Source: Pelagibacterales bacterium SAG-MED19
GTDB lineage: Bacteria; Pseudomonadota; Alphaproteobacteria; Pelagibacterales; Pelagibacteraceae
DNA: 64,000 bases
Assembly (NCBI GenBank): GCA_014654035.1
Contig: JACWDQ010000003.1
Location: 40,635-104,634 of the forward strand
Direction: 5' to 3'
The notes under the pieces are model-generated. The model did not search any database and was not told the DNA's origin. It saw only the letters and a program-made list of their open reading frames with translations. Numbering within the stretch: position 1 is the first letter of the stretch; every line of letters starts with the position of its first letter. The translations under genes were made by a program, and so were the position numbers. This document shows positions 1-64,000 of this stretch, piece after piece.

Positions 1-314
1 CTGAAGAAAAAAATTTAAATTTAAATATGATAAAAGAACTAAAGAGAATTTTTAAATGTGATGTCGGTTATAGTGGACATGAAAAGACAGTTTCACCATC
101 AATCACAGCCTTTATGTTGGGAGCAACTGTTATTGAAAGACATATTACACTAGATAGGAGTATGTGGGGAACAGATCAGTCAGCATCTTTATCTTCAGTA
201 GGACTTCACAATTTAAGTTCTATGATACAAAAAATTCCATCAACTCTAGGGGATGGTAAAAAAAAGTTTCCTAGAGAAGAAAAAAAAATGTTAACTAAAT
301 TTAAATACTGGTAA
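1..314 (+). CDS. NeuB/PseI/LegI-family nonulosonic acid synthase, C-terminal part (cut by window edge)
   Basis: The reading frame is open from base 3 to the window edge, so the gene starts outside; the first ATG in view (27) is internal. Seen: GYSGHE, then GATVIERHITLDR and GTDQSASL, the C-terminal end of the NeuB TIM barrel, where phosphoenolpyruvate is condensed with a hexosamine to give a sialic, legionaminic or pseudaminic type acid. The protein stops about 35 residues after the barrel motif, so the usual C-terminal SAF (antifreeze-like) domain is absent. A CMP-sugar transferase and an aminotransferase follow nearby, which fits nonulosonic acid synthesis. The exact product cannot be told. 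Confidence 0.85.
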   Translation, partial: EEKNLNLNMIKELKRIFKCDVGYSGHEKTVSPSITAFMLGATVIERHITLDRSMWGTDQSASLSSVGLHNLSSMIQKIPSTLGDGKKKFPREEKKMLTKFKYW

Positions 315-1061
315 TTATTTATAGATTTTTTTAATATTTTCTTTTAGACGTTTTTTATATCTTGTTAACTTAATCAAGTCTGTTTTTGAATTCTTCGCTG
401 CATAACTTACTGCTACTCCAATTCTATCATTATTTGATAGATTTTTTTTACTTCCATGAATTATATTTGGATGATGAATTATACAATCCCCAACGTTTAA
501 TGATGGAAAAATTTTTGTAAAATTTAATTTTTTTAAAACTTCATCTTCTATTTTTTGAGAAGAACCTTTCATGAATGATAACTCATGATTAATAGTACCT
601 AATTTTTGAGATCCCTTTAAATAACAAATGCCTCCATTTGATTTATTAGATTTCGATAATGCAATCCAAACATTCAAAGCTTTTGCATCAATAATATTCC
701 AATAAAAATTATCTTGGTGAAATGGGCTTGCTAAACCTGTTTTTTTTGGTTTAAGAAAAAATTCTAAGTTTCTCATGTAACTCTTGTCTAATAAAAGTCT
801 ATTAATTATTCGAATTAATTTTTTATTTTTCGTCAAATTAATTATTTTACCTTTTTTTATAAATTCTTGAATATTGTGTATGGTATTAAATTTACCATCT
901 TTAGTTTTGTGAAAGTATTGTTGTTTTTTTACTGAAACCTTTTTTTTAATAGTTTCAATTTCTTGAAGAAGCAAAAGTGCATCACTTTTAGTAAGTAATT
1001 TTTTAACTATTGTATAGCCATTTTCATGAAAATTATTATAATATTTATTTAACGACATCAA
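315..1061 (-). CDS. Phytanoyl-CoA dioxygenase (PhyH) family Fe(II)/2-oxoglutarate oxygenase
   Basis: A 248-residue protein with the PhyH facial triad: H115-x-D117 in FHQDNFYW, distal His202 in HGS, and Arg213 placed to hold 2-oxoglutarate. Between them lies GGICYLKGSQKLG, a typical PhyH strand. The family hydroxylates diverse small molecules; inside a sugar island it could hydroxylate a sugar or lipid intermediate, but that is inference. It is the only leftward gene in this first block and abuts the stop of the NeuB-like gene. Two ATG codons in tandem begin it, so the start could be one codon later. Confidence 0.85.
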   Translation of the reverse strand: MMSLNKYYNNFHENGYTIVKKLLTKSDALLLLQEIETIKKKVSVKKQQYFHKTKDGKFNTIHNIQEFIKKGKIINLTKNKKLIRIINRLLLDKSYMRNLEFFLKPKKTGLASPFHQDNFYWNIIDAKALNVWIALSKSNKSNGGICYLKGSQKLGTINHELSFMKGSSQKIEDEVLKKLNFTKIFPSLNVGDCIIHHPNIIHGSKKNLSNNDRIGVAVSYAAKNSKTDLIKLTRYKKRLKENIKKIYK

Positions 1062-1086
1062 AATATCAATCTATTAAATTAATAAT

Positions 1087-1761
1087 ATGAAATTTGCAAT
1101 AGTAATACCAGCTAGAAAAAACTCAAAGAGTGTTAAGAATAAAAATAGATACATAATTAATGGAAAGCCTTTAGTAGAGTATACCTTAAAACAATCTCTT
1201 TTATCAAAAGTAAAGCTTAAATTTATTATTACTGATGACGAAAAAATAAAAAAAATATCAAAAAAATATAAATTTAATACGCAGTACAAAAGGCCAAAAT
1301 CTACATCGACTGACAAAAGTTCGACTGTAGAAACTTTAATACACTTTATAAAATCTACACAAAATAAATTTGACTACGATTATTTAATTGTTTTACAGCC
1401 CACATCACCATTAAGAATTAGTAAAGATATAACAAATTCTATCAAAATTTTAAAAAGAGAAAAATCTTTGTCACTATTTAGTATTTGTGAGAATACAGAA
1501 CATCCATATGAAAATATAGTTATTAAAAAGAATAAAAAATGGAAATATTTATTTAAAGAGGCATCAAAGTTCCATAGAAGACAAGATTATAAGTTAAATC
1601 CATATTTTATAAATGGAGCAATATACATAGTCTCAAAAAACCATCTTTTAAAAAAGAAAAAAATTTATTCAAAGAAACATAGTTTATATATTATGCCAAA
1701 AAGTAGATCACTTGATATCAATGATTTAGATGATATAGAAATTGCAAAAAAATTATTATGA
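1087..1761 (+). CDS. Acylneuraminate cytidylyltransferase family protein (CMP-nonulosonate synthetase-like)
   Basis: A 224-residue GT-A fold nucleotidyltransferase. N-terminal IPARKNSKSVKNKN (residues 7-20) replaces the usual CTP-binding IPARGGSKGIPxKN loop, keeping the Arg, Ser-Lys and Lys-Asn but losing the Gly-Gly. QPTSPLR at 104-110 and NGAIYIVS near residue 180 are standard for CMP-sialic, CMP-legionaminic and CMP-pseudaminic acid synthetases. It would activate the product of the NeuB-like enzyme with CTP. The stop overlaps the start of the following aminotransferase by 4 bases, so the two are translationally coupled. Family sure, substrate unknown. Confidence 0.85.
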   Translation: MKFAIVIPARKNSKSVKNKNRYIINGKPLVEYTLKQSLLSKVKLKFIITDDEKIKKISKKYKFNTQYKRPKSTSTDKSSTVETLIHFIKSTQNKFDYDYLIVLQPTSPLRISKDITNSIKILKREKSLSLFSICENTEHPYENIVIKKNKKWKYLFKEASKFHRRQDYKLNPYFINGAIYIVSKNHLLKKKKIYSKKHSLYIMPKSRSLDINDLDDIEIAKKLL

Positions 1762-2942
1762 ACAGAATGACGAAAATTGATTGGGTAAATAGATCTCTTT
1801 TTTTTAATAATAAAGAACTTAAATATTTAAATAATTTTTTAAAAAAATCGGATAATTTAACCCAAAGTAATGAATTATTAAAATTTGAAAATGGATTAAA
1901 AGGTTACCTAAAAACAAAAAATATCAATGTAGTAAACTCTGCAGCTTCAAGCTTGGAAATTATTGCATTATTACTTAAACTTAAAAAGAATGACGAAATA
2001 ATAATTCCTGCACACACTTATTGTGCCTCAGCACTACCTTTCATGAGAAATGGAGCAAAAATCATTTGGGCTGATATTGATTTTAAGACAAGAGTAATAA
2101 GCCTTGATGATATTAAAAAAAAAATTAGTAAAAAAACAAAAGCGATAGTAATTGTTCATCTATATGGATATGCAGCAGATGTATTTAAGATTAAAAAGTA
2201 TTTAAAAAATAAAAAGATTAAAATTATAGAAGATTGTGCGCAGGCGTTTGGTGCTGAAATTAAAGGAAAAAAAGTTGGAACAATAGGCGATTTTTCTTGC
2301 TATTCATTTCATGCACAAAAAAACTTAACGACTTTAGGTGAGGGAGGAGCGATTTACGTAAAAGATAAAAGTTTGTTTAAAAAGGTAAAAGGACTTAGAC
2401 ATAATGGTCATTCAAATTTCAAAAAAAGGAAATTTTACTGGTTACCAGCAATGGGTAATTTAGAGCTAGACTTAATAGACAAGTTGCCATTTAAAGCTAC
2501 TTTAAGTGAAATTCAATGTGCATCAGGTCATTTATTATTAAAAAGAATAGATCAACTTAATAAGAAAAGAATTTCTCGAGCAAGAAAATTTATAAGTCAT
2601 TTTAAACATAATGATGTTTTGTCTTTTAATGAATCTTTTTTAAAAAAAAGACACGTTTATCATTTGCTGTCTGCATATGTTAAACCTAGTAAAAATTTTA
2701 ATAGGAATACTTTGATCAAAGAACTATATGACAATTATCAAATTAAATGTGCCACTCAATATTACCCTTTGTATAAATATTCATTATTCAAAAAATATGG
2801 ATATGGAAAAGGGAAGTGTTTGAATACTGAAAAATTTTATAATAATATGATTTCTTTTCCTTTCCATGTGTGGATGAGTGAAAAAAATTTTGACTATATG
2901 ATTTCTTCAGTAAAAAAAATTTTAGATAAATATTCTGTTTAG
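1758..2942 (+). CDS. DegT/DnrJ/EryC1/StrS-family PLP-dependent sugar aminotransferase
   Basis: A 394-residue fold-type I aminotransferase. The PLP Schiff-base lysine is K188 in SFHAQKNLTTLGEGG; D159 in IIEDCAQAFGA contacts the pyridine nitrogen; HTYCAS near 86-91 is the N-terminal cofactor region. The family transfers an amino group to keto-deoxy nucleotide sugars, as PseC and LegC do on the way to pseudaminic and legionaminic acids. It starts within the stop of the CMP-sugar transferase (4-base overlap), so amino-sugar formation and CMP activation are probably one operon. No partner dehydratase of the PseB/LegB type is visible in the window; it may lie upstream. Confidence 0.9.
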   Translation: MNRMTKIDWVNRSLFFNNKELKYLNNFLKKSDNLTQSNELLKFENGLKGYLKTKNINVVNSAASSLEIIALLLKLKKNDEIIIPAHTYCASALPFMRNGAKIIWADIDFKTRVISLDDIKKKISKKTKAIVIVHLYGYAADVFKIKKYLKNKKIKIIEDCAQAFGAEIKGKKVGTIGDFSCYSFHAQKNLTTLGEGGAIYVKDKSLFKKVKGLRHNGHSNFKKRKFYWLPAMGNLELDLIDKLPFKATLSEIQCASGHLLLKRIDQLNKKRISRARKFISHFKHNDVLSFNESFLKKRHVYHLLSAYVKPSKNFNRNTLIKELYDNYQIKCATQYYPLYKYSLFKKYGYGKGKCLNTEKFYNNMISFPFHVWMSEKNFDYMISSVKKILDKYSV

Positions 2943-2946
2943 AAAA

Positions 2947-3888
2947 TTGAATAAAAAAAAAATTATAATTTTAGAACTCAAAAGATTATTAAAAGAATAC
3001 TCATTTATAAAGGATATTTGGCTTTATGGTAATTTTGAAGACGAGGTCTCCGATTTAGATTTATTGATCATATATGACAATAAAATTAACAAAGTAAAAA
3101 TACCAAAGATTATCCAAGATTATATTCTTGATGGGACTATAATATATATTCCATACAAACTAAAATATGAAATTTTTTTATTTGAAAATTTAAAAATATT
3201 TTCTATCAAAAGAAACAAAGCTATTAAAAAAAAGTTAAATTTAATGGATAAGGAATATCAACTTCTTACTTCATTTATCGAAAGATATTATGAAAGAAGG
3301 CAAATGTTATTTCTTTCAAATATTTATTCTCCTAATAATAAAATTATAAGAAATATAAAATCTTTGATTTTTTCATATGATATGTTTTTTCAATATTTTT
3401 CATTAAAAGAAACAAAGGTTATAAAAAAAAATTTATTTATTTCATATAAAAAAATCAGAAAAAAATATTTAAATAATAAGCTTAAAAAGAAAGAGTATAA
3501 ATTTTATATAGGAAAACTAAAAAAATTTGATAAAAATTTTTTCTTAAAATCTTTAAACTATTTAAACGAAAGTTTTGAAGATATAAAGATGAAAAAATTT
3601 TCATACTTGTTTTTAAAAAAATATACTTTTTCAAATTATACAAAAAAAAATTCATTAGTTGTACCTGAATTGTTTGGTGCAATTTATCAGTTTTACGCAT
3701 TTCAAAATTTACGTTTATCAAAAAAAATTAGAAAAGACTTTAAAGGTGAAAAAAAAATTAATTTGAATAATTTTAAATTTAAAAGTTTTTTAAGAAAAAA
3801 AATTAATTTTATAAATCAATCTTATATTGATCTCAATCGTGGAAAATTCAAAAAAGGGATGTATAGATTTAGCTGGTATTTGAATTAA
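2947..3888 (+). CDS. Unrecognised protein with nucleotidyltransferase-fold N-terminus
   Basis: 313 residues, probably starting at TTG 2947 four bases after the aminotransferase. Residues 26-42 carry LYGN then SDLDLL: Gly28, and Asp36-x-Asp38, which match the metal-binding G(S/N)...DxD signature of the Pol-beta-type nucleotidyltransferase superfamily. The rest is Lys- and aromatic-rich helix with no recognised domain. The convergent neighbour has the same signature, and their stop codons share one TTAA. Inference: the two act in the same surface-modification step, perhaps moving a nucleotidyl or phospho group. No family name can be given. Confidence 0.55.
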   Translation: MNKKKIIILELKRLLKEYSFIKDIWLYGNFEDEVSDLDLLIIYDNKINKVKIPKIIQDYILDGTIIYIPYKLKYEIFLFENLKIFSIKRNKAIKKKLNLMDKEYQLLTSFIERYYERRQMLFLSNIYSPNNKIIRNIKSLIFSYDMFFQYFSLKETKVIKKNLFISYKKIRKKYLNNKLKKKEYKFYIGKLKKFDKNFFLKSLNYLNESFEDIKMKKFSYLFLKKYTFSNYTKKNSLVVPELFGAIYQFYAFQNLRLSKKIRKDFKGEKKINLNNFKFKSFLRKKINFINQSYIDLNRGKFKKGMYRFSWYLN

Positions 3889-4937
3889 GGAATTTTTTTC
3901 AAGACATCATTAATAACTTGATTACATGTTTTCATATAATCTGTACCAAGAAATTTTATTAAATTTCTATTTATTTTTTTTTTACTAGTAGTAATTTTTT
4001 CCCAATTTTGTCTTAGTTTTTCGTGTTTTTTTATAAAGAATATAATTTTTTTATTTTTTATAATTTTGTAAAATTTTTGAAAAGAATTTTTCTTATGGGA
4101 GCTTTTACCGATACTGTCTAGAAATAAAATTGGAATATTTAACATAAATCCAATGTGACAGAATAATTGATGAAGAGTTTGATCATTTTCAACAAAAGGT
4201 ACTTTCATTTTTTTATTATTAAATACATGGTGATCATAATAACCATCAGATAAACTTTTCTTAATATAATTATTTCTCTGTTTTAAAATTTCTGCTGAAA
4301 GTTTTTTTTTACTATAAATTTTATAAAAATTAATTTTTTCTTTTCGAAAAATATTTATATTTTCCTTAAGTGCTTCTGGAGGTAAAAACCCACTTTTATA
4401 GTTTTTTAAATCATGTTCAGTATAAATGATAACACCGTGGTGTTGAAAAGGAGAATATCTTAATACTAGATTGTAAAATTTTTGTAATTTTTTTTGAAGT
4501 TTAATTAATTTTTTATAATTCAATATTGTATCATTCTTAATAACAACAAAACTGTCAAAATCACTCCAACCATCTATAAAATCATTATTTGATAAACTAC
4601 CCTGTACTAAAAAAAATTTAAAAAAAATATCAAATTTATTCCTTTTTAAAAAAGAAATTGATCTTAATATTTTTTTCTTATTTTTAATTTTATTTGAAAT
4701 AAGATTATTATTAAATTTTTTTGTTTTTATAATTACTTTATTTTTACGTTTTATGTTATCTTTTTGATTGATTAATCTTTTATATTCACTAGCCAGTTGT
4801 TTGGCTTGATTTAGAACATTTTTTTTATCTAATTTTCTAAAATTTAAATATTTAATATCAAAAAACCAATTTAATTTTTTGTTAAAATTAACAGAATTAG
4901 AGCTATATTTTTTTTTAAATAAATCTTCGAAATGCAT
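3885..4937 (-). CDS. Unrecognised protein with nucleotidyltransferase-fold core
   Basis: 350 residues on the opposite strand to the preceding gene. Residues 110-132 contain LVQGSLS then GWSDFDSFVV: Gly113-Ser114 and Asp126-x-Asp128, a good Pol-beta nucleotidyltransferase signature preceded by about 105 residues of charged helix. The following region has HHGVIIYTEHD and, near residue 240, YYDHHVFNNKK. I recognise no named family. The start is followed by a 146-base divergent gap towards the ABC exporter. The protein is tail-to-tail with another nucleotidyltransferase-fold gene. Confidence 0.55.
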   Translation of the reverse strand: MHFEDLFKKKYSSNSVNFNKKLNWFFDIKYLNFRKLDKKNVLNQAKQLASEYKRLINQKDNIKRKNKVIIKTKKFNNNLISNKIKNKKKILRSISFLKRNKFDIFFKFFLVQGSLSNNDFIDGWSDFDSFVVIKNDTILNYKKLIKLQKKLQKFYNLVLRYSPFQHHGVIIYTEHDLKNYKSGFLPPEALKENINIFRKEKINFYKIYSKKKLSAEILKQRNNYIKKSLSDGYYDHHVFNNKKMKVPFVENDQTLHQLFCHIGFMLNIPILFLDSIGKSSHKKNSFQKFYKIIKNKKIIFFIKKHEKLRQNWEKITTSKKKINRNLIKFLGTDYMKTCNQVINDVLKKIP

Positions 4938-5083
4938 TGAGTAATATTATTTATACTTTTTAAGTATCTTTAATCAAAATATAATTTAAATACATATTTT
5001 TTTACTATATAAGCAGATAAATATGATCATTAAGAGCCTCATTTAAGACATCAAAATTAATATATTAATGAAAATATTTTTAG

Positions 5084-6793
5084 ATGATTAATTTATTCTT
5101 TAAAGACTTAAAATTTTTAATTGGTAAGAGACTGCTTTATTTTGTTTATATTGTTTTTTTTATCTCAAGTTTGGTAGCTATCTTAGACGTTATCAGTATA
5201 GGATCAGTTGCTTTATTTGTTGGAGTTATTTTAGAGCCAGAGAAATTTTTAATTAATTATACTCATTTTGAACTAATAAACTCTTATTATAATTTAGATA
5301 TTTTAAATCGTGTTATAATTGGTTCAGTCATTATACTGTCAATATTTATTTTTAAAGGAATTTTAACTTTTATAAATAGTTACCTTAATGCTCAACTTGC
5401 TTATGAGATAAAAATTTATTTATCAAAAAAATTATTTACGTCTTATCTTTATAGAGATTACAGTTTCCATATAGATAAAAACCCATCAACTTTATGGAAA
5501 AACATTATTACCGAAGTGGCCCATTGCAGTGGCTATGTGAGTGTTTTGTCTAATTTATTTGGTGCAGTAGTTTTGGTTATAGGAATATTATTTGTTGTAA
5601 TTTCAAATTCGACAATATACTTCACATTAATATTCTTATTTTTTACTTTAATCGTTTATTTTTTGAATAAATATTTCAAAAAACAAATTAAAAGTTTATC
5701 TGAGAAAAGAGCATTCTATGACTCTGAGTCATCAAAAACGATCAATCATGCATTAGGATCCATTAAAGAAACAATTTTATTTAATCGAGAGAATTGGTTT
5801 ATTTCATTATTTAATGAATCTAATACAATTAGTGAAAAGCAAAAAAAAAATTTAACAATTATCAATTCTTTCCCAAGATTATTTATTGAGTTAATTTCAA
5901 TAGTTATACTTTTAATTGTATTTATTTTTTTTGTTTATAAGAATTATACTGTAACTGAAATCTTACCATTTTTAACATTAATAACATTATCAATTATGAG
6001 ATTAGTTCCGGTTTTTAGTCTTATATCAATACATTTAAATTCATTAAGATTTCTGAAAACTGCAAAAAAAATTATTTTTAAAGAATTTAATAATAAAAAT
6101 AAAAGAAAAAAATTTAATTCCTCCAATAATAATAACAATCTTAAAAAAGAAAAATTTAAAACTTTATTTATCAAAAAAATCAATTTTAGATATGATAAGA
6201 GTAAAAAAATTATAGATAATTTGAATTTAAGTATTAAGAATAAAGACAAAATTTTATTTGTTGGTCCATCTGGCTCAGGGAAATCTACCTTAATAAACTT
6301 ATTATTGGGATTATTAAAACCTACAAGTGGAAAAATCTTATTTAATAAAAAAGATATCTTAAAAAATTTGGATATTTTTCATTCAAAAATAGGTTATGTT
6401 CCACAAGATATTTATTTATTGGATGATACCATTAAAAAAAATATAACATTTTCTGATGCTGGATATGACAAAAGGTTGTTAAAAAAATCGATAGAAAAAA
6501 CTAGACTATCATTAGATATAAAAAAATTCATTAAAGGTGTAAATACAAAGATTGGTCACAGAGGTAGAAAATTATCTGGTGGACAAAAACAAAGACTTGC
6601 CTTAGCCCGTGCATTATATCGAAATCCTGAAATTCTTATCATGGATGAACCAACTAGTTCAATAGATGAAAAATCAGAAATAAAAATTTTAAATGAGTTT
6701 TTGAATGTTTCTAAGAATTTAACAGTAATTATGGTCGCTCATAGAGCAAAAAAATTTGAAAATAAATTTAATAAAGTAATAAAACTTAAGTAG
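5084..6793 (+). CDS. ABC exporter, fused membrane and ATPase domains (lipid-linked oligosaccharide flippase-like)
   Basis: 569 residues: about six hydrophobic segments in residues 1-310, then a nucleotide-binding domain with Walker A GPSGSGKST from residue 394, signature LSGGQKQ from 497, Walker B ILIMDEPTSS about 517-526 and the switch histidine in VAHRA. This is the one-polypeptide exporter type of MsbA and PglK/WlaB. In a glycan island that also encodes a lipid-carrier sugar-1-phosphate transferase, a role in flipping an undecaprenyl-linked oligosaccharide is the most natural reading, but this is inference. Export of a lipid or peptide is possible. The next gene follows after 4 bases. Confidence 0.85.
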   Translation: MINLFFKDLKFLIGKRLLYFVYIVFFISSLVAILDVISIGSVALFVGVILEPEKFLINYTHFELINSYYNLDILNRVIIGSVIILSIFIFKGILTFINSYLNAQLAYEIKIYLSKKLFTSYLYRDYSFHIDKNPSTLWKNIITEVAHCSGYVSVLSNLFGAVVLVIGILFVVISNSTIYFTLIFLFFTLIVYFLNKYFKKQIKSLSEKRAFYDSESSKTINHALGSIKETILFNRENWFISLFNESNTISEKQKKNLTIINSFPRLFIELISIVILLIVFIFFVYKNYTVTEILPFLTLITLSIMRLVPVFSLISIHLNSLRFLKTAKKIIFKEFNNKNKRKKFNSSNNNNNLKKEKFKTLFIKKINFRYDKSKKIIDNLNLSIKNKDKILFVGPSGSGKSTLINLLLGLLKPTSGKILFNKKDILKNLDIFHSKIGYVPQDIYLLDDTIKKNITFSDAGYDKRLLKKSIEKTRLSLDIKKFIKGVNTKIGHRGRKLSGGQKQRLALARALYRNPEILIMDEPTSSIDEKSEIKILNEFLNVSKNLTVIMVAHRAKKFENKFNKVIKLK

Positions 6794-6797
6794 TTAG

Positions 6798-7970
6798 ATG
6801 AAAAAAAAGGTATGCTTTGTAACCTCAACAAGATTTCAAAAAATAGATAGAGATAGATTTGGATTAAAATATATCAGTAAAGAATATGAAGTTATCATAA
6901 TCGACCTTTCAAAACTAATTAATAAACGATCAAACATTATATTTAATAAGCTTAAAATCAAAAACTTATATGAAATTGATAATTTAAAAAAACTAACAAA
7001 ACTATTAAAAAAAAATACATTTCAATTTTTTGTTGATAATTTAAATAATTCATTTTATGCGCTAGTTGTTAGATCAATATTTAAATATTATAATATTAAA
7101 TCCATAAAATATATTGGTGGATTAAAACCACCAATACTTTACAGATATATTTATAGAAGAGATGGAATTCGTTGGATTCCATTATCTTCTCATGAAAAAA
7201 AATTTTTTTTCAAGATTAAAGAAATACCACTTAAAATTAAATCATTTATTAAGACAAGCCTTTTAAAATTTTTAAACAGCTTTTTCATAGATATTGTAAT
7301 TGTAACAGGCAAAAATCCCCAAAACCTTGAAGGGTATTTACATAAAAAAATAGAAAGAATTTTTTCACATGGATTTGATTATAATTATTTTTTAGAAATG
7401 AAAAAAAAAAATATAATTGAAAAAAATTATATTTTATATATTGATCAAAACTTTATTTATCATGCAGATTTTTTTATTAAAAAAAGAAGTCCTTTTGTAA
7501 GTAAGTCTTTTTATTCTAAATTAGAAAAATTTCTAATAGATATCTCTAAAAAAAATAACTGTGATTTTAAAATAGCTTTACATCCAAAAAGTATTTTAGA
7601 TAAAAATAATTTTAAATTTAGTAATAAATGTTATCTCAATAAAACACCTGAGTTAATTCAAAAAAGTAAATATGTTATTTGTCATTATTCTACTGCTGTA
7701 GCTTTTGCTGTATTATTTGAAAAACCTATAATTTCACTTACATCTCTTGAATTAGATAACTTATGGGCAGGTGCACAAACAAGATCAATGTCAAAGATAT
7801 TAAATACACCACTTTATATCTTGGAAGAAAAACAACAAAATTTAAAACTTGAAAATAAATTTGATAAAATAAAATATAATAATTACCTTAATCAATATAT
7901 TAAACATCCAAAATCTAATAATATAAATTCTTGGTCTACATTAATAAAAAGAATCAAAAAAAAAAATTAG
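6798..7970 (+). CDS. Putative GT-B-like surface carbohydrate protein
   Basis: 390 residues, not firmly recognised. It opens with KKVCFVTSTRFQ, a first Rossmann-like strand, and ends with KYVICHYSTAVAFAVLFEKPIISL near residues 292-315, which resembles the donor-binding half of GT-B glycosyltransferases where a buried residue lies next to a Ser/Thr pair and a Glu-Lys-Pro turn. No EX7E motif is present. It follows the flippase-like gene directly and ends that rightward unit. A glycosyltransferase or polysaccharide-modifying role is inferred from fold hints and position only. Confidence 0.5.
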   Translation: MKKKVCFVTSTRFQKIDRDRFGLKYISKEYEVIIIDLSKLINKRSNIIFNKLKIKNLYEIDNLKKLTKLLKKNTFQFFVDNLNNSFYALVVRSIFKYYNIKSIKYIGGLKPPILYRYIYRRDGIRWIPLSSHEKKFFFKIKEIPLKIKSFIKTSLLKFLNSFFIDIVIVTGKNPQNLEGYLHKKIERIFSHGFDYNYFLEMKKKNIIEKNYILYIDQNFIYHADFFIKKRSPFVSKSFYSKLEKFLIDISKKNNCDFKIALHPKSILDKNNFKFSNKCYLNKTPELIQKSKYVICHYSTAVAFAVLFEKPIISLTSLELDNLWAGAQTRSMSKILNTPLYILEEKQQNLKLENKFDKIKYNNYLNQYIKHPKSNNINSWSTLIKRIKKKN

Positions 7971-7999
7971 AAAAATTTTATATATTAATAAAAGAGAGA

Positions 8000-8033
8000 A
8001 ATTATTTGACTAATTGGTTCTTCTCAAATAATT
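8000..8033. terminator. Inverted repeat in a convergent gap, possible bidirectional terminator
   Basis: A perfect 10-base inverted repeat, AATTATTTGA (8000-8009) and TCAAATAATT (8024-8033), with a 14-base loop, fills the 65-base gap between two convergent genes. The stem is AT-only except for one pair and no long T run follows on either strand, so termination is plausible but weak. Confidence 0.35.
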
Positions 8034-8035
8034 GA

Positions 8036-8857
8036 CTAAACATTTATAAGTGGTAGATGCTTAATAGCTTCAAACTGATCTTTTGCAGTGTTATTGCCGT
8101 TCCTATTTCTTTCTTCACATTCCTGATAAATATCTGAAGGTAAAAATTTTTTTAAATTTCCATTTTTTAAAAGATTTTCATCGACAAAAACTGCATTTAC
8201 TCCATCAATTACCTTAACTAATGAAAAATTATATTTCACAAGTAATTTATTAAATGCAGATAAAGATGCTCCGTGGTACCACAAACTAGGATGCTTCTTA
8301 TGAAAGTTAAAGCTTTTATCATAAGGTACAGTTATTTCATTATCTAAAAAGGATGGATTAAATTCAGTGATAATCATTTCTGGGATAATTTTTTTAGATA
8401 AAATTTTCTTTAAGAGCCAGTAATCATTTCCGTCTATATCTATTGACAAACAACCAAGATTTTTCATATCAAAAATATCATCTATATTCTCTAAATCGAT
8501 AAATCTTTTAATAATTTTTACATTTTTTTTTGTTTTTTTAATTATCATTTTCATAAACAAACTATTAAATGCAGAATTCATATCTGCATCAACCATTTTT
8601 CCTTCAAAATCATTTTTTATTAAACCTACACAATTAAATTCTCTGTAATGATAACCAATTTCAACAAAATTTTTATTCTTAAAATATTTTGAAAGATTCG
8701 TTATAAAAATATTTTCTTCATTATTATTTTGACTTTTTGTTAAGGAAAAATAATTACTAGAATCTACAATAAAAATTTTAAAAAGAAAACCAAGTGTCCA
8801 ATATTGTCTTAATAAAAAAAAAAGAAATTTATTTTTGTATAAAATTTTTTTAAACAT
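8036..8857 (-). CDS. FkbM-like putative methyltransferase
   Basis: 273 residues. FVEIGYHYREFN near residue 59 resembles an SAM-binding first strand, VDADMNSAF the acidic second strand, and LSIDIDGNDYWLLKKI the FkbM-type IDxxGxExxVL strand in altered form; PEMIITEFN follows as the next strand. The glycine-rich loop of normal class I methyltransferases is poor here, so catalysis is not certain. A C-terminal stretch, YHGASLSAFNKLL, is unlike ordinary FkbM proteins. It is the last gene of a six-gene leftward glycosyltransferase operon and overlaps its upstream neighbour by 8 bases. Confidence 0.5.
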   Translation of the reverse strand: MFKKILYKNKFLFFLLRQYWTLGFLFKIFIVDSSNYFSLTKSQNNNEENIFITNLSKYFKNKNFVEIGYHYREFNCVGLIKNDFEGKMVDADMNSAFNSLFMKMIIKKTKKNVKIIKRFIDLENIDDIFDMKNLGCLSIDIDGNDYWLLKKILSKKIIPEMIITEFNPSFLDNEITVPYDKSFNFHKKHPSLWYHGASLSAFNKLLVKYNFSLVKVIDGVNAVFVDENLLKNGNLKKFLPSDIYQECEERNRNGNNTAKDQFEAIKHLPLINV

Positions 8858-10001
8858 CTTTTGTTTTGTATGCTTTAATAGTTAGTTTTGTATTGATTTC
8901 CAAATCATAATTCATAATTTTTTTATCTTTTGAAATATCAATTTTTGACAGTGTATTAAATTTATACATTAAATAATTAGCAATTTCAAAAGGATTATAT
9001 TGATTAATTAAAAATCCATTTTGATTATTTATTACTATTTCATTTGCTCCTTTAGTATTAAAACTTACAACTGGTAATCCAGAGGCAATTGCTTCAATAA
9101 TCGTTATTCCAAAAGATTCAATTCTTGCAAGATTAACATACACATCATGCTGCTTATAAAGACTTATCAATTTTGAATGAGGAAAATAAATTTCATCATC
9201 ATTATTTATTTCTTTTTGTAAATTAAAAAAATTTCTATTTTTTGATATGAAACTTGATTTTAATAAAAATTCTGAATTTCTACCAGCTAAAGTCCACTCA
9301 AAATCAAAATTATTATCCAAAAATATTTTGGCAATTTTTTCAATTAGGTCTAGTCCTTTCTTTTTTTCATAAAAACGAGCGACAGTAATAATTTTAAGTT
9401 TTTTATTTTGATTTGTTTTTTTAAGAGTATTTTTAATTTTTTTAATTTCTATTGAGTTTGGAATTTTAAAAATTTTACTTTTTGGATAAGAAAAAAAAAT
9501 TAATTCTTGTATTATATTTTCTGATATTGCAAAAATTCCGTCTACAAGAAGGATGGTTTTTTTAAGTAGTTTTTCATATTTTTTATCAAACCGATATCCA
9601 TATTTAATTTCCTGATCTTTCTGTATATCAGCACCCTGAAATGTAATAAATATTTTTTGATTTAAATTTTTTAAAATTTTTATATATAACAAAGTTTTAA
9701 AATTAACAGAATGAAAATGCCAGGCATCATATTTATATTTTTCACAGATTTTTTTAAAGTAAAATTTCAAAAGAATTGAAAAATCAATACCAAAATAATA
9801 TTTGAGTAAAAAAACAAAATTTATTAAAGTTTTATTTAAAACTCTTATATTATACTTCTTATTGTTTATTTGTACCTTGTCTAATAAAAAGATATCTACG
9901 CTTTCACCTAATTCGACCATTTTATTAGCAGTGTTGTGAGATTGAATTTCAGCACCTCCAACCCAAGGTAAAAAAGTAGATGGTATAAAAGCTAATTTCA
10001 T
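8850..10001 (-). CDS. Glycosyltransferase family 4
   Basis: 383 residues, two Rossmann-like halves. N-terminal FIPSTFLPWVGGAEIQSHN is the acceptor-side GG loop typical of GT4. The C-terminal half has ITVARFYEKKKGLDLI, then ESFGITIIE, a correct EX7E donor-phosphate motif, followed by GLPVVSFNTKGANEIV. Such retaining enzymes move a sugar from NDP-sugar to a growing glycan on the cytoplasmic face. It overlaps the GT2 gene upstream and the FkbM-like gene downstream. Donor and acceptor cannot be told from the sequence. Confidence 0.92.
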   Translation of the reverse strand: MKLAFIPSTFLPWVGGAEIQSHNTANKMVELGESVDIFLLDKVQINNKKYNIRVLNKTLINFVFLLKYYFGIDFSILLKFYFKKICEKYKYDAWHFHSVNFKTLLYIKILKNLNQKIFITFQGADIQKDQEIKYGYRFDKKYEKLLKKTILLVDGIFAISENIIQELIFFSYPKSKIFKIPNSIEIKKIKNTLKKTNQNKKLKIITVARFYEKKKGLDLIEKIAKIFLDNNFDFEWTLAGRNSEFLLKSSFISKNRNFFNLQKEINNDDEIYFPHSKLISLYKQHDVYVNLARIESFGITIIEAIASGLPVVSFNTKGANEIVINNQNGFLINQYNPFEIANYLMYKFNTLSKIDISKDKKIMNYDLEINTKLTIKAYKTKDV

Positions 10002-10768
10002 ATATTGAATATTTTTTTTTTGGTTTTTTTTAAGAGATGATAAATAAGGAATATTATCATTACTCCAAAAGTTTGGATAATTTTTTCTTTATTTGACAGT
10101 CTAATTTTGACTTCTTCAAGTATTTTTTCATAAAAAGTTACTCTTGAAGAGAGACCACTCATATTAAAAGTACCCAAAACTTCATTTTTTTTTGTTGCCA
10201 TACCTTTAAAACTTTTATTTTTGATTAGTCTATAGATAAGATCTCGATCAGATGAATATTTAAAATTAATATTGTAGAGTCCAATCTTCTTTTGAGAATT
10301 TTTTTTAATAAAAAAACTTACTGAATGAGATGGAAACACATTGAATGTGTACCACAACCGATCTGGAAAAAAATTATGATATATTCTTTTTTTTTTTACA
10401 CTCCCAAATAAAAAATCAATTTTATTTTTCATAAAATAATTAGAAACAATTTTAAGTGCATTTTTATTATAAAAATCATCAGAGTTAAGTATACCAATAA
10501 TGTCACCTGTACTTTTTTTAATTCCAAAATTCATTGCATCATATAAACCCATATCTTTTTTACTATGCCAGTAAGTTATTTTTTTTTGAAATTTTTTAAT
10601 TAAAGAAACAGTTTTGTCGATTGAACCACCATCAATTACAATATATTCAATTTTATTTTTTGGATAATTTTGGTTAATTACACTTTTTAAACATCTTTCA
10701 ATATATTTATCGTTATTCAAAACAACAGTTATTACAGATATCTTAGGTAATGTATTTTTTTTTTTCAT
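9998..10768 (-). CDS. Glycosyltransferase family 2
   Basis: 256 residues with the GT-A opening ISVITVVLNNDKYIERCL and IVIDGGSIDKT, then GDIIGILNSDDFY where SDD stands for the metal-binding DxD. KDMGLYDAMNFGIKKSTG is typical of the WcaA/colanic acid-type GT2 subfamily. The C-terminus ends in a hydrophobic helix and a basic tail that may attach it to the membrane. Start and stop are coupled with neighbouring glycosyltransferases (4-base overlap with the next gene). Confidence 0.92.
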   Translation of the reverse strand: MKKKNTLPKISVITVVLNNDKYIERCLKSVINQNYPKNKIEYIVIDGGSIDKTVSLIKKFQKKITYWHSKKDMGLYDAMNFGIKKSTGDIIGILNSDDFYNKNALKIVSNYFMKNKIDFLFGSVKKKRIYHNFFPDRLWYTFNVFPSHSVSFFIKKNSQKKIGLYNINFKYSSDRDLIYRLIKNKSFKGMATKKNEVLGTFNMSGLSSRVTFYEKILEEVKIRLSNKEKIIQTFGVMIIFLIYHLLKKTKKKIFNI

Positions 10769-10792
10769 CTAAAGTTTAATTTATAAGTGTTA

Positions 10793-11902
10793 TTATTTGA
10801 AATTAATTATCTTGTTGAATTGTTTGTGCATTAATACACAATTTATATTAGTAAACCTAAATATTTTATTTTTTGCAATTAACGCCATTTTCTTTAATTT
10901 TGAGTAATTTTTTAAAGAATACTCTATATTTTTTTCTAATTTATCTTGATCATTATTTGGAATTATAAGACCTCCTTTACCTTTAATAAGTATATCACGA
11001 ACACCACTTACATCTGTCGCCAAGCAAGGTATCTCATAATTTACTGCGTCAATCAAAACGTTTGGCAAACCTTCATAATATGACGATAAAACAAATAAGT
11101 CAGATTTCAAAAAAAAAGGTTTTAAATTCTTTTTCCATTTAATCAGTTTTATATTTTTTTTATTAAATATTTTATCGCAAGTATGTTTGAATAAATCTCC
11201 ATTACCAACTATTGTTAAATCAATATTTTTATACTTTTTTGATAAATTTGAGACCGAGTCTATTAAAAGATCAAAGTTTTTTTGTTTAGTAATTCTACCA
11301 ACACTTAAAATAGAAAATTTTTTAGATTTTTTTTTCTTTTTTATCTTAAGAATTTTTTTTAGATAAGGATTAAGTATTAAGATAATTTTTTTTTTAAAAA
11401 TAACAATCTTTTTTAAAGATTCTTCTGATTTTTCTGAGATAGCAATAATTTGGTCAGTTAGATTATAAAAAAAAAATTTCAAAACTAAAACCAATAGAGC
11501 TAAAAATCTATTATCTGCATAATAAGTTGCACCAAGAGGCTCTTCTGAGTTTCTAATACTTATTTTTTTTTTATTAAACTTTGAAATTATTATTGCAGGT
11601 ATATGACTTTGCATTGAAAATATAATTGAACTTTTTTCAGTACTTTTAGAGTGATTATTAAGATTAAAAGCAGACGACAGAGCCAAATTCCATCTTAATG
11701 GTAAAAAATTCATATATTTGATTGGTTTTGAATTTATAATCTTTAGATAATTACTTTTAAAAAAATATTTTTTATTAGCTTTATGGCTGAATAAAAAAAT
11801 TTCTATTTTATTTTTTAAAAAATAGTTAACAATGTTTATTAGATTTTGAGTTGCGCCGCCCTTTTCAAAGGAAGGATAATAAAGTAGAATTTTTTTTATC
11901 AT
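10793..11902 (-). CDS. Glycosyltransferase family 4
   Basis: 369 residues with N-terminal YPSFEKGGATQNLINI and C-terminal ILSVGRITKQKNFDLLIDS. The donor motif reads EGLPNVLID, so the second Glu of EX7E is Asp; the surrounding SSYYEGLPN and GVRDIL segments are normal for the family. The conservative change may be tolerated. It overlaps the FkbM gene upstream by 4 bases and is followed after 24 bases by the GT2 gene, within one leftward operon. Confidence 0.9.
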   Translation of the reverse strand: MIKKILLYYPSFEKGGATQNLINIVNYFLKNKIEIFLFSHKANKKYFFKSNYLKIINSKPIKYMNFLPLRWNLALSSAFNLNNHSKSTEKSSIIFSMQSHIPAIIISKFNKKKISIRNSEEPLGATYYADNRFLALLVLVLKFFFYNLTDQIIAISEKSEESLKKIVIFKKKIILILNPYLKKILKIKKKKKSKKFSILSVGRITKQKNFDLLIDSVSNLSKKYKNIDLTIVGNGDLFKHTCDKIFNKKNIKLIKWKKNLKPFFLKSDLFVLSSYYEGLPNVLIDAVNYEIPCLATDVSGVRDILIKGKGGLIIPNNDQDKLEKNIEYSLKNYSKLKKMALIAKNKIFRFTNINCVLMHKQFNKIINFK

Positions 11903-12699
11903 TTAATTTTTTTTCTTACAAAAACTATATTAGAATAATTAAAATAATTATGTTCTGGCTTATTTGGATTGATTTTCATCAATTTTTTACTAAAAGGTAA
12001 AATTTTATAAGTATCATAAAATTTTAAACTTTTCGAAAAATGATAAAGATTTACATTTTTAAACAAATGATGCCAATTATATTCTAGTTGGATATATTTG
12101 GGTTTTAGTTTATCAATTGTCTTTTGAGCTCCTTTAAGAACTTCAAATTCAAAACCTTCTGTGTCAATTTTAATTAAATCTATTTTGCTTATTTTTAATT
12201 TCCTATTTTTTTTTAAAAGATTATCTAAAGTATTTATTTTACATTTTATTTTTTTATTATTATTTTTTAGATAATCAATGCTGTTAACTTCATTGTTAAA
12301 GTTTGCCCATTGGAGATTATTTTTATCATAATATAAGGTTTTGTTGGTCTTTTTATCACCAACACCAATTTGAAAAATATTTAGTCGATTTTTATATTCT
12401 TTTTTTAAATTTTGCAGTTGTCTAAAACTTTGAGGCATTGGCTCGAAAGCGATAATTTTAGTTAGGCTATTTTTCAATAAATATTCAGAATAATTTCCTA
12501 CATTAGCACCTATATCAATACATAATTTTGGTTTTTCTGAGCACACCATCTGTAAAAAATAAACCTCACCACTGGCATTTAAATCCTTATGATTATTATA
12601 GCCTAAAAATCTAATAAATAATTTTAAGAAATTTAAATTTATTTTATAAAAAATTTTTCTAGCAAAAAAAAATTCAAGTAAATTTAAAAAAAATTTCAT
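11899..12699 (-). CDS. FkbM-family SAM-dependent methyltransferase
   Basis: 266 residues. The hallmark motifs are all present: CIDIGANVGNYSEYLL (SAM loop, around residue 77), IAFEPMPQSFRQL (acidic end of strand 2), and LIKIDTEGFEFEVLKGAQ (FkbM signature) followed by YIQLEYNWH. The family O-methylates sugars and related hydroxyls; within this operon it probably methylates a glycan residue, which is inference. A hydrophobic N-terminal stretch precedes the catalytic domain. A second FkbM protein is encoded near 25.6-26.3 kb, so at least two methylations may occur. Confidence 0.9.
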   Translation of the reverse strand: MKFFLNLLEFFFARKIFYKINLNFLKLFIRFLGYNNHKDLNASGEVYFLQMVCSEKPKLCIDIGANVGNYSEYLLKNSLTKIIAFEPMPQSFRQLQNLKKEYKNRLNIFQIGVGDKKTNKTLYYDKNNLQWANFNNEVNSIDYLKNNNKKIKCKINTLDNLLKKNRKLKISKIDLIKIDTEGFEFEVLKGAQKTIDKLKPKYIQLEYNWHHLFKNVNLYHFSKSLKFYDTYKILPFSKKLMKINPNKPEHNYFNYSNIVFVRKKIK

Positions 12700-12703
12700 T
12701 TAT

Positions 12704-13831
12704 CTAAATATTATCTAATAGATTTTCATACTTATTAATAATTAATTTTTCCTCAAATCTATGCGTTTTTTTCTTAGCAATTTTTAACTTTTTAATTAAA
12801 ATATTTTTATTTCTTAAAAATAATTGAATTTTAGCTGCTAAAGAATGAAAATTCTGTTTTTTAAAAATAAACCCTCCCTTACCATTCAAAAGTATTTCAC
12901 TTGGACCAGAGTTGCAATTAGATGATATGACAGGTAAATTTAACACCAAAGCTTCAACTATTGAATTAGGACAGCCCTCATATAAAGAGGGCATTACATA
13001 TAAATCTGAGATTAAAAAATATGGGAAGGGATTTTTTTTTGGAGGTAGTACATAAATTTTATTTGAAAGTTCATGAAATTTTATAAACGATTTGATTTTA
13101 TTTAATTCTGGACCATATCCAATTAATATTAAATCTAATTTTGGAAATTTATCATGTATAAAATTAAAAGCTTTAAGCAAAGTAATTATATCTTTTCTTT
13201 TTGAAAATCTTGAGACTGATAATATTCTAATTCTTGATTTGTCCTTTTTTAATTCTTTTGGTGTATAAAGTTTAGACAATTGAATAATTTTTTTTGAATT
13301 TGTAGGACTATATATTGTTTTTACCTTAGAATTAGTAAAGTTAGATAAATCTATTGATAATTTTTTTGAGTTTCCAATTACCAATGAAGCATACTTATAA
13401 TTAAATTTCATAATTTTTTTTATAATTTTTTTTTTAAAAAAATCTTTTAAAGAGTTGTAATAATTAAATTCATCCAAATGATTTCTTTCTATTAATATTG
13501 ATTTAAATTCTTTAAAATCTTTAATTAAAAAATATGTTAAAATATTTGAATAATTTTGATTTGATATAAAAATTTTTTTTTTAAAAATTTTTTTATCAAA
13601 TCTATTAATAATCTTTTTTATTTCAAAAAAACTTAATAGAGTACTTTTTGCATTTACTTTTATTGAATTTATTTCTTTATCTAAATCTAGTTCATAATTT
13701 TTATTGAGATAAATATAAACAATCTTATATTTTTTTTTATTTAGGCCATTAAGTAACTGAATTATTTTATTTGTTGCACCACCCATATATGAATAAGGAT
13801 GATAACAAATAATTAAGGTTTTATTATGCAT
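12704..13831 (-). CDS. Glycosyltransferase family 4
   Basis: 375 residues, first gene of the leftward operon reading 13831 to 8036. N-terminal YHPYSYMGGATNKIIQLL is the GT4 acceptor loop; C-terminal ILSVSRFSKRKDIITLLKA and EGCPNSIVE supply a correct EX7E donor motif, with NCNSGPSEIL after it. The NxxxGPxEI ending is shared with the divergent GT4 gene across a 141-base gap, suggesting that the two descend from one subfamily. Confidence 0.92.
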   Translation of the reverse strand: MHNKTLIICYHPYSYMGGATNKIIQLLNGLNKKKYKIVYIYLNKNYELDLDKEINSIKVNAKSTLLSFFEIKKIINRFDKKIFKKKIFISNQNYSNILTYFLIKDFKEFKSILIERNHLDEFNYYNSLKDFFKKKIIKKIMKFNYKYASLVIGNSKKLSIDLSNFTNSKVKTIYSPTNSKKIIQLSKLYTPKELKKDKSRIRILSVSRFSKRKDIITLLKAFNFIHDKFPKLDLILIGYGPELNKIKSFIKFHELSNKIYVLPPKKNPFPYFLISDLYVMPSLYEGCPNSIVEALVLNLPVISSNCNSGPSEILLNGKGGFIFKKQNFHSLAAKIQLFLRNKNILIKKLKIAKKKTHRFEEKLIINKYENLLDNI

Positions 13832-13972
13832 TTTTAGAATATAAAAATTTTATTAACAATTGATTTATTCTCAATACTATTATTTTAAATTCCTCTAAAT
13901 TTTTCTTATAAAATACAAATATTTTTTTAAGTATTATTTAAAAATTTTATAACTATAGTATGCTAATCTCTA

Positions 13973-15133
13973 ATGAAAGTATATTATTGGTCTCCATTTA
14001 TATCTAATGTAGCAACTACTAGTGCAGTAATAAATTCAATTAAATCTATCAAAAAATTTTCAAAAAATAAAATTAATTGCAAAATTTTGAATGTTTTTAA
14101 AGAGTGGGATTATTTTAAAAAAGAAATAGACAGTTATAATATTGATTTAATTGATCTTAAAACCTCGATTGATATAAAAAATTTACCAACGAAAGGTTTT
14201 ATTAAAAGTAGAATTACTTATCTAATTACATATGTTTTATCAATTGTTAAACTTCACTTATTATTAAAAAAAAATAAACCAGAATTTCTAATTATACATC
14301 TAATTACATCAATACCACTGTCATTATTAATATTATTTAATTATGAAACCAAATTTATTTTAAGGGTATCTGGTTACCCAAAATTAAATTTTTGGAGATC
14401 AATATTATGGAAAATTGCTAATAAAAAACTTTATAAAATTTTTTGTCCTACAATTTTAACTCAAAAATTACTGTTAAGAAAAAAGGTATTTAAAAAGGAA
14501 AAATTATTTGTAGTAAGAGATCCAATTATTGATGTTAAGGACATATCAAAAAAAAGAAAAGATAAGATAGACCACCAATTCAATTGGATTAAGGATAAAA
14601 ATTATATTTTATCAATCGGAAGACTTAGCAAACAAAAAAATTATAAATTTTTAATAAAAAATTTTGCCAATATATCTAAAAAATATCCAAACTTAGATTT
14701 AGTAATAATTGGTGAGGGTGAAGAAGAAAAAAAATTAAAAGATTTAATTAAAATAAATAATCTTGAAAAAAAGATTTTTTTAGTCGGAAAAAAAAAGAAT
14801 ATTTATCCTTATTTATCTAATGCACTTTTTTTTGTACTTACTTCGGACTGGGAAGATCCAGGCTTTGTAATTATAGAGTCGATGTTTACAAGAAAAATTA
14901 TATTTTCAAGTAATTGTAAAAATGGTCCAATTGAAATTATTGACGACCATCATAATGGTTTTCTTTATGAAAGAAATGATCAAAAAGATTTCGAAAATAA
15001 ATTTGACTTAGTTATGAAAATTGTAAGTTTGGGTAAAAAAGAAAAAAAGCAAATTTTATATTCTGCAATTAAAAAAACTAAATTATTTTCTTTATTCAAT
15101 CACTATAAAGATATAAGCCCACACCTAAATTAA
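13973..15133 (+). CDS. Glycosyltransferase family 4
   Basis: 386 residues. The N-terminal half has two long hydrophobic stretches (around residues 75-115) that may lie in the membrane. The C-terminal half shows ILSIGRLSKQKNYKFLIKN, LVIIGEGEEEKKL and the donor motif EDPGFVIIE (EX7E), then NCKNGPIEII. First gene of a rightward run that continues to 23117; its upstream 141-base divergent gap must hold the promoters for both strands, and it is AT-rich without a clear consensus pair. Confidence 0.9.
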   Translation: MKVYYWSPFISNVATTSAVINSIKSIKKFSKNKINCKILNVFKEWDYFKKEIDSYNIDLIDLKTSIDIKNLPTKGFIKSRITYLITYVLSIVKLHLLLKKNKPEFLIIHLITSIPLSLLILFNYETKFILRVSGYPKLNFWRSILWKIANKKLYKIFCPTILTQKLLLRKKVFKKEKLFVVRDPIIDVKDISKKRKDKIDHQFNWIKDKNYILSIGRLSKQKNYKFLIKNFANISKKYPNLDLVIIGEGEEEKKLKDLIKINNLEKKIFLVGKKKNIYPYLSNALFFVLTSDWEDPGFVIIESMFTRKIIFSSNCKNGPIEIIDDHHNGFLYERNDQKDFENKFDLVMKIVSLGKKEKKQILYSAIKKTKLFSLFNHYKDISPHLN

Positions 15134-15138
15134 TTAAA

Positions 15139-16317
15139 ATGAAAATAGCAATTTTGTTAGAGACAAATTTTTCTGGTGGTGGGTCATTTACTCATTCTAT
15201 TAATGCATGTTTAAATTTTAAAAAATATTTTATACAAGATAAAATAGTTGTTTATACCCATATAAAAAAAAATTTTGAAATACTGAAACAATTGAAAATT
15301 CCTTCAGTTTTATTTTCATTTAGTTTGTTTGATAAAATTTTATTAAAATTATCTGTGTATAAATTTTTTAGATGTTTGACTGGATTGTTAAATTTAAAAA
15401 CTTCTTTAGAAGACCTTTTAATAAATAATAAAACTGATTTATGCTATTTTCCTGTCTTATCTAATACTGTTTTTACTTTTAAAGATGTAAAATTTGTATC
15501 TACGTTTTTAGACCTTGAGCATTTTAAGCATTCAATATTCCCAGAAATATCTAAAAAAGAGTTTTATAAGAGAGAAAATTTATATTTTTATTCACTAAAA
15601 AAATCGATTGTAATCACAGTTAGTCACAAGATAATCAAGCAAAGGGTGTCCAGTCACTATAAAATACCAAAAGATAAAATAGTTGTAATTCCTTATACTC
15701 CAAGTGGATTATTTAAAAGTGACAATAATTTAAAATTTATTAAAAAAAAATTTAGTCATATTAAAAATTATTTTTTTTATCCTGCTCAAATTTGGGGACA
15801 CAAAAATCATATTTCAATATTAAAAGCAGCAAAAATTTTAGAAAAAGAGGGCCATAATATAAATTTTATTTTTTCAGGAAGAGACCGAGGTTATAAAAAT
15901 TATTTAGAAAACTATATAAAGAGCAATAATTTAAAGAATATTTTTTTTACTGGATTTTTACATTCTGAAGAAATGGATTATGTTTATAAAAATTCTAAGG
16001 GTGTAATTTTTACAAGCTTATTTGGACCTGACGCCATACCACCTTTAGAGGCTTGGAATTACAAAAAACCACTTATATATAATAATAGGTTAGAAGATGA
16101 TGTAACAAAAGGTACAGCAATTTTGGTTGATGTTAAAAACCCAAATGCAATTTCAAAAGCTGTAATTTCAATTATATATGGCAGATATAATAAAAAATTT
16201 ATATTGAATGGTACAAAAAAATTAAATGCAATAAAAAGCAATAGTAGAAAAAGTTATATTCAATTGAGTAAAAAATTAAATGATGTGATAAACAGTTTTA
16301 ATGATAAAAGTAATTGA
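15139..16317 (+). CDS. Glycosyltransferase family 4, GPDAIPPLE subtype
   Basis: 392 residues. The N-terminus shows ETNFSGGGSFTHSINA, the Gly-rich acceptor loop. In the donor half FYPAQIWGHKNHISILKAA and FGPDAIPPLEAW replace the standard EX7E; the Gly-Pro-x-x-Ile-Pro-Pro-x-Glu form is a recognised GT4 variant that keeps only the second glutamate. Gene follows the preceding GT4 after 5 bases. Probably cytoplasmic, adding one sugar to the lipid-linked glycan. Confidence 0.9.
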   Translation: MKIAILLETNFSGGGSFTHSINACLNFKKYFIQDKIVVYTHIKKNFEILKQLKIPSVLFSFSLFDKILLKLSVYKFFRCLTGLLNLKTSLEDLLINNKTDLCYFPVLSNTVFTFKDVKFVSTFLDLEHFKHSIFPEISKKEFYKRENLYFYSLKKSIVITVSHKIIKQRVSSHYKIPKDKIVVIPYTPSGLFKSDNNLKFIKKKFSHIKNYFFYPAQIWGHKNHISILKAAKILEKEGHNINFIFSGRDRGYKNYLENYIKSNNLKNIFFTGFLHSEEMDYVYKNSKGVIFTSLFGPDAIPPLEAWNYKKPLIYNNRLEDDVTKGTAILVDVKNPNAISKAVISIIYGRYNKKFILNGTKKLNAIKSNSRKSYIQLSKKLNDVINSFNDKSN

Positions 16318-16372
16318 CTGTATTAAAAGTAAGGATAATAAAGTAAAAGAATATAAATTTTAAAAATCATTT

Positions 16373-17350
16373 ATGAAAACAGCATTAGTTTTAGGATCTA
16401 CAGGACAAGATGGATCGTATATGTGTGATTTGTTGTTAAAAAAAAATTATAAAGTTTATGCTTTAGTAAGAAAATCAGCCACTGGAAATACAAAAAATTT
16501 AAAGCATATACTTAAAGATAAAAAAGTTTTTGAAAAAAAATTTTTTTTAGTAAGAGGGGATCTCAATGATCATTCGTCAATTCAAAATTTAATTATTGGT
16601 CTAAAGCCAAATGAGATTTATAATTTTGCTGATCAAGATCATGTTGGCTGGAGCTTTGCTATCCCAAGTTATTCATTAATGACAACGTCTCATTCCTTAA
16701 TAAATATTCTTGAAACTATAAAAAATTCAAACAATAAAATTAAATACTTTCACCCCTTATCCTCAAATATGTTTGGTATCACTAAAGAAAAAAAACAAAA
16801 TGAAAATACTGTTTTTAATCCTCAAAGTGTTTATGCAATTTCAAAAGTTACCTGTTATCACTTATGTAACCTTTATAGAAATGTTTATAATTTAAAAATC
16901 TATAATGCAATTTTTTATAATCATGAGTCTCCAAGAAGATCTGAAGAGTATGTAACCACAAAAATAGTTAAACATGTGTGTGAAATTTATAAAAAAAGAA
17001 GAAAAAGTTTAGAGCTTGGTGATATTACAGCTAAGATAGATTGGGGATATGCAAAAGAATATGTAAAATATGTTCAAAAAATTATGCAGTTAAAGAAGCC
17101 AGATATTTTTATTGTAGCGACAGGAAAGTCTAATTCAGTAAAAGATTTTGCAGAAAAATGTTTTAAATATGTAGGTTTAAATTATAAAAAATATTTAAAA
17201 ATAAACAAAAAGTTTTTAAGACCCTCAAAAACAAGTGTTTTAGTTGGAGATACAAAAAAAATCAAAAAAGCTTTAAACTTTAAAATTGAATATAATTTAG
17301 ACAAGATTATCAAGACAATGATGGATCATCAGTTGAAAAAATTTAGATGA
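16373..17350 (+). CDS. GDP-mannose 4,6-dehydratase-like SDR protein with altered catalytic triad
   Basis: 325 residues of extended SDR fold. Cofactor loop GSTGQDGSYMCDLLL and the Gmd-type ESPRRSEE and WGYAKEYV segments align well with the true gmd near 26.3-27.4 kb. The tyrosine-lysine pair is intact (YAISK). The position of the dehydratase Thr-Ser-Glu reads Ser-Ser-Asn (LSSNMFG), so the catalytic Glu is Asn. Loss of this Glu argues against normal 4,6-dehydration; a reductase, epimerase or other sugar-nucleotide reaction is more likely. It overlaps the following KdsB-like gene by 4 bases. Confidence 0.8.
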   Translation: MKTALVLGSTGQDGSYMCDLLLKKNYKVYALVRKSATGNTKNLKHILKDKKVFEKKFFLVRGDLNDHSSIQNLIIGLKPNEIYNFADQDHVGWSFAIPSYSLMTTSHSLINILETIKNSNNKIKYFHPLSSNMFGITKEKKQNENTVFNPQSVYAISKVTCYHLCNLYRNVYNLKIYNAIFYNHESPRRSEEYVTTKIVKHVCEIYKKRRKSLELGDITAKIDWGYAKEYVKYVQKIMQLKKPDIFIVATGKSNSVKDFAEKCFKYVGLNYKKYLKINKKFLRPSKTSVLVGDTKKIKKALNFKIEYNLDKIIKTMMDHQLKKFR

Positions 17351-18123
17351 AAAAAAAAGTTATAGGTCTCATTCCAACTAGATTGTCATCAACAAGGCTG
17401 CCCAAAAAACCTTTAATAAAAATAAATAACATACCATTAATAATTCATACTTATAGAAGAGCCAAATTAGCAAAAAAATTGGATGATTTGGTCATATGTT
17501 GTGATGATAAAAAAATACTCGATATAGCTAAAAAATTTAATGCAAAAGCAATATTAACTTCAAAAAAACACAAGAACGGTACAGAGAGAATATTTGAAGG
17601 ATATAAAAGATTAAAAAAAAAATATGATTTAATAATAGATATTCAAGGTGATGAACCTTTAATATCACCAAATCAAATTGACCAAGTTATTGATTTTCAC
17701 TCAAAACACTTTGAGTCACAAATTATTCTTCCATCACTCAAATTTAAAAAAATATCTAGCTATAATATTGTCAAAATTGTTGCTGATAGAAAAAATAACG
17801 TTATGTTTCTTTCTAGAAGCAAAATTCCTCATAATTTTAACAAAAATTCTGATTATTATTTAAAACATTTATCAATAATTTCTTTTTTGCCTAAAGCACT
17901 AAAAAAATTTTGTGAAGAAAAACAAACCAGATTGGAAAAAATAGAAGGTATAGAATTGATGAGAGCTTTAGAGATTGGTCTTAAAATAAAAACAATAGCA
18001 TTAAAGGGTAATAGTTTCTCAGTTGATATCAAAGAAGATCTTAAAAAAGCCAAAAAGTTCATGAAGAAAGACAAATTATTTAAATTATATTCAGATGAAA
18101 AGAAAAGCAGATATCTCAGATGA
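17347..18123 (+). CDS. KdsB-like CMP-3-deoxy-octulosonate-type cytidylyltransferase
   Basis: 258 residues. The KdsB pattern is clear: IPTRLSSTRLPKKPL in the CTP loop, CCDDKKIL, the TSKKHKNGTERIFE substrate segment and DIQGDEPLISP, the metal-binding strand. The enzyme couples CTP to a 3-deoxy-ulosonic acid such as Kdo. Being inside the island rather than with lipid A genes, it may be a second copy devoted to the surface glycan or act on another sugar acid. Its 3' end overlaps the next gene by 29 bases, a longer overlap than usual here. Confidence 0.88.
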   Translation: MKKKVIGLIPTRLSSTRLPKKPLIKINNIPLIIHTYRRAKLAKKLDDLVICCDDKKILDIAKKFNAKAILTSKKHKNGTERIFEGYKRLKKKYDLIIDIQGDEPLISPNQIDQVIDFHSKHFESQIILPSLKFKKISSYNIVKIVADRKNNVMFLSRSKIPHNFNKNSDYYLKHLSIISFLPKALKKFCEEKQTRLEKIEGIELMRALEIGLKIKTIALKGNSFSVDIKEDLKKAKKFMKKDKLFKLYSDEKKSRYLR

Positions 18124-19144
18124 AATTATAAAGAATTTTGAATTTAGTATTAAAAGCTATAATAAAAAATTTAAAAGCAATCATTGGCTTTATAATAATA
18201 ATAAAAAAAAAAATCTTTTTACAAAAAAAAATTTAAATAATTTTCGAAAAAATGGTTTGTCATACGGAATGGACGACACATTTTATTCAAAAAAAAAATC
18301 CATTGAATTATTTAAGATAATTAAAAAAGAATGTGGAATAGGCTTTTTAACAAAATTTCTTTTAAAAAATAATTTAGGGAACTCAAAACATTCTCAAAAA
18401 GAAAGATCTCATTACTATACTGCTCATGAACTTTATCACATTAAATTTATCCATGAAATTAGTAAAAAAATTACATTGACCAAAAAGGATATTATTTGTG
18501 AAATTGGGCCAGCTTATGGATCTATGATCGGTAAACTAATAAAATTATATGGTTCAAAAGTAATATTAATAGATTTACCTGAAGCAAATTTTTTGAGTTT
18601 TTTTTATTTAAAAAAACTTTACCCTAAAAAAAAATTTTTTGTAAGCAAAGATATTAAAAATGGAAAAATTTTAAAAAAAGATATTGATAATAATGATATA
18701 ATTATTTTGTGTCCGTGGGAAAAAATTCCTAATATAAAAGTAAAATTTTTTATAAATGCCAGATCTATGATGGAAATGACTCATGAAGTAATTAAGAATT
18801 ATTTTAATCTAATTCAAAAAACAATTTCAAAAAATGGATTTTTTTTATGTATCAATAGATATTACAAAGATACAGTCGGATATCCAATCGAAATGCATAA
18901 CTATCCCTATGACAAGTATTGGAAAGTTTTAATTTCAAAAACTTCATGGAAACAAAATCATATTCATTTTTTATTGACACAAAGAACTAATTATCCAAAA
19001 GAAGAAATTAGTAAAGAATTAAGAATAATAAAAAAATTATCTGATAATGTAAGATCAAAAGATAAATTATTAATAAGACGAATAACACCTAACCTCATCT
19101 ACAAATCATATAAAAAAATTAAGTATTCTATATTTGGAAGGTAG
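18095..19144 (+). CDS. Putative sugar O-methyltransferase
   Basis: 349 residues. A class I SAM fold begins near residue 137 with IICEIGPAYGSMIGKLI and VILIDLPEANFLSF; the middle segment NARSMMEMTHEVIKNYF and the N-terminal YTAHELYHIKFIHE are typical of the putative sugar O-methyltransferase family found in O-antigen clusters. It would methylate a hydroxyl of a sugar in the glycan. The annotated start lies inside the KdsB-like gene (29-base overlap); no better in-frame ATG with a ribosome site is evident just downstream. It is followed by another island gene after 5 bases. Confidence 0.75.
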   Translation: MKRKADISDEIIKNFEFSIKSYNKKFKSNHWLYNNNKKKNLFTKKNLNNFRKNGLSYGMDDTFYSKKKSIELFKIIKKECGIGFLTKFLLKNNLGNSKHSQKERSHYYTAHELYHIKFIHEISKKITLTKKDIICEIGPAYGSMIGKLIKLYGSKVILIDLPEANFLSFFYLKKLYPKKKFFVSKDIKNGKILKKDIDNNDIIILCPWEKIPNIKVKFFINARSMMEMTHEVIKNYFNLIQKTISKNGFFLCINRYYKDTVGYPIEMHNYPYDKYWKVLISKTSWKQNHIHFLLTQRTNYPKEEISKELRIIKKLSDNVRSKDKLLIRRITPNLIYKSYKKIKYSIFGR

Positions 19145-19149
19145 GATTT

Positions 19150-20721
19150 ATGAAAAAAAAAAAAAAATTGATAATAGTCCATTCAAAAAAAAATATTATA
19201 ATTGATGATCAAAATATTTTTTATGTAAATCTTGGAGAAAGTTATGTAAAAGCTTCAAATTGTAAAAAAATTTTGTTAAGTAAATATTATAAAAAATATT
19301 ATAATTTTTATAAAAAACAATTAGTCCTTTCTTTAAAAAAAAAAATATTAAAAACAAGAAATCTTTTACCATTTGTTTTTGAACTTGAAATTTTTAATTT
19401 AAGAAATGATAAGATAAAGAATATAGATCTAATCATTAATATTTTAATATTGAAAAAAATAATTAAAAAATTTAAATTTCAAGATATATCTTTAATTAGT
19501 GATAATCCTTTAACACAAAAAATTTTATACGAGATTTATCCAAAAATTAAAAATAACAATAAAATTGTTAATTTTAATAAAAATTTTTTATTCTTAAAAT
19601 TATCAAAGTTTTATATAAAAATTTTTTTTCTTTTAATACTTATTAAAATTTTCAAGGCTCCAACAATTTTAAAAAATACTTATAAAAATGTTTGCATCTC
19701 TCTTGCCCCTACTTTTTACAAAAACGGTGTTGAAAATTTTTTCAAAAAAAAAGAAAATTTAAAATTGAATTTTTTAATTACAGATGAAACTCATTTAAAT
19801 TTGTCGTTAATTAATGCTTTTAGAACTTTTAAAAATAAATATAAAAATTTAATACATGTGGAGTCTTTTATTGAATTTAATGATTTATTTTTTGGATTAA
19901 TTAAATCATATAAATATCTCTTTAATACCAAAAAAATAGATATGAATTTTTCAATTGAAAATAATAATTTGTCAAAATTTTATGAAGAATATTTTCTTAT
20001 TAGTTTATTAAATAGACTCAAATTAATTATTTATGACAATGCATTTTTAAAGACATTCAAAAAATTTAAAGTAAAAAATTTTGAAATGTATCTATTTGAA
20101 TATTGTTTTGGTTTTTATTTAATAAATTTAATTAGAAAAAATTTAGAAAATATTAGAATAACTGGTTACCAACATGGTATTTTTTCTGATAAACTATTTT
20201 GGTTTGAATTATTGGCAACAGACAAAATTAAAAGGCAGTATTTACCAGATGATATAATTAGTTTTAATCGCCAATCTCTCAAAGATTATAAAAAAATAAT
20301 CAAAAGTAGAAAAATTAAATATAAACTGGTGAAAAAAAATGCTTCAGAAATATCAGTTTCTTTCAAAAATATTAAAAAAATTCACCTAAATAAACATTTT
20401 TTAATTTTACCTGGAACACATGATGCTGAAGCTATATATGAAAATTTTAAAAATAAAGATTTAAACAATAAAATATCAAGAGAAATATTTTATTTTAAAT
20501 TTCATCCTAAAAAAAAAATAAATGGTATTAATTCAAAAAACTTAAAGTTTATAACATCAATTAAAAATAAAAAATTTCATTCTGCTCTTTTGTCCTCAAC
20601 TTCAACATTAGTATACGATTTTATTAACCTTAAAAAAAATTTTATGGTATACGATATAGATAATAAACAAAATTTAATTTCCTCAAGTTTGCAAAATAAA
20701 GTCAAATTTTATAAAATTTAA
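19150..20721 (+). CDS. Large unrecognised surface-carbohydrate protein, GT-B-like
   Basis: 523 residues, Lys-Asn-Ile rich, with a hydrophobic stretch around residues 150-175. The C-terminal half contains YQHGIFSDKLFWFELLATDK (about 341-360), where a Gln-His-Gly turn resembles that of capsule-type GT-B enzymes, then FHPKKK and LLSSTSTLVYDFINL, like the donor-binding end of the 390-residue protein at 6.8-8.0 kb. No named family can be assigned. Its place between a methyltransferase and a HAD phosphatase in one operon supports a role in building or decorating the glycan. Confidence 0.5.
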   Translation: MKKKKKLIIVHSKKNIIIDDQNIFYVNLGESYVKASNCKKILLSKYYKKYYNFYKKQLVLSLKKKILKTRNLLPFVFELEIFNLRNDKIKNIDLIINILILKKIIKKFKFQDISLISDNPLTQKILYEIYPKIKNNNKIVNFNKNFLFLKLSKFYIKIFFLLILIKIFKAPTILKNTYKNVCISLAPTFYKNGVENFFKKKENLKLNFLITDETHLNLSLINAFRTFKNKYKNLIHVESFIEFNDLFFGLIKSYKYLFNTKKIDMNFSIENNNLSKFYEEYFLISLLNRLKLIIYDNAFLKTFKKFKVKNFEMYLFEYCFGFYLINLIRKNLENIRITGYQHGIFSDKLFWFELLATDKIKRQYLPDDIISFNRQSLKDYKKIIKSRKIKYKLVKKNASEISVSFKNIKKIHLNKHFLILPGTHDAEAIYENFKNKDLNNKISREIFYFKFHPKKKINGINSKNLKFITSIKNKKFHSALLSSTSTLVYDFINLKKNFMVYDIDNKQNLISSSLQNKVKFYKI

Positions 20722-20725
20722 ACTT

Positions 20726-21352
20726 TTGAAAAGGTTAATGATTAAAAACAAAAAATTAGCAATTTTTGATTTAGATGGTGTGCTAATAGACTCAATACCT
20801 AATATGAGGTATGCATTAAAACACACCTCATCATTCTTAAAATTAAAGCTTAGTTTTTATAAATATAAGAAATATATTGGGTTACCCTTTGAAGAAATTA
20901 TGAAAAATATGGGTGTTAAAAAGAATATTCCATTAATTAAAAAAAAATACATTTTTTTTTCAAAAAAAAATTTAAAAAAAATTCAAATTAAAAAAAAAAA
21001 TCTTAAAGTTTTAAAAAGATTAAAAAAAAATTTAAAATTAGCTATATTTACATCTAAAGACTCAAAAAGAACTAGAGCAATTTTATCTAAATATAAATTA
21101 TTTGATTATATTGTTACGTCTGATGATGTGAGCAAAGGGAAACCACACCCAAATGGGTTAAAAAAAATAATTAAATTTTTTAAATTAAAAAAAAGCGATG
21201 TAATTTATATTGGTGATAGTTATTACGATTATAAATGTGCGAATAATGCAAAAGTTATGTATTGTCATGCTTTATGGGGGTACCATAAATTAAAAAATTA
21301 TAAAGAAATTTATAAAATTAAAAAAATGGAAGAAATTTTAAATTTAGTTTGA
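20726..21352 (+). CDS. HAD-superfamily phosphatase
   Basis: About 204-208 residues. IFDLDGVLIDS holds the nucleophile Asp and acid Asp (DxD), FTSKDSKRT is motif II, GKPHP the motif III lysine region and IGDSYYDYKCA the Mg-binding motif IV. Such small-cap phosphatases remove phosphate from sugar phosphates; a phosphoglycolate- or Kdo/heptose-phosphate-like substrate is conceivable. A TTG at 20726 opens the frame, but ATG 20738 behind AAAAGG is a better start. The stop overlaps the next gene by 4 bases. Confidence 0.85.
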   Translation: MKRLMIKNKKLAIFDLDGVLIDSIPNMRYALKHTSSFLKLKLSFYKYKKYIGLPFEEIMKNMGVKKNIPLIKKKYIFFSKKNLKKIQIKKKNLKVLKRLKKNLKLAIFTSKDSKRTRAILSKYKLFDYIVTSDDVSKGKPHPNGLKKIIKFFKLKKSDVIYIGDSYYDYKCANNAKVMYCHALWGYHKLKNYKEIYKIKKMEEILNLV

Positions 21353-22101
21353 TGCAACTTGTTTCAGTGATAATTCCATACTACAAAAAAAGTAAATATA
21401 TTAACCAATCTATTAATTCAATTTTAAATCAAACTTATTCAAAATTTGAAATAATTTTAATTCATGATGATCCAGGTAATCATGATTTAAGAAATTTATT
21501 AGATTTAAAAAAAAAGGATAAAAGAATTAAATTAATAAAAAATATAAAAAATATAGGAGCTGGACTATCAAGAAATAAAGGTATTGAAAAGGCCAGAGGA
21601 CCTTATATTGCATTTTGTGATGCTGATGATTTGTGGAAAAAATCAAAATTAAAAAATCAAATTTCATATATGAGAAATAAAAATTTGGATTTTTGTTACT
21701 CATCCTATGATCAAATTAATCAAAAAGGAAAAAAAATTAAAACTATAATAGCACCAAAAACTCAAAAGTTTAATGACCTTTTGAAAGATTGTAAAATAGG
21801 TTTATCAACAGTAATTTTAAAAAAAAAAATTTTAAGTAAAAAATTAAGATTTCCAAAATTAAAAACTAAAGAAGACTTGTGTTTATGGATTAAATTATCG
21901 AAAAAAAACAAATTAGTTGGATATAATAATGTATTATCAAGTTGGAGGAAATTAGATGGTTCATTGTCTTCAAATACATTTCAAAAAATTAAAGATGGAT
22001 TTTGTTTATACAATAAGCATATTGGATTCAATTTTTTAAAATCATTTTATTATTTATTTTTGTTATCAATGAATTTTATTATAAAGACAATTAAAAGATG
22101 A
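21349..22101 (+). CDS. Glycosyltransferase family 2
   Basis: 250 residues, GT-A fold. SVIIPYYKKSKYINQSI and FEIILIHDD form the nucleotide-binding half, GAGLSRNKGIEKARGPY the linker, and FCDADDLW the metal site. EDLCLWIKLSKK is the usual Glu-Asp general-base segment. The C-terminal 25 residues are hydrophobic and could sit in the membrane. It shares 4-base overlaps with the phosphatase before and the WecA-like gene after, so the three form a tightly coupled set. Confidence 0.92.
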   Translation: MMQLVSVIIPYYKKSKYINQSINSILNQTYSKFEIILIHDDPGNHDLRNLLDLKKKDKRIKLIKNIKNIGAGLSRNKGIEKARGPYIAFCDADDLWKKSKLKNQISYMRNKNLDFCYSSYDQINQKGKKIKTIIAPKTQKFNDLLKDCKIGLSTVILKKKILSKKLRFPKLKTKEDLCLWIKLSKKNKLVGYNNVLSSWRKLDGSLSSNTFQKIKDGFCLYNKHIGFNFLKSFYYLFLLSMNFIIKTIKR

Positions 22102-23117
22102 TCCCATTTATTAAAATTATATTTATTATTTTATTTTCATTATTATTTGTTTTTATCTGTGATAAAAAATCATTTTTTGCACATAATGCTGGCGAGATTC
22201 ATCAAAATTTTATTAAATCAAAACAAACACCATTAATAGGTGGAATAATAATATTTATTTTTATTTTGTTTAATTTTCAAAATTTAATAATCACATATCT
22301 TTTTCCATTTTTAATTTTGCTCATTGGAATTTTATCAGATATTAGAAAACTTAAGTCAGCATATTTTAGATTATTTATTCAATTTACATTAGTTGTCTTA
22401 TTTATTTATTTATATGAGATGAATATTTATTCTACAAGAATACATATTTTAGATAATTTTTTAGATAACAACTATTTATCAATTTTATTTACAGCCTTTT
22501 GTGTTTTAATTGTAATTAATGGAACTAATTTTATTGATGGATCAAATCTTCTAGCTATTGGTTACTTTGTAATACTAGAGTTTGTTTTTATCGTTTTGAA
22601 TGGAAGAGAATTAAATTTAGATTCGATTTTTTTTCAAGATAATTTAATTTATGTCTTATTAGTCTTACTCACTTTAAATATTTTTAATAAATTGTATTTA
22701 GGTGATGGGGGTGCATATCTTTTGGGTTTTATCTACAGTTTTAAATGTATTTCATTATATATTTTTAATCCAAATATTTCTCCTTTTTTTATTACTTTAA
22801 TCTTATGGTACCCAGCATTTGAAATTCTTTTTTCAATTTTAAGAAAAGTTAATTTTAATCGATCACCAATTAAACCAGACTCAAATCATCTACATCAATT
22901 AATATATTTTTATTTGAATAAAAAGATTTCAAATCAAGTTATGAGAAGTAATACAGTAGGTATAATAATAAATATTTTCAATTTTGTGTTTATATTTTTT
23001 TCCTTAATGGATATTTACAATACACAATATCAAATTATTTTATTTGTAATTAATATTTCTATTTATGTATTTATATATGCGAGACTTTTAAGGTTTAAAT
23101 TAAGAAGTAATTTTTAA
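22098..23117 (+). CDS. WecA/MraY-type undecaprenyl-phosphate sugar-1-phosphate transferase
   Basis: 339 residues, about 10-11 membrane segments. Family loops seen: TPLIGG near residue 44, GILSDIRKL (cytoplasmic metal loop; usually DD, here Ser-Asp), NGTNFIDGSNLLA (usual NxxNxxDGxDGL), LGDGGAYLLGF (GDSGS loop) and SNHLHQL (HIH-type loop). The reaction loads a sugar-1-phosphate onto undecaprenyl phosphate, the first membrane step of glycan assembly. It is the last gene of the rightward block and probably initiates the glycan made by its neighbours. The Ser in place of the first Asp is worth noting. Confidence 0.85.
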   Translation: MIPFIKIIFIILFSLLFVFICDKKSFFAHNAGEIHQNFIKSKQTPLIGGIIIFIFILFNFQNLIITYLFPFLILLIGILSDIRKLKSAYFRLFIQFTLVVLFIYLYEMNIYSTRIHILDNFLDNNYLSILFTAFCVLIVINGTNFIDGSNLLAIGYFVILEFVFIVLNGRELNLDSIFFQDNLIYVLLVLLTLNIFNKLYLGDGGAYLLGFIYSFKCISLYIFNPNISPFFITLILWYPAFEILFSILRKVNFNRSPIKPDSNHLHQLIYFYLNKKISNQVMRSNTVGIIINIFNFVFIFFSLMDIYNTQYQIILFVINISIYVFIYARLLRFKLRSNF

Positions 23118-23149
23118 CTTATCTAGAATAATTCATTTCTTAAAGATTT

Positions 23150-23821
23150 TCATTTTTTAATAAAATAAAGGTAAATTAAATGTTTTAAAATTTTAAAACC
23201 ATCTGAAAATTCGTTTACTTTTTTTTGACCAGCTATCCGTTTTCTTTCAAATGATTCAATTGTACCCAAATTAAAATTATTTCTTTTAGCCTTTATTGGT
23301 AGTTCAATACAAAAATTAAAATTTGTACTATTTAAATTCAATTCGTTACATTTTTTTGTTTTTCCTAAAACGAAAGTATAAAGTATATCTGTAATTAAAA
23401 GATTAAAAAATATTTTTCCAATTAAAGTAAAAATTTTATTTCCTATATAAGTCAAAATCGTATCATCTTCGCTACCAGAATTTTTTTCATATCTTGATGC
23501 GAATATAATATCAAAATTCTCTTTTTCTAATTTAGTAATCATATTTTCTATTTCATTGGGGTTAAAAGAACCATCAGCATTAAAAATGCAAAAATATTTT
23601 GTTTCAACACTTTTAATACCAGTAATTAAAGCATCACCATAGCCTTTGTTTTTTTGATAAATAATTTCAACATCATAATTTTTAATTGAAGAAATAGTCG
23701 TTAAATCATCTTCTTGTAAAACAATTTTTTTTTTATAGTTATATTTTCTCAATTCTTCTAAAACTCTAGGAAGACATTCTGACTCATTTTTAGCAGGTAT
23801 TACCAAGGTTAGATCAGTCAT
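23150..23821 (-). CDS. Glycosyltransferase family 2, dolichol-phosphate-mannose-synthase-like
   Basis: 223 residues. LTLVIPAKNESECLPRVL opens the GT-A domain, KNKGYGDALITGI is the DPM1-type linker and FNADGSFNPNEI the metal/donor loop. The usual DDGSxDxT segment is replaced by QEDDLTTISS, so the family match is partial at that point. Proteins of this kind transfer a sugar to a polyprenyl phosphate. It is a single leftward gene between rightward blocks, with a 67-base divergent gap to the large membrane protein, a possible user of the lipid-linked sugar. Confidence 0.8.
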   Translation of the reverse strand: MTDLTLVIPAKNESECLPRVLEELRKYNYKKKIVLQEDDLTTISSIKNYDVEIIYQKNKGYGDALITGIKSVETKYFCIFNADGSFNPNEIENMITKLEKENFDIIFASRYEKNSGSEDDTILTYIGNKIFTLIGKIFFNLLITDILYTFVLGKTKKCNELNLNSTNFNFCIELPIKAKRNNFNLGTIESFERKRIAGQKKVNEFSDGFKILKHLIYLYFIKK

Positions 23822-23888
23822 TATATTTTTCTTTATACAGTTATACAGTTCATATATATAATTTTCAGAATTTTATAGATAAAATTGC

Positions 23889-25565
23889 ATGAATTTAAAT
23901 CTAGCTTCATTAATTGTCTTTTATTGTTTGTCAATAATTTCATGTTTAGGTTACGGACTTTTAATTTCTAAAATCTTTAATAGTAAAATTTCCATTAATA
24001 ATTATGGTTATCAAGGTCTTTTTGGTATTCTTTTTTTAATAATTTACTCCTATATCTCAAATTTTTTTTACGCCCATGATCTCTTACATAACTCAATTTT
24101 GGTTTTAATTGGTCTATCATCATTTGTCTATTTTGCTTATAAAAAAATTTTAGTTAAAGAAAAAGTCAAAATTCTTATATTTATTTTCTCCATTTTATTT
24201 TTATCATTTTTAATTTTTAAACCTCATGATGATTTTTCATATTATCATTTTCAATATAGTTATTATCTTACTCAATTCCCTTTATTAATAGGTGTAGGAC
24301 AATTTAATCACGGATTTGCTACTCCATCATCCATCTTTTATCTGAACTCATTATTTTACTTACCACATGTAGATTATGCTCTTTTTCATATTTCTGCTTT
24401 ACTAGTATTTGGATTTTCAAGTTTAATTATTATTGAAAAATTATTTAAATTTATAAATAAAAATGAACCTAATTTTATCTCATTTTTTTTACTTTTTAGT
24501 TTAGCGTTTATTGTTATCATCTTTTATAGAATTGCTGAACACGGTACTGATAGATCAGCACAAATTTTAATTTTTATATTAGTTTATGAATTAATTGTTT
24601 TAATAAACTTTAAAAAAAATTTTCATGAATGTTTGAGTAAAATTTTTATCCTTTTAGCGCTAATAATTAGTTTCAAAGCTTTTTATATTTTATATTTTAT
24701 ATTTTTTATTCCTATTTTAATAGCGGGTTACCAAAGATATAAATTTGAATTATTTTTTCTTACTTTAAGAAATAAAAGTTTATATATTTTAATAACTACA
24801 TTTTTAATCATTATAATTACAAATTTTTTTAATACAGGTTGTTTAATTTTTCCAGTTAACTTAACATGTTTTGAAAGTATGCCCTGGGCATTTTCATCTA
24901 ATCATATAAATCATATGAATGATTGGTATGAACAGTGGTCAAAAGCAGGAGCTGGGCCAAATTTTAGAGTCGAAAATCCGGAAAATTATATCTTAGGCTT
25001 CAATTGGGTTAGTAATTGGTTTGATGAATATTTTTTTAATAAAGTATCAGATTTTATATTAGGTATTATCTTAATAGTTTTGATACCTTCGGCATTTATT
25101 TTTTCTAAAAAAAAAAAAATTATATTTTCAAAACGTAAAATTCTTTCAATATACGTTTGTTTATTAATTCTTTTTTTTGAATGGTTTTATAATCATCCTT
25201 CTTTAAGATATGGTGGGTTTGTTTTGTTTGGAACATTATTATTTATTCCTGCGTCATTAATTTTAGAAAAATTTTCAAAAAAAAATTTGAATAAAAAGAT
25301 TAAATCTCTGGTCATTTTATTTTTTATTATTTTTATTTTTAGAAATGTTGATAGGATCGTTAATGAAGTAGAAAAATATAATTTTAATCCTATTAAAGAT
25401 GTTCATTATAGGATTAATAATAACAACTTTAACATTGATAAAGAATTTACAGCTCTGATAGATTACTATAATTCATGTTACAATTTAAATAATTGTGAAA
25501 AAAAACCAGGTACAAAAATGGGAAAAATTTTTGGGAAAATTTATTTTTTAAATGAAAAAAAATGA
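23889..25565 (+). CDS. Large polytopic membrane protein (GT-C or polymerase-like, unrecognised)
   Basis: 558 residues with roughly 10-12 hydrophobic segments. Conserved-looking loops are HDDFSYYHFQYSYYL near residue 120, GQFNHGFATPS near 140 and HGTDRSAQIL near 218; acidic and His residues in periplasmic loops are typical of GT-C glycosyltransferases that use lipid-linked donors. A DPM1-like gene stands divergently next to it. A function as glycosyltransferase or glycan polymerase is inferred. It overlaps the following FkbM gene by 4 bases. Confidence 0.55.
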   Translation: MNLNLASLIVFYCLSIISCLGYGLLISKIFNSKISINNYGYQGLFGILFLIIYSYISNFFYAHDLLHNSILVLIGLSSFVYFAYKKILVKEKVKILIFIFSILFLSFLIFKPHDDFSYYHFQYSYYLTQFPLLIGVGQFNHGFATPSSIFYLNSLFYLPHVDYALFHISALLVFGFSSLIIIEKLFKFINKNEPNFISFFLLFSLAFIVIIFYRIAEHGTDRSAQILIFILVYELIVLINFKKNFHECLSKIFILLALIISFKAFYILYFIFFIPILIAGYQRYKFELFFLTLRNKSLYILITTFLIIIITNFFNTGCLIFPVNLTCFESMPWAFSSNHINHMNDWYEQWSKAGAGPNFRVENPENYILGFNWVSNWFDEYFFNKVSDFILGIILIVLIPSAFIFSKKKKIIFSKRKILSIYVCLLILFFEWFYNHPSLRYGGFVLFGTLLFIPASLILEKFSKKNLNKKIKSLVILFFIIFIFRNVDRIVNEVEKYNFNPIKDVHYRINNNNFNIDKEFTALIDYYNSCYNLNNCEKKPGTKMGKIFGKIYFLNEKK

Positions 25566-26284
25566 TTAAAATTTTATTATTTTTTCTGGATTTTTTTGAT
25601 TTTTTTCATAAAAAAAAAATCAAAAACTTTTTGAAAGAAAATAACATTGTTAATTTCAACATAATTTTTGATATTGGGGGGCACAAAGGAGAATCTATTT
25701 CTTTTTTTTTAAAAAATTTTGATGTAAATAAAATTATTTCATTTGAGCCAAGTCCTACAAATTTCGAAAAATTAAAAAAGAATACTTTACAATTTGAAAA
25801 AAAATACAAAAATACTCAAATATTTTTAGAAAATTTTGGAATAGGACAAAAAAAAGAAAAACTTAAACTTAAACAACATTCCGAGAGTTCATCTTCAACT
25901 ATCAATGATTTTAATGTGGAGTCAAATTATTTAAAAAGAAAAAATAAATTTTTAAACTTAAAAAATAATTTTTTTAAAGAAGTGGATATAAATGTAATTA
26001 CATTAGAGGATTATATTATCAAAAATGATATTAAAAAAATTGACTTGCTCAAAATTGATACCGAAGGTTATGAATTTGATGTTTTGAGGGGTTTGAAAGA
26101 CAAATTGAGTTTAGTAGGATTTTTAATGTTTGAACATCATTATGATGATATGTTAAAAAAAGAATATACCTTTAAAGATATTAATAAGTTGCTAAAAAAG
26201 TATAATTTTAAAAAAATCTTTAAATCACGAATGCCATTTAGAAAATCATTCGAATATATCTACAAAAATGAAAAAATAACTTAA
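25562..26284 (+). CDS. FkbM-family SAM-dependent methyltransferase
   Basis: 240 residues. IIFDIGGHKGESISFFL is the SAM loop, ISFEPSPTNFEKL the second-strand motif and LLKIDTEGYEFDVLRGL the FkbM signature, followed by FLMFEHHYDDM. It would O-methylate a sugar or a related hydroxyl. Translationally coupled to the large membrane protein upstream. An imperfect inverted repeat follows the stop codon, so this may end a transcript before gmd. Confidence 0.9.
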   Translation: MIKILLFFLDFFDFFHKKKIKNFLKENNIVNFNIIFDIGGHKGESISFFLKNFDVNKIISFEPSPTNFEKLKKNTLQFEKKYKNTQIFLENFGIGQKKEKLKLKQHSESSSSTINDFNVESNYLKRKNKFLNLKNNFFKEVDINVITLEDYIIKNDIKKIDLLKIDTEGYEFDVLRGLKDKLSLVGFLMFEHHYDDMLKKEYTFKDINKLLKKYNFKKIFKSRMPFRKSFEYIYKNEKIT

Positions 26285-26313
26285 TATTTTCAAACATTAT
26301 TTGAAAAATATTT
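26283..26313 (+). terminator. Candidate AT-rich hairpin after the FkbM gene
   Basis: Directly after the stop, AATATTTTCAAA (26283-26294) can pair with TTTGAAAAATATT (26300-26312) around loop CATTA, with one bulged A, and a short T run overlaps and follows the 3' arm to 26315. A weak intrinsic terminator would separate gmd-fcl from the genes upstream; the stem has only one G-C pair. Confidence 0.3.
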
Positions 26314-26344
26314 TTAAAATGATAAGTAAAGTTTCTACTTAATA

Positions 26345-27397
26345 ATGAAAAAAAAAATAGCATTAATTTTTGGAATAACAGGGCAGGACGGATCATATCT
26401 TTCTGAATTTCTGATAAGAAAAAATTATATTGTGCATGGTGTTAAAAGAAGATCATCATCAATTAATACTAAAAGAGTTGATCATATTTACCAAGATCCA
26501 TTGGAAAGTAGACGAAATTTTTTTTTACACTATGGAGATATAACTGACTCAAGTTCAGTATCACAAATAATAAGTGATACAAAGCCTGATGAAATTTATA
26601 ATTTAGCTGCCCAATCTCATGTTGCTGTTTCTTTTGAAGTTCCAGAGTATACTGCAAATGCTGATGCCCTAGGTGCATTAAGAATTTTAGAGGCAATTAA
26701 ATTTCATAAGTTAGAAAAAAAAACAAAATTTTATCAAGCAGGAACATCTGAAATGTATGGTAAGGTTCAAAGTATTCCACAAAATGAGAAGACTGATTTT
26801 TATCCTTTAAGTCCTTATGGTGTAGCAAAGCTTTACGCGCATTGGATTACAAAAAATTATAGAGAAGCATATAAGATATATGGAAGTAATGGAATTTTAT
26901 TTAATCACGAAAGTCCAAGGAGAGGCGAAACATTTGTTACAAAAAAAATTGTTAATGCCTTATGCAAAATTAAATTAGGAATACAAAAAAAACTATATTT
27001 AGGAAATCTTGATGCGAAAAGAGATTGGGGACATGCCAAGGACTATGTTGAAGCTATGTGGAAAATTTTACAGCAAAAACAACCTGATGATTATGTAATT
27101 GCCACTGGAAAACAATATAGTGTTAGACAATTTGTAAACTTAGTATCTAAAAAACTTGGTTTTAAAATTAGCTGGAAAGGAAAAGGCATAAATGAAAAAG
27201 GTTTTGATCAAATATCAAAAAAAACAGTAATTGAGTGTAACAAAAAATACTTTCGACCTTTAGATGTTAATACTTTATTAGGTGATGCAAAAAAAGCTAA
27301 GAAAAAACTTAAATGGAAACCTAAGATAAACATTAATCAATTAGTTGACGATATGATATCTGAAGAAATGATATCTTTAGAAACCAATGATAAATAA
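26345..27397 (+). CDS. gmd: GDP-mannose 4,6-dehydratase
   Basis: 350 residues, full family length. [14 protein letters not shown] binds [28 protein letters not shown] (catalytic Thr and Glu), YGVAK (Tyr-x3-Lys) and [13 protein letters not shown] are all intact, as are [12 protein letters not shown] and [13 protein letters not shown]. The enzyme turns GDP-mannose into GDP-4-keto-6-deoxymannose in the cytoplasm. The following fcl gene overlaps by 11 bases and completes GDP-L-fucose synthesis. Two diverged paralogues of this protein lie elsewhere in the window, which makes this the reference copy. Confidence 0.95.
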
Positions 27398-28346
27398 AAA
27401 CTCTAAGATTTTTCTTGCAGGTCACAAAGGTTTAGTGGGTGGAGCAATTTATAGAAAATTGAAAGAAAGTGGTTATAAAAATATTTTAATTATCCCAAAA
27501 AAAAAATTAGATTTAAGAGATCAAAAAAAAGTTTTTTTATTCTTAAAAAAAAAAAAACCAAAAATGATTATAAATGCAGCTGCTACCGTAGGAGGCATAG
27601 CTGCTAATAATAATTTTAAAGCAGACTTCATATACAACAACATTACAATACAAAGTAATCTTATTCATTCTGCTTTTAAAAATAATATAAAAAATTTAAT
27701 ATTCTTAGGATCAAGCTGTGTTTATCCAAGAAAGTGTAAACAGCCAATTAAAGAAGAATATTTGCTTTCAGGTTATTTAGAAAAAACCAATGAGCCTTAT
27801 GCTATTGCTAAAATTTCTGGAATAAAGATGTGTGAGAGTTTCAATCATCAATATAAAACAAATTATCTTTGCATTATGCCTTGCAATGCTTTCGGTCCTA
27901 ATGATAATTACGATTTACAAACATCACATTTTTTTCCAGCATTGATTAGAAAAATTGTCGAGGCAACTAATAAAAGAAAAAAATCAATTAAACTTTGGGG
28001 CACAGGTAAAGTTAAAAGAGAATTAATTTATGTAGATGACATTGCAGAAGCGTGTATTTTTTTCATGAATAAAAAAGTAAATCACTCGTTGATAAATGTT
28101 GGGAGTGAGGAGGAAAATACAATCGAAAATTTTGCAAAATTAATTGCCAAAAAAATTAAATCAAAAATAAAAATTAAATTTGATAAAAATTTAAAAATGA
28201 ATGGAACACCAAGAAAAATATTAGATTGTTCTCGTGCACGATCTTATGGGTGGAAAAAAAATATTAGTTTTGATAAAGCTTTAGAATTGACAATTAATGA
28301 TTTTATAAAAAGTAAAAAATATAAAAAAATAAAATCTTATAATTAA
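27387..28346 (+). CDS. fcl: GDP-L-fucose synthase
   Basis: 319 residues. [13 protein letters not shown] is the NADPH loop; [22 protein letters not shown] (Ser and Cys of the active site), YAIAK (Tyr-x3-Lys) and [11 protein letters not shown] match WcaG/Fcl closely, as does [14 protein letters not shown]. It epimerises C3 and C5 and reduces C4 of the gmd product to yield GDP-L-fucose. It starts 11 bases inside gmd. With gmd it indicates that fucose, or a derivative, is part of the surface glycan. Confidence 0.95.
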
Positions 28347-28355
28347 AATTATTTT

Positions 28356-29246
28356 ATGAAAAACATTATCATAGTAACTGGTGGTGCTGGATTTATTGGA
28401 TCAAATTTAATTGAATTATTAGTAACTAAAACTAATTTTAAAATTTTTAGTATTGATAACTACTCTTCTGGATCGAAAAAAAACCATATTAAAAATAAAA
28501 AAGTAAAATATTTTAATTCTCATACAAAAAATATATCAAAGGTTTTAAATAAATATAAAACCAATATAAACTCTATTTTTCATTTTGGAGAATTTGCAAG
28601 AATATATCAGAGTTTTTTGAAAATGAATGAATGTATAAGTTCGAACACAGTTGGTTCGCATGAAGTATTTAATTTTTGTTTATCAAATAATATCAAACTT
28701 ATTTATTCAGCTACATCTGCAAGTATTGGAAATAAAGGTAATGACAAAAACTTATCACCCTATGCTTTTACAAAAGCAAAAAATATTGAAATGTTAGAGA
28801 ATTTAAAAAAGTGGTTTAATTTTAAATTTGAAATAGTTTATTTTTACAATGTATATGGACCAAGACAAATTAAAAAAGGCGACATGGCTACTGTTATTGG
28901 TATCTTTGAAAATCAATTTAAAAAAAAAAAACCTTTGACTGTCGTAAGGCCTGGAAGTCAATCAAGAAGATTTACTCACGTTACAGATACCATCGAGACA
29001 TGTTTTTATGCATGGAAAAAAAAAAAATGTAGGCACTACAGTATATCCAATAAAAAAAGCTATTCTATTTTGCAGGTAGCAAAAATGTTTAAAACTAATA
29101 TTAAATTTTTATCCCCTCGTAGGGGTGAAAGGTATGCTTCTGCATTAACTAGCATGAATTTGTCTAATAAAGTTTATAAGAAATTTGGTAGAATACAGTT
29201 AGTAAATTATGTGTCGAATCTAGTGAAAAATCACCAGAAAAATTAA
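28356..29246 (+). CDS. NAD-dependent sugar-nucleotide epimerase/dehydratase
   Basis: 296 residues. VTGGAGFIGSNLIELL is a perfect NAD loop, IDNYSSGS the ribose-binding strand, YSATSASIG the Ser/Thr site, YAFTK the Tyr-x3-Lys pair and VYGPRQ the substrate loop; RRFTHVTDTIE follows. The type is that of UDP-glucose 4-epimerase and related enzymes. Last protein gene of the island, ending 42 bases before the 5S rRNA. The exact sugar cannot be told; a UDP-hexose C4 epimerase is the simplest guess. Confidence 0.85.
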   Translation: MKNIIIVTGGAGFIGSNLIELLVTKTNFKIFSIDNYSSGSKKNHIKNKKVKYFNSHTKNISKVLNKYKTNINSIFHFGEFARIYQSFLKMNECISSNTVGSHEVFNFCLSNNIKLIYSATSASIGNKGNDKNLSPYAFTKAKNIEMLENLKKWFNFKFEIVYFYNVYGPRQIKKGDMATVIGIFENQFKKKKPLTVVRPGSQSRRFTHVTDTIETCFYAWKKKKCRHYSISNKKSYSILQVAKMFKTNIKFLSPRRGERYASALTSMNLSNKVYKKFGRIQLVNYVSNLVKNHQKN

Positions 29247-29256
29247 TAATTCATTG

Positions 29257-29284
29257 TTTACAATATTTTTTAATCGAGTATAAG
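29257..29284 (+). promoter_or_regulatory. Predicted sigma-70 promoter of the isolated 5S rRNA gene
   Basis: TTTACA (29257-29262) and TATAAG (29279-29284) with a 16-base spacer each match the -35 and -10 consensus at five of six positions. The expected start, about 7 bases downstream, falls at the mature 5' end of 5S. This would let 5S be transcribed without the distant 16S-23S operon. Confidence 0.5.
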
Positions 29285-29288
29285 AAAT

Positions 29289-29404
29289 CGCCGGTGATTT
29301 TTGCGAAGGTGTTATACCCGATCCCATTCCGAACTCGGAAGTCAAGCCCTTCAGCGCTGATGATACTTTGTCTTAAGACATGGGAAAGTAAGTCGTTGCC
29401 GGCA
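29289..29404 (+). rRNA. rrf: 5S ribosomal RNA, separated from 16S-23S
   Basis: About 116 bases with the universal 5S core CCGATCCCATTCCGAACTCG (29319-29338) followed by GAAGTCAAGC. Helix I is formed by GCCGG at 29290-29294 and CCGGC at 29399-29403; GGAAAGTAAGTCG near the 3' end is helix V/loop E region. No 23S, 16S or tRNA precedes it; instead a surface-polysaccharide island does. No terminator hairpin separates it from rpmJ, which starts 14 bases later. Exact ends are estimated to a few bases. Confidence 0.95.
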
Positions 29405-29417
29405 TTAACTAAAATAT

Positions 29418-29543
29418 ATGAAAATTAAAAGCTCACTAAAATCAGTTAAAAAAAGAGATTTGAACTCAAAACTTGTAAGAAGACGAGGAAGAGTTTACAT
29501 AATAAACAAAGTCAATCCTAAATTTAAAGCAAGACAAAAATAG
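29418..29543 (+). CDS. rpmJ: 50S ribosomal protein L36
   Basis: A 41-residue protein: [14 protein letters not shown], then [20 protein letters not shown], the L36 sequence in its zinc-free form (no Cys-x2-Cys). Length agrees with alphaproteobacterial L36. It starts 14 bases after 5S rRNA without a clear Shine-Dalgarno site, so it may be co-transcribed with 5S, coupling two large-subunit components. Confidence 0.95.
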
Positions 29544-29549
29544 TTTTTT

Positions 29550-29660
29550 ATGGACAATGATAACCATAAAGATACCTGGAATAATTTTACCAAATTCGTT
29601 TTGTGGGGAACTGTCGCGGTTGTGATAATTTTAGTTCTAATGGCGTTATTCTTATTGTAA
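29550..29660 (+). CDS. Small membrane peptide, aa3-type cytochrome c oxidase subunit IV-like
   Basis: Only 36 residues: a polar N-terminus with NHKDTWNNFTKFVLWGT followed by one hydrophobic helix of about 17 residues. The acidic/His start, the Trp-x3-x-Thr-Lys stretch and the single helix fit the tiny bacterial aa3 oxidase subunit IV family, and in several alphaproteobacteria such a gene lies directly upstream of pntAA, as here (9-base gap). Identification rests on this pattern and the location; the peptide is too short for certainty. Confidence 0.65.
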   Translation: MDNDNHKDTWNNFTKFVLWGTVAVVIILVLMALFLL

Positions 29661-29669
29661 GTTTTCCTC

Positions 29670-30758
29670 ATGAAAATAGTTTCAGTTGCAGAAGATTTAA
29701 ATATTGAAAAAAGAATTGCAATAACACCTGATCTAGTAAAAAAATATACTTCTAGTGGTTTTGAAGTTGGGTTAGCACAAAATTATGGTAAACATTTGGG
29801 CTTCACAGATGAAGATTTTATTAAAAATGGTGCCAATATTGAAAAGGATGAAAAAATTTTAATATCAAGTGCGGATATAATTATCCAACATGGGTTACTA
29901 TCAGATGAAAAAATTTCATATTTAAAAGAAAATCAGATTTTAATTGGAGTATTTAATCCATTTTTAAATCAAGAAAAATTAAATAATTTAAATAAAATGA
30001 ATTTAAAAATATTTTCATTAGAGCTACTTCCAAGAATTACTAGAGCTCAATCAATGGATATTCTTTCATCTCAAGCAAATTTAGCTGGATATAAAGCGGT
30101 AATAGAGTCATTTGCAAAATTTGAAAAAGCTATTCCTATGATGATGACGGCAGCAGGAACTATTCCAGCAGCAAAAGTTTTAGTTGTAGGAGCTGGAGTT
30201 GCCGGACTACAAGCTATAGCAACAGCAAAAAGAATGGGTGCAATGGTTTTTGCTACAGATGTTAGAATTGCATCAAAAGAACAAGTGGAAAGTTTAGGTG
30301 GAAAATTTTTAACTGTTGAAGGTTCCGAAAATCTTGAAACAGAAGGTGGTTATGCAAAAGAAGCAACGGATGATTTTAAAAAAAAACAAGAGGAACTGTT
30401 AGCTGAAACTCTAAAAAAAATTGACATTGTAATTTGTACAGCGTTGATACCAGGAAAAAAAGCGCCAGTAATTATTAAAGAATCAATGATTGAAAAAATG
30501 CAAACAGGATCAATTATATACGACCTTGCTGCTATACAAGGAGGTAACACAGCTTTTAGTGAAGTTGATAAAATAATTAACAAGAATGGTGTACAGATAA
30601 TGGGAGAAAAAAATATCTTGAATAAACTTCCTACTTCTGCTTCTAATCTTTATGCAAAAAATGTGTTTAATTTTGTTTTAAATCTTTATGATAAAGATAA
30701 TAAAAAAATTAATATTAATTTAGAAGACGAAATAATTGAAAAAACATTGATAAAATAA
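29670..30758 (+). CDS. pntAA: NAD(P) transhydrogenase subunit alpha 1 (soluble NAD(H)-binding domain)
   Basis: 362 residues. N-terminal EKRIAITPDLVKKY is the alanine-dehydrogenase-like start; VVGAGVAGLQAIATAKRMGA (from residue 172) is the NAD loop with G174-x-G176-x2-G179; ATDVRIASKEQVESLGG follows. The separate small membrane subunit behind it shows the three-subunit form typical of alphaproteobacteria. The complex uses the proton gradient to move hydride from NADH to NADP+, an important NADPH source in streamlined marine cells lacking much of the pentose route. Neighbouring gene begins 2 bases after the stop. Confidence 0.95.
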   Translation: MKIVSVAEDLNIEKRIAITPDLVKKYTSSGFEVGLAQNYGKHLGFTDEDFIKNGANIEKDEKILISSADIIIQHGLLSDEKISYLKENQILIGVFNPFLNQEKLNNLNKMNLKIFSLELLPRITRAQSMDILSSQANLAGYKAVIESFAKFEKAIPMMMTAAGTIPAAKVLVVGAGVAGLQAIATAKRMGAMVFATDVRIASKEQVESLGGKFLTVEGSENLETEGGYAKEATDDFKKKQEELLAETLKKIDIVICTALIPGKKAPVIIKESMIEKMQTGSIIYDLAAIQGGNTAFSEVDKIINKNGVQIMGEKNILNKLPTSASNLYAKNVFNFVLNLYDKDNKKININLEDEIIEKTLIK

Positions 30759-30760
30759 TT

Positions 30761-31072
30761 ATGGAAATAGATCCCTTCATATTCAGACTAAGTATATTTA
30801 TACTATCAATATTTGTAGGATACTATGTAGTTTGGAGTGTAACACCTTCTTTACACACTCCTCTAATGTCAGTTACAAATGCGATTTCATCAGTTATTAT
30901 TGTAGGAGCAATTATTGCTGCTCTAGCAAATATTGAGGGAAATATTTTTTCAAAATCAAGTGTTTTTGGATATTTTGCAATTACTTTAGCTGCAATTAAT
31001 ATTTTTGGTGGTTTTTTAGTTACTCAAAGAATGTTGGCTATGTATAAAAAAAAAAAGAGAGATAAAAAATGA
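30761..31072 (+). CDS. pntAB: NAD(P) transhydrogenase subunit alpha 2 (membrane part)
   Basis: 103 residues with three hydrophobic helices. The sequence GYYVVWSVTPSLHTPLMSVT followed by NAISSVIIVGA is the family hallmark in which a conserved His and Asn help line the proton path. The basic tail KKKKRDK lies in the cytoplasm. It overlaps pntB by 4 bases. Confidence 0.95.
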   Translation: MEIDPFIFRLSIFILSIFVGYYVVWSVTPSLHTPLMSVTNAISSVIIVGAIIAALANIEGNIFSKSSVFGYFAITLAAINIFGGFLVTQRMLAMYKKKKRDKK

Positions 31073-32466
31073 TTTCTGCAAATTTATCTGCGATCTTTTA
31101 TTTAATATCCGGTGTACTTTTTATTTTAGCACTAAGAGGGCTATCTTCACCTGAAACATCAAGACAAGGGAATTTTTTTGGTATTATTGGAATGATAATA
31201 GCTATTACAGTAACATTTTTAGCTGTGGGAAATTTTTCTACTGGCTTAATTTATGTTTTTATCTTTTTGTTGGTTGGAGGTGGTATAGGAGCTTTTATAG
31301 CTTACAAAATTCCAATGACGGCTATGCCTGAGTTAGTTGCAGGCTTTCATAGTTTGGTAGGTTTAGCAGCAGTTTTTGTTGCTATTTCAGCATTTATAAA
31401 TCCAAGCGCATTTAATCTTGGATCTCCTGGAAATATAAAGCTTGCCAGCTTAATAGAAATGTCAATTGGAGCAGCTGTGGGTGCAATCACTTTTTCAGGT
31501 TCAGTTATAGCTTTTTTAAAACTACAAGGAATTATGTCAGGTGCGCCTATTACTTTCAAAGGACAACACATATTGAATGCACTGATATTAATTTCAATAA
31601 TTGTTTTAACTTATTTTTTATGTGCTACTCAATCATCAAATTTATTTTGGATATTAATTGGTATTTCTTTTTTAATAGGTTTTTTATTAATAATTCCTAT
31701 AGGTGGTGCCGATATGCCTGTAGTAATTTCAATGCTTAATTCTTATTCAGGTTGGGCTGCTGCGGGAATAGGTTTTACTTTAGAAAATTCAGCTTTAATA
31801 ATAACTGGAGCTTTAGTCGGATCATCTGGAGCAATCTTATCTTACATAATGTGTAAAGGAATGAATCGTTCTTTCTTTAATGTCATATTAGGTGGATTTG
31901 GAGCAACAGAACAATCCAAATCAAATCAAGGAAAAGAGCAAAAACCTGTCAAAAGTGGAAATGCAGATGATGCTGCTTTTTTGATGAAAAATGCGTCTTC
32001 AGTTATTATTGTTCCTGGCTATGGTATGGCAGTTGCTCAAGCACAACATGCTTTGAGAGAAATGGTTGATGCTCTAAAAAAATTAGATGTAAAAGTTTCT
32101 TATGCTATTCATCCAGTAGCTGGAAGAATGCCCGGTCATATGAATGTCCTTTTAGCTGAAGCTAATGTACCTTATGATGAAGTTTTTGAGTTAGAGGAGA
32201 TAAATAATGATTTTGCTAATGCTGATGTTGCTTACGTAATAGGTGCAAACGATGTAACCAATCCTGTTGCAAAAACTGATCCTCAAAGCCCAATTTATGG
32301 TATGCCAGTACTGGATGTAGAAAAATGTAAGTCAGTTTTGTTTGTAAAAAGAAGTTTATCAGCAGGATATGCGGGTATTGATAATGATTTATTTTATAGA
32401 GATAATACATTAATGCTTTTTGCAGACGCTAAAAAAATGACAGAGGAAATAATTAAAAGCCTATAA
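31069..32466 (+). CDS. pntB: NAD(P) transhydrogenase subunit beta
   Basis: 465 residues. The first 270 or so form about nine membrane helices, with GGGIGAFIAYKIPMTAMPE and GGADMPVVISMLNSYSGWAA as family loops. The C-terminal NADP(H)-binding domain starts near residue 300 and includes PGYGMAVAQAQH (from 316), AGRMPGHMNVLLAEA, and GANDVTNPVAKTD. Complete in length and motifs. Together with the two alpha subunits it forms the proton-translocating transhydrogenase in the inner membrane. Confidence 0.96.
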   Translation: MISANLSAIFYLISGVLFILALRGLSSPETSRQGNFFGIIGMIIAITVTFLAVGNFSTGLIYVFIFLLVGGGIGAFIAYKIPMTAMPELVAGFHSLVGLAAVFVAISAFINPSAFNLGSPGNIKLASLIEMSIGAAVGAITFSGSVIAFLKLQGIMSGAPITFKGQHILNALILISIIVLTYFLCATQSSNLFWILIGISFLIGFLLIIPIGGADMPVVISMLNSYSGWAAAGIGFTLENSALIITGALVGSSGAILSYIMCKGMNRSFFNVILGGFGATEQSKSNQGKEQKPVKSGNADDAAFLMKNASSVIIVPGYGMAVAQAQHALREMVDALKKLDVKVSYAIHPVAGRMPGHMNVLLAEANVPYDEVFELEEINNDFANADVAYVIGANDVTNPVAKTDPQSPIYGMPVLDVEKCKSVLFVKRSLSAGYAGIDNDLFYRDNTLMLFADAKKMTEEIIKSL

Positions 32467-32485
32467 CATAAAATTAGCCATCTTT

Positions 32486-33247
32486 ATGGAATATTTAAAA
32501 AAAATTTTTCTTTTATTTGTTCCACCAATATTTTTGAAGTTATTCAAGCGCAGGTATCAATACATGTCAAAATTTGCAACTTACGAGGCTGCTCAAAATG
32601 TTTCAAATATTTATAATGATCAAAATGCAACCAAAAAATTTTTAGGACCAGATAACATAGAAGTATCTGGGAGATTTAACTTAATTCCTTTATTAGCACT
32701 TTCTTTAAATAAAAAAAAAATAAAAATTTTAGATTATGGAGGGGGCTCTAACCCAGTGTATAGCTATATTAAAAGTTCAACTAACATAAAAGTAAACACT
32801 ACTGTAATTGAACCTGAGGATTTTTGTAAAATTATAAAAAATAAAATACCGAAAAAACATAAAAAATATGTTAATTATGTAAGTACAATCAAAAAATTGA
32901 ATACAAATTCTTTTGATATAATTTGCTTTAATAGTTCAATGCAATATCTTAATGAATATGAAAATTTGTTTAAAGAATTAACAAAATTCAAACCTCGTTT
33001 TTTTTTAATTACAAGAACAAACTTTCATGAAGGTAAAAAAAATTATTTTACTCTTGAATGTGGTATAAAAGGCAGTTTGCATCCATATATATTTTTTTCA
33101 ATTCCACAATTTATGAAATTCATGAAATCAAATGGTTATAAATTAATATTTTCTAACAGATACAATGTAAATAGATATAAACATAAAAATATTGATGGAA
33201 AAACTTTTTTTCATAAAGATATGATTTTTAAAAGATCTAGAAACTAA
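32486..33247 (+). CDS. Putative SAM-dependent methyltransferase, surface-polysaccharide type
   Basis: 253 residues. N-terminal hydrophobic patch, then KFATYEAAQNVSNIY; the SAM region begins near residue 75 with KILDYGGGSNPVYSYI and continues TVIEPEDFC and DIICFNSSMQYLNEYE. The YGGGSN loop and the ITRTNFHE segment fit the TIGR04325-like putative methyltransferases of polysaccharide clusters. It sits between the transhydrogenase genes and a transaldolase, away from the main island, and composition resembles island genes. Substrate unknown. Confidence 0.65.
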   Translation: MEYLKKIFLLFVPPIFLKLFKRRYQYMSKFATYEAAQNVSNIYNDQNATKKFLGPDNIEVSGRFNLIPLLALSLNKKKIKILDYGGGSNPVYSYIKSSTNIKVNTTVIEPEDFCKIIKNKIPKKHKKYVNYVSTIKKLNTNSFDIICFNSSMQYLNEYENLFKELTKFKPRFFLITRTNFHEGKKNYFTLECGIKGSLHPYIFFSIPQFMKFMKSNGYKLIFSNRYNVNRYKHKNIDGKTFFHKDMIFKRSRN

Positions 33248-33257
33248 AGGATAATAA

Positions 33258-33950
33258 ATGATTAAAGTATTTTGTGATATTGCTGATGTAAAAGTAATAA
33301 AAAGATTTAATAAAAATAAAATTGTTAAGGGTTTTACAACTAATCCTAGTTTAATGAGAAAAGCGGGAGCAAAGAATTATTCAAAATATTGTAAAGATAT
33401 TTTAAAAATTACAAATAAACCAATTTCCTTTGAAGTGTTTGCTGACAATAACATGGAAATAATTGACCAAGCTTTGAAAATTAAAGAATGGGGAAAAAAT
33501 GTGTACGTAAAGATACCAGTCACTAATTCAAAAGGGAAATTTTTAGGTAATCCAATAAAATTTTTAAATAATAAAAATATTAAATTAAATATTACGGCAG
33601 TTTACAGCGCTAGCCAGACTAAACAAATTTTAAAAATGATTAATAAAAAGACTAAATTGATAATATCAATTTTTGCTGGAAGAGCGGGAGATGTAGGAAA
33701 AGATCCGATACCAGAATTTAAAAAAAGTATACAGTTGGCAAAAAATTTTAAAAATGTTGAAATTTTGTGGGCAAGTGTAAGGGAGCCATATAATTATTTG
33801 CAAGCAAAACAATTAGGTTGCCATATCATCACTGTCCCTCCAACTTTAATTAAAAAAATTCAAAAATTTGGCAAATCCTTTAATCAGCTTACTATAGAAA
33901 CTGTTAAAGCATTTTTAGTTGATAGTAAAAAATCTAAATTCACAATATAA
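33258..33950 (+). CDS. Transaldolase / fructose-6-phosphate aldolase-like protein
   Basis: 230 residues, the short TalC/MipB type. FCDIADVKVI starts the barrel, GFTTNPSLMRKAG is the conserved phosphate-side loop, YVKIPVT holds the Schiff-base lysine, LNITAVYSASQ the next strand and ISIFAGRAGDVG the Arg-binding loop. The fold splits or transfers a dihydroxyacetone unit. It may serve the non-oxidative pentose phosphate route with the transketolase in this window, or make an unusual sugar for the surface, since the preceding gene is a polysaccharide-type methyltransferase and such pairs occur in O-antigen clusters. Both readings are open. Confidence 0.85.
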   Translation: MIKVFCDIADVKVIKRFNKNKIVKGFTTNPSLMRKAGAKNYSKYCKDILKITNKPISFEVFADNNMEIIDQALKIKEWGKNVYVKIPVTNSKGKFLGNPIKFLNNKNIKLNITAVYSASQTKQILKMINKKTKLIISIFAGRAGDVGKDPIPEFKKSIQLAKNFKNVEILWASVREPYNYLQAKQLGCHIITVPPTLIKKIQKFGKSFNQLTIETVKAFLVDSKKSKFTI

Positions 33951-33954
33951 GATT

Positions 33955-34031
<77 letters not shown>

Positions 34032-34037
34032 GTATGA

Positions 34038-34244
34038 TTAAATTCTATTTTTAAGCTTATTTAACTTTTTTACTCTTTTAATATTTTCTTGAAGAATTCT
34101 TTTCTTTTTTTCTGAAGGTTTTTCGTAAGTATTCTTTAACTTAATAATTTTAAAAAAACCATCTCTTTGGAGTTTTCTTTTCAAAACTCTCAAAGCTTGT
34201 TCAACATTATTATCTTTGACTTCGATTTTAATAAATACCTCCAA
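34038..34244 (-). CDS. rpsU: 30S ribosomal protein S21
   Basis: 68 residues: EVFIKIEVKDNNVEQALRVL, then KRKLQRDGFFKIIKLKNTYE, which is the S21 consensus with its basic C-terminal helix. Normal size for alphaproteobacteria. It lies 6 bases upstream of the initiator tRNA on the same strand, so a translation-initiation protein and the initiator tRNA may share a transcript. Confidence 0.96.
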   Translation of the reverse strand: MEVFIKIEVKDNNVEQALRVLKRKLQRDGFFKIIKLKNTYEKPSEKKKRILQENIKRVKKLNKLKNRI

Positions 34245-34300
34245 AAAGATGTGTAACTAACACTTTTGTAAATTTATGTCTATAAATATTATTCATATAA

Positions 34301-34876
34301 TTAAAGTTTATCAGGATTTTTAAGTTTTTCTTTTTCTTTTTTTTCTCTTTTAATTCTTCTTTCAGCTTTTTCAATTGCAGCAACCAAATCTTTTTGATTA
34401 AAAAGATTCAAAGCTACAGGATCTTTAGGATTTAAATTATTATAATTCCAATAATTTTTATTTCTTATTGAGGTTACAGAATTTTTTGTTATACCAACAA
34501 GTTTTGCAATCTGAGAGTCCTTTAAAATACTGTGTTGTTTAATTAACCACAAAGCGGAGTCTGGTTTATCTTGTCTTTTAGACAAAGGTATATATTTTTT
34601 AATTTTTTTTTCAGTATTAGATATTTCAATATCTGTACTTTGTATCCTTAAAGGTCTGTTTTCATCTTTAGATGATAACTCAATTTCTTCTCTAGAAAGT
34701 TGTCCTGAAATAATTGGATTGTAAGCTTTAATGCCTTTAGCAACCTCTCCATCTGCAATTCCTTGGATTTCAACTTCGTGAAGATTACAAAAATTTGCAA
34801 TTTGTTTAAAAGTTAGAGTTGTGTTTTCAACAAGCCATACAGCCGTAGCCATTGGCATTAAAGGTGTGTTAGACAT
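34301..34876 (-). CDS. trcR: DUF1013-family regulator (TrcR, cell-cycle transcriptional regulator)
   Basis: 191 residues. NTPLMPMATAVWLVENTTLT and FKQIANFCNLHEVEIQGIAD begin the family; a second helix-turn-helix-like part follows, with ALWLIKQHSILKDSQIAKLV then GITKNSVTSIRN. The repeated arrangement (WLxxxxxLtxxQIAxxxxLh) suggests two DNA-binding-like units. The family is nearly confined to alphaproteobacteria and is named as a cell-cycle regulator in Caulobacter. The C-terminus is a charged helix. It follows rpmE directly (no gap), so is probably co-transcribed with it. Confidence 0.85.
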   Translation of the reverse strand: MSNTPLMPMATAVWLVENTTLTFKQIANFCNLHEVEIQGIADGEVAKGIKAYNPIISGQLSREEIELSSKDENRPLRIQSTDIEISNTEKKIKKYIPLSKRQDKPDSALWLIKQHSILKDSQIAKLVGITKNSVTSIRNKNYWNYNNLNPKDPVALNLFNQKDLVAAIEKAERRIKREKKEKEKLKNPDKL

Positions 34877-35107
34877 TTAATTTTTTTTATCTGATTTAAA
34901 GTTTTGAAACTTTTTATTGAATTTACTTATTCTACCTTTATCCATAAGTTTCTGTTTACCACCGGTCCAAGCAGAGTGGGACTTAGGATCGATTTCTAAT
35001 TTTAGTATCTCTCCTTCTTTTCCCCAAGTTGACTTTGTCTCAAATTGAGTTCCATCTGTCATTTCAACCTTAATACTATGATAATTTGGATGAATATTTT
35101 TTTTCAT
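34877..35107 (-). CDS. rpmE: 50S ribosomal protein L31
   Basis: 76 residues. [20 protein letters not shown] and [19 protein letters not shown] match L31, including the SHPxxTG-like segment read here as SHSAWTG. The zinc-binding cysteines are absent, as in the alphaproteobacterial form. Stop and next start are contiguous (34877/34876). Confidence 0.94.
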
Positions 35108-35142
35108 GACGAGACTTATAGCAAAAGAATTTTTTAAAACAA

Positions 35143-35883
35143 TTAAAAGTTGTTAAGTTTTTCTATTAATTTTGGGCGAATATCGCTGCTTGATGCAATA
35201 ATTTTTATATTTTTGTTAATTGAAAGATTGATTTCATTAAGTATTCCTCCTGCTTCTTGAATTAATATTATACCAGCAGCAATATCCCAAAGATTTAAGT
35301 TATTTTGAAAATAACCGTCATATCTTCCCGCAGCTACATACGCCATATCTAAAGCAGCACATCCAGATTTTCTATATGGAAGGTCAGGTTCATTATCAAT
35401 TTTACCACCTGTTACAAATAAACAATCATTAATTTTATTTTTTTTTGAAACTCTAATTCTATGATTGTTAAAAAAAGCTCCTTCATTCTTTTCTGCATAA
35501 AACATTTCATTTTTTATTGGATCAAATATTAATCCAGAAATTATTTCATCATTTGATTTAAGAGCTACTGATATTGCAAAATGAGGTACACCATGCAAAA
35601 AATTAACAGTTCCATCAATTGGATCAATTATCCAAGTATTATTTTTATCTTTATTATTTTCGGTACCATTTTCCTCACTTATAATTGAATAATTTGGTTT
35701 TGCTTTTTTGAGCTCTTCAATTATTATTTTTTCAGCTTTTAAATCGGAATTAGTTACAAAATCAGCTGGGCCTTTTTTTGAAACTTGTAGTTTTTCTATT
35801 TCTCCAAAATCCCTTATTAAAATTTTAGAAGCCTTTTCACTTGCTTTAATCATAATATTTAAATTTGCAGAAATTCTATTCAT
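35143..35883 (-). CDS. suhB: Inositol monophosphatase family protein
   Basis: 246 residues. Metal ligands are visible in SEENG (Glu), [15 protein letters not shown] (Asp-Pro-Ile-Asp-Gly-Thr, motif A) and [16 protein letters not shown] (motif B). The protein dephosphorylates myo-inositol-1-phosphate or related phosphates; in some bacteria SuhB also binds the transcription antitermination complex. It follows efp in the tkt to rpsU operon, an order shared with other alphaproteobacteria. Confidence 0.93.
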
Positions 35884-35887
35884 AACA

Positions 35888-36448
35888 CTAAATTTTTTTT
35901 ATATATTCCAAATTCCGAGTATCAATTACAACCTCATCTCCTGCTTCAATAAATGGAGGGACTTGAATATTTAAACCATTACTTAAAACAGCAGGTTTGT
36001 ATGATGATGAAACTGTTTGTCCTTTTAATGCTGCATCTGTGCTCTCTATTTTACATGTTACTTGGTTTGGTAAATCTATTGAAATAGCTGATTCATTATA
36101 AAAACTAATTGTTACCTCTAAGTTTTCTGTAAGTAATTTTCCTCTTTCACCAACTAAATCTTTTTTAATTTCAATTTGCTCAAATGATTTTGGTTCCATA
36201 AAGAAATAATTATTTTCATCTTCATATAAAAAATTATATTTTGTCTCATCCAATGAAGCTTTCTCTACAGTTTCACTTGATCTAAATCTTTCATTTAATT
36301 TTGTATTTTTATTTACACTTTTCATTTCAACTTGTGCAAAAGCCCCACCTTTACCTGGTTTTACATGCTGGGTCTTAAGCACTTGCCACAAATCATTTTT
36401 ATGCTCCAATAACATTCCTACTCTAATTTCACCTGCATTAATTTTCAT
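35888..36448 (-). CDS. efp: Translation elongation factor P
   Basis: 186 residues, three beta-barrel domains. KPGKGGAFAQVEMK places the modifiable lysine at K33, as in EF-P forms that carry beta-lysyl-lysine; no modifying enzymes are visible in the window. The C-terminal GDEVVIDTRNLEYIKKI is the normal end. EF-P frees ribosomes stalled at proline runs. Overlaps thiE by 4 bases. Confidence 0.96.
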   Translation of the reverse strand: MKINAGEIRVGMLLEHKNDLWQVLKTQHVKPGKGGAFAQVEMKSVNKNTKLNERFRSSETVEKASLDETKYNFLYEDENNYFFMEPKSFEQIEIKKDLVGERGKLLTENLEVTISFYNESAISIDLPNQVTCKIESTDAALKGQTVSSSYKPAVLSNGLNIQVPPFIEAGDEVVIDTRNLEYIKKI

Positions 36449-37059
36449 TTTAATTTTTTAATTGCTTCTGTTGGTTTAAGTTTTTTATTATTCCAAATGT
36501 AGCCTGAGATAGCTAAAAAGTTAGCTTTATTCAATAAAAGTTTTTTATAATTATTAGAATTTATACCACCAATAACGACAATGGGAGTTTTTGTTATCTT
36601 TTTTATCTTTTTTAATAAATTTAAGTTAGCCCTAAATTTAGTTTTTTTAGTTTTTGAAGAGTAAAATGCACCAAAAGCTAAATAATCAGCTTTATTTTCT
36701 TCAGCTATTTTTGCTAGTCTAATAGAATTATGGCACGTTATACCAATTATTTTGTTTTTAAAAATCTTTCTCGCTTTTAATATACTCATATCTTTTTGTC
36801 CCAAATGACATCCGTCAGTATTTAGTTTTTTAGCAAGTAAAACATCGTCATTAATCAAAAATTTTGTTTGATATCTTTTACATATTTTTTTAACTTTTTT
36901 TCCAATAATAATTTTTTTTTTAAAAGAATCATTTTTTAACCTAAGTTGAAAAAAACTTACTTTTTTTGATTTTAAAACTGCAGCTAAATGTTTATAAAAA
37001 TATTTTGTTATCTTATTTGGAGAGATTAAATAAATAAACTTTTTTTTATTAAATCTCAA
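36445..37059 (-). CDS. thiE: Thiamine-phosphate synthase
   Basis: 204 residues, TIM barrel. FFQLRLK, LINDD, DGCHLGQKDM, GITCHN, FGAFYSSKTKK and IVVIGGINSNN follow the ThiE order. The enzyme joins HMP-pyrophosphate and thiazole phosphate. Together with thiD further on it gives the last steps of thiamine synthesis; the window has no thiC. SAR11 strains are known to need HMP from outside. No TPP riboswitch is seen ahead of it; the gene is inside an operon after fba and overlaps that gene by 11 bases. Confidence 0.85.
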   Translation of the reverse strand: MRFNKKKFIYLISPNKITKYFYKHLAAVLKSKKVSFFQLRLKNDSFKKKIIIGKKVKKICKRYQTKFLINDDVLLAKKLNTDGCHLGQKDMSILKARKIFKNKIIGITCHNSIRLAKIAEENKADYLAFGAFYSSKTKKTKFRANLNLLKKIKKITKTPIVVIGGINSNNYKKLLLNKANFLAISGYIWNNKKLKPTEAIKKLK

Positions 37060-38056
37060 TTTCTTTAGACCATTTTCCTTGAGCGGCCAGTGTATTCATT
37101 TTTGCTCTATGATTGAATACTTTTTGAGTGCCTTCAATGTTTTGAGTATCTTTTGACCAAAATTTAAGGGCACTTTGTTGAAGAGCTCGTCCATAAGAAT
37201 AACTCATTATAAAATTTGTATTATTTAATTTATTAATCAAGTTAAGATTTTCTGTTGCCTCAATTTCTGATTGTCCACCTGATAAAAAGGCAATACCAGG
37301 TACCTCTGATGGAACAGAATTCTTTAAACATTTCAAAGTCATTTTTGCAATTTCCTCATTTGAAATTTTATCTTTAGATTTGTTCCCAGCTAAAATCATA
37401 TTAGGTTTTAATATTATGCCTTTTAAATCAACTTTGTGCAAAATAAGTTCTTCAAAACATTTTTTTATCACCTCAGAAGTTTTTTCATAACAATCTTTTG
37501 CTGAATGATCACCGTCCATTAACACCTCTGGTTCAACAATTGGAACCATTCCACATTCTTGCACTAATGCTGAGTATCGAGCTAATGCATGTGCATTAGA
37601 TTGAATTGATAGTTTACTTGGGTAATCTTTAGATATGCTGTAAACACCTCGCCATTTAGTAAACTTAGCACCTAGTTTTTTATATTCTATTAACCTATCT
37701 CTAAGACCATCCAGACCCTCAGTAATTTTTTCATCAGGTGAACCTGCTAAAACCTTTGCGCCAGTATCAACTTTTATACCTGGATGAGATCCCATACTTG
37801 AAATTAATTCTGGAATTTTATTTTTTTTTGAGGACGTTTGTTTTATTGTTTCATCATATAAAATTACTCCTCCAATATAATTACTCATTCCTGAAGCACT
37901 AAAAAGAGTTTCTCTAAACAATAATCGATTTTCAGGAGTTGATGGGACACTGACACTTTCTAGTCTTTTAGTCATTGTACCCGTACTTTCATCAGCGGCT
38001 AAAATACCTTTTCCATTACCAAGAATTTGAAGAGCTATATTATTTAGTTCAGACAT
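37049..38056 (-). CDS. fbaB: Fructose-bisphosphate aldolase, class I
   Basis: 335 residues. GKGILAADESTGTMTKRL is the class I start, KWRGVYSI a conserved Lys region and KGIILKPNMILAG contains the Schiff-base lysine; FLSGGQSEIEATENL is the phosphate-binding loop. This form is of the eukaryote-like class I family, metal-free. It cleaves or forms fructose-1,6-bisphosphate. Within a tkt-gap-pgk-fba operon it would serve gluconeogenesis and sugar supply for the surface glycan as well as glycolysis. Start overlaps the pgk stop by 8 bases. Confidence 0.95.
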   Translation of the reverse strand: MSELNNIALQILGNGKGILAADESTGTMTKRLESVSVPSTPENRLLFRETLFSASGMSNYIGGVILYDETIKQTSSKKNKIPELISSMGSHPGIKVDTGAKVLAGSPDEKITEGLDGLRDRLIEYKKLGAKFTKWRGVYSISKDYPSKLSIQSNAHALARYSALVQECGMVPIVEPEVLMDGDHSAKDCYEKTSEVIKKCFEELILHKVDLKGIILKPNMILAGNKSKDKISNEEIAKMTLKCLKNSVPSEVPGIAFLSGGQSEIEATENLNLINKLNNTNFIMSYSYGRALQQSALKFWSKDTQNIEGTQKVFNHRAKMNTLAAQGKWSKEIEI

Positions 38057-39236
38057 ATTTATTTAAAGCACTTATACCAGGAAGTTCTTTTCCTTCAAGG
38101 TATTCTAAAAATGCTCCACCAGCAGTTGAAACAAAATTGAAATTATTAATTTCTTCAATTTGATTCAAAACAGCTATCGTATCTCCTCCTCCCGCAATAG
38201 AATAAACACGATTATTTTTATTTTTTTCAATGATTTTTTTTGCAATTTCAAAGCTGCCATTTGCAAAATTTGGATTTTCAAAATAACCAGCTGGCCCATT
38301 CCATAAAACTGTCTCACTAGTTTCAATAATATATTTGATTTTTTCTATTGTTTTTGGTCCAATGTCTAAAATTAAATCGTCATTTAATATTTCATTGAGA
38401 TTTTTAATTTCTGATTTATCCTCTAAATTTTTTCCTACCATCACATCTTCTGGATAAAAAATAGAGCATGAATACTTTTTTGAAATTTTGAAAATATCCT
38501 CTATTATCACGTCACAATCATCCTCTTTAATTGATTTTCCTATTGGATTACCTTTAAAGCTCAAAATATTATTTGCCATTCCTCCAACAATAATAATGTT
38601 ATTAAACTTTGGTATTAAATTTTTTATTATACCAATTTTTGTTGAAATTTTTGATCCTCCAATTATGCAAGTAATTGGTTTTTTGATTTCAGTAGTAACT
38701 TTTTTTAGTGCATTAACCTCTGTTTCTAGTTGTAAACCAGCAAAAGATGGTAAAAATTCTGTAATTTTACTAACAGAGGCATGAGATCTATGTGAACAGG
38801 AAAAAGCATCATTAACAAATATATCTGCGAGTTTTGCTAAATGTTTAGAAAAATTAATGTCATTTTTTTCCTCCTCCTCGTAGAATCTTATATTTTCTAA
38901 AAAAATCACTTTTTCTTCAGGATCTTTAAATAAATCTTCTTTTTTAATTTTAAAGATATCTTCTTTAATCAAATTAATTTTAAGGTTAATTTTTTTCTCT
39001 AGATTTTCACAAATTGGCTTTAAAGAAAGATCTTCAATTCTTTTGCCTTTTGGTCTACCCACATGTGAAATAATTAATATTTTAGATTTTTTTTCTAGTA
39101 AGAAATTTATAATAGGTAATATTTTATCAATTCTTGTTTGGTCTGTAATTACTCTATTTTTAAGAGGAACATTTAAATCTAATCTTAATAAAACTTTTTT
39201 GTCTATTAAATTTTTTTGATTTCTTATATATTTCAT
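38049..39236 (-). CDS. pgk: Phosphoglycerate kinase
   Basis: 395 residues, full length. LLRLDLNVPLKN and ISHVGRPKG form the 3-phosphoglycerate site, NDAFSCSHRSHAS the basic patch, CIIGGSKISTKIGIIKNL and VLWNGPAGYFENP the nucleotide domain, and SIAGGGDTIAVL the hinge-helix loop. It transfers phosphate between 1,3-bisphosphoglycerate and ADP. The stop overlaps fba and the start abuts gap at a single base, so all are co-translated. Confidence 0.97.
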   Translation of the reverse strand: MKYIRNQKNLIDKKVLLRLDLNVPLKNRVITDQTRIDKILPIINFLLEKKSKILIISHVGRPKGKRIEDLSLKPICENLEKKINLKINLIKEDIFKIKKEDLFKDPEEKVIFLENIRFYEEEEKNDINFSKHLAKLADIFVNDAFSCSHRSHASVSKITEFLPSFAGLQLETEVNALKKVTTEIKKPITCIIGGSKISTKIGIIKNLIPKFNNIIIVGGMANNILSFKGNPIGKSIKEDDCDVIIEDIFKISKKYSCSIFYPEDVMVGKNLEDKSEIKNLNEILNDDLILDIGPKTIEKIKYIIETSETVLWNGPAGYFENPNFANGSFEIAKKIIEKNKNNRVYSIAGGGDTIAVLNQIEEINNFNFVSTAGGAFLEYLEGKELPGISALNKYV

Positions 39237-40240
39237 TAAGAAATTTTATGAAGGTGTTCTGCTATATCACACATTCTGTTCGAGAAACCCCACTCATTAT
39301 CATACCATGCTGAAATTTTACCCATATTTTTTCCAACAACATTAGTTAAAGTTGTATCGACTATCGATGAAGCAGGATTATGATTAAAATCAATAGATAC
39401 AAGTTTTTCTTGAGTTGTCTCTAAAACTTTTATTTTTTGTTTTTTACTAAAATCCTGAAACGCTGAATTAATTTTTTCAATACTTAAATCTTTTTTGGTA
39501 CAAAAAACTAATTCAACCAAAGAGACGTTTGGTGTTGGTACTCTCATTGCTATTCCTTCTAACTTACCTTTAAGAGAAGGTATAATTTCACCTATAGCTT
39601 TTGATGCACCAGTAGAGGTTGGTACTATTGATTGACTTGCCGATCTAGCCCTTCGTGGGTCTTTATGTGAGTTATCTAAAATTCTCTGGTCGCTAGTAAA
39701 TGCGTGTATTGTAGTCATGAAAGCTTTTTCAATTTCAAAATTTTTATTTAAAACATGAGCTACTGGCGCAAGACAGTTAGTTGTACATGATGCAGCCGAA
39801 ATAATATCATCCTCTTTTTTTAAATCTGCTTCATTAACTCCAAATACAATTGTTTTATCTGCATTTTTACAAGGTGCAGAAACAATAACTTTTTTTGCAC
39901 CATTTTTTAAATGAGGTAGCAGTTTATCCTTAGAATTAAATTTTCCTGTGCATTCAAAAACATAGTCAACATCAAATTTCTTCCAATTAATGTTATCTAA
40001 ATCTGTTTCTTGACTAAAAGAAATTTTATTTTTGTTTATGACTAAATGATTGCTATCGAAATCTACTTCTGCATTAAATTTTCCATGTATAGAGTCGTAT
40101 TTTAAAAGATTGGAACAGGCTTCAGAACTGGACCTGTTGTTAATATGTTTTATTTCAATATTGTTATTATTTTCAATGATTGATCTAAGGATCATTCTTC
40201 CTATTCTTCCCATTCCATTGATACCAACTTTAATTTTCAT
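39236..40240 (-). CDS. gap: Glyceraldehyde-3-phosphate dehydrogenase
   Basis: 334 residues. [14 protein letters not shown] is the dinucleotide loop, [12 protein letters not shown] has the catalytic Cys152, and [20 protein letters not shown] the catalytic His. In the cofactor-specificity strand the usual Asn-Asp is Asn34-Asn35 (KHINNRSSS), so the Asp that holds the NAD adenine ribose is missing; NADP or dual use is possible. The C-terminal [12 protein letters not shown] is normal. It overlaps tkt by 4 bases. Confidence 0.96.
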
Positions 40241-42180
40241 AATTTTTCTTTTATCCTTTTAATTATACTTTTTGAAGTTAAGTTAAAATAGTCGTAAATC
40301 TCTTTATAAGGTGCACTTTTTCCAAAATCATCAATTCCAAAATTTAATCCGCTGGTTCCAGTGTATTTCTTCCAGTAATTAGTTTCAGAGGCTTCAATGG
40401 ATACAACTAGTTCAGTCTCAGTTAAAATTTTATTTTTATAGTTTTCATTTTGTTGGTCAAATAATTCCTGGCAAGGCATTGAAATTACCTTAGAATAAAT
40501 ATTCTCTATGGCTAATTTATGACAAATATCGCAAGCTAAACTAGTTTCAGACCCAGACGATATTATTGTTACACTTATGTTTTCCCCACTCCTTAAAACT
40601 TCGTACGCGCCTGCAGATGACTCGTTTTTGGATGAGTCTTTAGCTCTTATAGGATTAATTCCTTGTCTAGTTAAAGCTAAAACACTAGGTGTATCTTTAT
40701 TTTCGATGGCTAACTGCCAACACTCAAAAGTTTCTATTAAATCTGAAGGTCTAAATACATTTAAATTTGGAATTGATCTTAAGCTAGCTAATTGTTCTAT
40801 TGGCTGATGAGTAGGGCCATCTTCTCCCAGACCAATAGAGTCGTGTGTGAAAATATAAATAACTCTTTGTTTCATCATGGCAGCCAATCTAATTGAGGGT
40901 TTACAATAATCACTAAATATTAAGAAAGTACCTCCATAAGGAATAAGATCACTATGTAATGCTATACCATTCATGATTCCGCACATTGCATGCTCTCTAA
41001 CTCCATAGTGAATGTAATTTCCAGAAAAATTACCTGGTTTAATTATTTTATGATTTTTAGTTTTTGTATTATTTGAACCAGCCAAGTCAGCTGAACCCCC
41101 AATTAAATTTGGTAATTTAGACACAATATCTAAAAACATTTCAGAAGTTTTTCTTGTTGCAAAGGGTTTTAAGTCTTTAAGATAATTTTTCTTAATCTTT
41201 TCAATCGAGCTACTTAAAAGTTTAAGAGTGTTCTTATTTGAAATTATCTTTTTAAATTTATTATCATGTTTAGAAGCTTTTTTACTAGCTTCATCTCCAA
41301 TTTTTTTCCATTCATCTAATAAATTTTTTGGAATTTGAAAAGGCTCATGCTTCCAGTTTAATTTTTTTCTGACTAATTTTACCTCATCTTCACCTAAAGG
41401 ACTTCCGTGAGATGATGCTTTACCACTTTTATTTGGCGAACCAAAACCAATCGTTGTTTTGCAAGAAATAACTATAGGTTTTTTTGAATTTTGAGCTTTT
41501 TTTAGGGCCTTTGATATTTCATTGAAATTATGACCATTAATTTTCAAATAATTCCAACCATAACTTTTAAATCTTTTTTCATGATCGTCAGAAACTGCTA
41601 AGCTAGTAGGGCCATCAATAGAAATATGATTATTATCAAAAAGTAAAATAAGATTCTTAAGTTTTAAATGTCCAGCAAGACTTAAAGCCTCATGGCTTAT
41701 TCCTTCCATTAAGCAACCATCACCAGCCAAAACATAAGTTTTGTGATTTATTTTTTTTTTCCCATTTTTTTTTTTTAAAATTTCTTCTGATATCGCAAAG
41801 CCGACTGCATTTGATATTCCTTGCCCAAGAGGTCCTGTGGTAGTTTCTATTCCAGTATTTGGATGATATTCTGGATGACCAGCACAAATAGAATTTAACT
41901 GTCTAAAATTTTTTATATCTTTTAAAGAAATACTTTTATAGCCCGTTAAATGTAGGAGAGAGTAAAGCAACATAGACCCATGTCCAGCTGAAAGAACGAA
42001 CCTATCTCTATTTATCCAGCTAGGATTTTTTGGATTGAAATTCAAAAAATCTTTGAAAAGAACTGTCACCACATCTGCCATACCCATGGGCATACCAGGA
42101 TGTCCTGAATTAGCTTTTTGAACTGCATCAATGGACAAAAATCTAATACAATTAGCTAATTCTTTATATTGTTTGCTCAA
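40237..42180 (-). CDS. tkt: Transketolase
   Basis: 647 residues. [20 protein letters not shown] opens the family; [13 protein letters not shown] begins the thiamine diphosphate motif and ends in [19 protein letters not shown] and [17 protein letters not shown] are the Pyr-domain signatures. It moves two-carbon units between ketoses and aldoses, with thiamine diphosphate and Mg. First gene of the long leftward operon; the 55-base gap to the divergent coiled-coil gene must hold promoters for both. In an organism short of oxidative pentose genes it supplies pentoses and, with the transaldolase-like gene, interconverts sugars. Confidence 0.97.
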
Positions 42181-42235
42181 AAAATTATCCTGTCTAGACT
42201 AAGAAGATTCTATTTAATAATATAATCATATATAT

Positions 42236-42559
42236 ATGAATTCTGTGATCGAAAAAGAAAAAAAACTAAATTTGGCGTTAACAAAATTAAAAAACTTAAA
42301 TTTTAAAAACCCAGATATTAAAAAGAACATCGAGAATTTGAGCATTCAAAAAAATCAATTAGAAATTGAAAAACAAGAATTAGAGGAAAGATATAAAAGT
42401 TTAACTGATGATTACAATGATTTAAGTAAAAAATTGGGTGAATTTCAAAATCAGGAAAAAATAGAGAAAAAAAAACAAACAGAATTTTCAGAGAAAATTG
42501 ATGAATTAAATCAAGAAACAGATACTTTGTTGGATGAAATTGATAAATGGCAAACGTAA
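42236..42559 (+). CDS. Small coiled-coil protein ahead of ZapA (DUF4164-like)
   Basis: 107 residues, almost all charged helix with heptad-like spacing (LEIEKQELEERYKSLTDDYN and following). No enzyme motif. In alphaproteobacteria a short coiled-coil gene of this kind (DUF4164) commonly stands between tkt and zapA. The stop overlaps zapA by 13 bases. A cell-division link is inferred from the neighbour only. Confidence 0.65.
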   Translation: MNSVIEKEKKLNLALTKLKNLNFKNPDIKKNIENLSIQKNQLEIEKQELEERYKSLTDDYNDLSKKLGEFQNQEKIEKKKQTEFSEKIDELNQETDTLLDEIDKWQT

Positions 42560-42990
42560 GTATTAAATTTAATGGAAAAGAATTTCTTTTGTCTTGTGAA
42601 GATGGACAGGAAGAGCATTTAGAAGATCTGTTGATTCAAATAAATCAAAAATTTAATAATCTTAAAAATGATCTTGGAAATCTAGGTGAAAATAAACTTT
42701 TACTTATAACTGCTGTAAAAGTTATGGATGAGTACTATGAAACTAAAAAAAAGGTTGAGCAAAAAAAGGACGAATTAAAAAACCTCTCTAATAAATTTAA
42801 AGAACTAAAATCCTTAATTTATGAATATAGAGATAAAAAAGAAATGGAAATAAAGGAGTTGAACGAAAATCATTTAAAACTCAAAAATGAAATTGATGAA
42901 AATCAAAAAAATTATGAAAAACTAATTGATGAAGCTGCTAACGAAATTTCAAGTTTTGTTGAAAAAGCAAACTTAGAGAACCTATCTTAA
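42547..42990 (+). CDS. zapA: Cell division protein ZapA
   Basis: 147 residues. The N-terminal ZapA fold is seen in VSIKFNGKEFLLSCEDGQEE and ENKLLLITAVKVMDEYYE, followed by a long coiled coil to the end, longer than in Escherichia coli. ZapA bundles FtsZ filaments at midcell. Start overlaps the coiled-coil gene and fthC follows after 7 bases. Many alphaproteobacteria have 6S RNA between zapA and fthC; here there is no room for it. Confidence 0.85.
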   Translation: MANVSIKFNGKEFLLSCEDGQEEHLEDLLIQINQKFNNLKNDLGNLGENKLLLITAVKVMDEYYETKKKVEQKKDELKNLSNKFKELKSLIYEYRDKKEMEIKELNENHLKLKNEIDENQKNYEKLIDEAANEISSFVEKANLENLS

Positions 42991-42997
42991 AACACTT

Positions 42998-43543
42998 GTG
43001 AATAAATCTGCAATAAGAAAAAGAATATTAAAAATCAGAAAACAAAATAGCTATAAAAATTTAGAAATTAATTATAAAAATTTATTAAAAATTTTAAAAA
43101 AGGAAAAAATTTCAGGTAAAAAACTAGGAGGATATTATCCTTATAATTTTGAGGTTGATGATATTAAAATTTTAAAAAAACTTGAAAAACAAAAATATCA
43201 AATTTCACTTCCAAAAATTAGAAAAAATTTTAAAATGGATTTTTTTAGTTGGAACCCAAAAGATCCATTAATAATAAACGAATTAGGAATACCCGAACCA
43301 ATTACAAATAAAATTGAATATCCAGATATTTTATTGGTACCCATGGTAGCTTTTGATGAAAAATTAAATAGATTAGGTTATGGTGGTGGATTTTATGATA
43401 GATATATTAGTAAATTAAAAATAAGGAAAAAAATATTATTAGTGGGTTTAGCTTTTTCATTTCAAAAAGTAAAAAAATTATCAACTAATAAGCATGATAT
43501 GAAACTCGATTATATTTTAACTGAAAAAAATTTATCAAAATGA
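42998..43543 (+). CDS. fthC: 5-formyltetrahydrofolate cyclo-ligase
   Basis: 181 residues, GTG start. SAIRKRILKIRKQ is the basic N-terminal helix, GYYPYNFEVDDIKIL the substrate loop, and GYGGGFYDRYISKL the folate/ATP signature; MVAFDEKLNRLGYGGG is typical. It turns 5-formyl-THF into methenyl-THF using ATP. The stop overlaps the next gene by 4 bases. Confidence 0.93.
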   Translation: MNKSAIRKRILKIRKQNSYKNLEINYKNLLKILKKEKISGKKLGGYYPYNFEVDDIKILKKLEKQKYQISLPKIRKNFKMDFFSWNPKDPLIINELGIPEPITNKIEYPDILLVPMVAFDEKLNRLGYGGGFYDRYISKLKIRKKILLVGLAFSFQKVKKLSTNKHDMKLDYILTEKNLSK

Positions 43544-44343
43544 AAGTTTTATTTTTAGGTGATGTTATTGGAAATCCTGGTTGTTTAAAAATAAAAGATA
43601 ATCTTCCTGATCAAATTTTAAAAAAAAAGATAGATTTTGTAATTGTAAATGGCGAAAATGCAGCTGAGTCAGGAGTAGGTTTAACAAAGGAAATTTGTGA
43701 TGATCTTTTCGAATGTGGGGTAAATGTAATTACTACAGGTAATCATGTTTGGGATCAAAAAGAGATCATGAAACATATTGATAATGAAAATAGACTATTA
43801 AGACCTCATAATTTATTTGAGCCATCACCAGGTAAAGGATTTGAGATTTACACAACAAAGAATAATTTAAAAATTGGTGTTCTGAACTTGATGGGAAATG
43901 TATTTATGAAAAAATGTGAAAACGTTTTTTTATCTGCTCAAAATTTTTTAAAAAAATATAATCTCAAAAAAGATTTTGATTTTCTAATAGTTGATTTTCA
44001 TGGAGAAATTACAAGTGAAAAAAATGCTATGGGACATTTTTTTGATGGTAAAGCAACCCTAGTGATTGGCACTCACACACATGTTCCAACTAATGATGCT
44101 AGAGTCTTAAAAAATGGTACAGGATATCAAACTGATGCTGGAATGTGTGGTGATTATAATTCAGTAATTGGAATGGATAAAGAAAACTCATTAAAAAGAT
44201 TTTTAAAAGAAGACTCCATTAAACTTTTTCCTGCTTCTGGAGATGTAACATTGAGTGGAGCAATTGTTGATTGTAATTTGGAAACTGGTCTAGCTAATAA
44301 TGTTGAAAGTTTTATATTTGATGGTCAACTAAAAAATAGTTAG
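43540..44343 (+). CDS. YmdB-type metallophosphoesterase
   Basis: 267 residues. FLGDVIGNPG (first Asp ligand), NGENAAESGVGLT (Asn-Glu), TTGNHVWDQKEI and IGTHTHVPT (His ligands) reproduce the TIGR00282/YmdB family, a two-metal phosphodiesterase which in Bacillus cleaves 2',3'-cyclic nucleotides. Cellular substrate in this group is unknown. It lies between fthC and yebC in an order common to alphaproteobacteria. Confidence 0.9.
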   Translation: MKVLFLGDVIGNPGCLKIKDNLPDQILKKKIDFVIVNGENAAESGVGLTKEICDDLFECGVNVITTGNHVWDQKEIMKHIDNENRLLRPHNLFEPSPGKGFEIYTTKNNLKIGVLNLMGNVFMKKCENVFLSAQNFLKKYNLKKDFDFLIVDFHGEITSEKNAMGHFFDGKATLVIGTHTHVPTNDARVLKNGTGYQTDAGMCGDYNSVIGMDKENSLKRFLKEDSIKLFPASGDVTLSGAIVDCNLETGLANNVESFIFDGQLKNS

Positions 44344-44350
44344 TATTGAT

Positions 44351-45073
44351 ATGGCTGGACACTCGCATTGGGCAGGAATTAAACATAAAAAAGGTAAAGC
44401 TGACAAACAAAGGTCTAAAATTTTTTCAAAATTATCCAAAGAAATTACTGTTGCAGCGAAGCTTGGAGATAAAGATCCTGCAATGAACCCAAGATTAAGG
44501 TCTGCAATACAAGCAGCAAGATCTGCAAATATGCCTAAAGATAATATTGAAAGAGCTATTGATAAATCATCTGTAAACACAGAATTAAATTTTGAAAATT
44601 TAAGGTACGAAGGTTTTGGACCAGACAAAGTAGCAGTAATAGTAGAAACTCTTACTGATAATAAAAATAGAACGGCATCAAATATAAGAACTATTTTTCA
44701 AAAAGCAGGTGGAAATCTTGGAACCCAAGGCTCTGCGTCTCATAATTTTAATCAGCTTGGAATAATTAAAATTGATAAAAAAGAAATTTCGGATGAGCGT
44801 ATTTTTGAACTAGCAATTGAAGCAGGTGCAGACGAGTGTAAAACAAATAATAGTTTTCATGAAATACAATGTTCTATAGATGAATTATATAATGTTAAAA
44901 AAGAATTAGAGAAAGAAATCACAAATTTTATTTCAACAGAGATTGAATGGATACCGCTGAATAAGGTAAAAATTTTGAAGGAGAGAAATGAGGATTTGAT
45001 TAATTTTTTTGAATCATTAGAAGAAGACGATGATATTCAAAATGTTTTTTCAAACGCTCAATTTACAGATTAA
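44351..45073 (+). CDS. yebC: YebC/PmpR family protein
   Basis: 240 residues. AGHSHWAGIKHKKGKADKQR is the near-invariant N-terminus, followed by SKLSKEITVAAKLG and NMPKDNIERAIDK. Three-domain family, recently tied both to transcription control and to ribosomes stalled at proline stretches. The next gene starts 3 bases after the stop. Confidence 0.96.
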   Translation: MAGHSHWAGIKHKKGKADKQRSKIFSKLSKEITVAAKLGDKDPAMNPRLRSAIQAARSANMPKDNIERAIDKSSVNTELNFENLRYEGFGPDKVAVIVETLTDNKNRTASNIRTIFQKAGGNLGTQGSASHNFNQLGIIKIDKKEISDERIFELAIEAGADECKTNNSFHEIQCSIDELYNVKKELEKEITNFISTEIEWIPLNKVKILKERNEDLINFFESLEEDDDIQNVFSNAQFTD

Positions 45074-45076
45074 TTT

Positions 45077-45571
45077 ATGTTAATTATTGGTATAGACCCT
45101 GGAATATCTGGATCAATTTGTTTTTTTGATGAAGGCAAAATTATTGATGTAATTGAAATGCCAACAATGACAGAAGGTAAAAAGAACAAAAGACAGGTAA
45201 ATGGAGCTCAGGTCTATAATGAAATTTATGAAAGAATTAAAAAAAAAGAGAGAGATAAAGTTAGAGTTATTATTGAGCAGGTTTCTGCAATGCCAGGCCA
45301 AGGTGTAACCAGCATGTTTAATTTTGGACAATCTTTTGGGATTTTAAAAGGTATTTGTGCTGCGATGCAATTATCTGTACATTTTGTTAGACCTGCTAAA
45401 TGGAAAAAATATTTTAATCTTATAAATTCCGAAAAAGATGCAAGTAGAACAAGAGCAATTGAGGTTTTTCCTTATTTTTCATCTCAATTATCCAAAAAAA
45501 AAGACTCTAACAAGGCTGATGCTATTTTAATATCGAGTTTTTATTATGAAACTTACAAAATAGGCGATTAG
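45077..45571 (+). CDS. RuvC-like Holliday junction nuclease (short, phage-like)
   Basis: 164 residues, RNase H fold. D7 in IGIDPGISG, E67 in VIIEQVSAMPGQG and D148 in NKADAILIS, with D143 nearby, are plausible metal ligands. The AMPGQG-x-TSMFNFGQ stretch and the absence of Asp three before D148 are more like phage-type and small RuvC proteins than the classical enzyme (DxxD). It stands exactly where ruvC stands in alphaproteobacteria (between yebC and tolQ), but ruvA and ruvB, normally next, are missing. It may be a replacement resolvase working without RuvAB branch migration. Confidence 0.8.
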   Translation: MLIIGIDPGISGSICFFDEGKIIDVIEMPTMTEGKKNKRQVNGAQVYNEIYERIKKKERDKVRVIIEQVSAMPGQGVTSMFNFGQSFGILKGICAAMQLSVHFVRPAKWKKYFNLINSEKDASRTRAIEVFPYFSSQLSKKKDSNKADAILISSFYYETYKIGD

Positions 45572-45578
45572 CAATTGG

Positions 45579-45613
45579 ACATTTAAGACAAAATCATGAC
45601 ACATTTAAGTGTG
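45579..45613 (+). repeat. Direct repeat and small hairpin before tolQ
   Basis: ACATTTAAG occurs at 45579-45587 and again at 45601-45609, 22 bases apart. The second copy lies within CACAT-TTAA-GTGTG (45600-45613), a 5-base stem next to the tolQ ribosome site AGAAGG. Spacing of two helical turns could suit a regulator; the hairpin could affect translation. Function unknown. Confidence 0.4.
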
Positions 45614-45623
45614 AGAAGGCAAT

Positions 45624-46298
45624 ATGGAAGCAGACATTTCAACTCAAGCAGTAGGGCTAGCATCTAACACTGATTTTTCATTACTAAGTTTATTTATTCG
45701 TGCTGACATTATTGTTAAAACTGTAATCATTTTATTGATTGTTAGCTCAATATATTCTTGGGCAATAATTATAGATAAAATCAAATTATTTAAAAGAATA
45801 AGTCAATCAACAGAAGAGTTTGAAACAAAATTTTGGAATTCAAAATCTGCAGAATCATTTTATAATAATTTACCTGCAAACACTCAAGACCCTATGACAT
45901 TAGTTTTTAAAGATGCAATGCAAAGTTTATTAAAAAGAAAATCAAAAACTGATTTACATGATAGAATTACAACAATGTTAGAAACAGGAATAGAAAAACA
46001 AATTTCCAAAATAAGTAAAGGTTACACTTTTTTGGCAACTGTAGGTTCTACTGCTCCATTCATTGGTTTATTCGGAACAGTTTGGGGCATCATGAATTCT
46101 TTTCAATCAATAGCAATATCTAGAAACACTAGTTTGGCAATTGTTGCACCTGGTATAGCAGAGGCATTATTTGCAACCGCACTTGGATTGTTAGCGGCTA
46201 TTCCTGCTGTGATTGCATATAATAAGTTTAACAATGACACAATTTTATATTCAAAAAAACTAGAAAATTTCTCAAAAAGATTTTTAACTATAATTTAA
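45624..46298 (+). CDS. tolQ: Tol-Pal system protein TolQ
   Basis: 224 residues, three membrane helices. LFIRADIIVKTVIILLIVSS is the first, then a long cytoplasmic loop, then VGSTAPFIGLFGTVWGIMNS, the MotA/TolQ/ExbB hallmark with the proton-path Thr, and LLAAIPAVIAYNKFNND. AGAAGG stands in front of the ATG. With TolR it forms the proton-driven motor of the envelope Tol-Pal complex. YbgC, often the first gene of the operon, is absent. Confidence 0.96.
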   Translation: MEADISTQAVGLASNTDFSLLSLFIRADIIVKTVIILLIVSSIYSWAIIIDKIKLFKRISQSTEEFETKFWNSKSAESFYNNLPANTQDPMTLVFKDAMQSLLKRKSKTDLHDRITTMLETGIEKQISKISKGYTFLATVGSTAPFIGLFGTVWGIMNSFQSIAISRNTSLAIVAPGIAEALFATALGLLAAIPAVIAYNKFNNDTILYSKKLENFSKRFLTII

Positions 46299-46299
46299 A

Positions 46300-46716
46300 A
46301 TGGCTTTTAAATTAAACCGTTCATCCAAAGAACCAATGAGTGAGATTAATGTTACTCCATTTGTTGATGTTATGTTAGTTCTTCTAATTATATTTATGGT
46401 AACAGCCCCCCTACTAACAGTGGGCGTACAAGTTGATTTACCAGAGAGTTCTGCTGACTCACTTCCTGAAGAAGCTGAACCTCTAACTTTATCAATTAAC
46501 TCTAAGGGAGAAATATTTATTCAAGAGTCAAAAGTAGAATATGAAAAAATTATTGCAAAAGTTTTAGCAGTCTCAAAAAATAGAACTGACACAAGAATAT
46601 ACGTGAGAGGTGATAAAACAATTAATTACGGAAGAGTATTAGAAATTATGGGTTTGTTGTCAGGATCAGGATTTACAAAAGTCGCTTTGATTTCTGAACC
46701 ATATAAAGAAAGGTAA
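46300..46716 (+). CDS. tolR: Tol-Pal system protein TolR
   Basis: 138 residues. SEINVTPFVDVMLVLLIIFM is the family membrane helix with the proton-carrying Asp; LLTVGVQVDLPESSADSLPE follows in the periplasm and the C-terminal domain ends in GLLSGSGFTKVALISE. One base after tolQ. Couples the motor to TolA. Confidence 0.97.
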   Translation: MAFKLNRSSKEPMSEINVTPFVDVMLVLLIIFMVTAPLLTVGVQVDLPESSADSLPEEAEPLTLSINSKGEIFIQESKVEYEKIIAKVLAVSKNRTDTRIYVRGDKTINYGRVLEIMGLLSGSGFTKVALISEPYKER

Positions 46717-46720
46717 AAAA

Positions 46721-47533
46721 GTGTTTAATAGAAGTATATTTATCTCTTCTGTTTTACATTTAATATTAGTAGTAATTACAGCTATGAGTTTACCATTTCT
46801 TGCAAAAAAACCAATTGATCTTCCTCCAATCGTATCAGTTGAGTTGATACAAATTACAGATAAAACAAACATTCCATTTGCACCTAAAGCAAAAAAAATA
46901 ATTGAAAAAATCAAAGAAAAAGAAAAAAAACTTGTTTCTGAACAAGCGCCACCAAAAAAAGTCAAAAAAATTAAGCCAGATGCTGTTCCTATGCCTGATG
47001 ATAAAATAAAGAAAGTAGAAAAAATTAAAGATGATAAACAAAATCCAGAACAAATTGATAATGAGGTAAAACAGGTATCTGAGTTTGAGAAAGACGAGCT
47101 ATTTGATCCAAACAATATTGCTGCGTTAATTGATAAATCAAAAGAGGAGAGTGCTGAAACAGTAAATAAAACAGATAAAATTACTCAAGATCAACAAAAA
47201 AGTGTAGAACTTTCTGGTTTATCATTAAGTGAGGAGGATGCACTTAAAGCACAGATATTTGGATGTTGGAGTATTCCTTTAGGTTTACCATATAATGAAA
47301 ATTTATTAGTCAGAATAAAACTTTTACTAAATCCAGATGGTACTGTATTACAATCAGAAATATTAGATCACGCCAGAATGAATCGACCTGGTCAAGGCTT
47401 TTATAAAGTTTTAGCTGAAAGCGCATTAAGAGCTGTAAAATTATGTCAACCACTCAGAGTACCAACTACTGGTTATGAAAGATGGAAAGAATTACAATTA
47501 AATTTTGATGCAAGAGAGATGTTAGAAGGATAG
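46721..47533 (+). CDS. tolA: TolA-type envelope protein
   Basis: 270 residues, GTG start 4 bases after tolR. A single N-terminal membrane helix (SIFISSVLHLILVVITAMSL) is followed by a Lys-Glu-Pro-rich charged stretch to about residue 155 and a C-terminal globular domain starting GCWSIPLGLPYNENLL and ending NFDAREML. The design is TolA: motor contact through the helix, long reach across the periplasm, contact with TolB/Pal. The stem is shorter than in Escherichia coli. Sequence similarity in the stem is low-complexity and the call rests on order and layout. Confidence 0.88.
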   Translation: MFNRSIFISSVLHLILVVITAMSLPFLAKKPIDLPPIVSVELIQITDKTNIPFAPKAKKIIEKIKEKEKKLVSEQAPPKKVKKIKPDAVPMPDDKIKKVEKIKDDKQNPEQIDNEVKQVSEFEKDELFDPNNIAALIDKSKEESAETVNKTDKITQDQQKSVELSGLSLSEEDALKAQIFGCWSIPLGLPYNENLLVRIKLLLNPDGTVLQSEILDHARMNRPGQGFYKVLAESALRAVKLCQPLRVPTTGYERWKELQLNFDAREMLEG

Positions 47534-47542
47534 TATATAAAT

Positions 47543-48883
47543 ATGAAAAAAATTTTTATAATTTTTCTGTTATTTTTCTTCCCTTCAAAAAGCTTTGCTT
47601 TAATTGAAGTTGATATTACAAGAGGAAACTTAAATCCACTTCCAATAGCTGTTTCTCCTTTATCAATTGATGAGAAATCAAGACAAAGTTTTGAAAAAGT
47701 TTTAAAAAAAAAGAATATAGGATCAGAAATTTCGTCTGTTGTAGAGAAAAACTTAAAAGCTTCTGGGCTTTTTAATCCATTAAACAAAGATGCTTTTCTT
47801 CAAGCACCAGATATAGCAAATTTAAAACCAAGGTTCGAAGATTGGAATTTAATTAAAGCACAAGCTTTGATAACTGGAAAAGTAAATTTTGTAGATGATA
47901 AATTGAGAGTAGAATTTAGATTATGGGATGTTCTTGCTGGAAAAGAAATGATGGCTTTAGCATTTACAACTGTACCAAATAATTGGAGAAGGGTTGGTCA
48001 CATAATCACAGATAAAATTTATGAAAGATTAACTGGTGAGAAAGGTTATTTTGATACAAGAATAATATATGTTTCAGAGGAAGGTCCAAAAACTAGAAGG
48101 ATTAAAAAATTAGCTATAATGGATCAAGACGGTGCAAATAATAAATTTTTGACATTAGGTAATGAGCTTGTTTTGACACCAAGATTCAATCCAACAAATC
48201 AGATGGTCACTTATCTTTCTTATTTTAGAAACTTACCAAGAGTTTATCTTTTAGATATAGAAACTGGAATGCAAGAAGTAGTCGGAGATTTTCCTGGTAT
48301 GACATTTGCTCCAAGATTTTCTCCAGATGGAAAAAAAATAATAATGAGTTTTGCAAAAGATGGAAATTCTGAAATTTACACTATGGATTTAGAAAATAGA
48401 ATAGTTGAAAAAATTACAAATCATCCTTCAATAGATACTTCTCCATCATATTCACCCGATGGAAAATATATTTGTTTTAATTCTGATAGAAGTGGCTATC
48501 AACAAATTTATATAATGAGAAGTGATGGTAGTAATGTTAAAAGAATTTCTTTCGGTAAAGGACTTTATGGGACTCCAGTATGGTCTCCTAGAGGTGATCT
48601 AATTGCATTTACAAAACTACATAAAGGTAAATTTTATATTGGAGTAATGAGAACAGATGGGAGTGGAGAAAGATTATTAACTGAAAATTTTTATCAAGAG
48701 GCACCTTCTTGGTCTACTAATGGTAGAGTTTTAATTTTTTACAGAGAGACAAAAACCGATAGTAAAGGAGAAGGTTTTTCAGCTAAATTATGGTCAATAG
48801 ATTTGACTGGCTATAATGAGAGGCTTGTTAGCACTCCTACAGATGCATCAGACCCATCATGGTCATCTTTATTAAGTAATTAA
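47543..48883 (+). CDS. tolB: Tol-Pal system beta-propeller protein TolB
   Basis: 446 residues. A signal peptide ([15 protein letters not shown], cut near residue 19) is followed by the TolB N-domain ([15 protein letters not shown]) and a six-blade propeller with repeats such as [31 protein letters not shown] and [14 protein letters not shown]. It sits in the periplasm and binds Pal and TolA. Full family length. Confidence 0.97.
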
Positions 48884-48968
48884 ACAATATTATCTTGATT
48901 TTTTAACTTGAAAGATCTAATTAGTTGTGAAAATGTTAAGAATAAGAAATATTGACCAAGGAGCAATA

Positions 48969-49446
48969 ATGAAATTAAACAAAATTCTAAAAAACGCTTT
49001 TTTAATAACTGTTGCGTGTTTAGTGCTATCTGCTTGTGCTACTTCAAAAAAAAACAGGACAAATGCAAGGAGATGTTTACACTGGAACAGATACAGTTGA
49101 GTATTTAGCTTCAGGTGTACCTGATAGAGTTTTCTTCGCAACTAACGAGTCGGTTCTTACTACTGCCTCAAGAGAAACTTTGAGAAAACAAGCCGCATGG
49201 TTAAGGAAAAATTCTAAAATTACAATTGTTTTAGAAGGTCATGCTGACGAAAGAGGAACTAGAGAATATAACTTAGCGCTTGGTGAAAGAAGAGCTAATG
49301 CAGCAAAAGATTATTTAATGACTTATGGAATTTCATCAGACAGAATTTCAGTTTTAAGTTATGGTAAAGAAAGACCTGTTGATTCAGGATCAAATCCATT
49401 AGCTTGGTCAAAAAATAGAAGATCAGTTTCTGTAAAAGCTAACTAA
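48969..49446 (+). pseudogene. pal: Peptidoglycan-associated lipoprotein Pal, reading frame broken at an A9 run
   Basis: ATG 48969 behind AAGGAG opens a signal peptide with lipobox LSAC (MKLNKILKNAFL onward). This frame runs through A9 (49046-49054) and hits TGA at 49098-49100 after 43 codons. The mature OmpA-like domain is in the next frame: QMQGDVYTGTDTVEYL, VFFATNESVL, LEGHADERGTREYNLALGER, GKERPVDSG. Reading eight A instead of nine would join them as ACATSKKTGQMQG. So this is either a one-base insertion error, a real frameshift, or a gene relying on slippage at the A run. Pal is the outer-membrane anchor of Tol-Pal and is seldom lost. Confidence 0.88.
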
Positions 49447-49460
49447 TTTTTTTAAAATTA

Positions 49461-49499
49461 AAGACCCTTAATTCTTAGTCGATTAAGGGTCTTTTTTTT
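49461..49499 (+). terminator. Intrinsic terminator after pal
   Basis: AGACCCTTAAT (49462-49472) pairs perfectly with ATTAAGGGTCT (49482-49492) across a 9-base loop, followed by eight T (49492-49499). This is the clearest Rho-independent terminator in the window and ends the tolQRAB-pal transcript, so cpoB needs its own promoter. Confidence 0.92.
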
Positions 49500-49526
49500 G
49501 CCATTATTTTAAACATAAACTCACAT

Positions 49527-50519
49527 ATGAAACTATCGTTTAAAATTTTAATTGTTAAATTTATTATTATAATTAGTTTTTTTTCACACATAAATTCACA
49601 TGCAGATAACCATAATATTTATGAAATCTTAGAGCAAATTCAAAAAGATGTAAAAACTTTAGAAAAAGCAGTTTACTCAGGCTCGCTACAGTTAGATAAT
49701 CAAAGTGCAAACAATTTAAGTTTAAATTCTAATAATAATTCGGAAGATGTTTTAACCAGACACTTATTAAAACTTTCAGAAATTGAAAACCAATTTCAGC
49801 AACTTACTAATAAATTTGAGGAAATAAATTTCAAGTTAGACAAATTATCGAGCAGAATGTCAAAAGTTCAAGCTGACAACCAGATAAGATTTCAAGATAT
49901 TGAAGATTCTGTTTCCAGTGGTGATAATAAAAAAATTACAAAAAAAACAAAAAATAAATCCGAGGAGGTTTTGCCAGGAAGTTCTCAGCCAGAAGATTTT
50001 GGATCAACTTCTTATAAAGATACAGTAAGCAATGAAATGTCTCAGCAAACACAGTCTATAGACACTACAGCAACAATTGTGACTGAAACTTTTCAGGCGG
50101 AAGAATCTATTCTTCCCAATGAGCCACCAAAAAAACAATACGAATTTGCAACAAGTTTTTTAAAAGTTGGAGATTACTCTATGGCTGAAAGAGCATTTAG
50201 AGAATTTGTTAATAAAAATCCTGAACATGAGTTGGCGGGTAACGCACAATATTGGTATGCAGAGACTTTTAGAATAAGACAGCTTTATACTGATGCTGCA
50301 TCAGCATACTTAGAAGGTTATCAAAAATATCCTAAAGGTGATAAAGCCCCTATTAATTTATTGAAGCTTGGCGTATCCATGGTCCAGATTGGAGAAAAAG
50401 ATCAAGGTTGTAAAATGATAAATGGTGTAGAAAAACAATATCCAAAAGCAAATCAATCTGTGATCCAAAAAGCTAAATATGAGTCTCAAAAATTTGAATG
50501 TAGTAAACAAAATTCCTAA
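49527..50519 (+). CDS. cpoB: Tol-Pal system coordinator CpoB (YbgF)
   Basis: 330 residues. Signal peptide (ILIVKFIIIISFFSHINSHA), coiled coil around residues 30-125 (EILEQIQKDVKTLEKAV and FKLDKLSSRMSKVQAD), a Ser/Thr/Gln-rich linker, then C-terminal TPR repeats from about residue 207 (QYEFATSFLKVGDYSMAERA; GNAQYWYAETFRIRQ; INLLKLGVSMVQIGEK). The order is that of YbgF/CpoB, which in Escherichia coli links Tol to septal wall synthesis. Its 3' end overlaps tilS by 41 bases. Confidence 0.9.
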   Translation: MKLSFKILIVKFIIIISFFSHINSHADNHNIYEILEQIQKDVKTLEKAVYSGSLQLDNQSANNLSLNSNNNSEDVLTRHLLKLSEIENQFQQLTNKFEEINFKLDKLSSRMSKVQADNQIRFQDIEDSVSSGDNKKITKKTKNKSEEVLPGSSQPEDFGSTSYKDTVSNEMSQQTQSIDTTATIVTETFQAEESILPNEPPKKQYEFATSFLKVGDYSMAERAFREFVNKNPEHELAGNAQYWYAETFRIRQLYTDAASAYLEGYQKYPKGDKAPINLLKLGVSMVQIGEKDQGCKMINGVEKQYPKANQSVIQKAKYESQKFECSKQNS

Positions 50520-51507
50520 ATTTTTAAAAAGTAAATTAAAAAATAGTAAGATTAATCAAATTTACAAAAAATTTGAAAAATCATTAAATATTGATGGCAA
50601 ATTCATTGTGGCAGTATCTGGAGGACCTGATAGCCTTGCATTGGCTTTCTTAGCTCATATTTATTCAATTAAAAATAAAGTTCCTGCTAAATTCTTAATT
50701 GTTGATCATAAATTAAGATCTGACTCAACAAAAGAAGCAAGACTTGTTAAACAGCTTTTAAATAGCATATCTATAAAATCAGAAATTTTAACATGGAAAG
50801 GCAAGAAACCACTAAAAAATATACAGGGAATTGCAAGAATAAAAAGGTATGAATTATTATTCAAAAAATCTGATAGTTTAAAAATAAAAGATATTTTGTT
50901 AGGACATCATCAAGATGATCTATTTGAAAATTTTTTTATAAGAATGTTAAGAGGCAGTGGTTTAAAGGGTCTTGTCTCATTAGATAAAGTAACTAAAATG
51001 GGTGGCAAAAGAATACTCAGACCACTGCTTGATCAAAGAAAACAAGATTTAGTTTTTCTTTCTAAAAATATATTTAATTTCTATGTAGAAGACCCTTCAA
51101 ATAAAGATGAAAAATTTCAAAGAACAAGAGTAAGAAAATTAATATTTGATTTACAAAATAATGGTTTAGAAGAAAAAAAATTTCACAAAACAATTAAGAA
51201 TTTAAAAAACTCTAATACTGTCGTAGATTTTTATGTAGATGAAAATATAAAAAAAAATACATTTTTTTTAGAAAAAAAAGACAAAATTTTTCTTAATAAA
51301 TTTTTTTTTAATCAACCTAATGAGATAATTTTTAGAGCCTTGTCAGAAACAATTAAATTAATTGGAAAAAAATACTACTCTGTAAGAGGGAAAAAATTAG
51401 ATAAGATTATTAATGATATCAAGAATCATGCATATTTTAAATCTACTTTGGGAGGATGTGTCATTGAAAAGGTGCATCAAACTGTAATAATCTCAAAAGA
51501 GCGTTAA
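50479..51507 (+). CDS. tilS: tRNA(Ile)-lysidine synthase
   Basis: 342 residues. The ATP loop SGGPDSLALAF starts at residue 47; LIVDHKLRSDSTKEA, GHHQDDLFENFFIRMLRG and LRPLL follow the TilS order. It converts the wobble C of tRNA-Ile(CAU) to lysidine. Shorter than the Escherichia coli protein at the C-terminus. The start at 50479 lies inside cpoB; a downstream TTG (50494) is the only near alternative, so a real overlap is likely. Confidence 0.93.
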   Translation: MSLKNLNVVNKIPKFLKSKLKNSKINQIYKKFEKSLNIDGKFIVAVSGGPDSLALAFLAHIYSIKNKVPAKFLIVDHKLRSDSTKEARLVKQLLNSISIKSEILTWKGKKPLKNIQGIARIKRYELLFKKSDSLKIKDILLGHHQDDLFENFFIRMLRGSGLKGLVSLDKVTKMGGKRILRPLLDQRKQDLVFLSKNIFNFYVEDPSNKDEKFQRTRVRKLIFDLQNNGLEEKKFHKTIKNLKNSNTVVDFYVDENIKKNTFFLEKKDKIFLNKFFFNQPNEIIFRALSETIKLIGKKYYSVRGKKLDKIINDIKNHAYFKSTLGGCVIEKVHQTVIISKER

Positions 51508-51534
51508 AAATTTGAAGTTTATACCAAATTGCCA

Positions 51535-51562
51535 CTTGTTTAATTTATAATAATTCTTATTT
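51535..51562 (+). promoter_or_regulatory. Candidate sigma-32 (heat-shock) promoter of ftsH
   Basis: CTTG at 51535-51538 and CTTATTT at 51556-51562, 17 bases apart, fit the alphaproteobacterial RpoH consensus CTTG-N17/18-CYTATNT. FtsH is a classical heat-shock gene and rpoH lies in this window. The expected start site falls at or just before ATG 51570, implying a very short or absent leader; no Shine-Dalgarno is visible. Confidence 0.5.
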
Positions 51563-51569
51563 TAGACCC

Positions 51570-53462
51570 ATGAACATGAAAAATATAGCAATGTGGGCAA
51601 TCATAGTATTTTTAACTATTGGTCTATATAATATGTTTAAAAATCCCCAAGCTAATATTAAAAAAGGAAATCAAATTATATTTTCGGAATTTTTAACTTC
51701 AGTTGATAATGGAGAAATTTTGAAAGTAGAAATTCAGGGTAATAATATTAAAGGTGTTTATTCAAATGGAAATAGTTTTACAACTTACTCTCCTAATGAT
51801 CCAAATTTAATAGAAAAACTTTCAGATAAAGGTGTAAGTATATCTGCTGCACCCATAGATGAAAAAATGCCATCACTATTTGGTGTTTTACTTTCTTGGT
51901 TCCCTATGTTGTTGTTAATTGCAGTTTGGATTTTCTTTATGAGACAAATGCAAGGAGGCAAAGGTGGTGCAATGGGCTTTGGTAGATCAAAAGCCAAGAT
52001 GATGAATGAGCTTAAAGGAAAAGTGACATTTAATGATGTAGCTGGTGTGGAAGAAGCTAAAGAAGAAGTAGAAGAGATTGTAGAATTTTTAAAAGACCCA
52101 AAAAAATTTAGCAGACTTGGAGGAAAAATTCCAAGAGGAGCTCTATTGGTAGGAAATCCTGGAACTGGAAAAACTCTTTTAGCAAGAGCAATTGCTGGAG
52201 AGGCTGGAGTTCCTTTTTTTACTATTTCAGGTTCTGATTTTGTTGAAATGTTTGTTGGAGTTGGAGCATCAAGAGTTAGAGATATGTTTGAACAAGGTAA
52301 AAAGAATTCACCATGTATAATTTTTATTGACGAAATAGATGCTGTTGGAAGAAGCAGAGGTGCAGGTTTAGGTGGTGGTAATGATGAAAGAGAACAAACT
52401 CTTAATCAATTATTAGTAGAGATGGATGGTTTTGATACTAATGAGGGTGTAATTATAATAGCAGCAACAAATAGACCAGATGTGCTCGATCCAGCACTTT
52501 TAAGACCAGGTAGATTTGATAGGCAGGTTGTTGTTGGATTACCTGACATCATAGGTAGAGAAAAAATTTTAAAAGTGCATGCTAAAAAAATTAAAATTGC
52601 TCCAGACGTTAACTTAAGAACAGTTGCAAGAGGAACACCTGGATTTTCAGGTGCAGATTTAGCAAACATAGTTAATGAAGCAGCATTGCTCGCAGCTAGA
52701 AAAAGTAAAAGAATAGTGACTTTAGCTGATTTTGAAGAAGCGAGAGATAAAGTGATGATGGGTGCTGAAAAAAGGTCAATGGTTCAAACAGAAGATGATA
52801 AAAAGTTAACTGCATATCACGAAGCTGGACATGCGATAGTTTCTTTAAATGAAAAAGCAGACGACCCTATACATAAGGCCACAATACTTCCAAGAGGAAG
52901 AGCTTTAGGAATGGTTATGACTTTACCAGAAAGAGACAAATACTCAAAAAATAGAGAATACATGAAGTCACAAATAGCAAAAGCAATGGGAGGAAGAGTT
53001 GCTGAAGAAATAATATTTGGACATGATAAAGTAACTTCTGGGGCGATGTCAGATATAAAATTTGCTACTGCAGAAGCAAAACATATGGTGACTGAAGCTG
53101 GGATGAGTGAATTACTAGGCCCATTAAGTTATGGAGACAATCAAGATGAAGTTTTTTTGGGCAGATCTGTTGCTAGAAATCAACAAATGTCTGAGGATAC
53201 GCAAAAAAAAGTAGATGCTGAAATAAAAAAATTAGTTGATGAAGGATATAACAGAGCGAAAAAAATCTTAAATGAAAAAATTGAGGATTTACATAAATTA
53301 GCAAAAACATTACTTCTTTACGAAACTTTAACTGGTGATGAGATAAGAGATTTAATATTGCACAATAAACCTATCGAAAGAAACGATGAAAAAGATCAAA
53401 CAGAGGAAGATAAGAGCTCAGCTCTAGGTGCGATGGGTCTTAAACCAAAAATTGTTCATTAA
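51570..53462 (+). CDS. ftsH: ATP-dependent zinc metalloprotease FtsH
   Basis: 630 residues. Two membrane helices flank a periplasmic domain in the first 125 residues ([35 protein letters not shown]). AAA+ module: Walker A GNPGTGKT 195-202, Walker [12 protein letters not shown], second-region [17 protein letters not shown]. Protease: HEAGH at 417-421. It degrades membrane proteins and, in many bacteria, sigma-32. A second ATG two codons on (51576) is an alternative start. Follows tilS after 62 bases that hold a heat-shock-like promoter. Confidence 0.97.
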
Positions 53463-53467
53463 TATTA

Positions 53468-54520
53468 ATGCCTAGATATTACACAAGAGCGTGTAATTTC
53501 TATTATGGAAAAACTTCAAAAGCTTTATTAAAAAAGAAAAAAACACTTCCCTTAAATGGTCATAAAGAAATTTCTTTTGATCATTTAGAATTGATTTCTA
53601 GAAAATCAAAAAAAAAAATTTCCATAAACCAACTAAGTAGTTTACCAAAATCACTTAAAAAAGAGATTATTTCAGATTTAAAAAAGATTACATCAAAAAA
53701 AAAAAATTTTGCTAACTTTAATTTTTCTGAATTACCGAACATTATGGGAGTATTGAATCTTACTCCAGATAGTTTTTCTGATGGCGGACAATTTAATAAA
53801 AAAAAGATTGGAATTCATCATGCAAATGAAATGTTATTATCTGGAGCAAGAGTCATTGACGTGGGCGGTGAGTCGACAAGACCAGGTTCAAAAGCAATAA
53901 GTTTAAAAGTTGAATGGAATAGAATAAATAAAATTTTAAAACCAATATGTAAAAAATTTTCTGTCTCTTTAGATACCAGAAAATCTGAAGTGATGGAGAA
54001 AGGTATTAAGCTCGGCATCAAAATTATAAACGATGTATCAGGATTGAATTATGATCCTAAAACTATATATATTTTAAAAAAATATAATATTCCTTTTATT
54101 ATTCAACACTCACAAGGTACGCCTGAAAATATGCAAAATAATCCAAGTTACAAATATGAGCTATTAGAAATTTATGATTTTTTTGAAAAAAAGATTAAAT
54201 TTTTAAGATCTATTGGCATAAAACACGATAAAATAATTATTGATCCAGGTATAGGTTTTGGAAAAAATTTGAAACATAATATGAATTTAATAAGTAATAT
54301 TTCTATTTTTCATACACTTGGTTTTCCTGTACTTGTAGGTAATTCTAGAAAGAAATTTATAAAAGAATTATCTGGTACAAATGATACAAAAAATAGAACT
54401 GGAGGAACTGTCGCTTCATCCCTTTTCCTTATGATGCAAGGTGTGCAAATTTTAAGAATCCATGAGGTTGATGAAATAATACAGGGTATAAAAGTTTTTA
54501 AAGAGTTAATTAAAAGATAA
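53468..54520 (+). CDS. folP: Dihydropteroate synthase with N-terminal extension
   Basis: 350 residues; the DHPS barrel begins near residue 92 with IMGVLNLTPDSFSDGG and goes on GARVIDVGGESTRPGS, NDVSGL, DPGIGFGKN and NSRKKF. The first 90 residues (RYYTRACNFYYGKTSKALL onward) are outside the usual domain; related alphaproteobacterial DHPS proteins have a similar start. The enzyme joins pterin pyrophosphate and 4-aminobenzoate to make dihydropteroate for folate. The last base of the stop is shared with glmM. Confidence 0.93.
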   Translation: MPRYYTRACNFYYGKTSKALLKKKKTLPLNGHKEISFDHLELISRKSKKKISINQLSSLPKSLKKEIISDLKKITSKKKNFANFNFSELPNIMGVLNLTPDSFSDGGQFNKKKIGIHHANEMLLSGARVIDVGGESTRPGSKAISLKVEWNRINKILKPICKKFSVSLDTRKSEVMEKGIKLGIKIINDVSGLNYDPKTIYILKKYNIPFIIQHSQGTPENMQNNPSYKYELLEIYDFFEKKIKFLRSIGIKHDKIIIDPGIGFGKNLKHNMNLISNISIFHTLGFPVLVGNSRKKFIKELSGTNDTKNRTGGTVASSLFLMMQGVQILRIHEVDEIIQGIKVFKELIKR

Positions 54521-55851
54521 TGTCAAAAAAATATTTTGGAACAGATGGAATAAGAGGGGCCATTAATAGTAAAAATATTAATGGTGATATGTTTTTTAAA
54601 TTTGGCTTGGCTTCAGGGACATATTTTAAGTCTCAAAAAAAGAAGAAACAAACAGCAATTATTGCTAAAGATACAAGGTTATCTGGTTATACTTTAGAAC
54701 CTGCATTAGTTTCTGGTTTAACGTCAGCAGGAATGCATGTGTATACACTAGGACCTCTTCCCACTAATGGTTTAGCTATGCTCACGAAAGATATGAAAGC
54801 CAATATGGGCATTATGATTACTGCTTCTCACAATCCACATTATGACAATGGCCTTAAACTCTTTGGCCCTGATGGAATGAAGTTATCAGACAAAATTGAA
54901 AAAAAAATTGAAAACTTAATAGATAAAAAAATCGATAAAAATTTATCAAGACCTGAAAAATTGGGAAGAGTTAAAAGATTAGAAAGTGGAACTAAAGATT
55001 ATATAAAGATTTTAAAAAAAAATTTTACTAAAGATTTTAACCTTAGAGGACTCAGGATTGTAATTGATTGTGCAAATGGAGCTGGGTATAAAGCAGGTCC
55101 AGAATTACTAAAATCTTTAGGGGCCAAAGTAATTGCAATTGGAATAAATCCTAATGGTTTAAATATAAATAAAAATTGTGGCTCAACATTTCCTAATAAT
55201 ATTAAAAATGCAGTAAAAAGATATAAGGCTCATTTGGGTATCTCTTTAGATGGTGATGCTGATAGAATTATTATGTGTGATGAGATGAGCAACATAATAG
55301 ATGGAGATCAAATTATTGCTGCATTGGCAACAAGATGGAAAAATAAGAAAATGCTAAAAGGAGGTGTTGTTGGTACTTTAATGTCTAATTATGGTTTAGA
55401 AAAATTTTTAAATTATAAAGAAATAAAATTTATTCGTGCGAATGTAGGTGATAGATATGTGAAAGAAAAAATGCAAAAATATAACTTCAACTTAGGTGGA
55501 GAACAATCTGGACACATTATTTTAGGAAAATTTGCAACAACAGGAGATGGATTATTAGTTGCTTTGGAAGTATTATTTGCAATTAGAAAAGGGAAAAAAG
55601 CTAGTGAATTTTTTAAAAAATTTAAAAAAATTCCTCAAGTTTTAAAGAATATAGAGGTTCAAGAAAGGGCAATTATTAACAAGCCCGAGGTGAAAAAATC
55701 TATTAAAATTGCAGAAAAGTTAATGAAAGGCCATGGCAGAATATTGGTGAGAAAATCTGGCACAGAGTCAAAAATTAGAGTTATGGGTGAGAGTGAAAAT
55801 AAAAAGCTTCTTAATAAGTGTATAGATATTATTTTAAAGAAAATTAAATAG
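54520..55851 (+). CDS. glmM: Phosphoglucosamine mutase
   Basis: 443 residues. KYFGTDGIRGAIN is the substrate loop, TASHNPHYDNGLKLFG holds the phosphoserine Ser103, SLDGDADRIIMCD the Mg site, GGEQSGHIIL the sugar loop and VRKSGTESKIRVM the phosphate loop. It converts glucosamine-6-phosphate to glucosamine-1-phosphate, a precursor of UDP-GlcNAc for wall and surface sugars. Starts with a TAATG overlap on folP. Confidence 0.97.
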   Translation: MSKKYFGTDGIRGAINSKNINGDMFFKFGLASGTYFKSQKKKKQTAIIAKDTRLSGYTLEPALVSGLTSAGMHVYTLGPLPTNGLAMLTKDMKANMGIMITASHNPHYDNGLKLFGPDGMKLSDKIEKKIENLIDKKIDKNLSRPEKLGRVKRLESGTKDYIKILKKNFTKDFNLRGLRIVIDCANGAGYKAGPELLKSLGAKVIAIGINPNGLNINKNCGSTFPNNIKNAVKRYKAHLGISLDGDADRIIMCDEMSNIIDGDQIIAALATRWKNKKMLKGGVVGTLMSNYGLEKFLNYKEIKFIRANVGDRYVKEKMQKYNFNLGGEQSGHIILGKFATTGDGLLVALEVLFAIRKGKKASEFFKKFKKIPQVLKNIEVQERAIINKPEVKKSIKIAEKLMKGHGRILVRKSGTESKIRVMGESENKKLLNKCIDIILKKIK

Positions 55852-55852
55852 A

Positions 55853-58847
<2,995 letters not shown>

Positions 58848-58887
58848 AGGTATTTTATCTAGTTAATATTTTTTTTTTTTCAATAAT

Positions 58888-59868
58888 TTATTTGCTAGTA
58901 TTTCTTAGCATTTTTAAAATTATTTCAAGCTCTTGTGGCAAAATTGAGTTAAAAATCATCTCTTCATTTTTTTTAGGGTGAATAAATCCGATAGTTTTGG
59001 CATGTAAGAACTGTCTATTAAGGTTAATAAGTTTTTTTTCTAATAAAGGATCAATATTTTTAATTTTTTTAAATTTTTTCTTATATTTATCATCTCCAAC
59101 AATACTGTTTCCCAGGTAATTCATATGAACTCTAATTTGATGAGTTCTTCCAGTTTCTAGTTTACATTCTAGTAGACTCAAAGTTGGAGTATTTTTATTT
59201 TCAAAGACCTCTATTGTTTTGTAATTCGTAATCGCTTTTTTTCCTTTTACATTACTTACTTCCATCATTTGTCTATTTTTAGAACTTCTAGTAATTAGAG
59301 TATCAATTTTTCCTTTTGAGGGTCTAACCTTTCCCCAAATTAATAATTGATAAATTCTAGTTATAGAGTGTTTGCTGAATTGAATTGATAGATGTTCATG
59401 TGCTTGATTATTTTTTGCAATAACCACTAAACCCGAAGTGTTCTTATCAATTCTATGAACTATACCCGGTCTTAGTTTGTCACCAATATTTGATAAGGAA
59501 TTTTTATCATAATTTATTAAAGCATTAACAATTGTGTTATCAAAATTTCCAGCACCAGGATGCATTACAATTCCGGCTGGTTTATTTAAAACAATTAAAT
59601 CTTTATCTTCATATGTAATATCTAATCCATATTCAAAAGGCTTAAGAGAAACTTTTTTAGGCTCTGGTATTATCAAGTCCAAAATATCATTTTTAGAGAC
59701 TTTCTTTGAGGGATCTTCTAAAATTTTATTATTCAATTTTAATTTTTTACTTAAAATTAAATTTTTAATTCTAGTTCTGCTAATTTCATTTTCCTTTTTG
59801 TTGATAAAAACATCAACTCGAAGGTTTTTATCTTCATCTTTAACAATCAAATTTATTTTTTTTTCCAT
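58888..59868 (-). CDS. rluD: Large-subunit pseudouridine synthase RluD-type
   Basis: 326 residues. S4-like RNA-binding start (RVDVFINKKENEISRTRIKN), then the RluA-family core VLNKPAGIVMHPGAG and HRIDKNTSGLVVIAKN with the catalytic Asp, and KLETGRTHQIRVHM. It isomerises uridines in 23S rRNA helix 69 if the RluD assignment holds; RluC or RluA are related alternatives. Located divergently from tRNA-Arg and 40 bases upstream of rpoH on the same strand. Confidence 0.9.
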   Translation of the reverse strand: MEKKINLIVKDEDKNLRVDVFINKKENEISRTRIKNLILSKKLKLNNKILEDPSKKVSKNDILDLIIPEPKKVSLKPFEYGLDITYEDKDLIVLNKPAGIVMHPGAGNFDNTIVNALINYDKNSLSNIGDKLRPGIVHRIDKNTSGLVVIAKNNQAHEHLSIQFSKHSITRIYQLLIWGKVRPSKGKIDTLITRSSKNRQMMEVSNVKGKKAITNYKTIEVFENKNTPTLSLLECKLETGRTHQIRVHMNYLGNSIVGDDKYKKKFKKIKNIDPLLEKKLINLNRQFLHAKTIGFIHPKKNEEMIFNSILPQELEIILKMLRNTSK

Positions 59869-59891
59869 AAAATACTATATTAATATCATAT

Positions 59892-59965
59892 GCGCTTGTA
59901 GCTCAACTGGATAGAGTGCCTGACTTCGGATCAGGAGGTTCTAGGTTCGACTCCTAGCAGGCGCA
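59892..59965 (+). tRNA. tRNA-Arg (UCG)
   Basis: 74 bases without encoded CCA. Acceptor GCGCTTG (59892-59898) pairs with CAGGCGC (59958-59964), discriminator A 59965. Anticodon stem CCTGA/TCAGG encloses loop CTTCGGA, anticodon TCG, reading CGA and probably other CGN Arg codons. T arm CTAGG-TTCGACT-CCTAG is standard. Confidence 0.96.
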
Positions 59966-59989
59966 CGAGATTAAAAAAAGTTTGTATTA

Positions 59990-60004
59990 TCAGATATAAT
60001 CTGA
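59990..60004. repeat. Short perfect inverted repeat behind tRNA-Arg
   Basis: TCAGAT (59990-59995) and ATCTGA (59999-60004) surround ATA. It lies 24 bases past the tRNA and 28 before the next gene. No T run follows, so it may aid 3' end formation or bind a protein; no function can be shown. Confidence 0.3.
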
Positions 60005-60031
60005 GATTTATGATTTAATTAATTAAAGTTA

Positions 60032-60883
60032 ATGAATAAAATTTATATTTACCATCATCTAGGATTAGGAGATCATATTTCATGCAATGGTATCGTGAGA
60101 TCAATTTTAAAAAAGAACAAAAAAACAAATATTTTTTTATTTTGTAAAAAACCTTTAACAGATTTAGTTAAATTTATGTATCGAGATAAAAAAAATATTA
60201 AACTAATACCTATTCAAACAAAGGGTAAAAGTGAAAAAGAATATTCTGATAAAATTGAGAACTATCTTAGAAATTTAAAAAAAAAACACAAAATAATTAA
60301 AATCGGCTTTGAAAATTTTAATAAGATTTATAATCAAATTTATTCATATAATAATCCGGTAACATATGACATGATTTTTTATCATCAATTAAATTTATCT
60401 TATAAAAAAAGATTTTCAGAGTGTTTTTGGAAAAGAGATTATAAAGAGGAAAATAGAGTTTTTAAAAAACTTACTAAAAATAAAAAAAGGAAATATGCAT
60501 TTATTCATGACGACCCAAAGCTTGGTTATATAATAGATAAAAAATTTGTAAGTTCAGGTCTTGAAATTATAAAAAATGATAAAAATGAAAATATATTCCA
60601 TATGGGAAAAATTTTAGAAAAAGCAGAAGAGCTCCATTTAATGGAAAGCTCTATTAGAAATATGTCTGAAAGCTTAAAAATAAGATCTAGAAATATAAAT
60701 TTATATATTTGGAGAAGAAGGAAAATTTCTCCTATTTATAGCCCTAAATTAAAAAAAGTTGTAGGTTCACAAAAAAATTGGAAAATCATTTTTATGAATC
60801 CAAAACAAAAAAATTTTAAATTTTTTTTTATGAATAGTGTTTTAAAATTAAGATTTTATTTATTAGGAATATTATCAAAATAA
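60032..60883 (+). CDS. Putative GT9-like surface carbohydrate protein
   Basis: 283 residues. The start IYHHLGLGDHISCNGIVRSI resembles the heptosyltransferase-like (GT9) opening where a Gly-x-Gly-Asp turn precedes the first helix. Further on, ILEKAEELHLMESSIRNMSE has the Glu-x-x-x-Ser-Ser pattern of the GT9/ADP-heptose donor end. Middle sections are Lys-rich without known motifs. It follows tRNA-Arg and pairs with a Gmd-like protein 2 bases downstream; a glycan role is inferred. Not an established family member. Confidence 0.5.
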   Translation: MNKIYIYHHLGLGDHISCNGIVRSILKKNKKTNIFLFCKKPLTDLVKFMYRDKKNIKLIPIQTKGKSEKEYSDKIENYLRNLKKKHKIIKIGFENFNKIYNQIYSYNNPVTYDMIFYHQLNLSYKKRFSECFWKRDYKEENRVFKKLTKNKKRKYAFIHDDPKLGYIIDKKFVSSGLEIIKNDKNENIFHMGKILEKAEELHLMESSIRNMSESLKIRSRNINLYIWRRRKISPIYSPKLKKVVGSQKNWKIIFMNPKQKNFKFFFMNSVLKLRFYLLGILSK

Positions 60884-60885
60884 GT

Positions 60886-61830
60886 ATGAGGAAAAAGATT
60901 TTAATAATTAGCACAGGAGTATTGAGTGCTTATCTATCAAAATTTCTTTTGAGTAAAAAATATGAAGTATATGTAACATCTAGAAAATTAAAAAAACAAT
61001 ATAAAAATTTTAGTAATTTAAAAATTCAAAAACAAGTTTTTTTTAAGAAGCTAGATATTTTAAACACAAATTCAATATCAAAACTTTTAAAAGAAGTTAA
61101 ACCTATCATAATTTTCTATTTTGCTGGACAAAGCTCTGTAACGAAAAGCTTTGATTTAAAAAAAGAAACATATAATTCAAATTACATTGGTTGCAAAAAT
61201 TTTTTAAAAGTTTTAAAAAAAAATAATTTAAAAATTAAGTTTTTAAAAGCTAACAGTGGATATATTTTTTCTTTTAAAAAAAAATTTAATTATCTAAAAC
61301 CCAAGTTCTTAAAAAGTCTAAATCCCTACATCAATGCTCAAAAAAAAGCTTTTCAAATTGTTAATCAATTTAGAAAAAAAGGTGTTGCATCTTACAATAT
61401 TATTTTTTTTCAAGTTGAGTCTAATTTGAGACCAAACAATTTCTTTTTAAAAAAAATATGTATTTATTTAAAAAATAATATTTATAATAAAAAAAAACTT
61501 AAAGTTGGTAATTTAAATGTAATTAGAGATTTTGGTTGGGCGCCAGATTTAGTAATGGGCGCTTATTTTATGAGTTATTTAAAACCTTGTAACTTAGTAA
61601 TAGCGTCTGGTAAAAAATATTCGTTAAAAAAAATATTAGAAATGGCTTTCAAAATTAAAAACCTCAATTACAAAAAATTTATTGAGATTGATAAAAATCT
61701 TTTTAGAAAAAATGAGGAAAAAAATGTATTCCCTGAAATTAGAACAAGTATAGAAAAGTTAAAAAAATTTAAATGGAAACCAAAAATTTATGGAAAAGAT
61801 TTATTATTAAAAATTTATAATAATTTATAA
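60886..61830 (+). CDS. Degenerate GDP-mannose 4,6-dehydratase-like SDR protein, probable pseudoenzyme
   Basis: 314 residues that align along most of Gmd: YFAGQSSVTKSFDL for the [12 protein letters not shown] segment, IRDFGWAPDLVMGAYFM for the [12 protein letters not shown] segment, VIASGKKYSLKKIL for the next. But the NADP loop GxTGxxGxxL reads STGVLSAYLS, the catalytic Thr-Ser-Glu is absent (NSGYIF), the Tyr-x3-Lys is Tyr-x3-Gln (YINAQ) and SPRRGE is SNLRPN. Cofactor use and catalysis are therefore doubtful. The frame is intact with no stop, so a non-catalytic or altered function is likelier than decay. Confidence 0.7.
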   Translation: MRKKILIISTGVLSAYLSKFLLSKKYEVYVTSRKLKKQYKNFSNLKIQKQVFFKKLDILNTNSISKLLKEVKPIIIFYFAGQSSVTKSFDLKKETYNSNYIGCKNFLKVLKKNNLKIKFLKANSGYIFSFKKKFNYLKPKFLKSLNPYINAQKKAFQIVNQFRKKGVASYNIIFFQVESNLRPNNFFLKKICIYLKNNIYNKKKLKVGNLNVIRDFGWAPDLVMGAYFMSYLKPCNLVIASGKKYSLKKILEMAFKIKNLNYKKFIEIDKNLFRKNEEKNVFPEIRTSIEKLKKFKWKPKIYGKDLLLKIYNNL

Positions 61831-61835
61831 TAAAT

Positions 61836-62627
61836 TTATTCACCCATATTGATCAAAGTTCCTTTAATACGAGCTTTTAAAAAAGAGAGATAAAATAAAA
61901 AAATTCCACAAATTAGATAAATTAAATTCAAAAAATAAGCATAAGTTAAATTTTTGTAATCTACGGAACCATTTAAAAGAATATTTCTTGTTTCATCAAA
62001 GATGTAAACTAATGGCAAACCTTTGGCTATTATTTGAAAAAAATTAGGAAGAATTTCTATTGGGTAATATATGCAGCCTAAAGGAGCCAATAAAAATAGA
62101 GAAGACCACGCGATGTTTTCAAAAGATGGACCAAATCGTATAAGACCAGCACTTACAAATAAACCTAAAGTTATTCCAAAAATATACAGACTTAAAAATA
62201 GCAAAAGTAGAGGAAAGCCTAATTTTAAAATTGAAACACCAAATAATGGTGAAGTCAAAAGAATCGCAGGCACTAGTCCAATTAATGTTCTTACTAAAGC
62301 GGTAAAAATTAGTGCTATAATTATTTCTTTAAGCTTTAAGGGTGCTATAAATAAATTAGTAAAATTTCTACTCCATATTTCCTCTAAGAACAACATGTTG
62401 AAGCTTATACTTGATCTAAAAAGAATGTCATAAAGTATAGCGCAAGTAAGAATTACACCAAGAGCATCATTATAATAATTACTATAAATTGAAAAAAACT
62501 TTGAAATAAAACCCCACAGAATTATCTGTATTGTTGGCCAATAAATAAGATCTAAAATTCTTGGCAAAGAGCTTTTGATTAGAAAAAAATGCCTTAAAAA
62601 AAGGCCATACATTTTATTAAGATTCAT
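61836..62627 (-). CDS. ABC-2 type transporter permease
   Basis: 263 residues, six hydrophobic segments. RILDLIYWPTIQIILWGFIS and the following FSIYSN and NFTNLFIAPLKLKEII match the ABC-2 family of exporters such as NodJ and polysaccharide-type permeases. The last third holds SLFLLAPLGCIYYPIEILP, typical of that fold. Its start overlaps the ATPase gene by 11 bases, so the two form one transporter. Cargo unknown; position next to surface genes is suggestive only. Confidence 0.88.
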   Translation of the reverse strand: MNLNKMYGLFLRHFFLIKSSLPRILDLIYWPTIQIILWGFISKFFSIYSNYYNDALGVILTCAILYDILFRSSISFNMLFLEEIWSRNFTNLFIAPLKLKEIIIALIFTALVRTLIGLVPAILLTSPLFGVSILKLGFPLLLLFLSLYIFGITLGLFVSAGLIRFGPSFENIAWSSLFLLAPLGCIYYPIEILPNFFQIIAKGLPLVYIFDETRNILLNGSVDYKNLTYAYFLNLIYLICGIFLFYLSFLKARIKGTLINMGE

Positions 62628-63351
62628 ATTTTTCCCTAGTAAGTTTTAAAAAAACCTCTTCTAAGTTTTTTCGACCATGTTTTTTAATTAGTTCCTTTGG
62701 ACTATCTTGATCAATAATAGATCCATTTCTCATCATAAAAACAGATGAGCACAATCTTTCTACTTCAATCATATTGTGTGAAGCTAGTAGAATAGATGCC
62801 TCATTTTCTTTTTGATAATCTTCTAAAAAACTTCTGACAAAATCTCCAGTTTCTGGATCTAGAGATGCAGTTGGTTCATCAAGGAGTAATAGTTTAGGGT
62901 TATTAATTATTGACTTAGCAAGATTTACTCTATTCTTTTGACCAGAAGAGAGCTCTCCAGTAATTTTATTTATGATTTCATTAAGTCTCAGTTTTTCAGT
63001 AAGCTCTTCAATCTTTGATTTGAGATTTTTTACATCATAAAGCCTGCCATAAACTTCCAAATTTTGTTGAACAGATAATTTTTTTGGTAACTCTATGTAG
63101 GGAGAAATAAAGTTTAAATTATTCAATAACTCCACTCTATTAGACTCAATCGAAATTCCATTTATTAGCACTTCACCTTTTGAAGGTTTTAACAGTCCTA
63201 ATATCATTCCTATAGTAGTAGTTTTTCCACAACCATTTGGACCAAGGATTCCAATAATCTCATTTTTATTTATTTTGAAAGAAATATTTTTTACAGCTTT
63301 TTTATTATTGTAAATTTTTGACAGCTCAATTACTTCTAGTGGAGCATTCAT
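62617..63351 (-). CDS. ABC transporter ATP-binding protein
   Basis: 244 residues. Walker A GPNGCGKTT near residue 38, signature LSSGQKNR, Walker B LLLLDEPTASLDP and the switch His in LASHN. The C-terminus follows the CcmA/NatA/multidrug-type pattern (FMMRNGSIIDQDSPKELIKK). Partner of the ABC-2 permease encoded next. It overlaps tsaC by one base. Confidence 0.93.
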   Translation of the reverse strand: MNAPLEVIELSKIYNNKKAVKNISFKINKNEIIGILGPNGCGKTTTIGMILGLLKPSKGEVLINGISIESNRVELLNNLNFISPYIELPKKLSVQQNLEVYGRLYDVKNLKSKIEELTEKLRLNEIINKITGELSSGQKNRVNLAKSIINNPKLLLLDEPTASLDPETGDFVRSFLEDYQKENEASILLASHNMIEVERLCSSVFMMRNGSIIDQDSPKELIKKHGRKNLEEVFLKLTREKYES

Positions 63352-64000
63352 TAGAATCTAGAAGCTCTTATTAATCTATCATTAATAGTTTTACCTAATC
63401 CTTTATTGGGAATTTTTACTACAGCTATAGATCTATATTTATTTTTTTTTATTTTTCTCAAAGTACTATAAAGTTTTTTTGCTGCTTCCTTCAAATCACC
63501 TTTTTTGGATAAATAATAATAATTTGGTTTAATTTCTTTTCTTTTTCTAATTAGTAAATAAGCTTCTTTATCTTTAATCTTTTTTACATTTAATCTAATT
63601 GGAATACCAGGTGAATAATGTAGTTTAGATTGACCAGGGGTAAAAATTTTTAAGGGGTTATTATTTATTGTAATCTTTTTATTTAGAATTTTTTTAATAG
63701 TGGACACTTCTAAACCACCCAATCTTAATATTTTAGGTTTGTATCTAAGGTCAATTATTGTTGATTCAAGTCCTATTGACGATTTTCCACCTTCAAGCAC
63801 ATACTTAATCTTTTTTCCAAAATCATCTTTAACATCATCAGAGCTGACAGCGCTAACTTTTGACGAAATATTGGCGCTAGGAGCTGCCAAAGGGAAATTT
63901 AATTCTCTTAGCAAATATCTTGTTATAGGGTGTTTTGGAAATCTGACAGCTATAGTATTTTTTTTGTTAGTTGCTATTTGAGAAATTTTTGAATTTTTTT
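63351..64000 (-). CDS. tsaC: Threonylcarbamoyl-AMP synthase, 5' end cut by window edge
   Basis: The frame stays open to base 64000, so the N-terminus is missing; the TTG at 63912-63914 is internal. Seen: TIAVRFPKHPITRYLL, then NFPLAAPSANISSKVS, the Sua5/YrdC carbamoyl-AMP site, GGKSSIGLESTIIDL, and a C-terminal Sua5-type domain beginning near TPGQSKLHYSPGIPIRL. The enzyme makes L-threonylcarbamoyl-AMP for t6A37 of ANN-decoding tRNAs. The extra domain places it in the long Sua5 form rather than the short YrdC form. Confidence 0.92.
   Translation of the reverse strand, partial: KNSKISQIATNKKNTIAVRFPKHPITRYLLRELNFPLAAPSANISSKVSAVSSDDVKDDFGKKIKYVLEGGKSSIGLESTIIDLRYKPKILRLGGLEVSTIKKILNKKITINNNPLKIFTPGQSKLHYSPGIPIRLNVKKIKDKEAYLLIRKRKEIKPNYYYLSKKGDLKEAAKKLYSTLRKIKKNKYRSIAVVKIPNKGLGKTINDRLIRASRF

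Follow-up and report, generated by a model that had tools for sequence, protein, structure and literature searches.

The window, that is, the whole stretch of 64,000 nucleotides that was analyzed, belongs to the 1.01-Mb draft genome (G000, 84% complete) of Pelagibacterales bacterium SAG-MED19. It contains a gene for a Gmd-derived extended SDR, here called Q-SDR, which is preceded by a shorter open reading frame and a tRNA gene (Table 1). An identical copy of the Q-SDR gene is present in Pelagibacterales bacterium SAG-MED10, a separate single-cell genome record, which places the gene in SAR11. The product of the 283-aa open reading frame matched no Pfam or NCBIfam family, and it belongs to a small family, with homologs in four other genomes of the genus, two of them beside sugar or FkbM-like genes. 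One homolog, in G257, forms part of a 914-aa protein and adjoins an epimerase-like gene.

Table 1. Positions of the features discussed; positions without a locus name are those of the window.
Feature	Position	Strand	Evidence or remark
Second Gmd paralog	16373..17350	+	S-S-N for S/T-S-E, YxxxK kept
Canonical Gmd	26345..27397		Reference for the motif alignment
tRNA-Arg(TCG), adjoining the unit	59892..59966	+	ARAGORN
283-aa ORF, possible glycosyltransferase-like partner	60032..60883	+	GT9-like GLGD start by eye; ends 2 nt before the SDR
Q-SDR, Gmd-derived extended SDR, 314 aa	60886..61830	+	Intact ORF; Pfam GDP_Man_Dehyd; AF2 fold; 20 full-length orthologs
Remodelled nucleotide loop, residues 9-14, S-T-G-V-L-S	60910..60927	+	Alignments, column counts
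K121-A-N-S124-G-Y126-I-F128, replacing GMD Q-A-S-T-S-E	61246..61269	+	Alignments; Ser retained, Glu to Tyr
P147-Y148-I-N-A-Q152, replacing PYxxxK	61324..61341	+	Alignments; Tyr retained, Lys to Gln
Q-SDR ortholog, G443	L190:6884-7819		Paired with GT9
SDR of another genus, G577	L195:1104-2057		Intact motifs
283-aa ORF homolog, G257	L291:325-3069	-	Within a 914-aa protein
Frameshift-split sister-clade SDR, G012	L039:7475-8436		Intact motifs
Gmd-like SDR, L040	G016:C1:142015-142881		S-G-L for S-S-E, YxxxK kept
Divergent GT9 allele	L073:7944-8882		Locus read
Divergent GT9 allele	L190:7816-8754		Locus read
Divergent GT9 allele	L318, L323, L326-L330, L332, L333, L335		Loci read

A sequence-only reading of this DNA had described an intact frame that aligns along Gmd, and both statements were borne out. 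The protein matched the Pfam GDP_Man_Dehyd profile over residues 11-306 (E 3e-40) with a score of 139 bits, as compared to a gathering cut-off of 27, and GMD sequences in the PDB were matched at E 1e-22. The AlphaFold (AF2) model, computed from an alignment that held the window protein and proteins of related loci only, has a pLDDT of 93.5 and a pTM of 0.92. Superposition of the model on Gmd, a check proposed in that reading, recovered the GMD fold, with GMDs as the closest solved structures (2z95, Z 38.4, rmsd 2.0 over 306 residues). Profile and fold place Q-SDR in the extended SDR superfamily. Its score of 110.1 bits against the equivalog profile TIGR01472 (gmd) is far under the curated cut-off of 415.

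We aligned the motifs of Q-SDR to those of the canonical Gmd encoded in the same genome. The Gly-rich NADP loop, previously described as lacking, is altered but not absent: GITGQDG in Gmd aligns to S-TGVLS in the window protein, with one residue deleted and the central Gly retained. In 17 of the 19 orthologs examined, the loop is a regular GxGxxG that is one residue shorter, and the degenerate SxGxxS form is confined among these orthologs to the window protein and its nearest relative. The Thr-Ser-Glu motif, which was considered lost, now reads S124-G125-Y126, but its Ser/Thr hydroxyl persists in the invariant S124. The replacement of the lysine in Tyr-x3-Lys by Gln was confirmed (Y148-INA-Q152). 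The loss of catalytic residues thus holds for the Glu and the Lys, but not for S124 and Y148, both of which are kept. Residues K121, N123, S124, Y126, Y148 and Q152 are invariant in all 19 orthologs, while residue 125 is a Gly in 18 and an Ala in one. Four of the five catalytic positions selected a priori were invariant, as compared to 60 of the 314 positions overall (P 0.005), in a set of 11 members with less than 90% identity to each other and a median pairwise identity of 51%. The altered catalytic positions are fixed in the 19 orthologs although the overall identity within the Q-SDR clade drops to 42-51%.

We also compared Q-SDR to six features that define GMDs (PMC3584063), five of which it lacks. 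The Wierenga motif GXXGXXG corresponds to S-TGVLS in the window protein, and the GXXRR motif to V30-T-S-R33-K, in which the second Arg is absent while V30, S32 and R33 are invariant among the 19 orthologs. The RR loop, which in GMD makes multimer and cofactor contacts (PMC3584063), aligns with a shortened segment that is unlike Gmd. Of the catalytic S/T with YXXXK, S124 and Y148 are kept, but Q152 replaces the Lys in 19 of 19 orthologs, and Y126 replaces the dehydratase catalytic Glu in the same number. The substrate-orienting Arg190 is retained as R182 in the window protein and in 18 of 19 orthologs, with a Lys in one. Since five of the six features are missing, Q-SDR is a full-length extended SDR of the Gmd-like group that is not to be filed as GMD. 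In GMD, the Glu serves as the C5 base and the Lys tunes the Tyr, and both are required (PMC3584063); with both gone, canonical 4,6-dehydration by Q-SDR would be very unlikely.

Among the columns with a conservation of at least 90% in Gmds, E178, S179, K190, G208, N209, R214, D215, R274 and E277 are retained in 19 of 19 orthologs, and further such columns are altered in the Q-SDR clade. Several of the retained residues presumably line the GDP site in GMDs. This substrate-side pattern suggests that the binding of a nucleotide sugar has probably been kept. Compared to Gmd (TIGR01472, PF16363; 2z95, 1n7g, 1rpn), Q-SDR shares the whole-length fold, the catalytic Tyr and many substrate-side residues, including the Arg190 equivalent, and has Ser at the Thr position, but differs by the absence of the Glu base, the YxxxK Lys, the GxxRR motif and the RR loop, and by a shortened Gly loop.

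Within the genus, 399 genomes were searched and 15 carriers of Q-SDR identified; 5 further carriers were recovered from 397 genomes of the order, in total 20 full-length orthologs, all in one SAR11 genus. In a class-wide sample of 385 genomes, no ortholog was found outside the window's own genome at E 1e-30. Two more partial copies (G005 and G193) end at or near contig ends; the G005 copy, considered as a case of decay, is cut by the contig end. The 20 full-length orthologs contain no stop codons. Nei-Gojobori estimates of dN/dS were 0.16 for the window gene against a 73% identical ortholog and 0.11-0.22 across the clade, the latter being rough values with high dS in many pairs. The gene is under purifying selection and is maintained, not decaying. 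The ortholog search and dN/dS estimates were among the checks suggested at the outset; the neutral decay in relatives that was to be looked for was not seen, and catalytic motifs are not restored in any member of the clade, intact ones being confined to outgroup proteins, one of which (G577) occupies the same locus in another genus.

Phylogenetic analysis with the loop and active-site columns removed recovered the Q-SDR clade as monophyletic with a support of 100/100. The sister clade and nearly all outgroups retain S-S-E and YxxxK, the exceptions seen being the second Gmd paralog in the window and a protein in G016. The starting point of the changes in the Q-SDR clade was thus a complete active site and, as judged from the tree and the motifs, Q-SDR arose once from a catalytically complete Gmd-like GDP-sugar SDR. 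The sister clade consists of SAR11 Gmd-like SDRs (L035, L055, L084-L088 and others), which are the nearest relatives of Q-SDR at 36-42% identity and likewise adjoin glycosyltransferase genes (GT2). They differ in having intact GGxGQFG, S-S-E and YGxxK motifs, and in being followed by a multi-TM protein, not GT9. In another genus of the family, the SDR of G577 occupies the same locus (dapA-like gene, SDR, GT9, prolyl oligopeptidase) and differs from Q-SDR in having intact GGTGQIG, SSEMF and SPYGKAK motifs; its grouping with the Q-SDR clade gave an AU p of 0.22.

Relatives of the second Gmd paralog are encoded on the viral contigs L206 and L207, with 39% identity. The G016 protein (L040) has S-G-L in place of S-S-E, so that the dehydratase Glu has been lost outside the Q-SDR clade as well. 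In L197 (G664:C10), an intact-motif sister-clade SDR is encoded in one 710-aa frame, an apparent natural fusion: the frame clusters as well with the multi-TM protein whose gene follows other sister-clade SDR genes. A frameshift-split SDR in the single-contig genome G012, which represents either a real disruption or a sequencing error, was considered as decay within the Q-SDR clade and rejected, since it belongs to the sister clade.

A GT9 glycosyltransferase gene (PF01075) is located directly downstream of the Q-SDR gene in 16 of 20 genomes, and the two genes overlap by 4 nt in the loci for which coordinates were read (L072, L073, L075, L078 and L190). In G443 (L190), an hsp20-type gene is found downstream of the pair (SAR11_0181 has been named ibpA; PMC5069961). 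GT9 occurs at the same locus with or without the SDR, and in many genomes without it; in the window's genome, the GT9 locus is found elsewhere (L309), without an SDR. The same tRNA-Arg(TCG) flanks the Q-SDR gene in L068 and L071, the 73% identical ortholog in G241 occupies the same tRNA site without the 283-aa open reading frame, and in G025 the Q-SDR gene stands alone beside tsaD. Given these varied sites (GT9 locus, tRNA-Arg, tsaD), Q-SDR is an accessory gene present at more than one site and linked mostly, but not always, to a glycosyltransferase. A phage origin was rejected, since neither phage records nor viral contigs gave a match, and so was a role in anti-phage defense, for which PADLOC gave no hit.

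Our leading interpretation, which we hold tentatively and at somewhat less than even confidence, is that this accessory SAR11 gene encodes a protein with a re-specified pocket that performs a non-dehydratase GDP-sugar reaction serving a partner glycosyltransferase. The earlier reading had offered a binding, scaffold or regulatory partner, or a new activity; conservation together with a changed function agrees with our data, but the label "pseudoenzyme" was not established. Two catalytic hydroxyls and fixed new pocket residues suggest a re-specified site more than an empty scaffold, and the pocket is probably still in use because the changed positions are frozen, not drifting. Q-SDR would bind a GDP-linked sugar, and NADP(H) would be bound at least by the members with a GxGxxG loop. 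The pocket may then run a reaction other than 4,6-dehydration, such as a 4-keto reduction or an epimerization step that would rely on Tyr148 and Tyr126, and the partner glycosyltransferase would use the modified sugar in making a surface glycan. The corresponding locus of another genus (G577), where GT9 follows an intact-motif SDR, argues for such an enzyme, whereas the loss of the Tyr-tuning Lys, the degenerate loop in the window copy, the many genomes with GT9 at the same locus but no SDR, and a window copy that does not adjoin GT9 argue against it.

The nearest competitor, which we regard as a serious possibility, is a true pseudoenzyme, in which a dead ligand-binding protein would assist the glycosyltransferase as a GDP-sugar or NADP(H) sensor or as a stabilizing subunit. 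The loss of the catalytic Lys and Glu in all orthologs, the retained substrate-side residues and the GT9 gene so often directly downstream are all consistent with this, and there is a precedent in MAT2B, the regulatory subunit of methionine adenosyltransferase II, which is itself non-catalytic and whose action on MAT2A depends on NADP+ (PMC11445541). The likeness is conceptual only, in that MAT2B is dinucleotide-binding, non-catalytic and acts on a partner enzyme, and the partner differs. The invariance of Ser124 and Tyr148 and the fixation of new pocket residues seem to exceed the needs of simple binding, and we slightly favor new chemistry over a dead partner. A more ambitious form of the new-chemistry reading, possible but less likely than not, would place Q-SDR in a branch of NDP-sugar SDRs that is new and specific to SAR11. 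Its members would combine a GxGxxG loop of the classical Rossmann type with an active site made up of Ser-Tyr-Gln plus Tyr, would catalyze a reaction unlike that of any known Gmd-type enzyme, and would be coupled to a glycosyltransferase that helps to diversify the SAR11 cell surface.

The remaining explanations fare poorly. A pure scaffold with the pocket out of use is improbable; it would account for the lost catalytic residues and for the missing loop glycines in the window copy, but few positions of the protein are as well conserved as those of the pocket, and the GxGxxG loop persists in most orthologs. Still less probable is a regulatory subunit of canonical Gmd in a hetero-oligomer. Canonical Gmd is encoded in 16 of the 21 carrier genomes, including that of the window, but it was not found in the other five, of which one (G500) is 96% complete and some others are incomplete drafts. 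This weakens the proposed regulatory role as far as Gmd itself is concerned and, together with the absence of the RR loop used in GMD multimers, makes control of Gmd unlikely; moreover, in none of the loci read does Q-SDR adjoin gmd. A decaying gene or a sequence artefact, as might be suspected from degenerate loop glycines in a very AT-rich draft genome, is next to negligible in view of the identical gene in SAG-MED10, the intact 73% identical ortholog with its low dN/dS, and a clade without stops, in which both partial copies break off at a contig end or close to one.

SAR11 are the most abundant bacteria in the ocean and their genomes are extremely streamlined. In such genomes, a Gmd-derived protein that is under purifying selection without its ancestral catalytic residues must earn its place. 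Q-SDR lends itself to testing how an enzyme family re-specifies its active site, with intact outgroups for comparison, one of them at the same locus. The changed job of Q-SDR probably lies in the synthesis of surface sugars. Phage infection is expected to be influenced by surface glycans, and the function of Q-SDR would thus be relevant to how a dominant ocean microbe interacts with its phages.

The GT9 proteins of 14 Q-SDR genomes lack the Asp that aligns with D13 of HepI (GLGANLLHL), a residue for which the D13A replacement in HepI has a 4688-fold cost (PMC5713226). A co-evolved pair of dead Q-SDR and dead GT9 was considered and rejected, as many genomes that lack Q-SDR carry this GT9 variant too. 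The variant is a divergent allele of a core SAR11 locus, with GLG[AS]NL[LIM]HL as compared to GIGD in the core allele, where the Asp aligns with the heptosyltransferase base D13. A query with the divergent allele matched 60 of 339 genomes of the genus at E 1e-55, of which only the loci listed in Table 1 were read. Among the divergent GT9 members that adjoin Q-SDR, dN/dS was 0.12-0.20.
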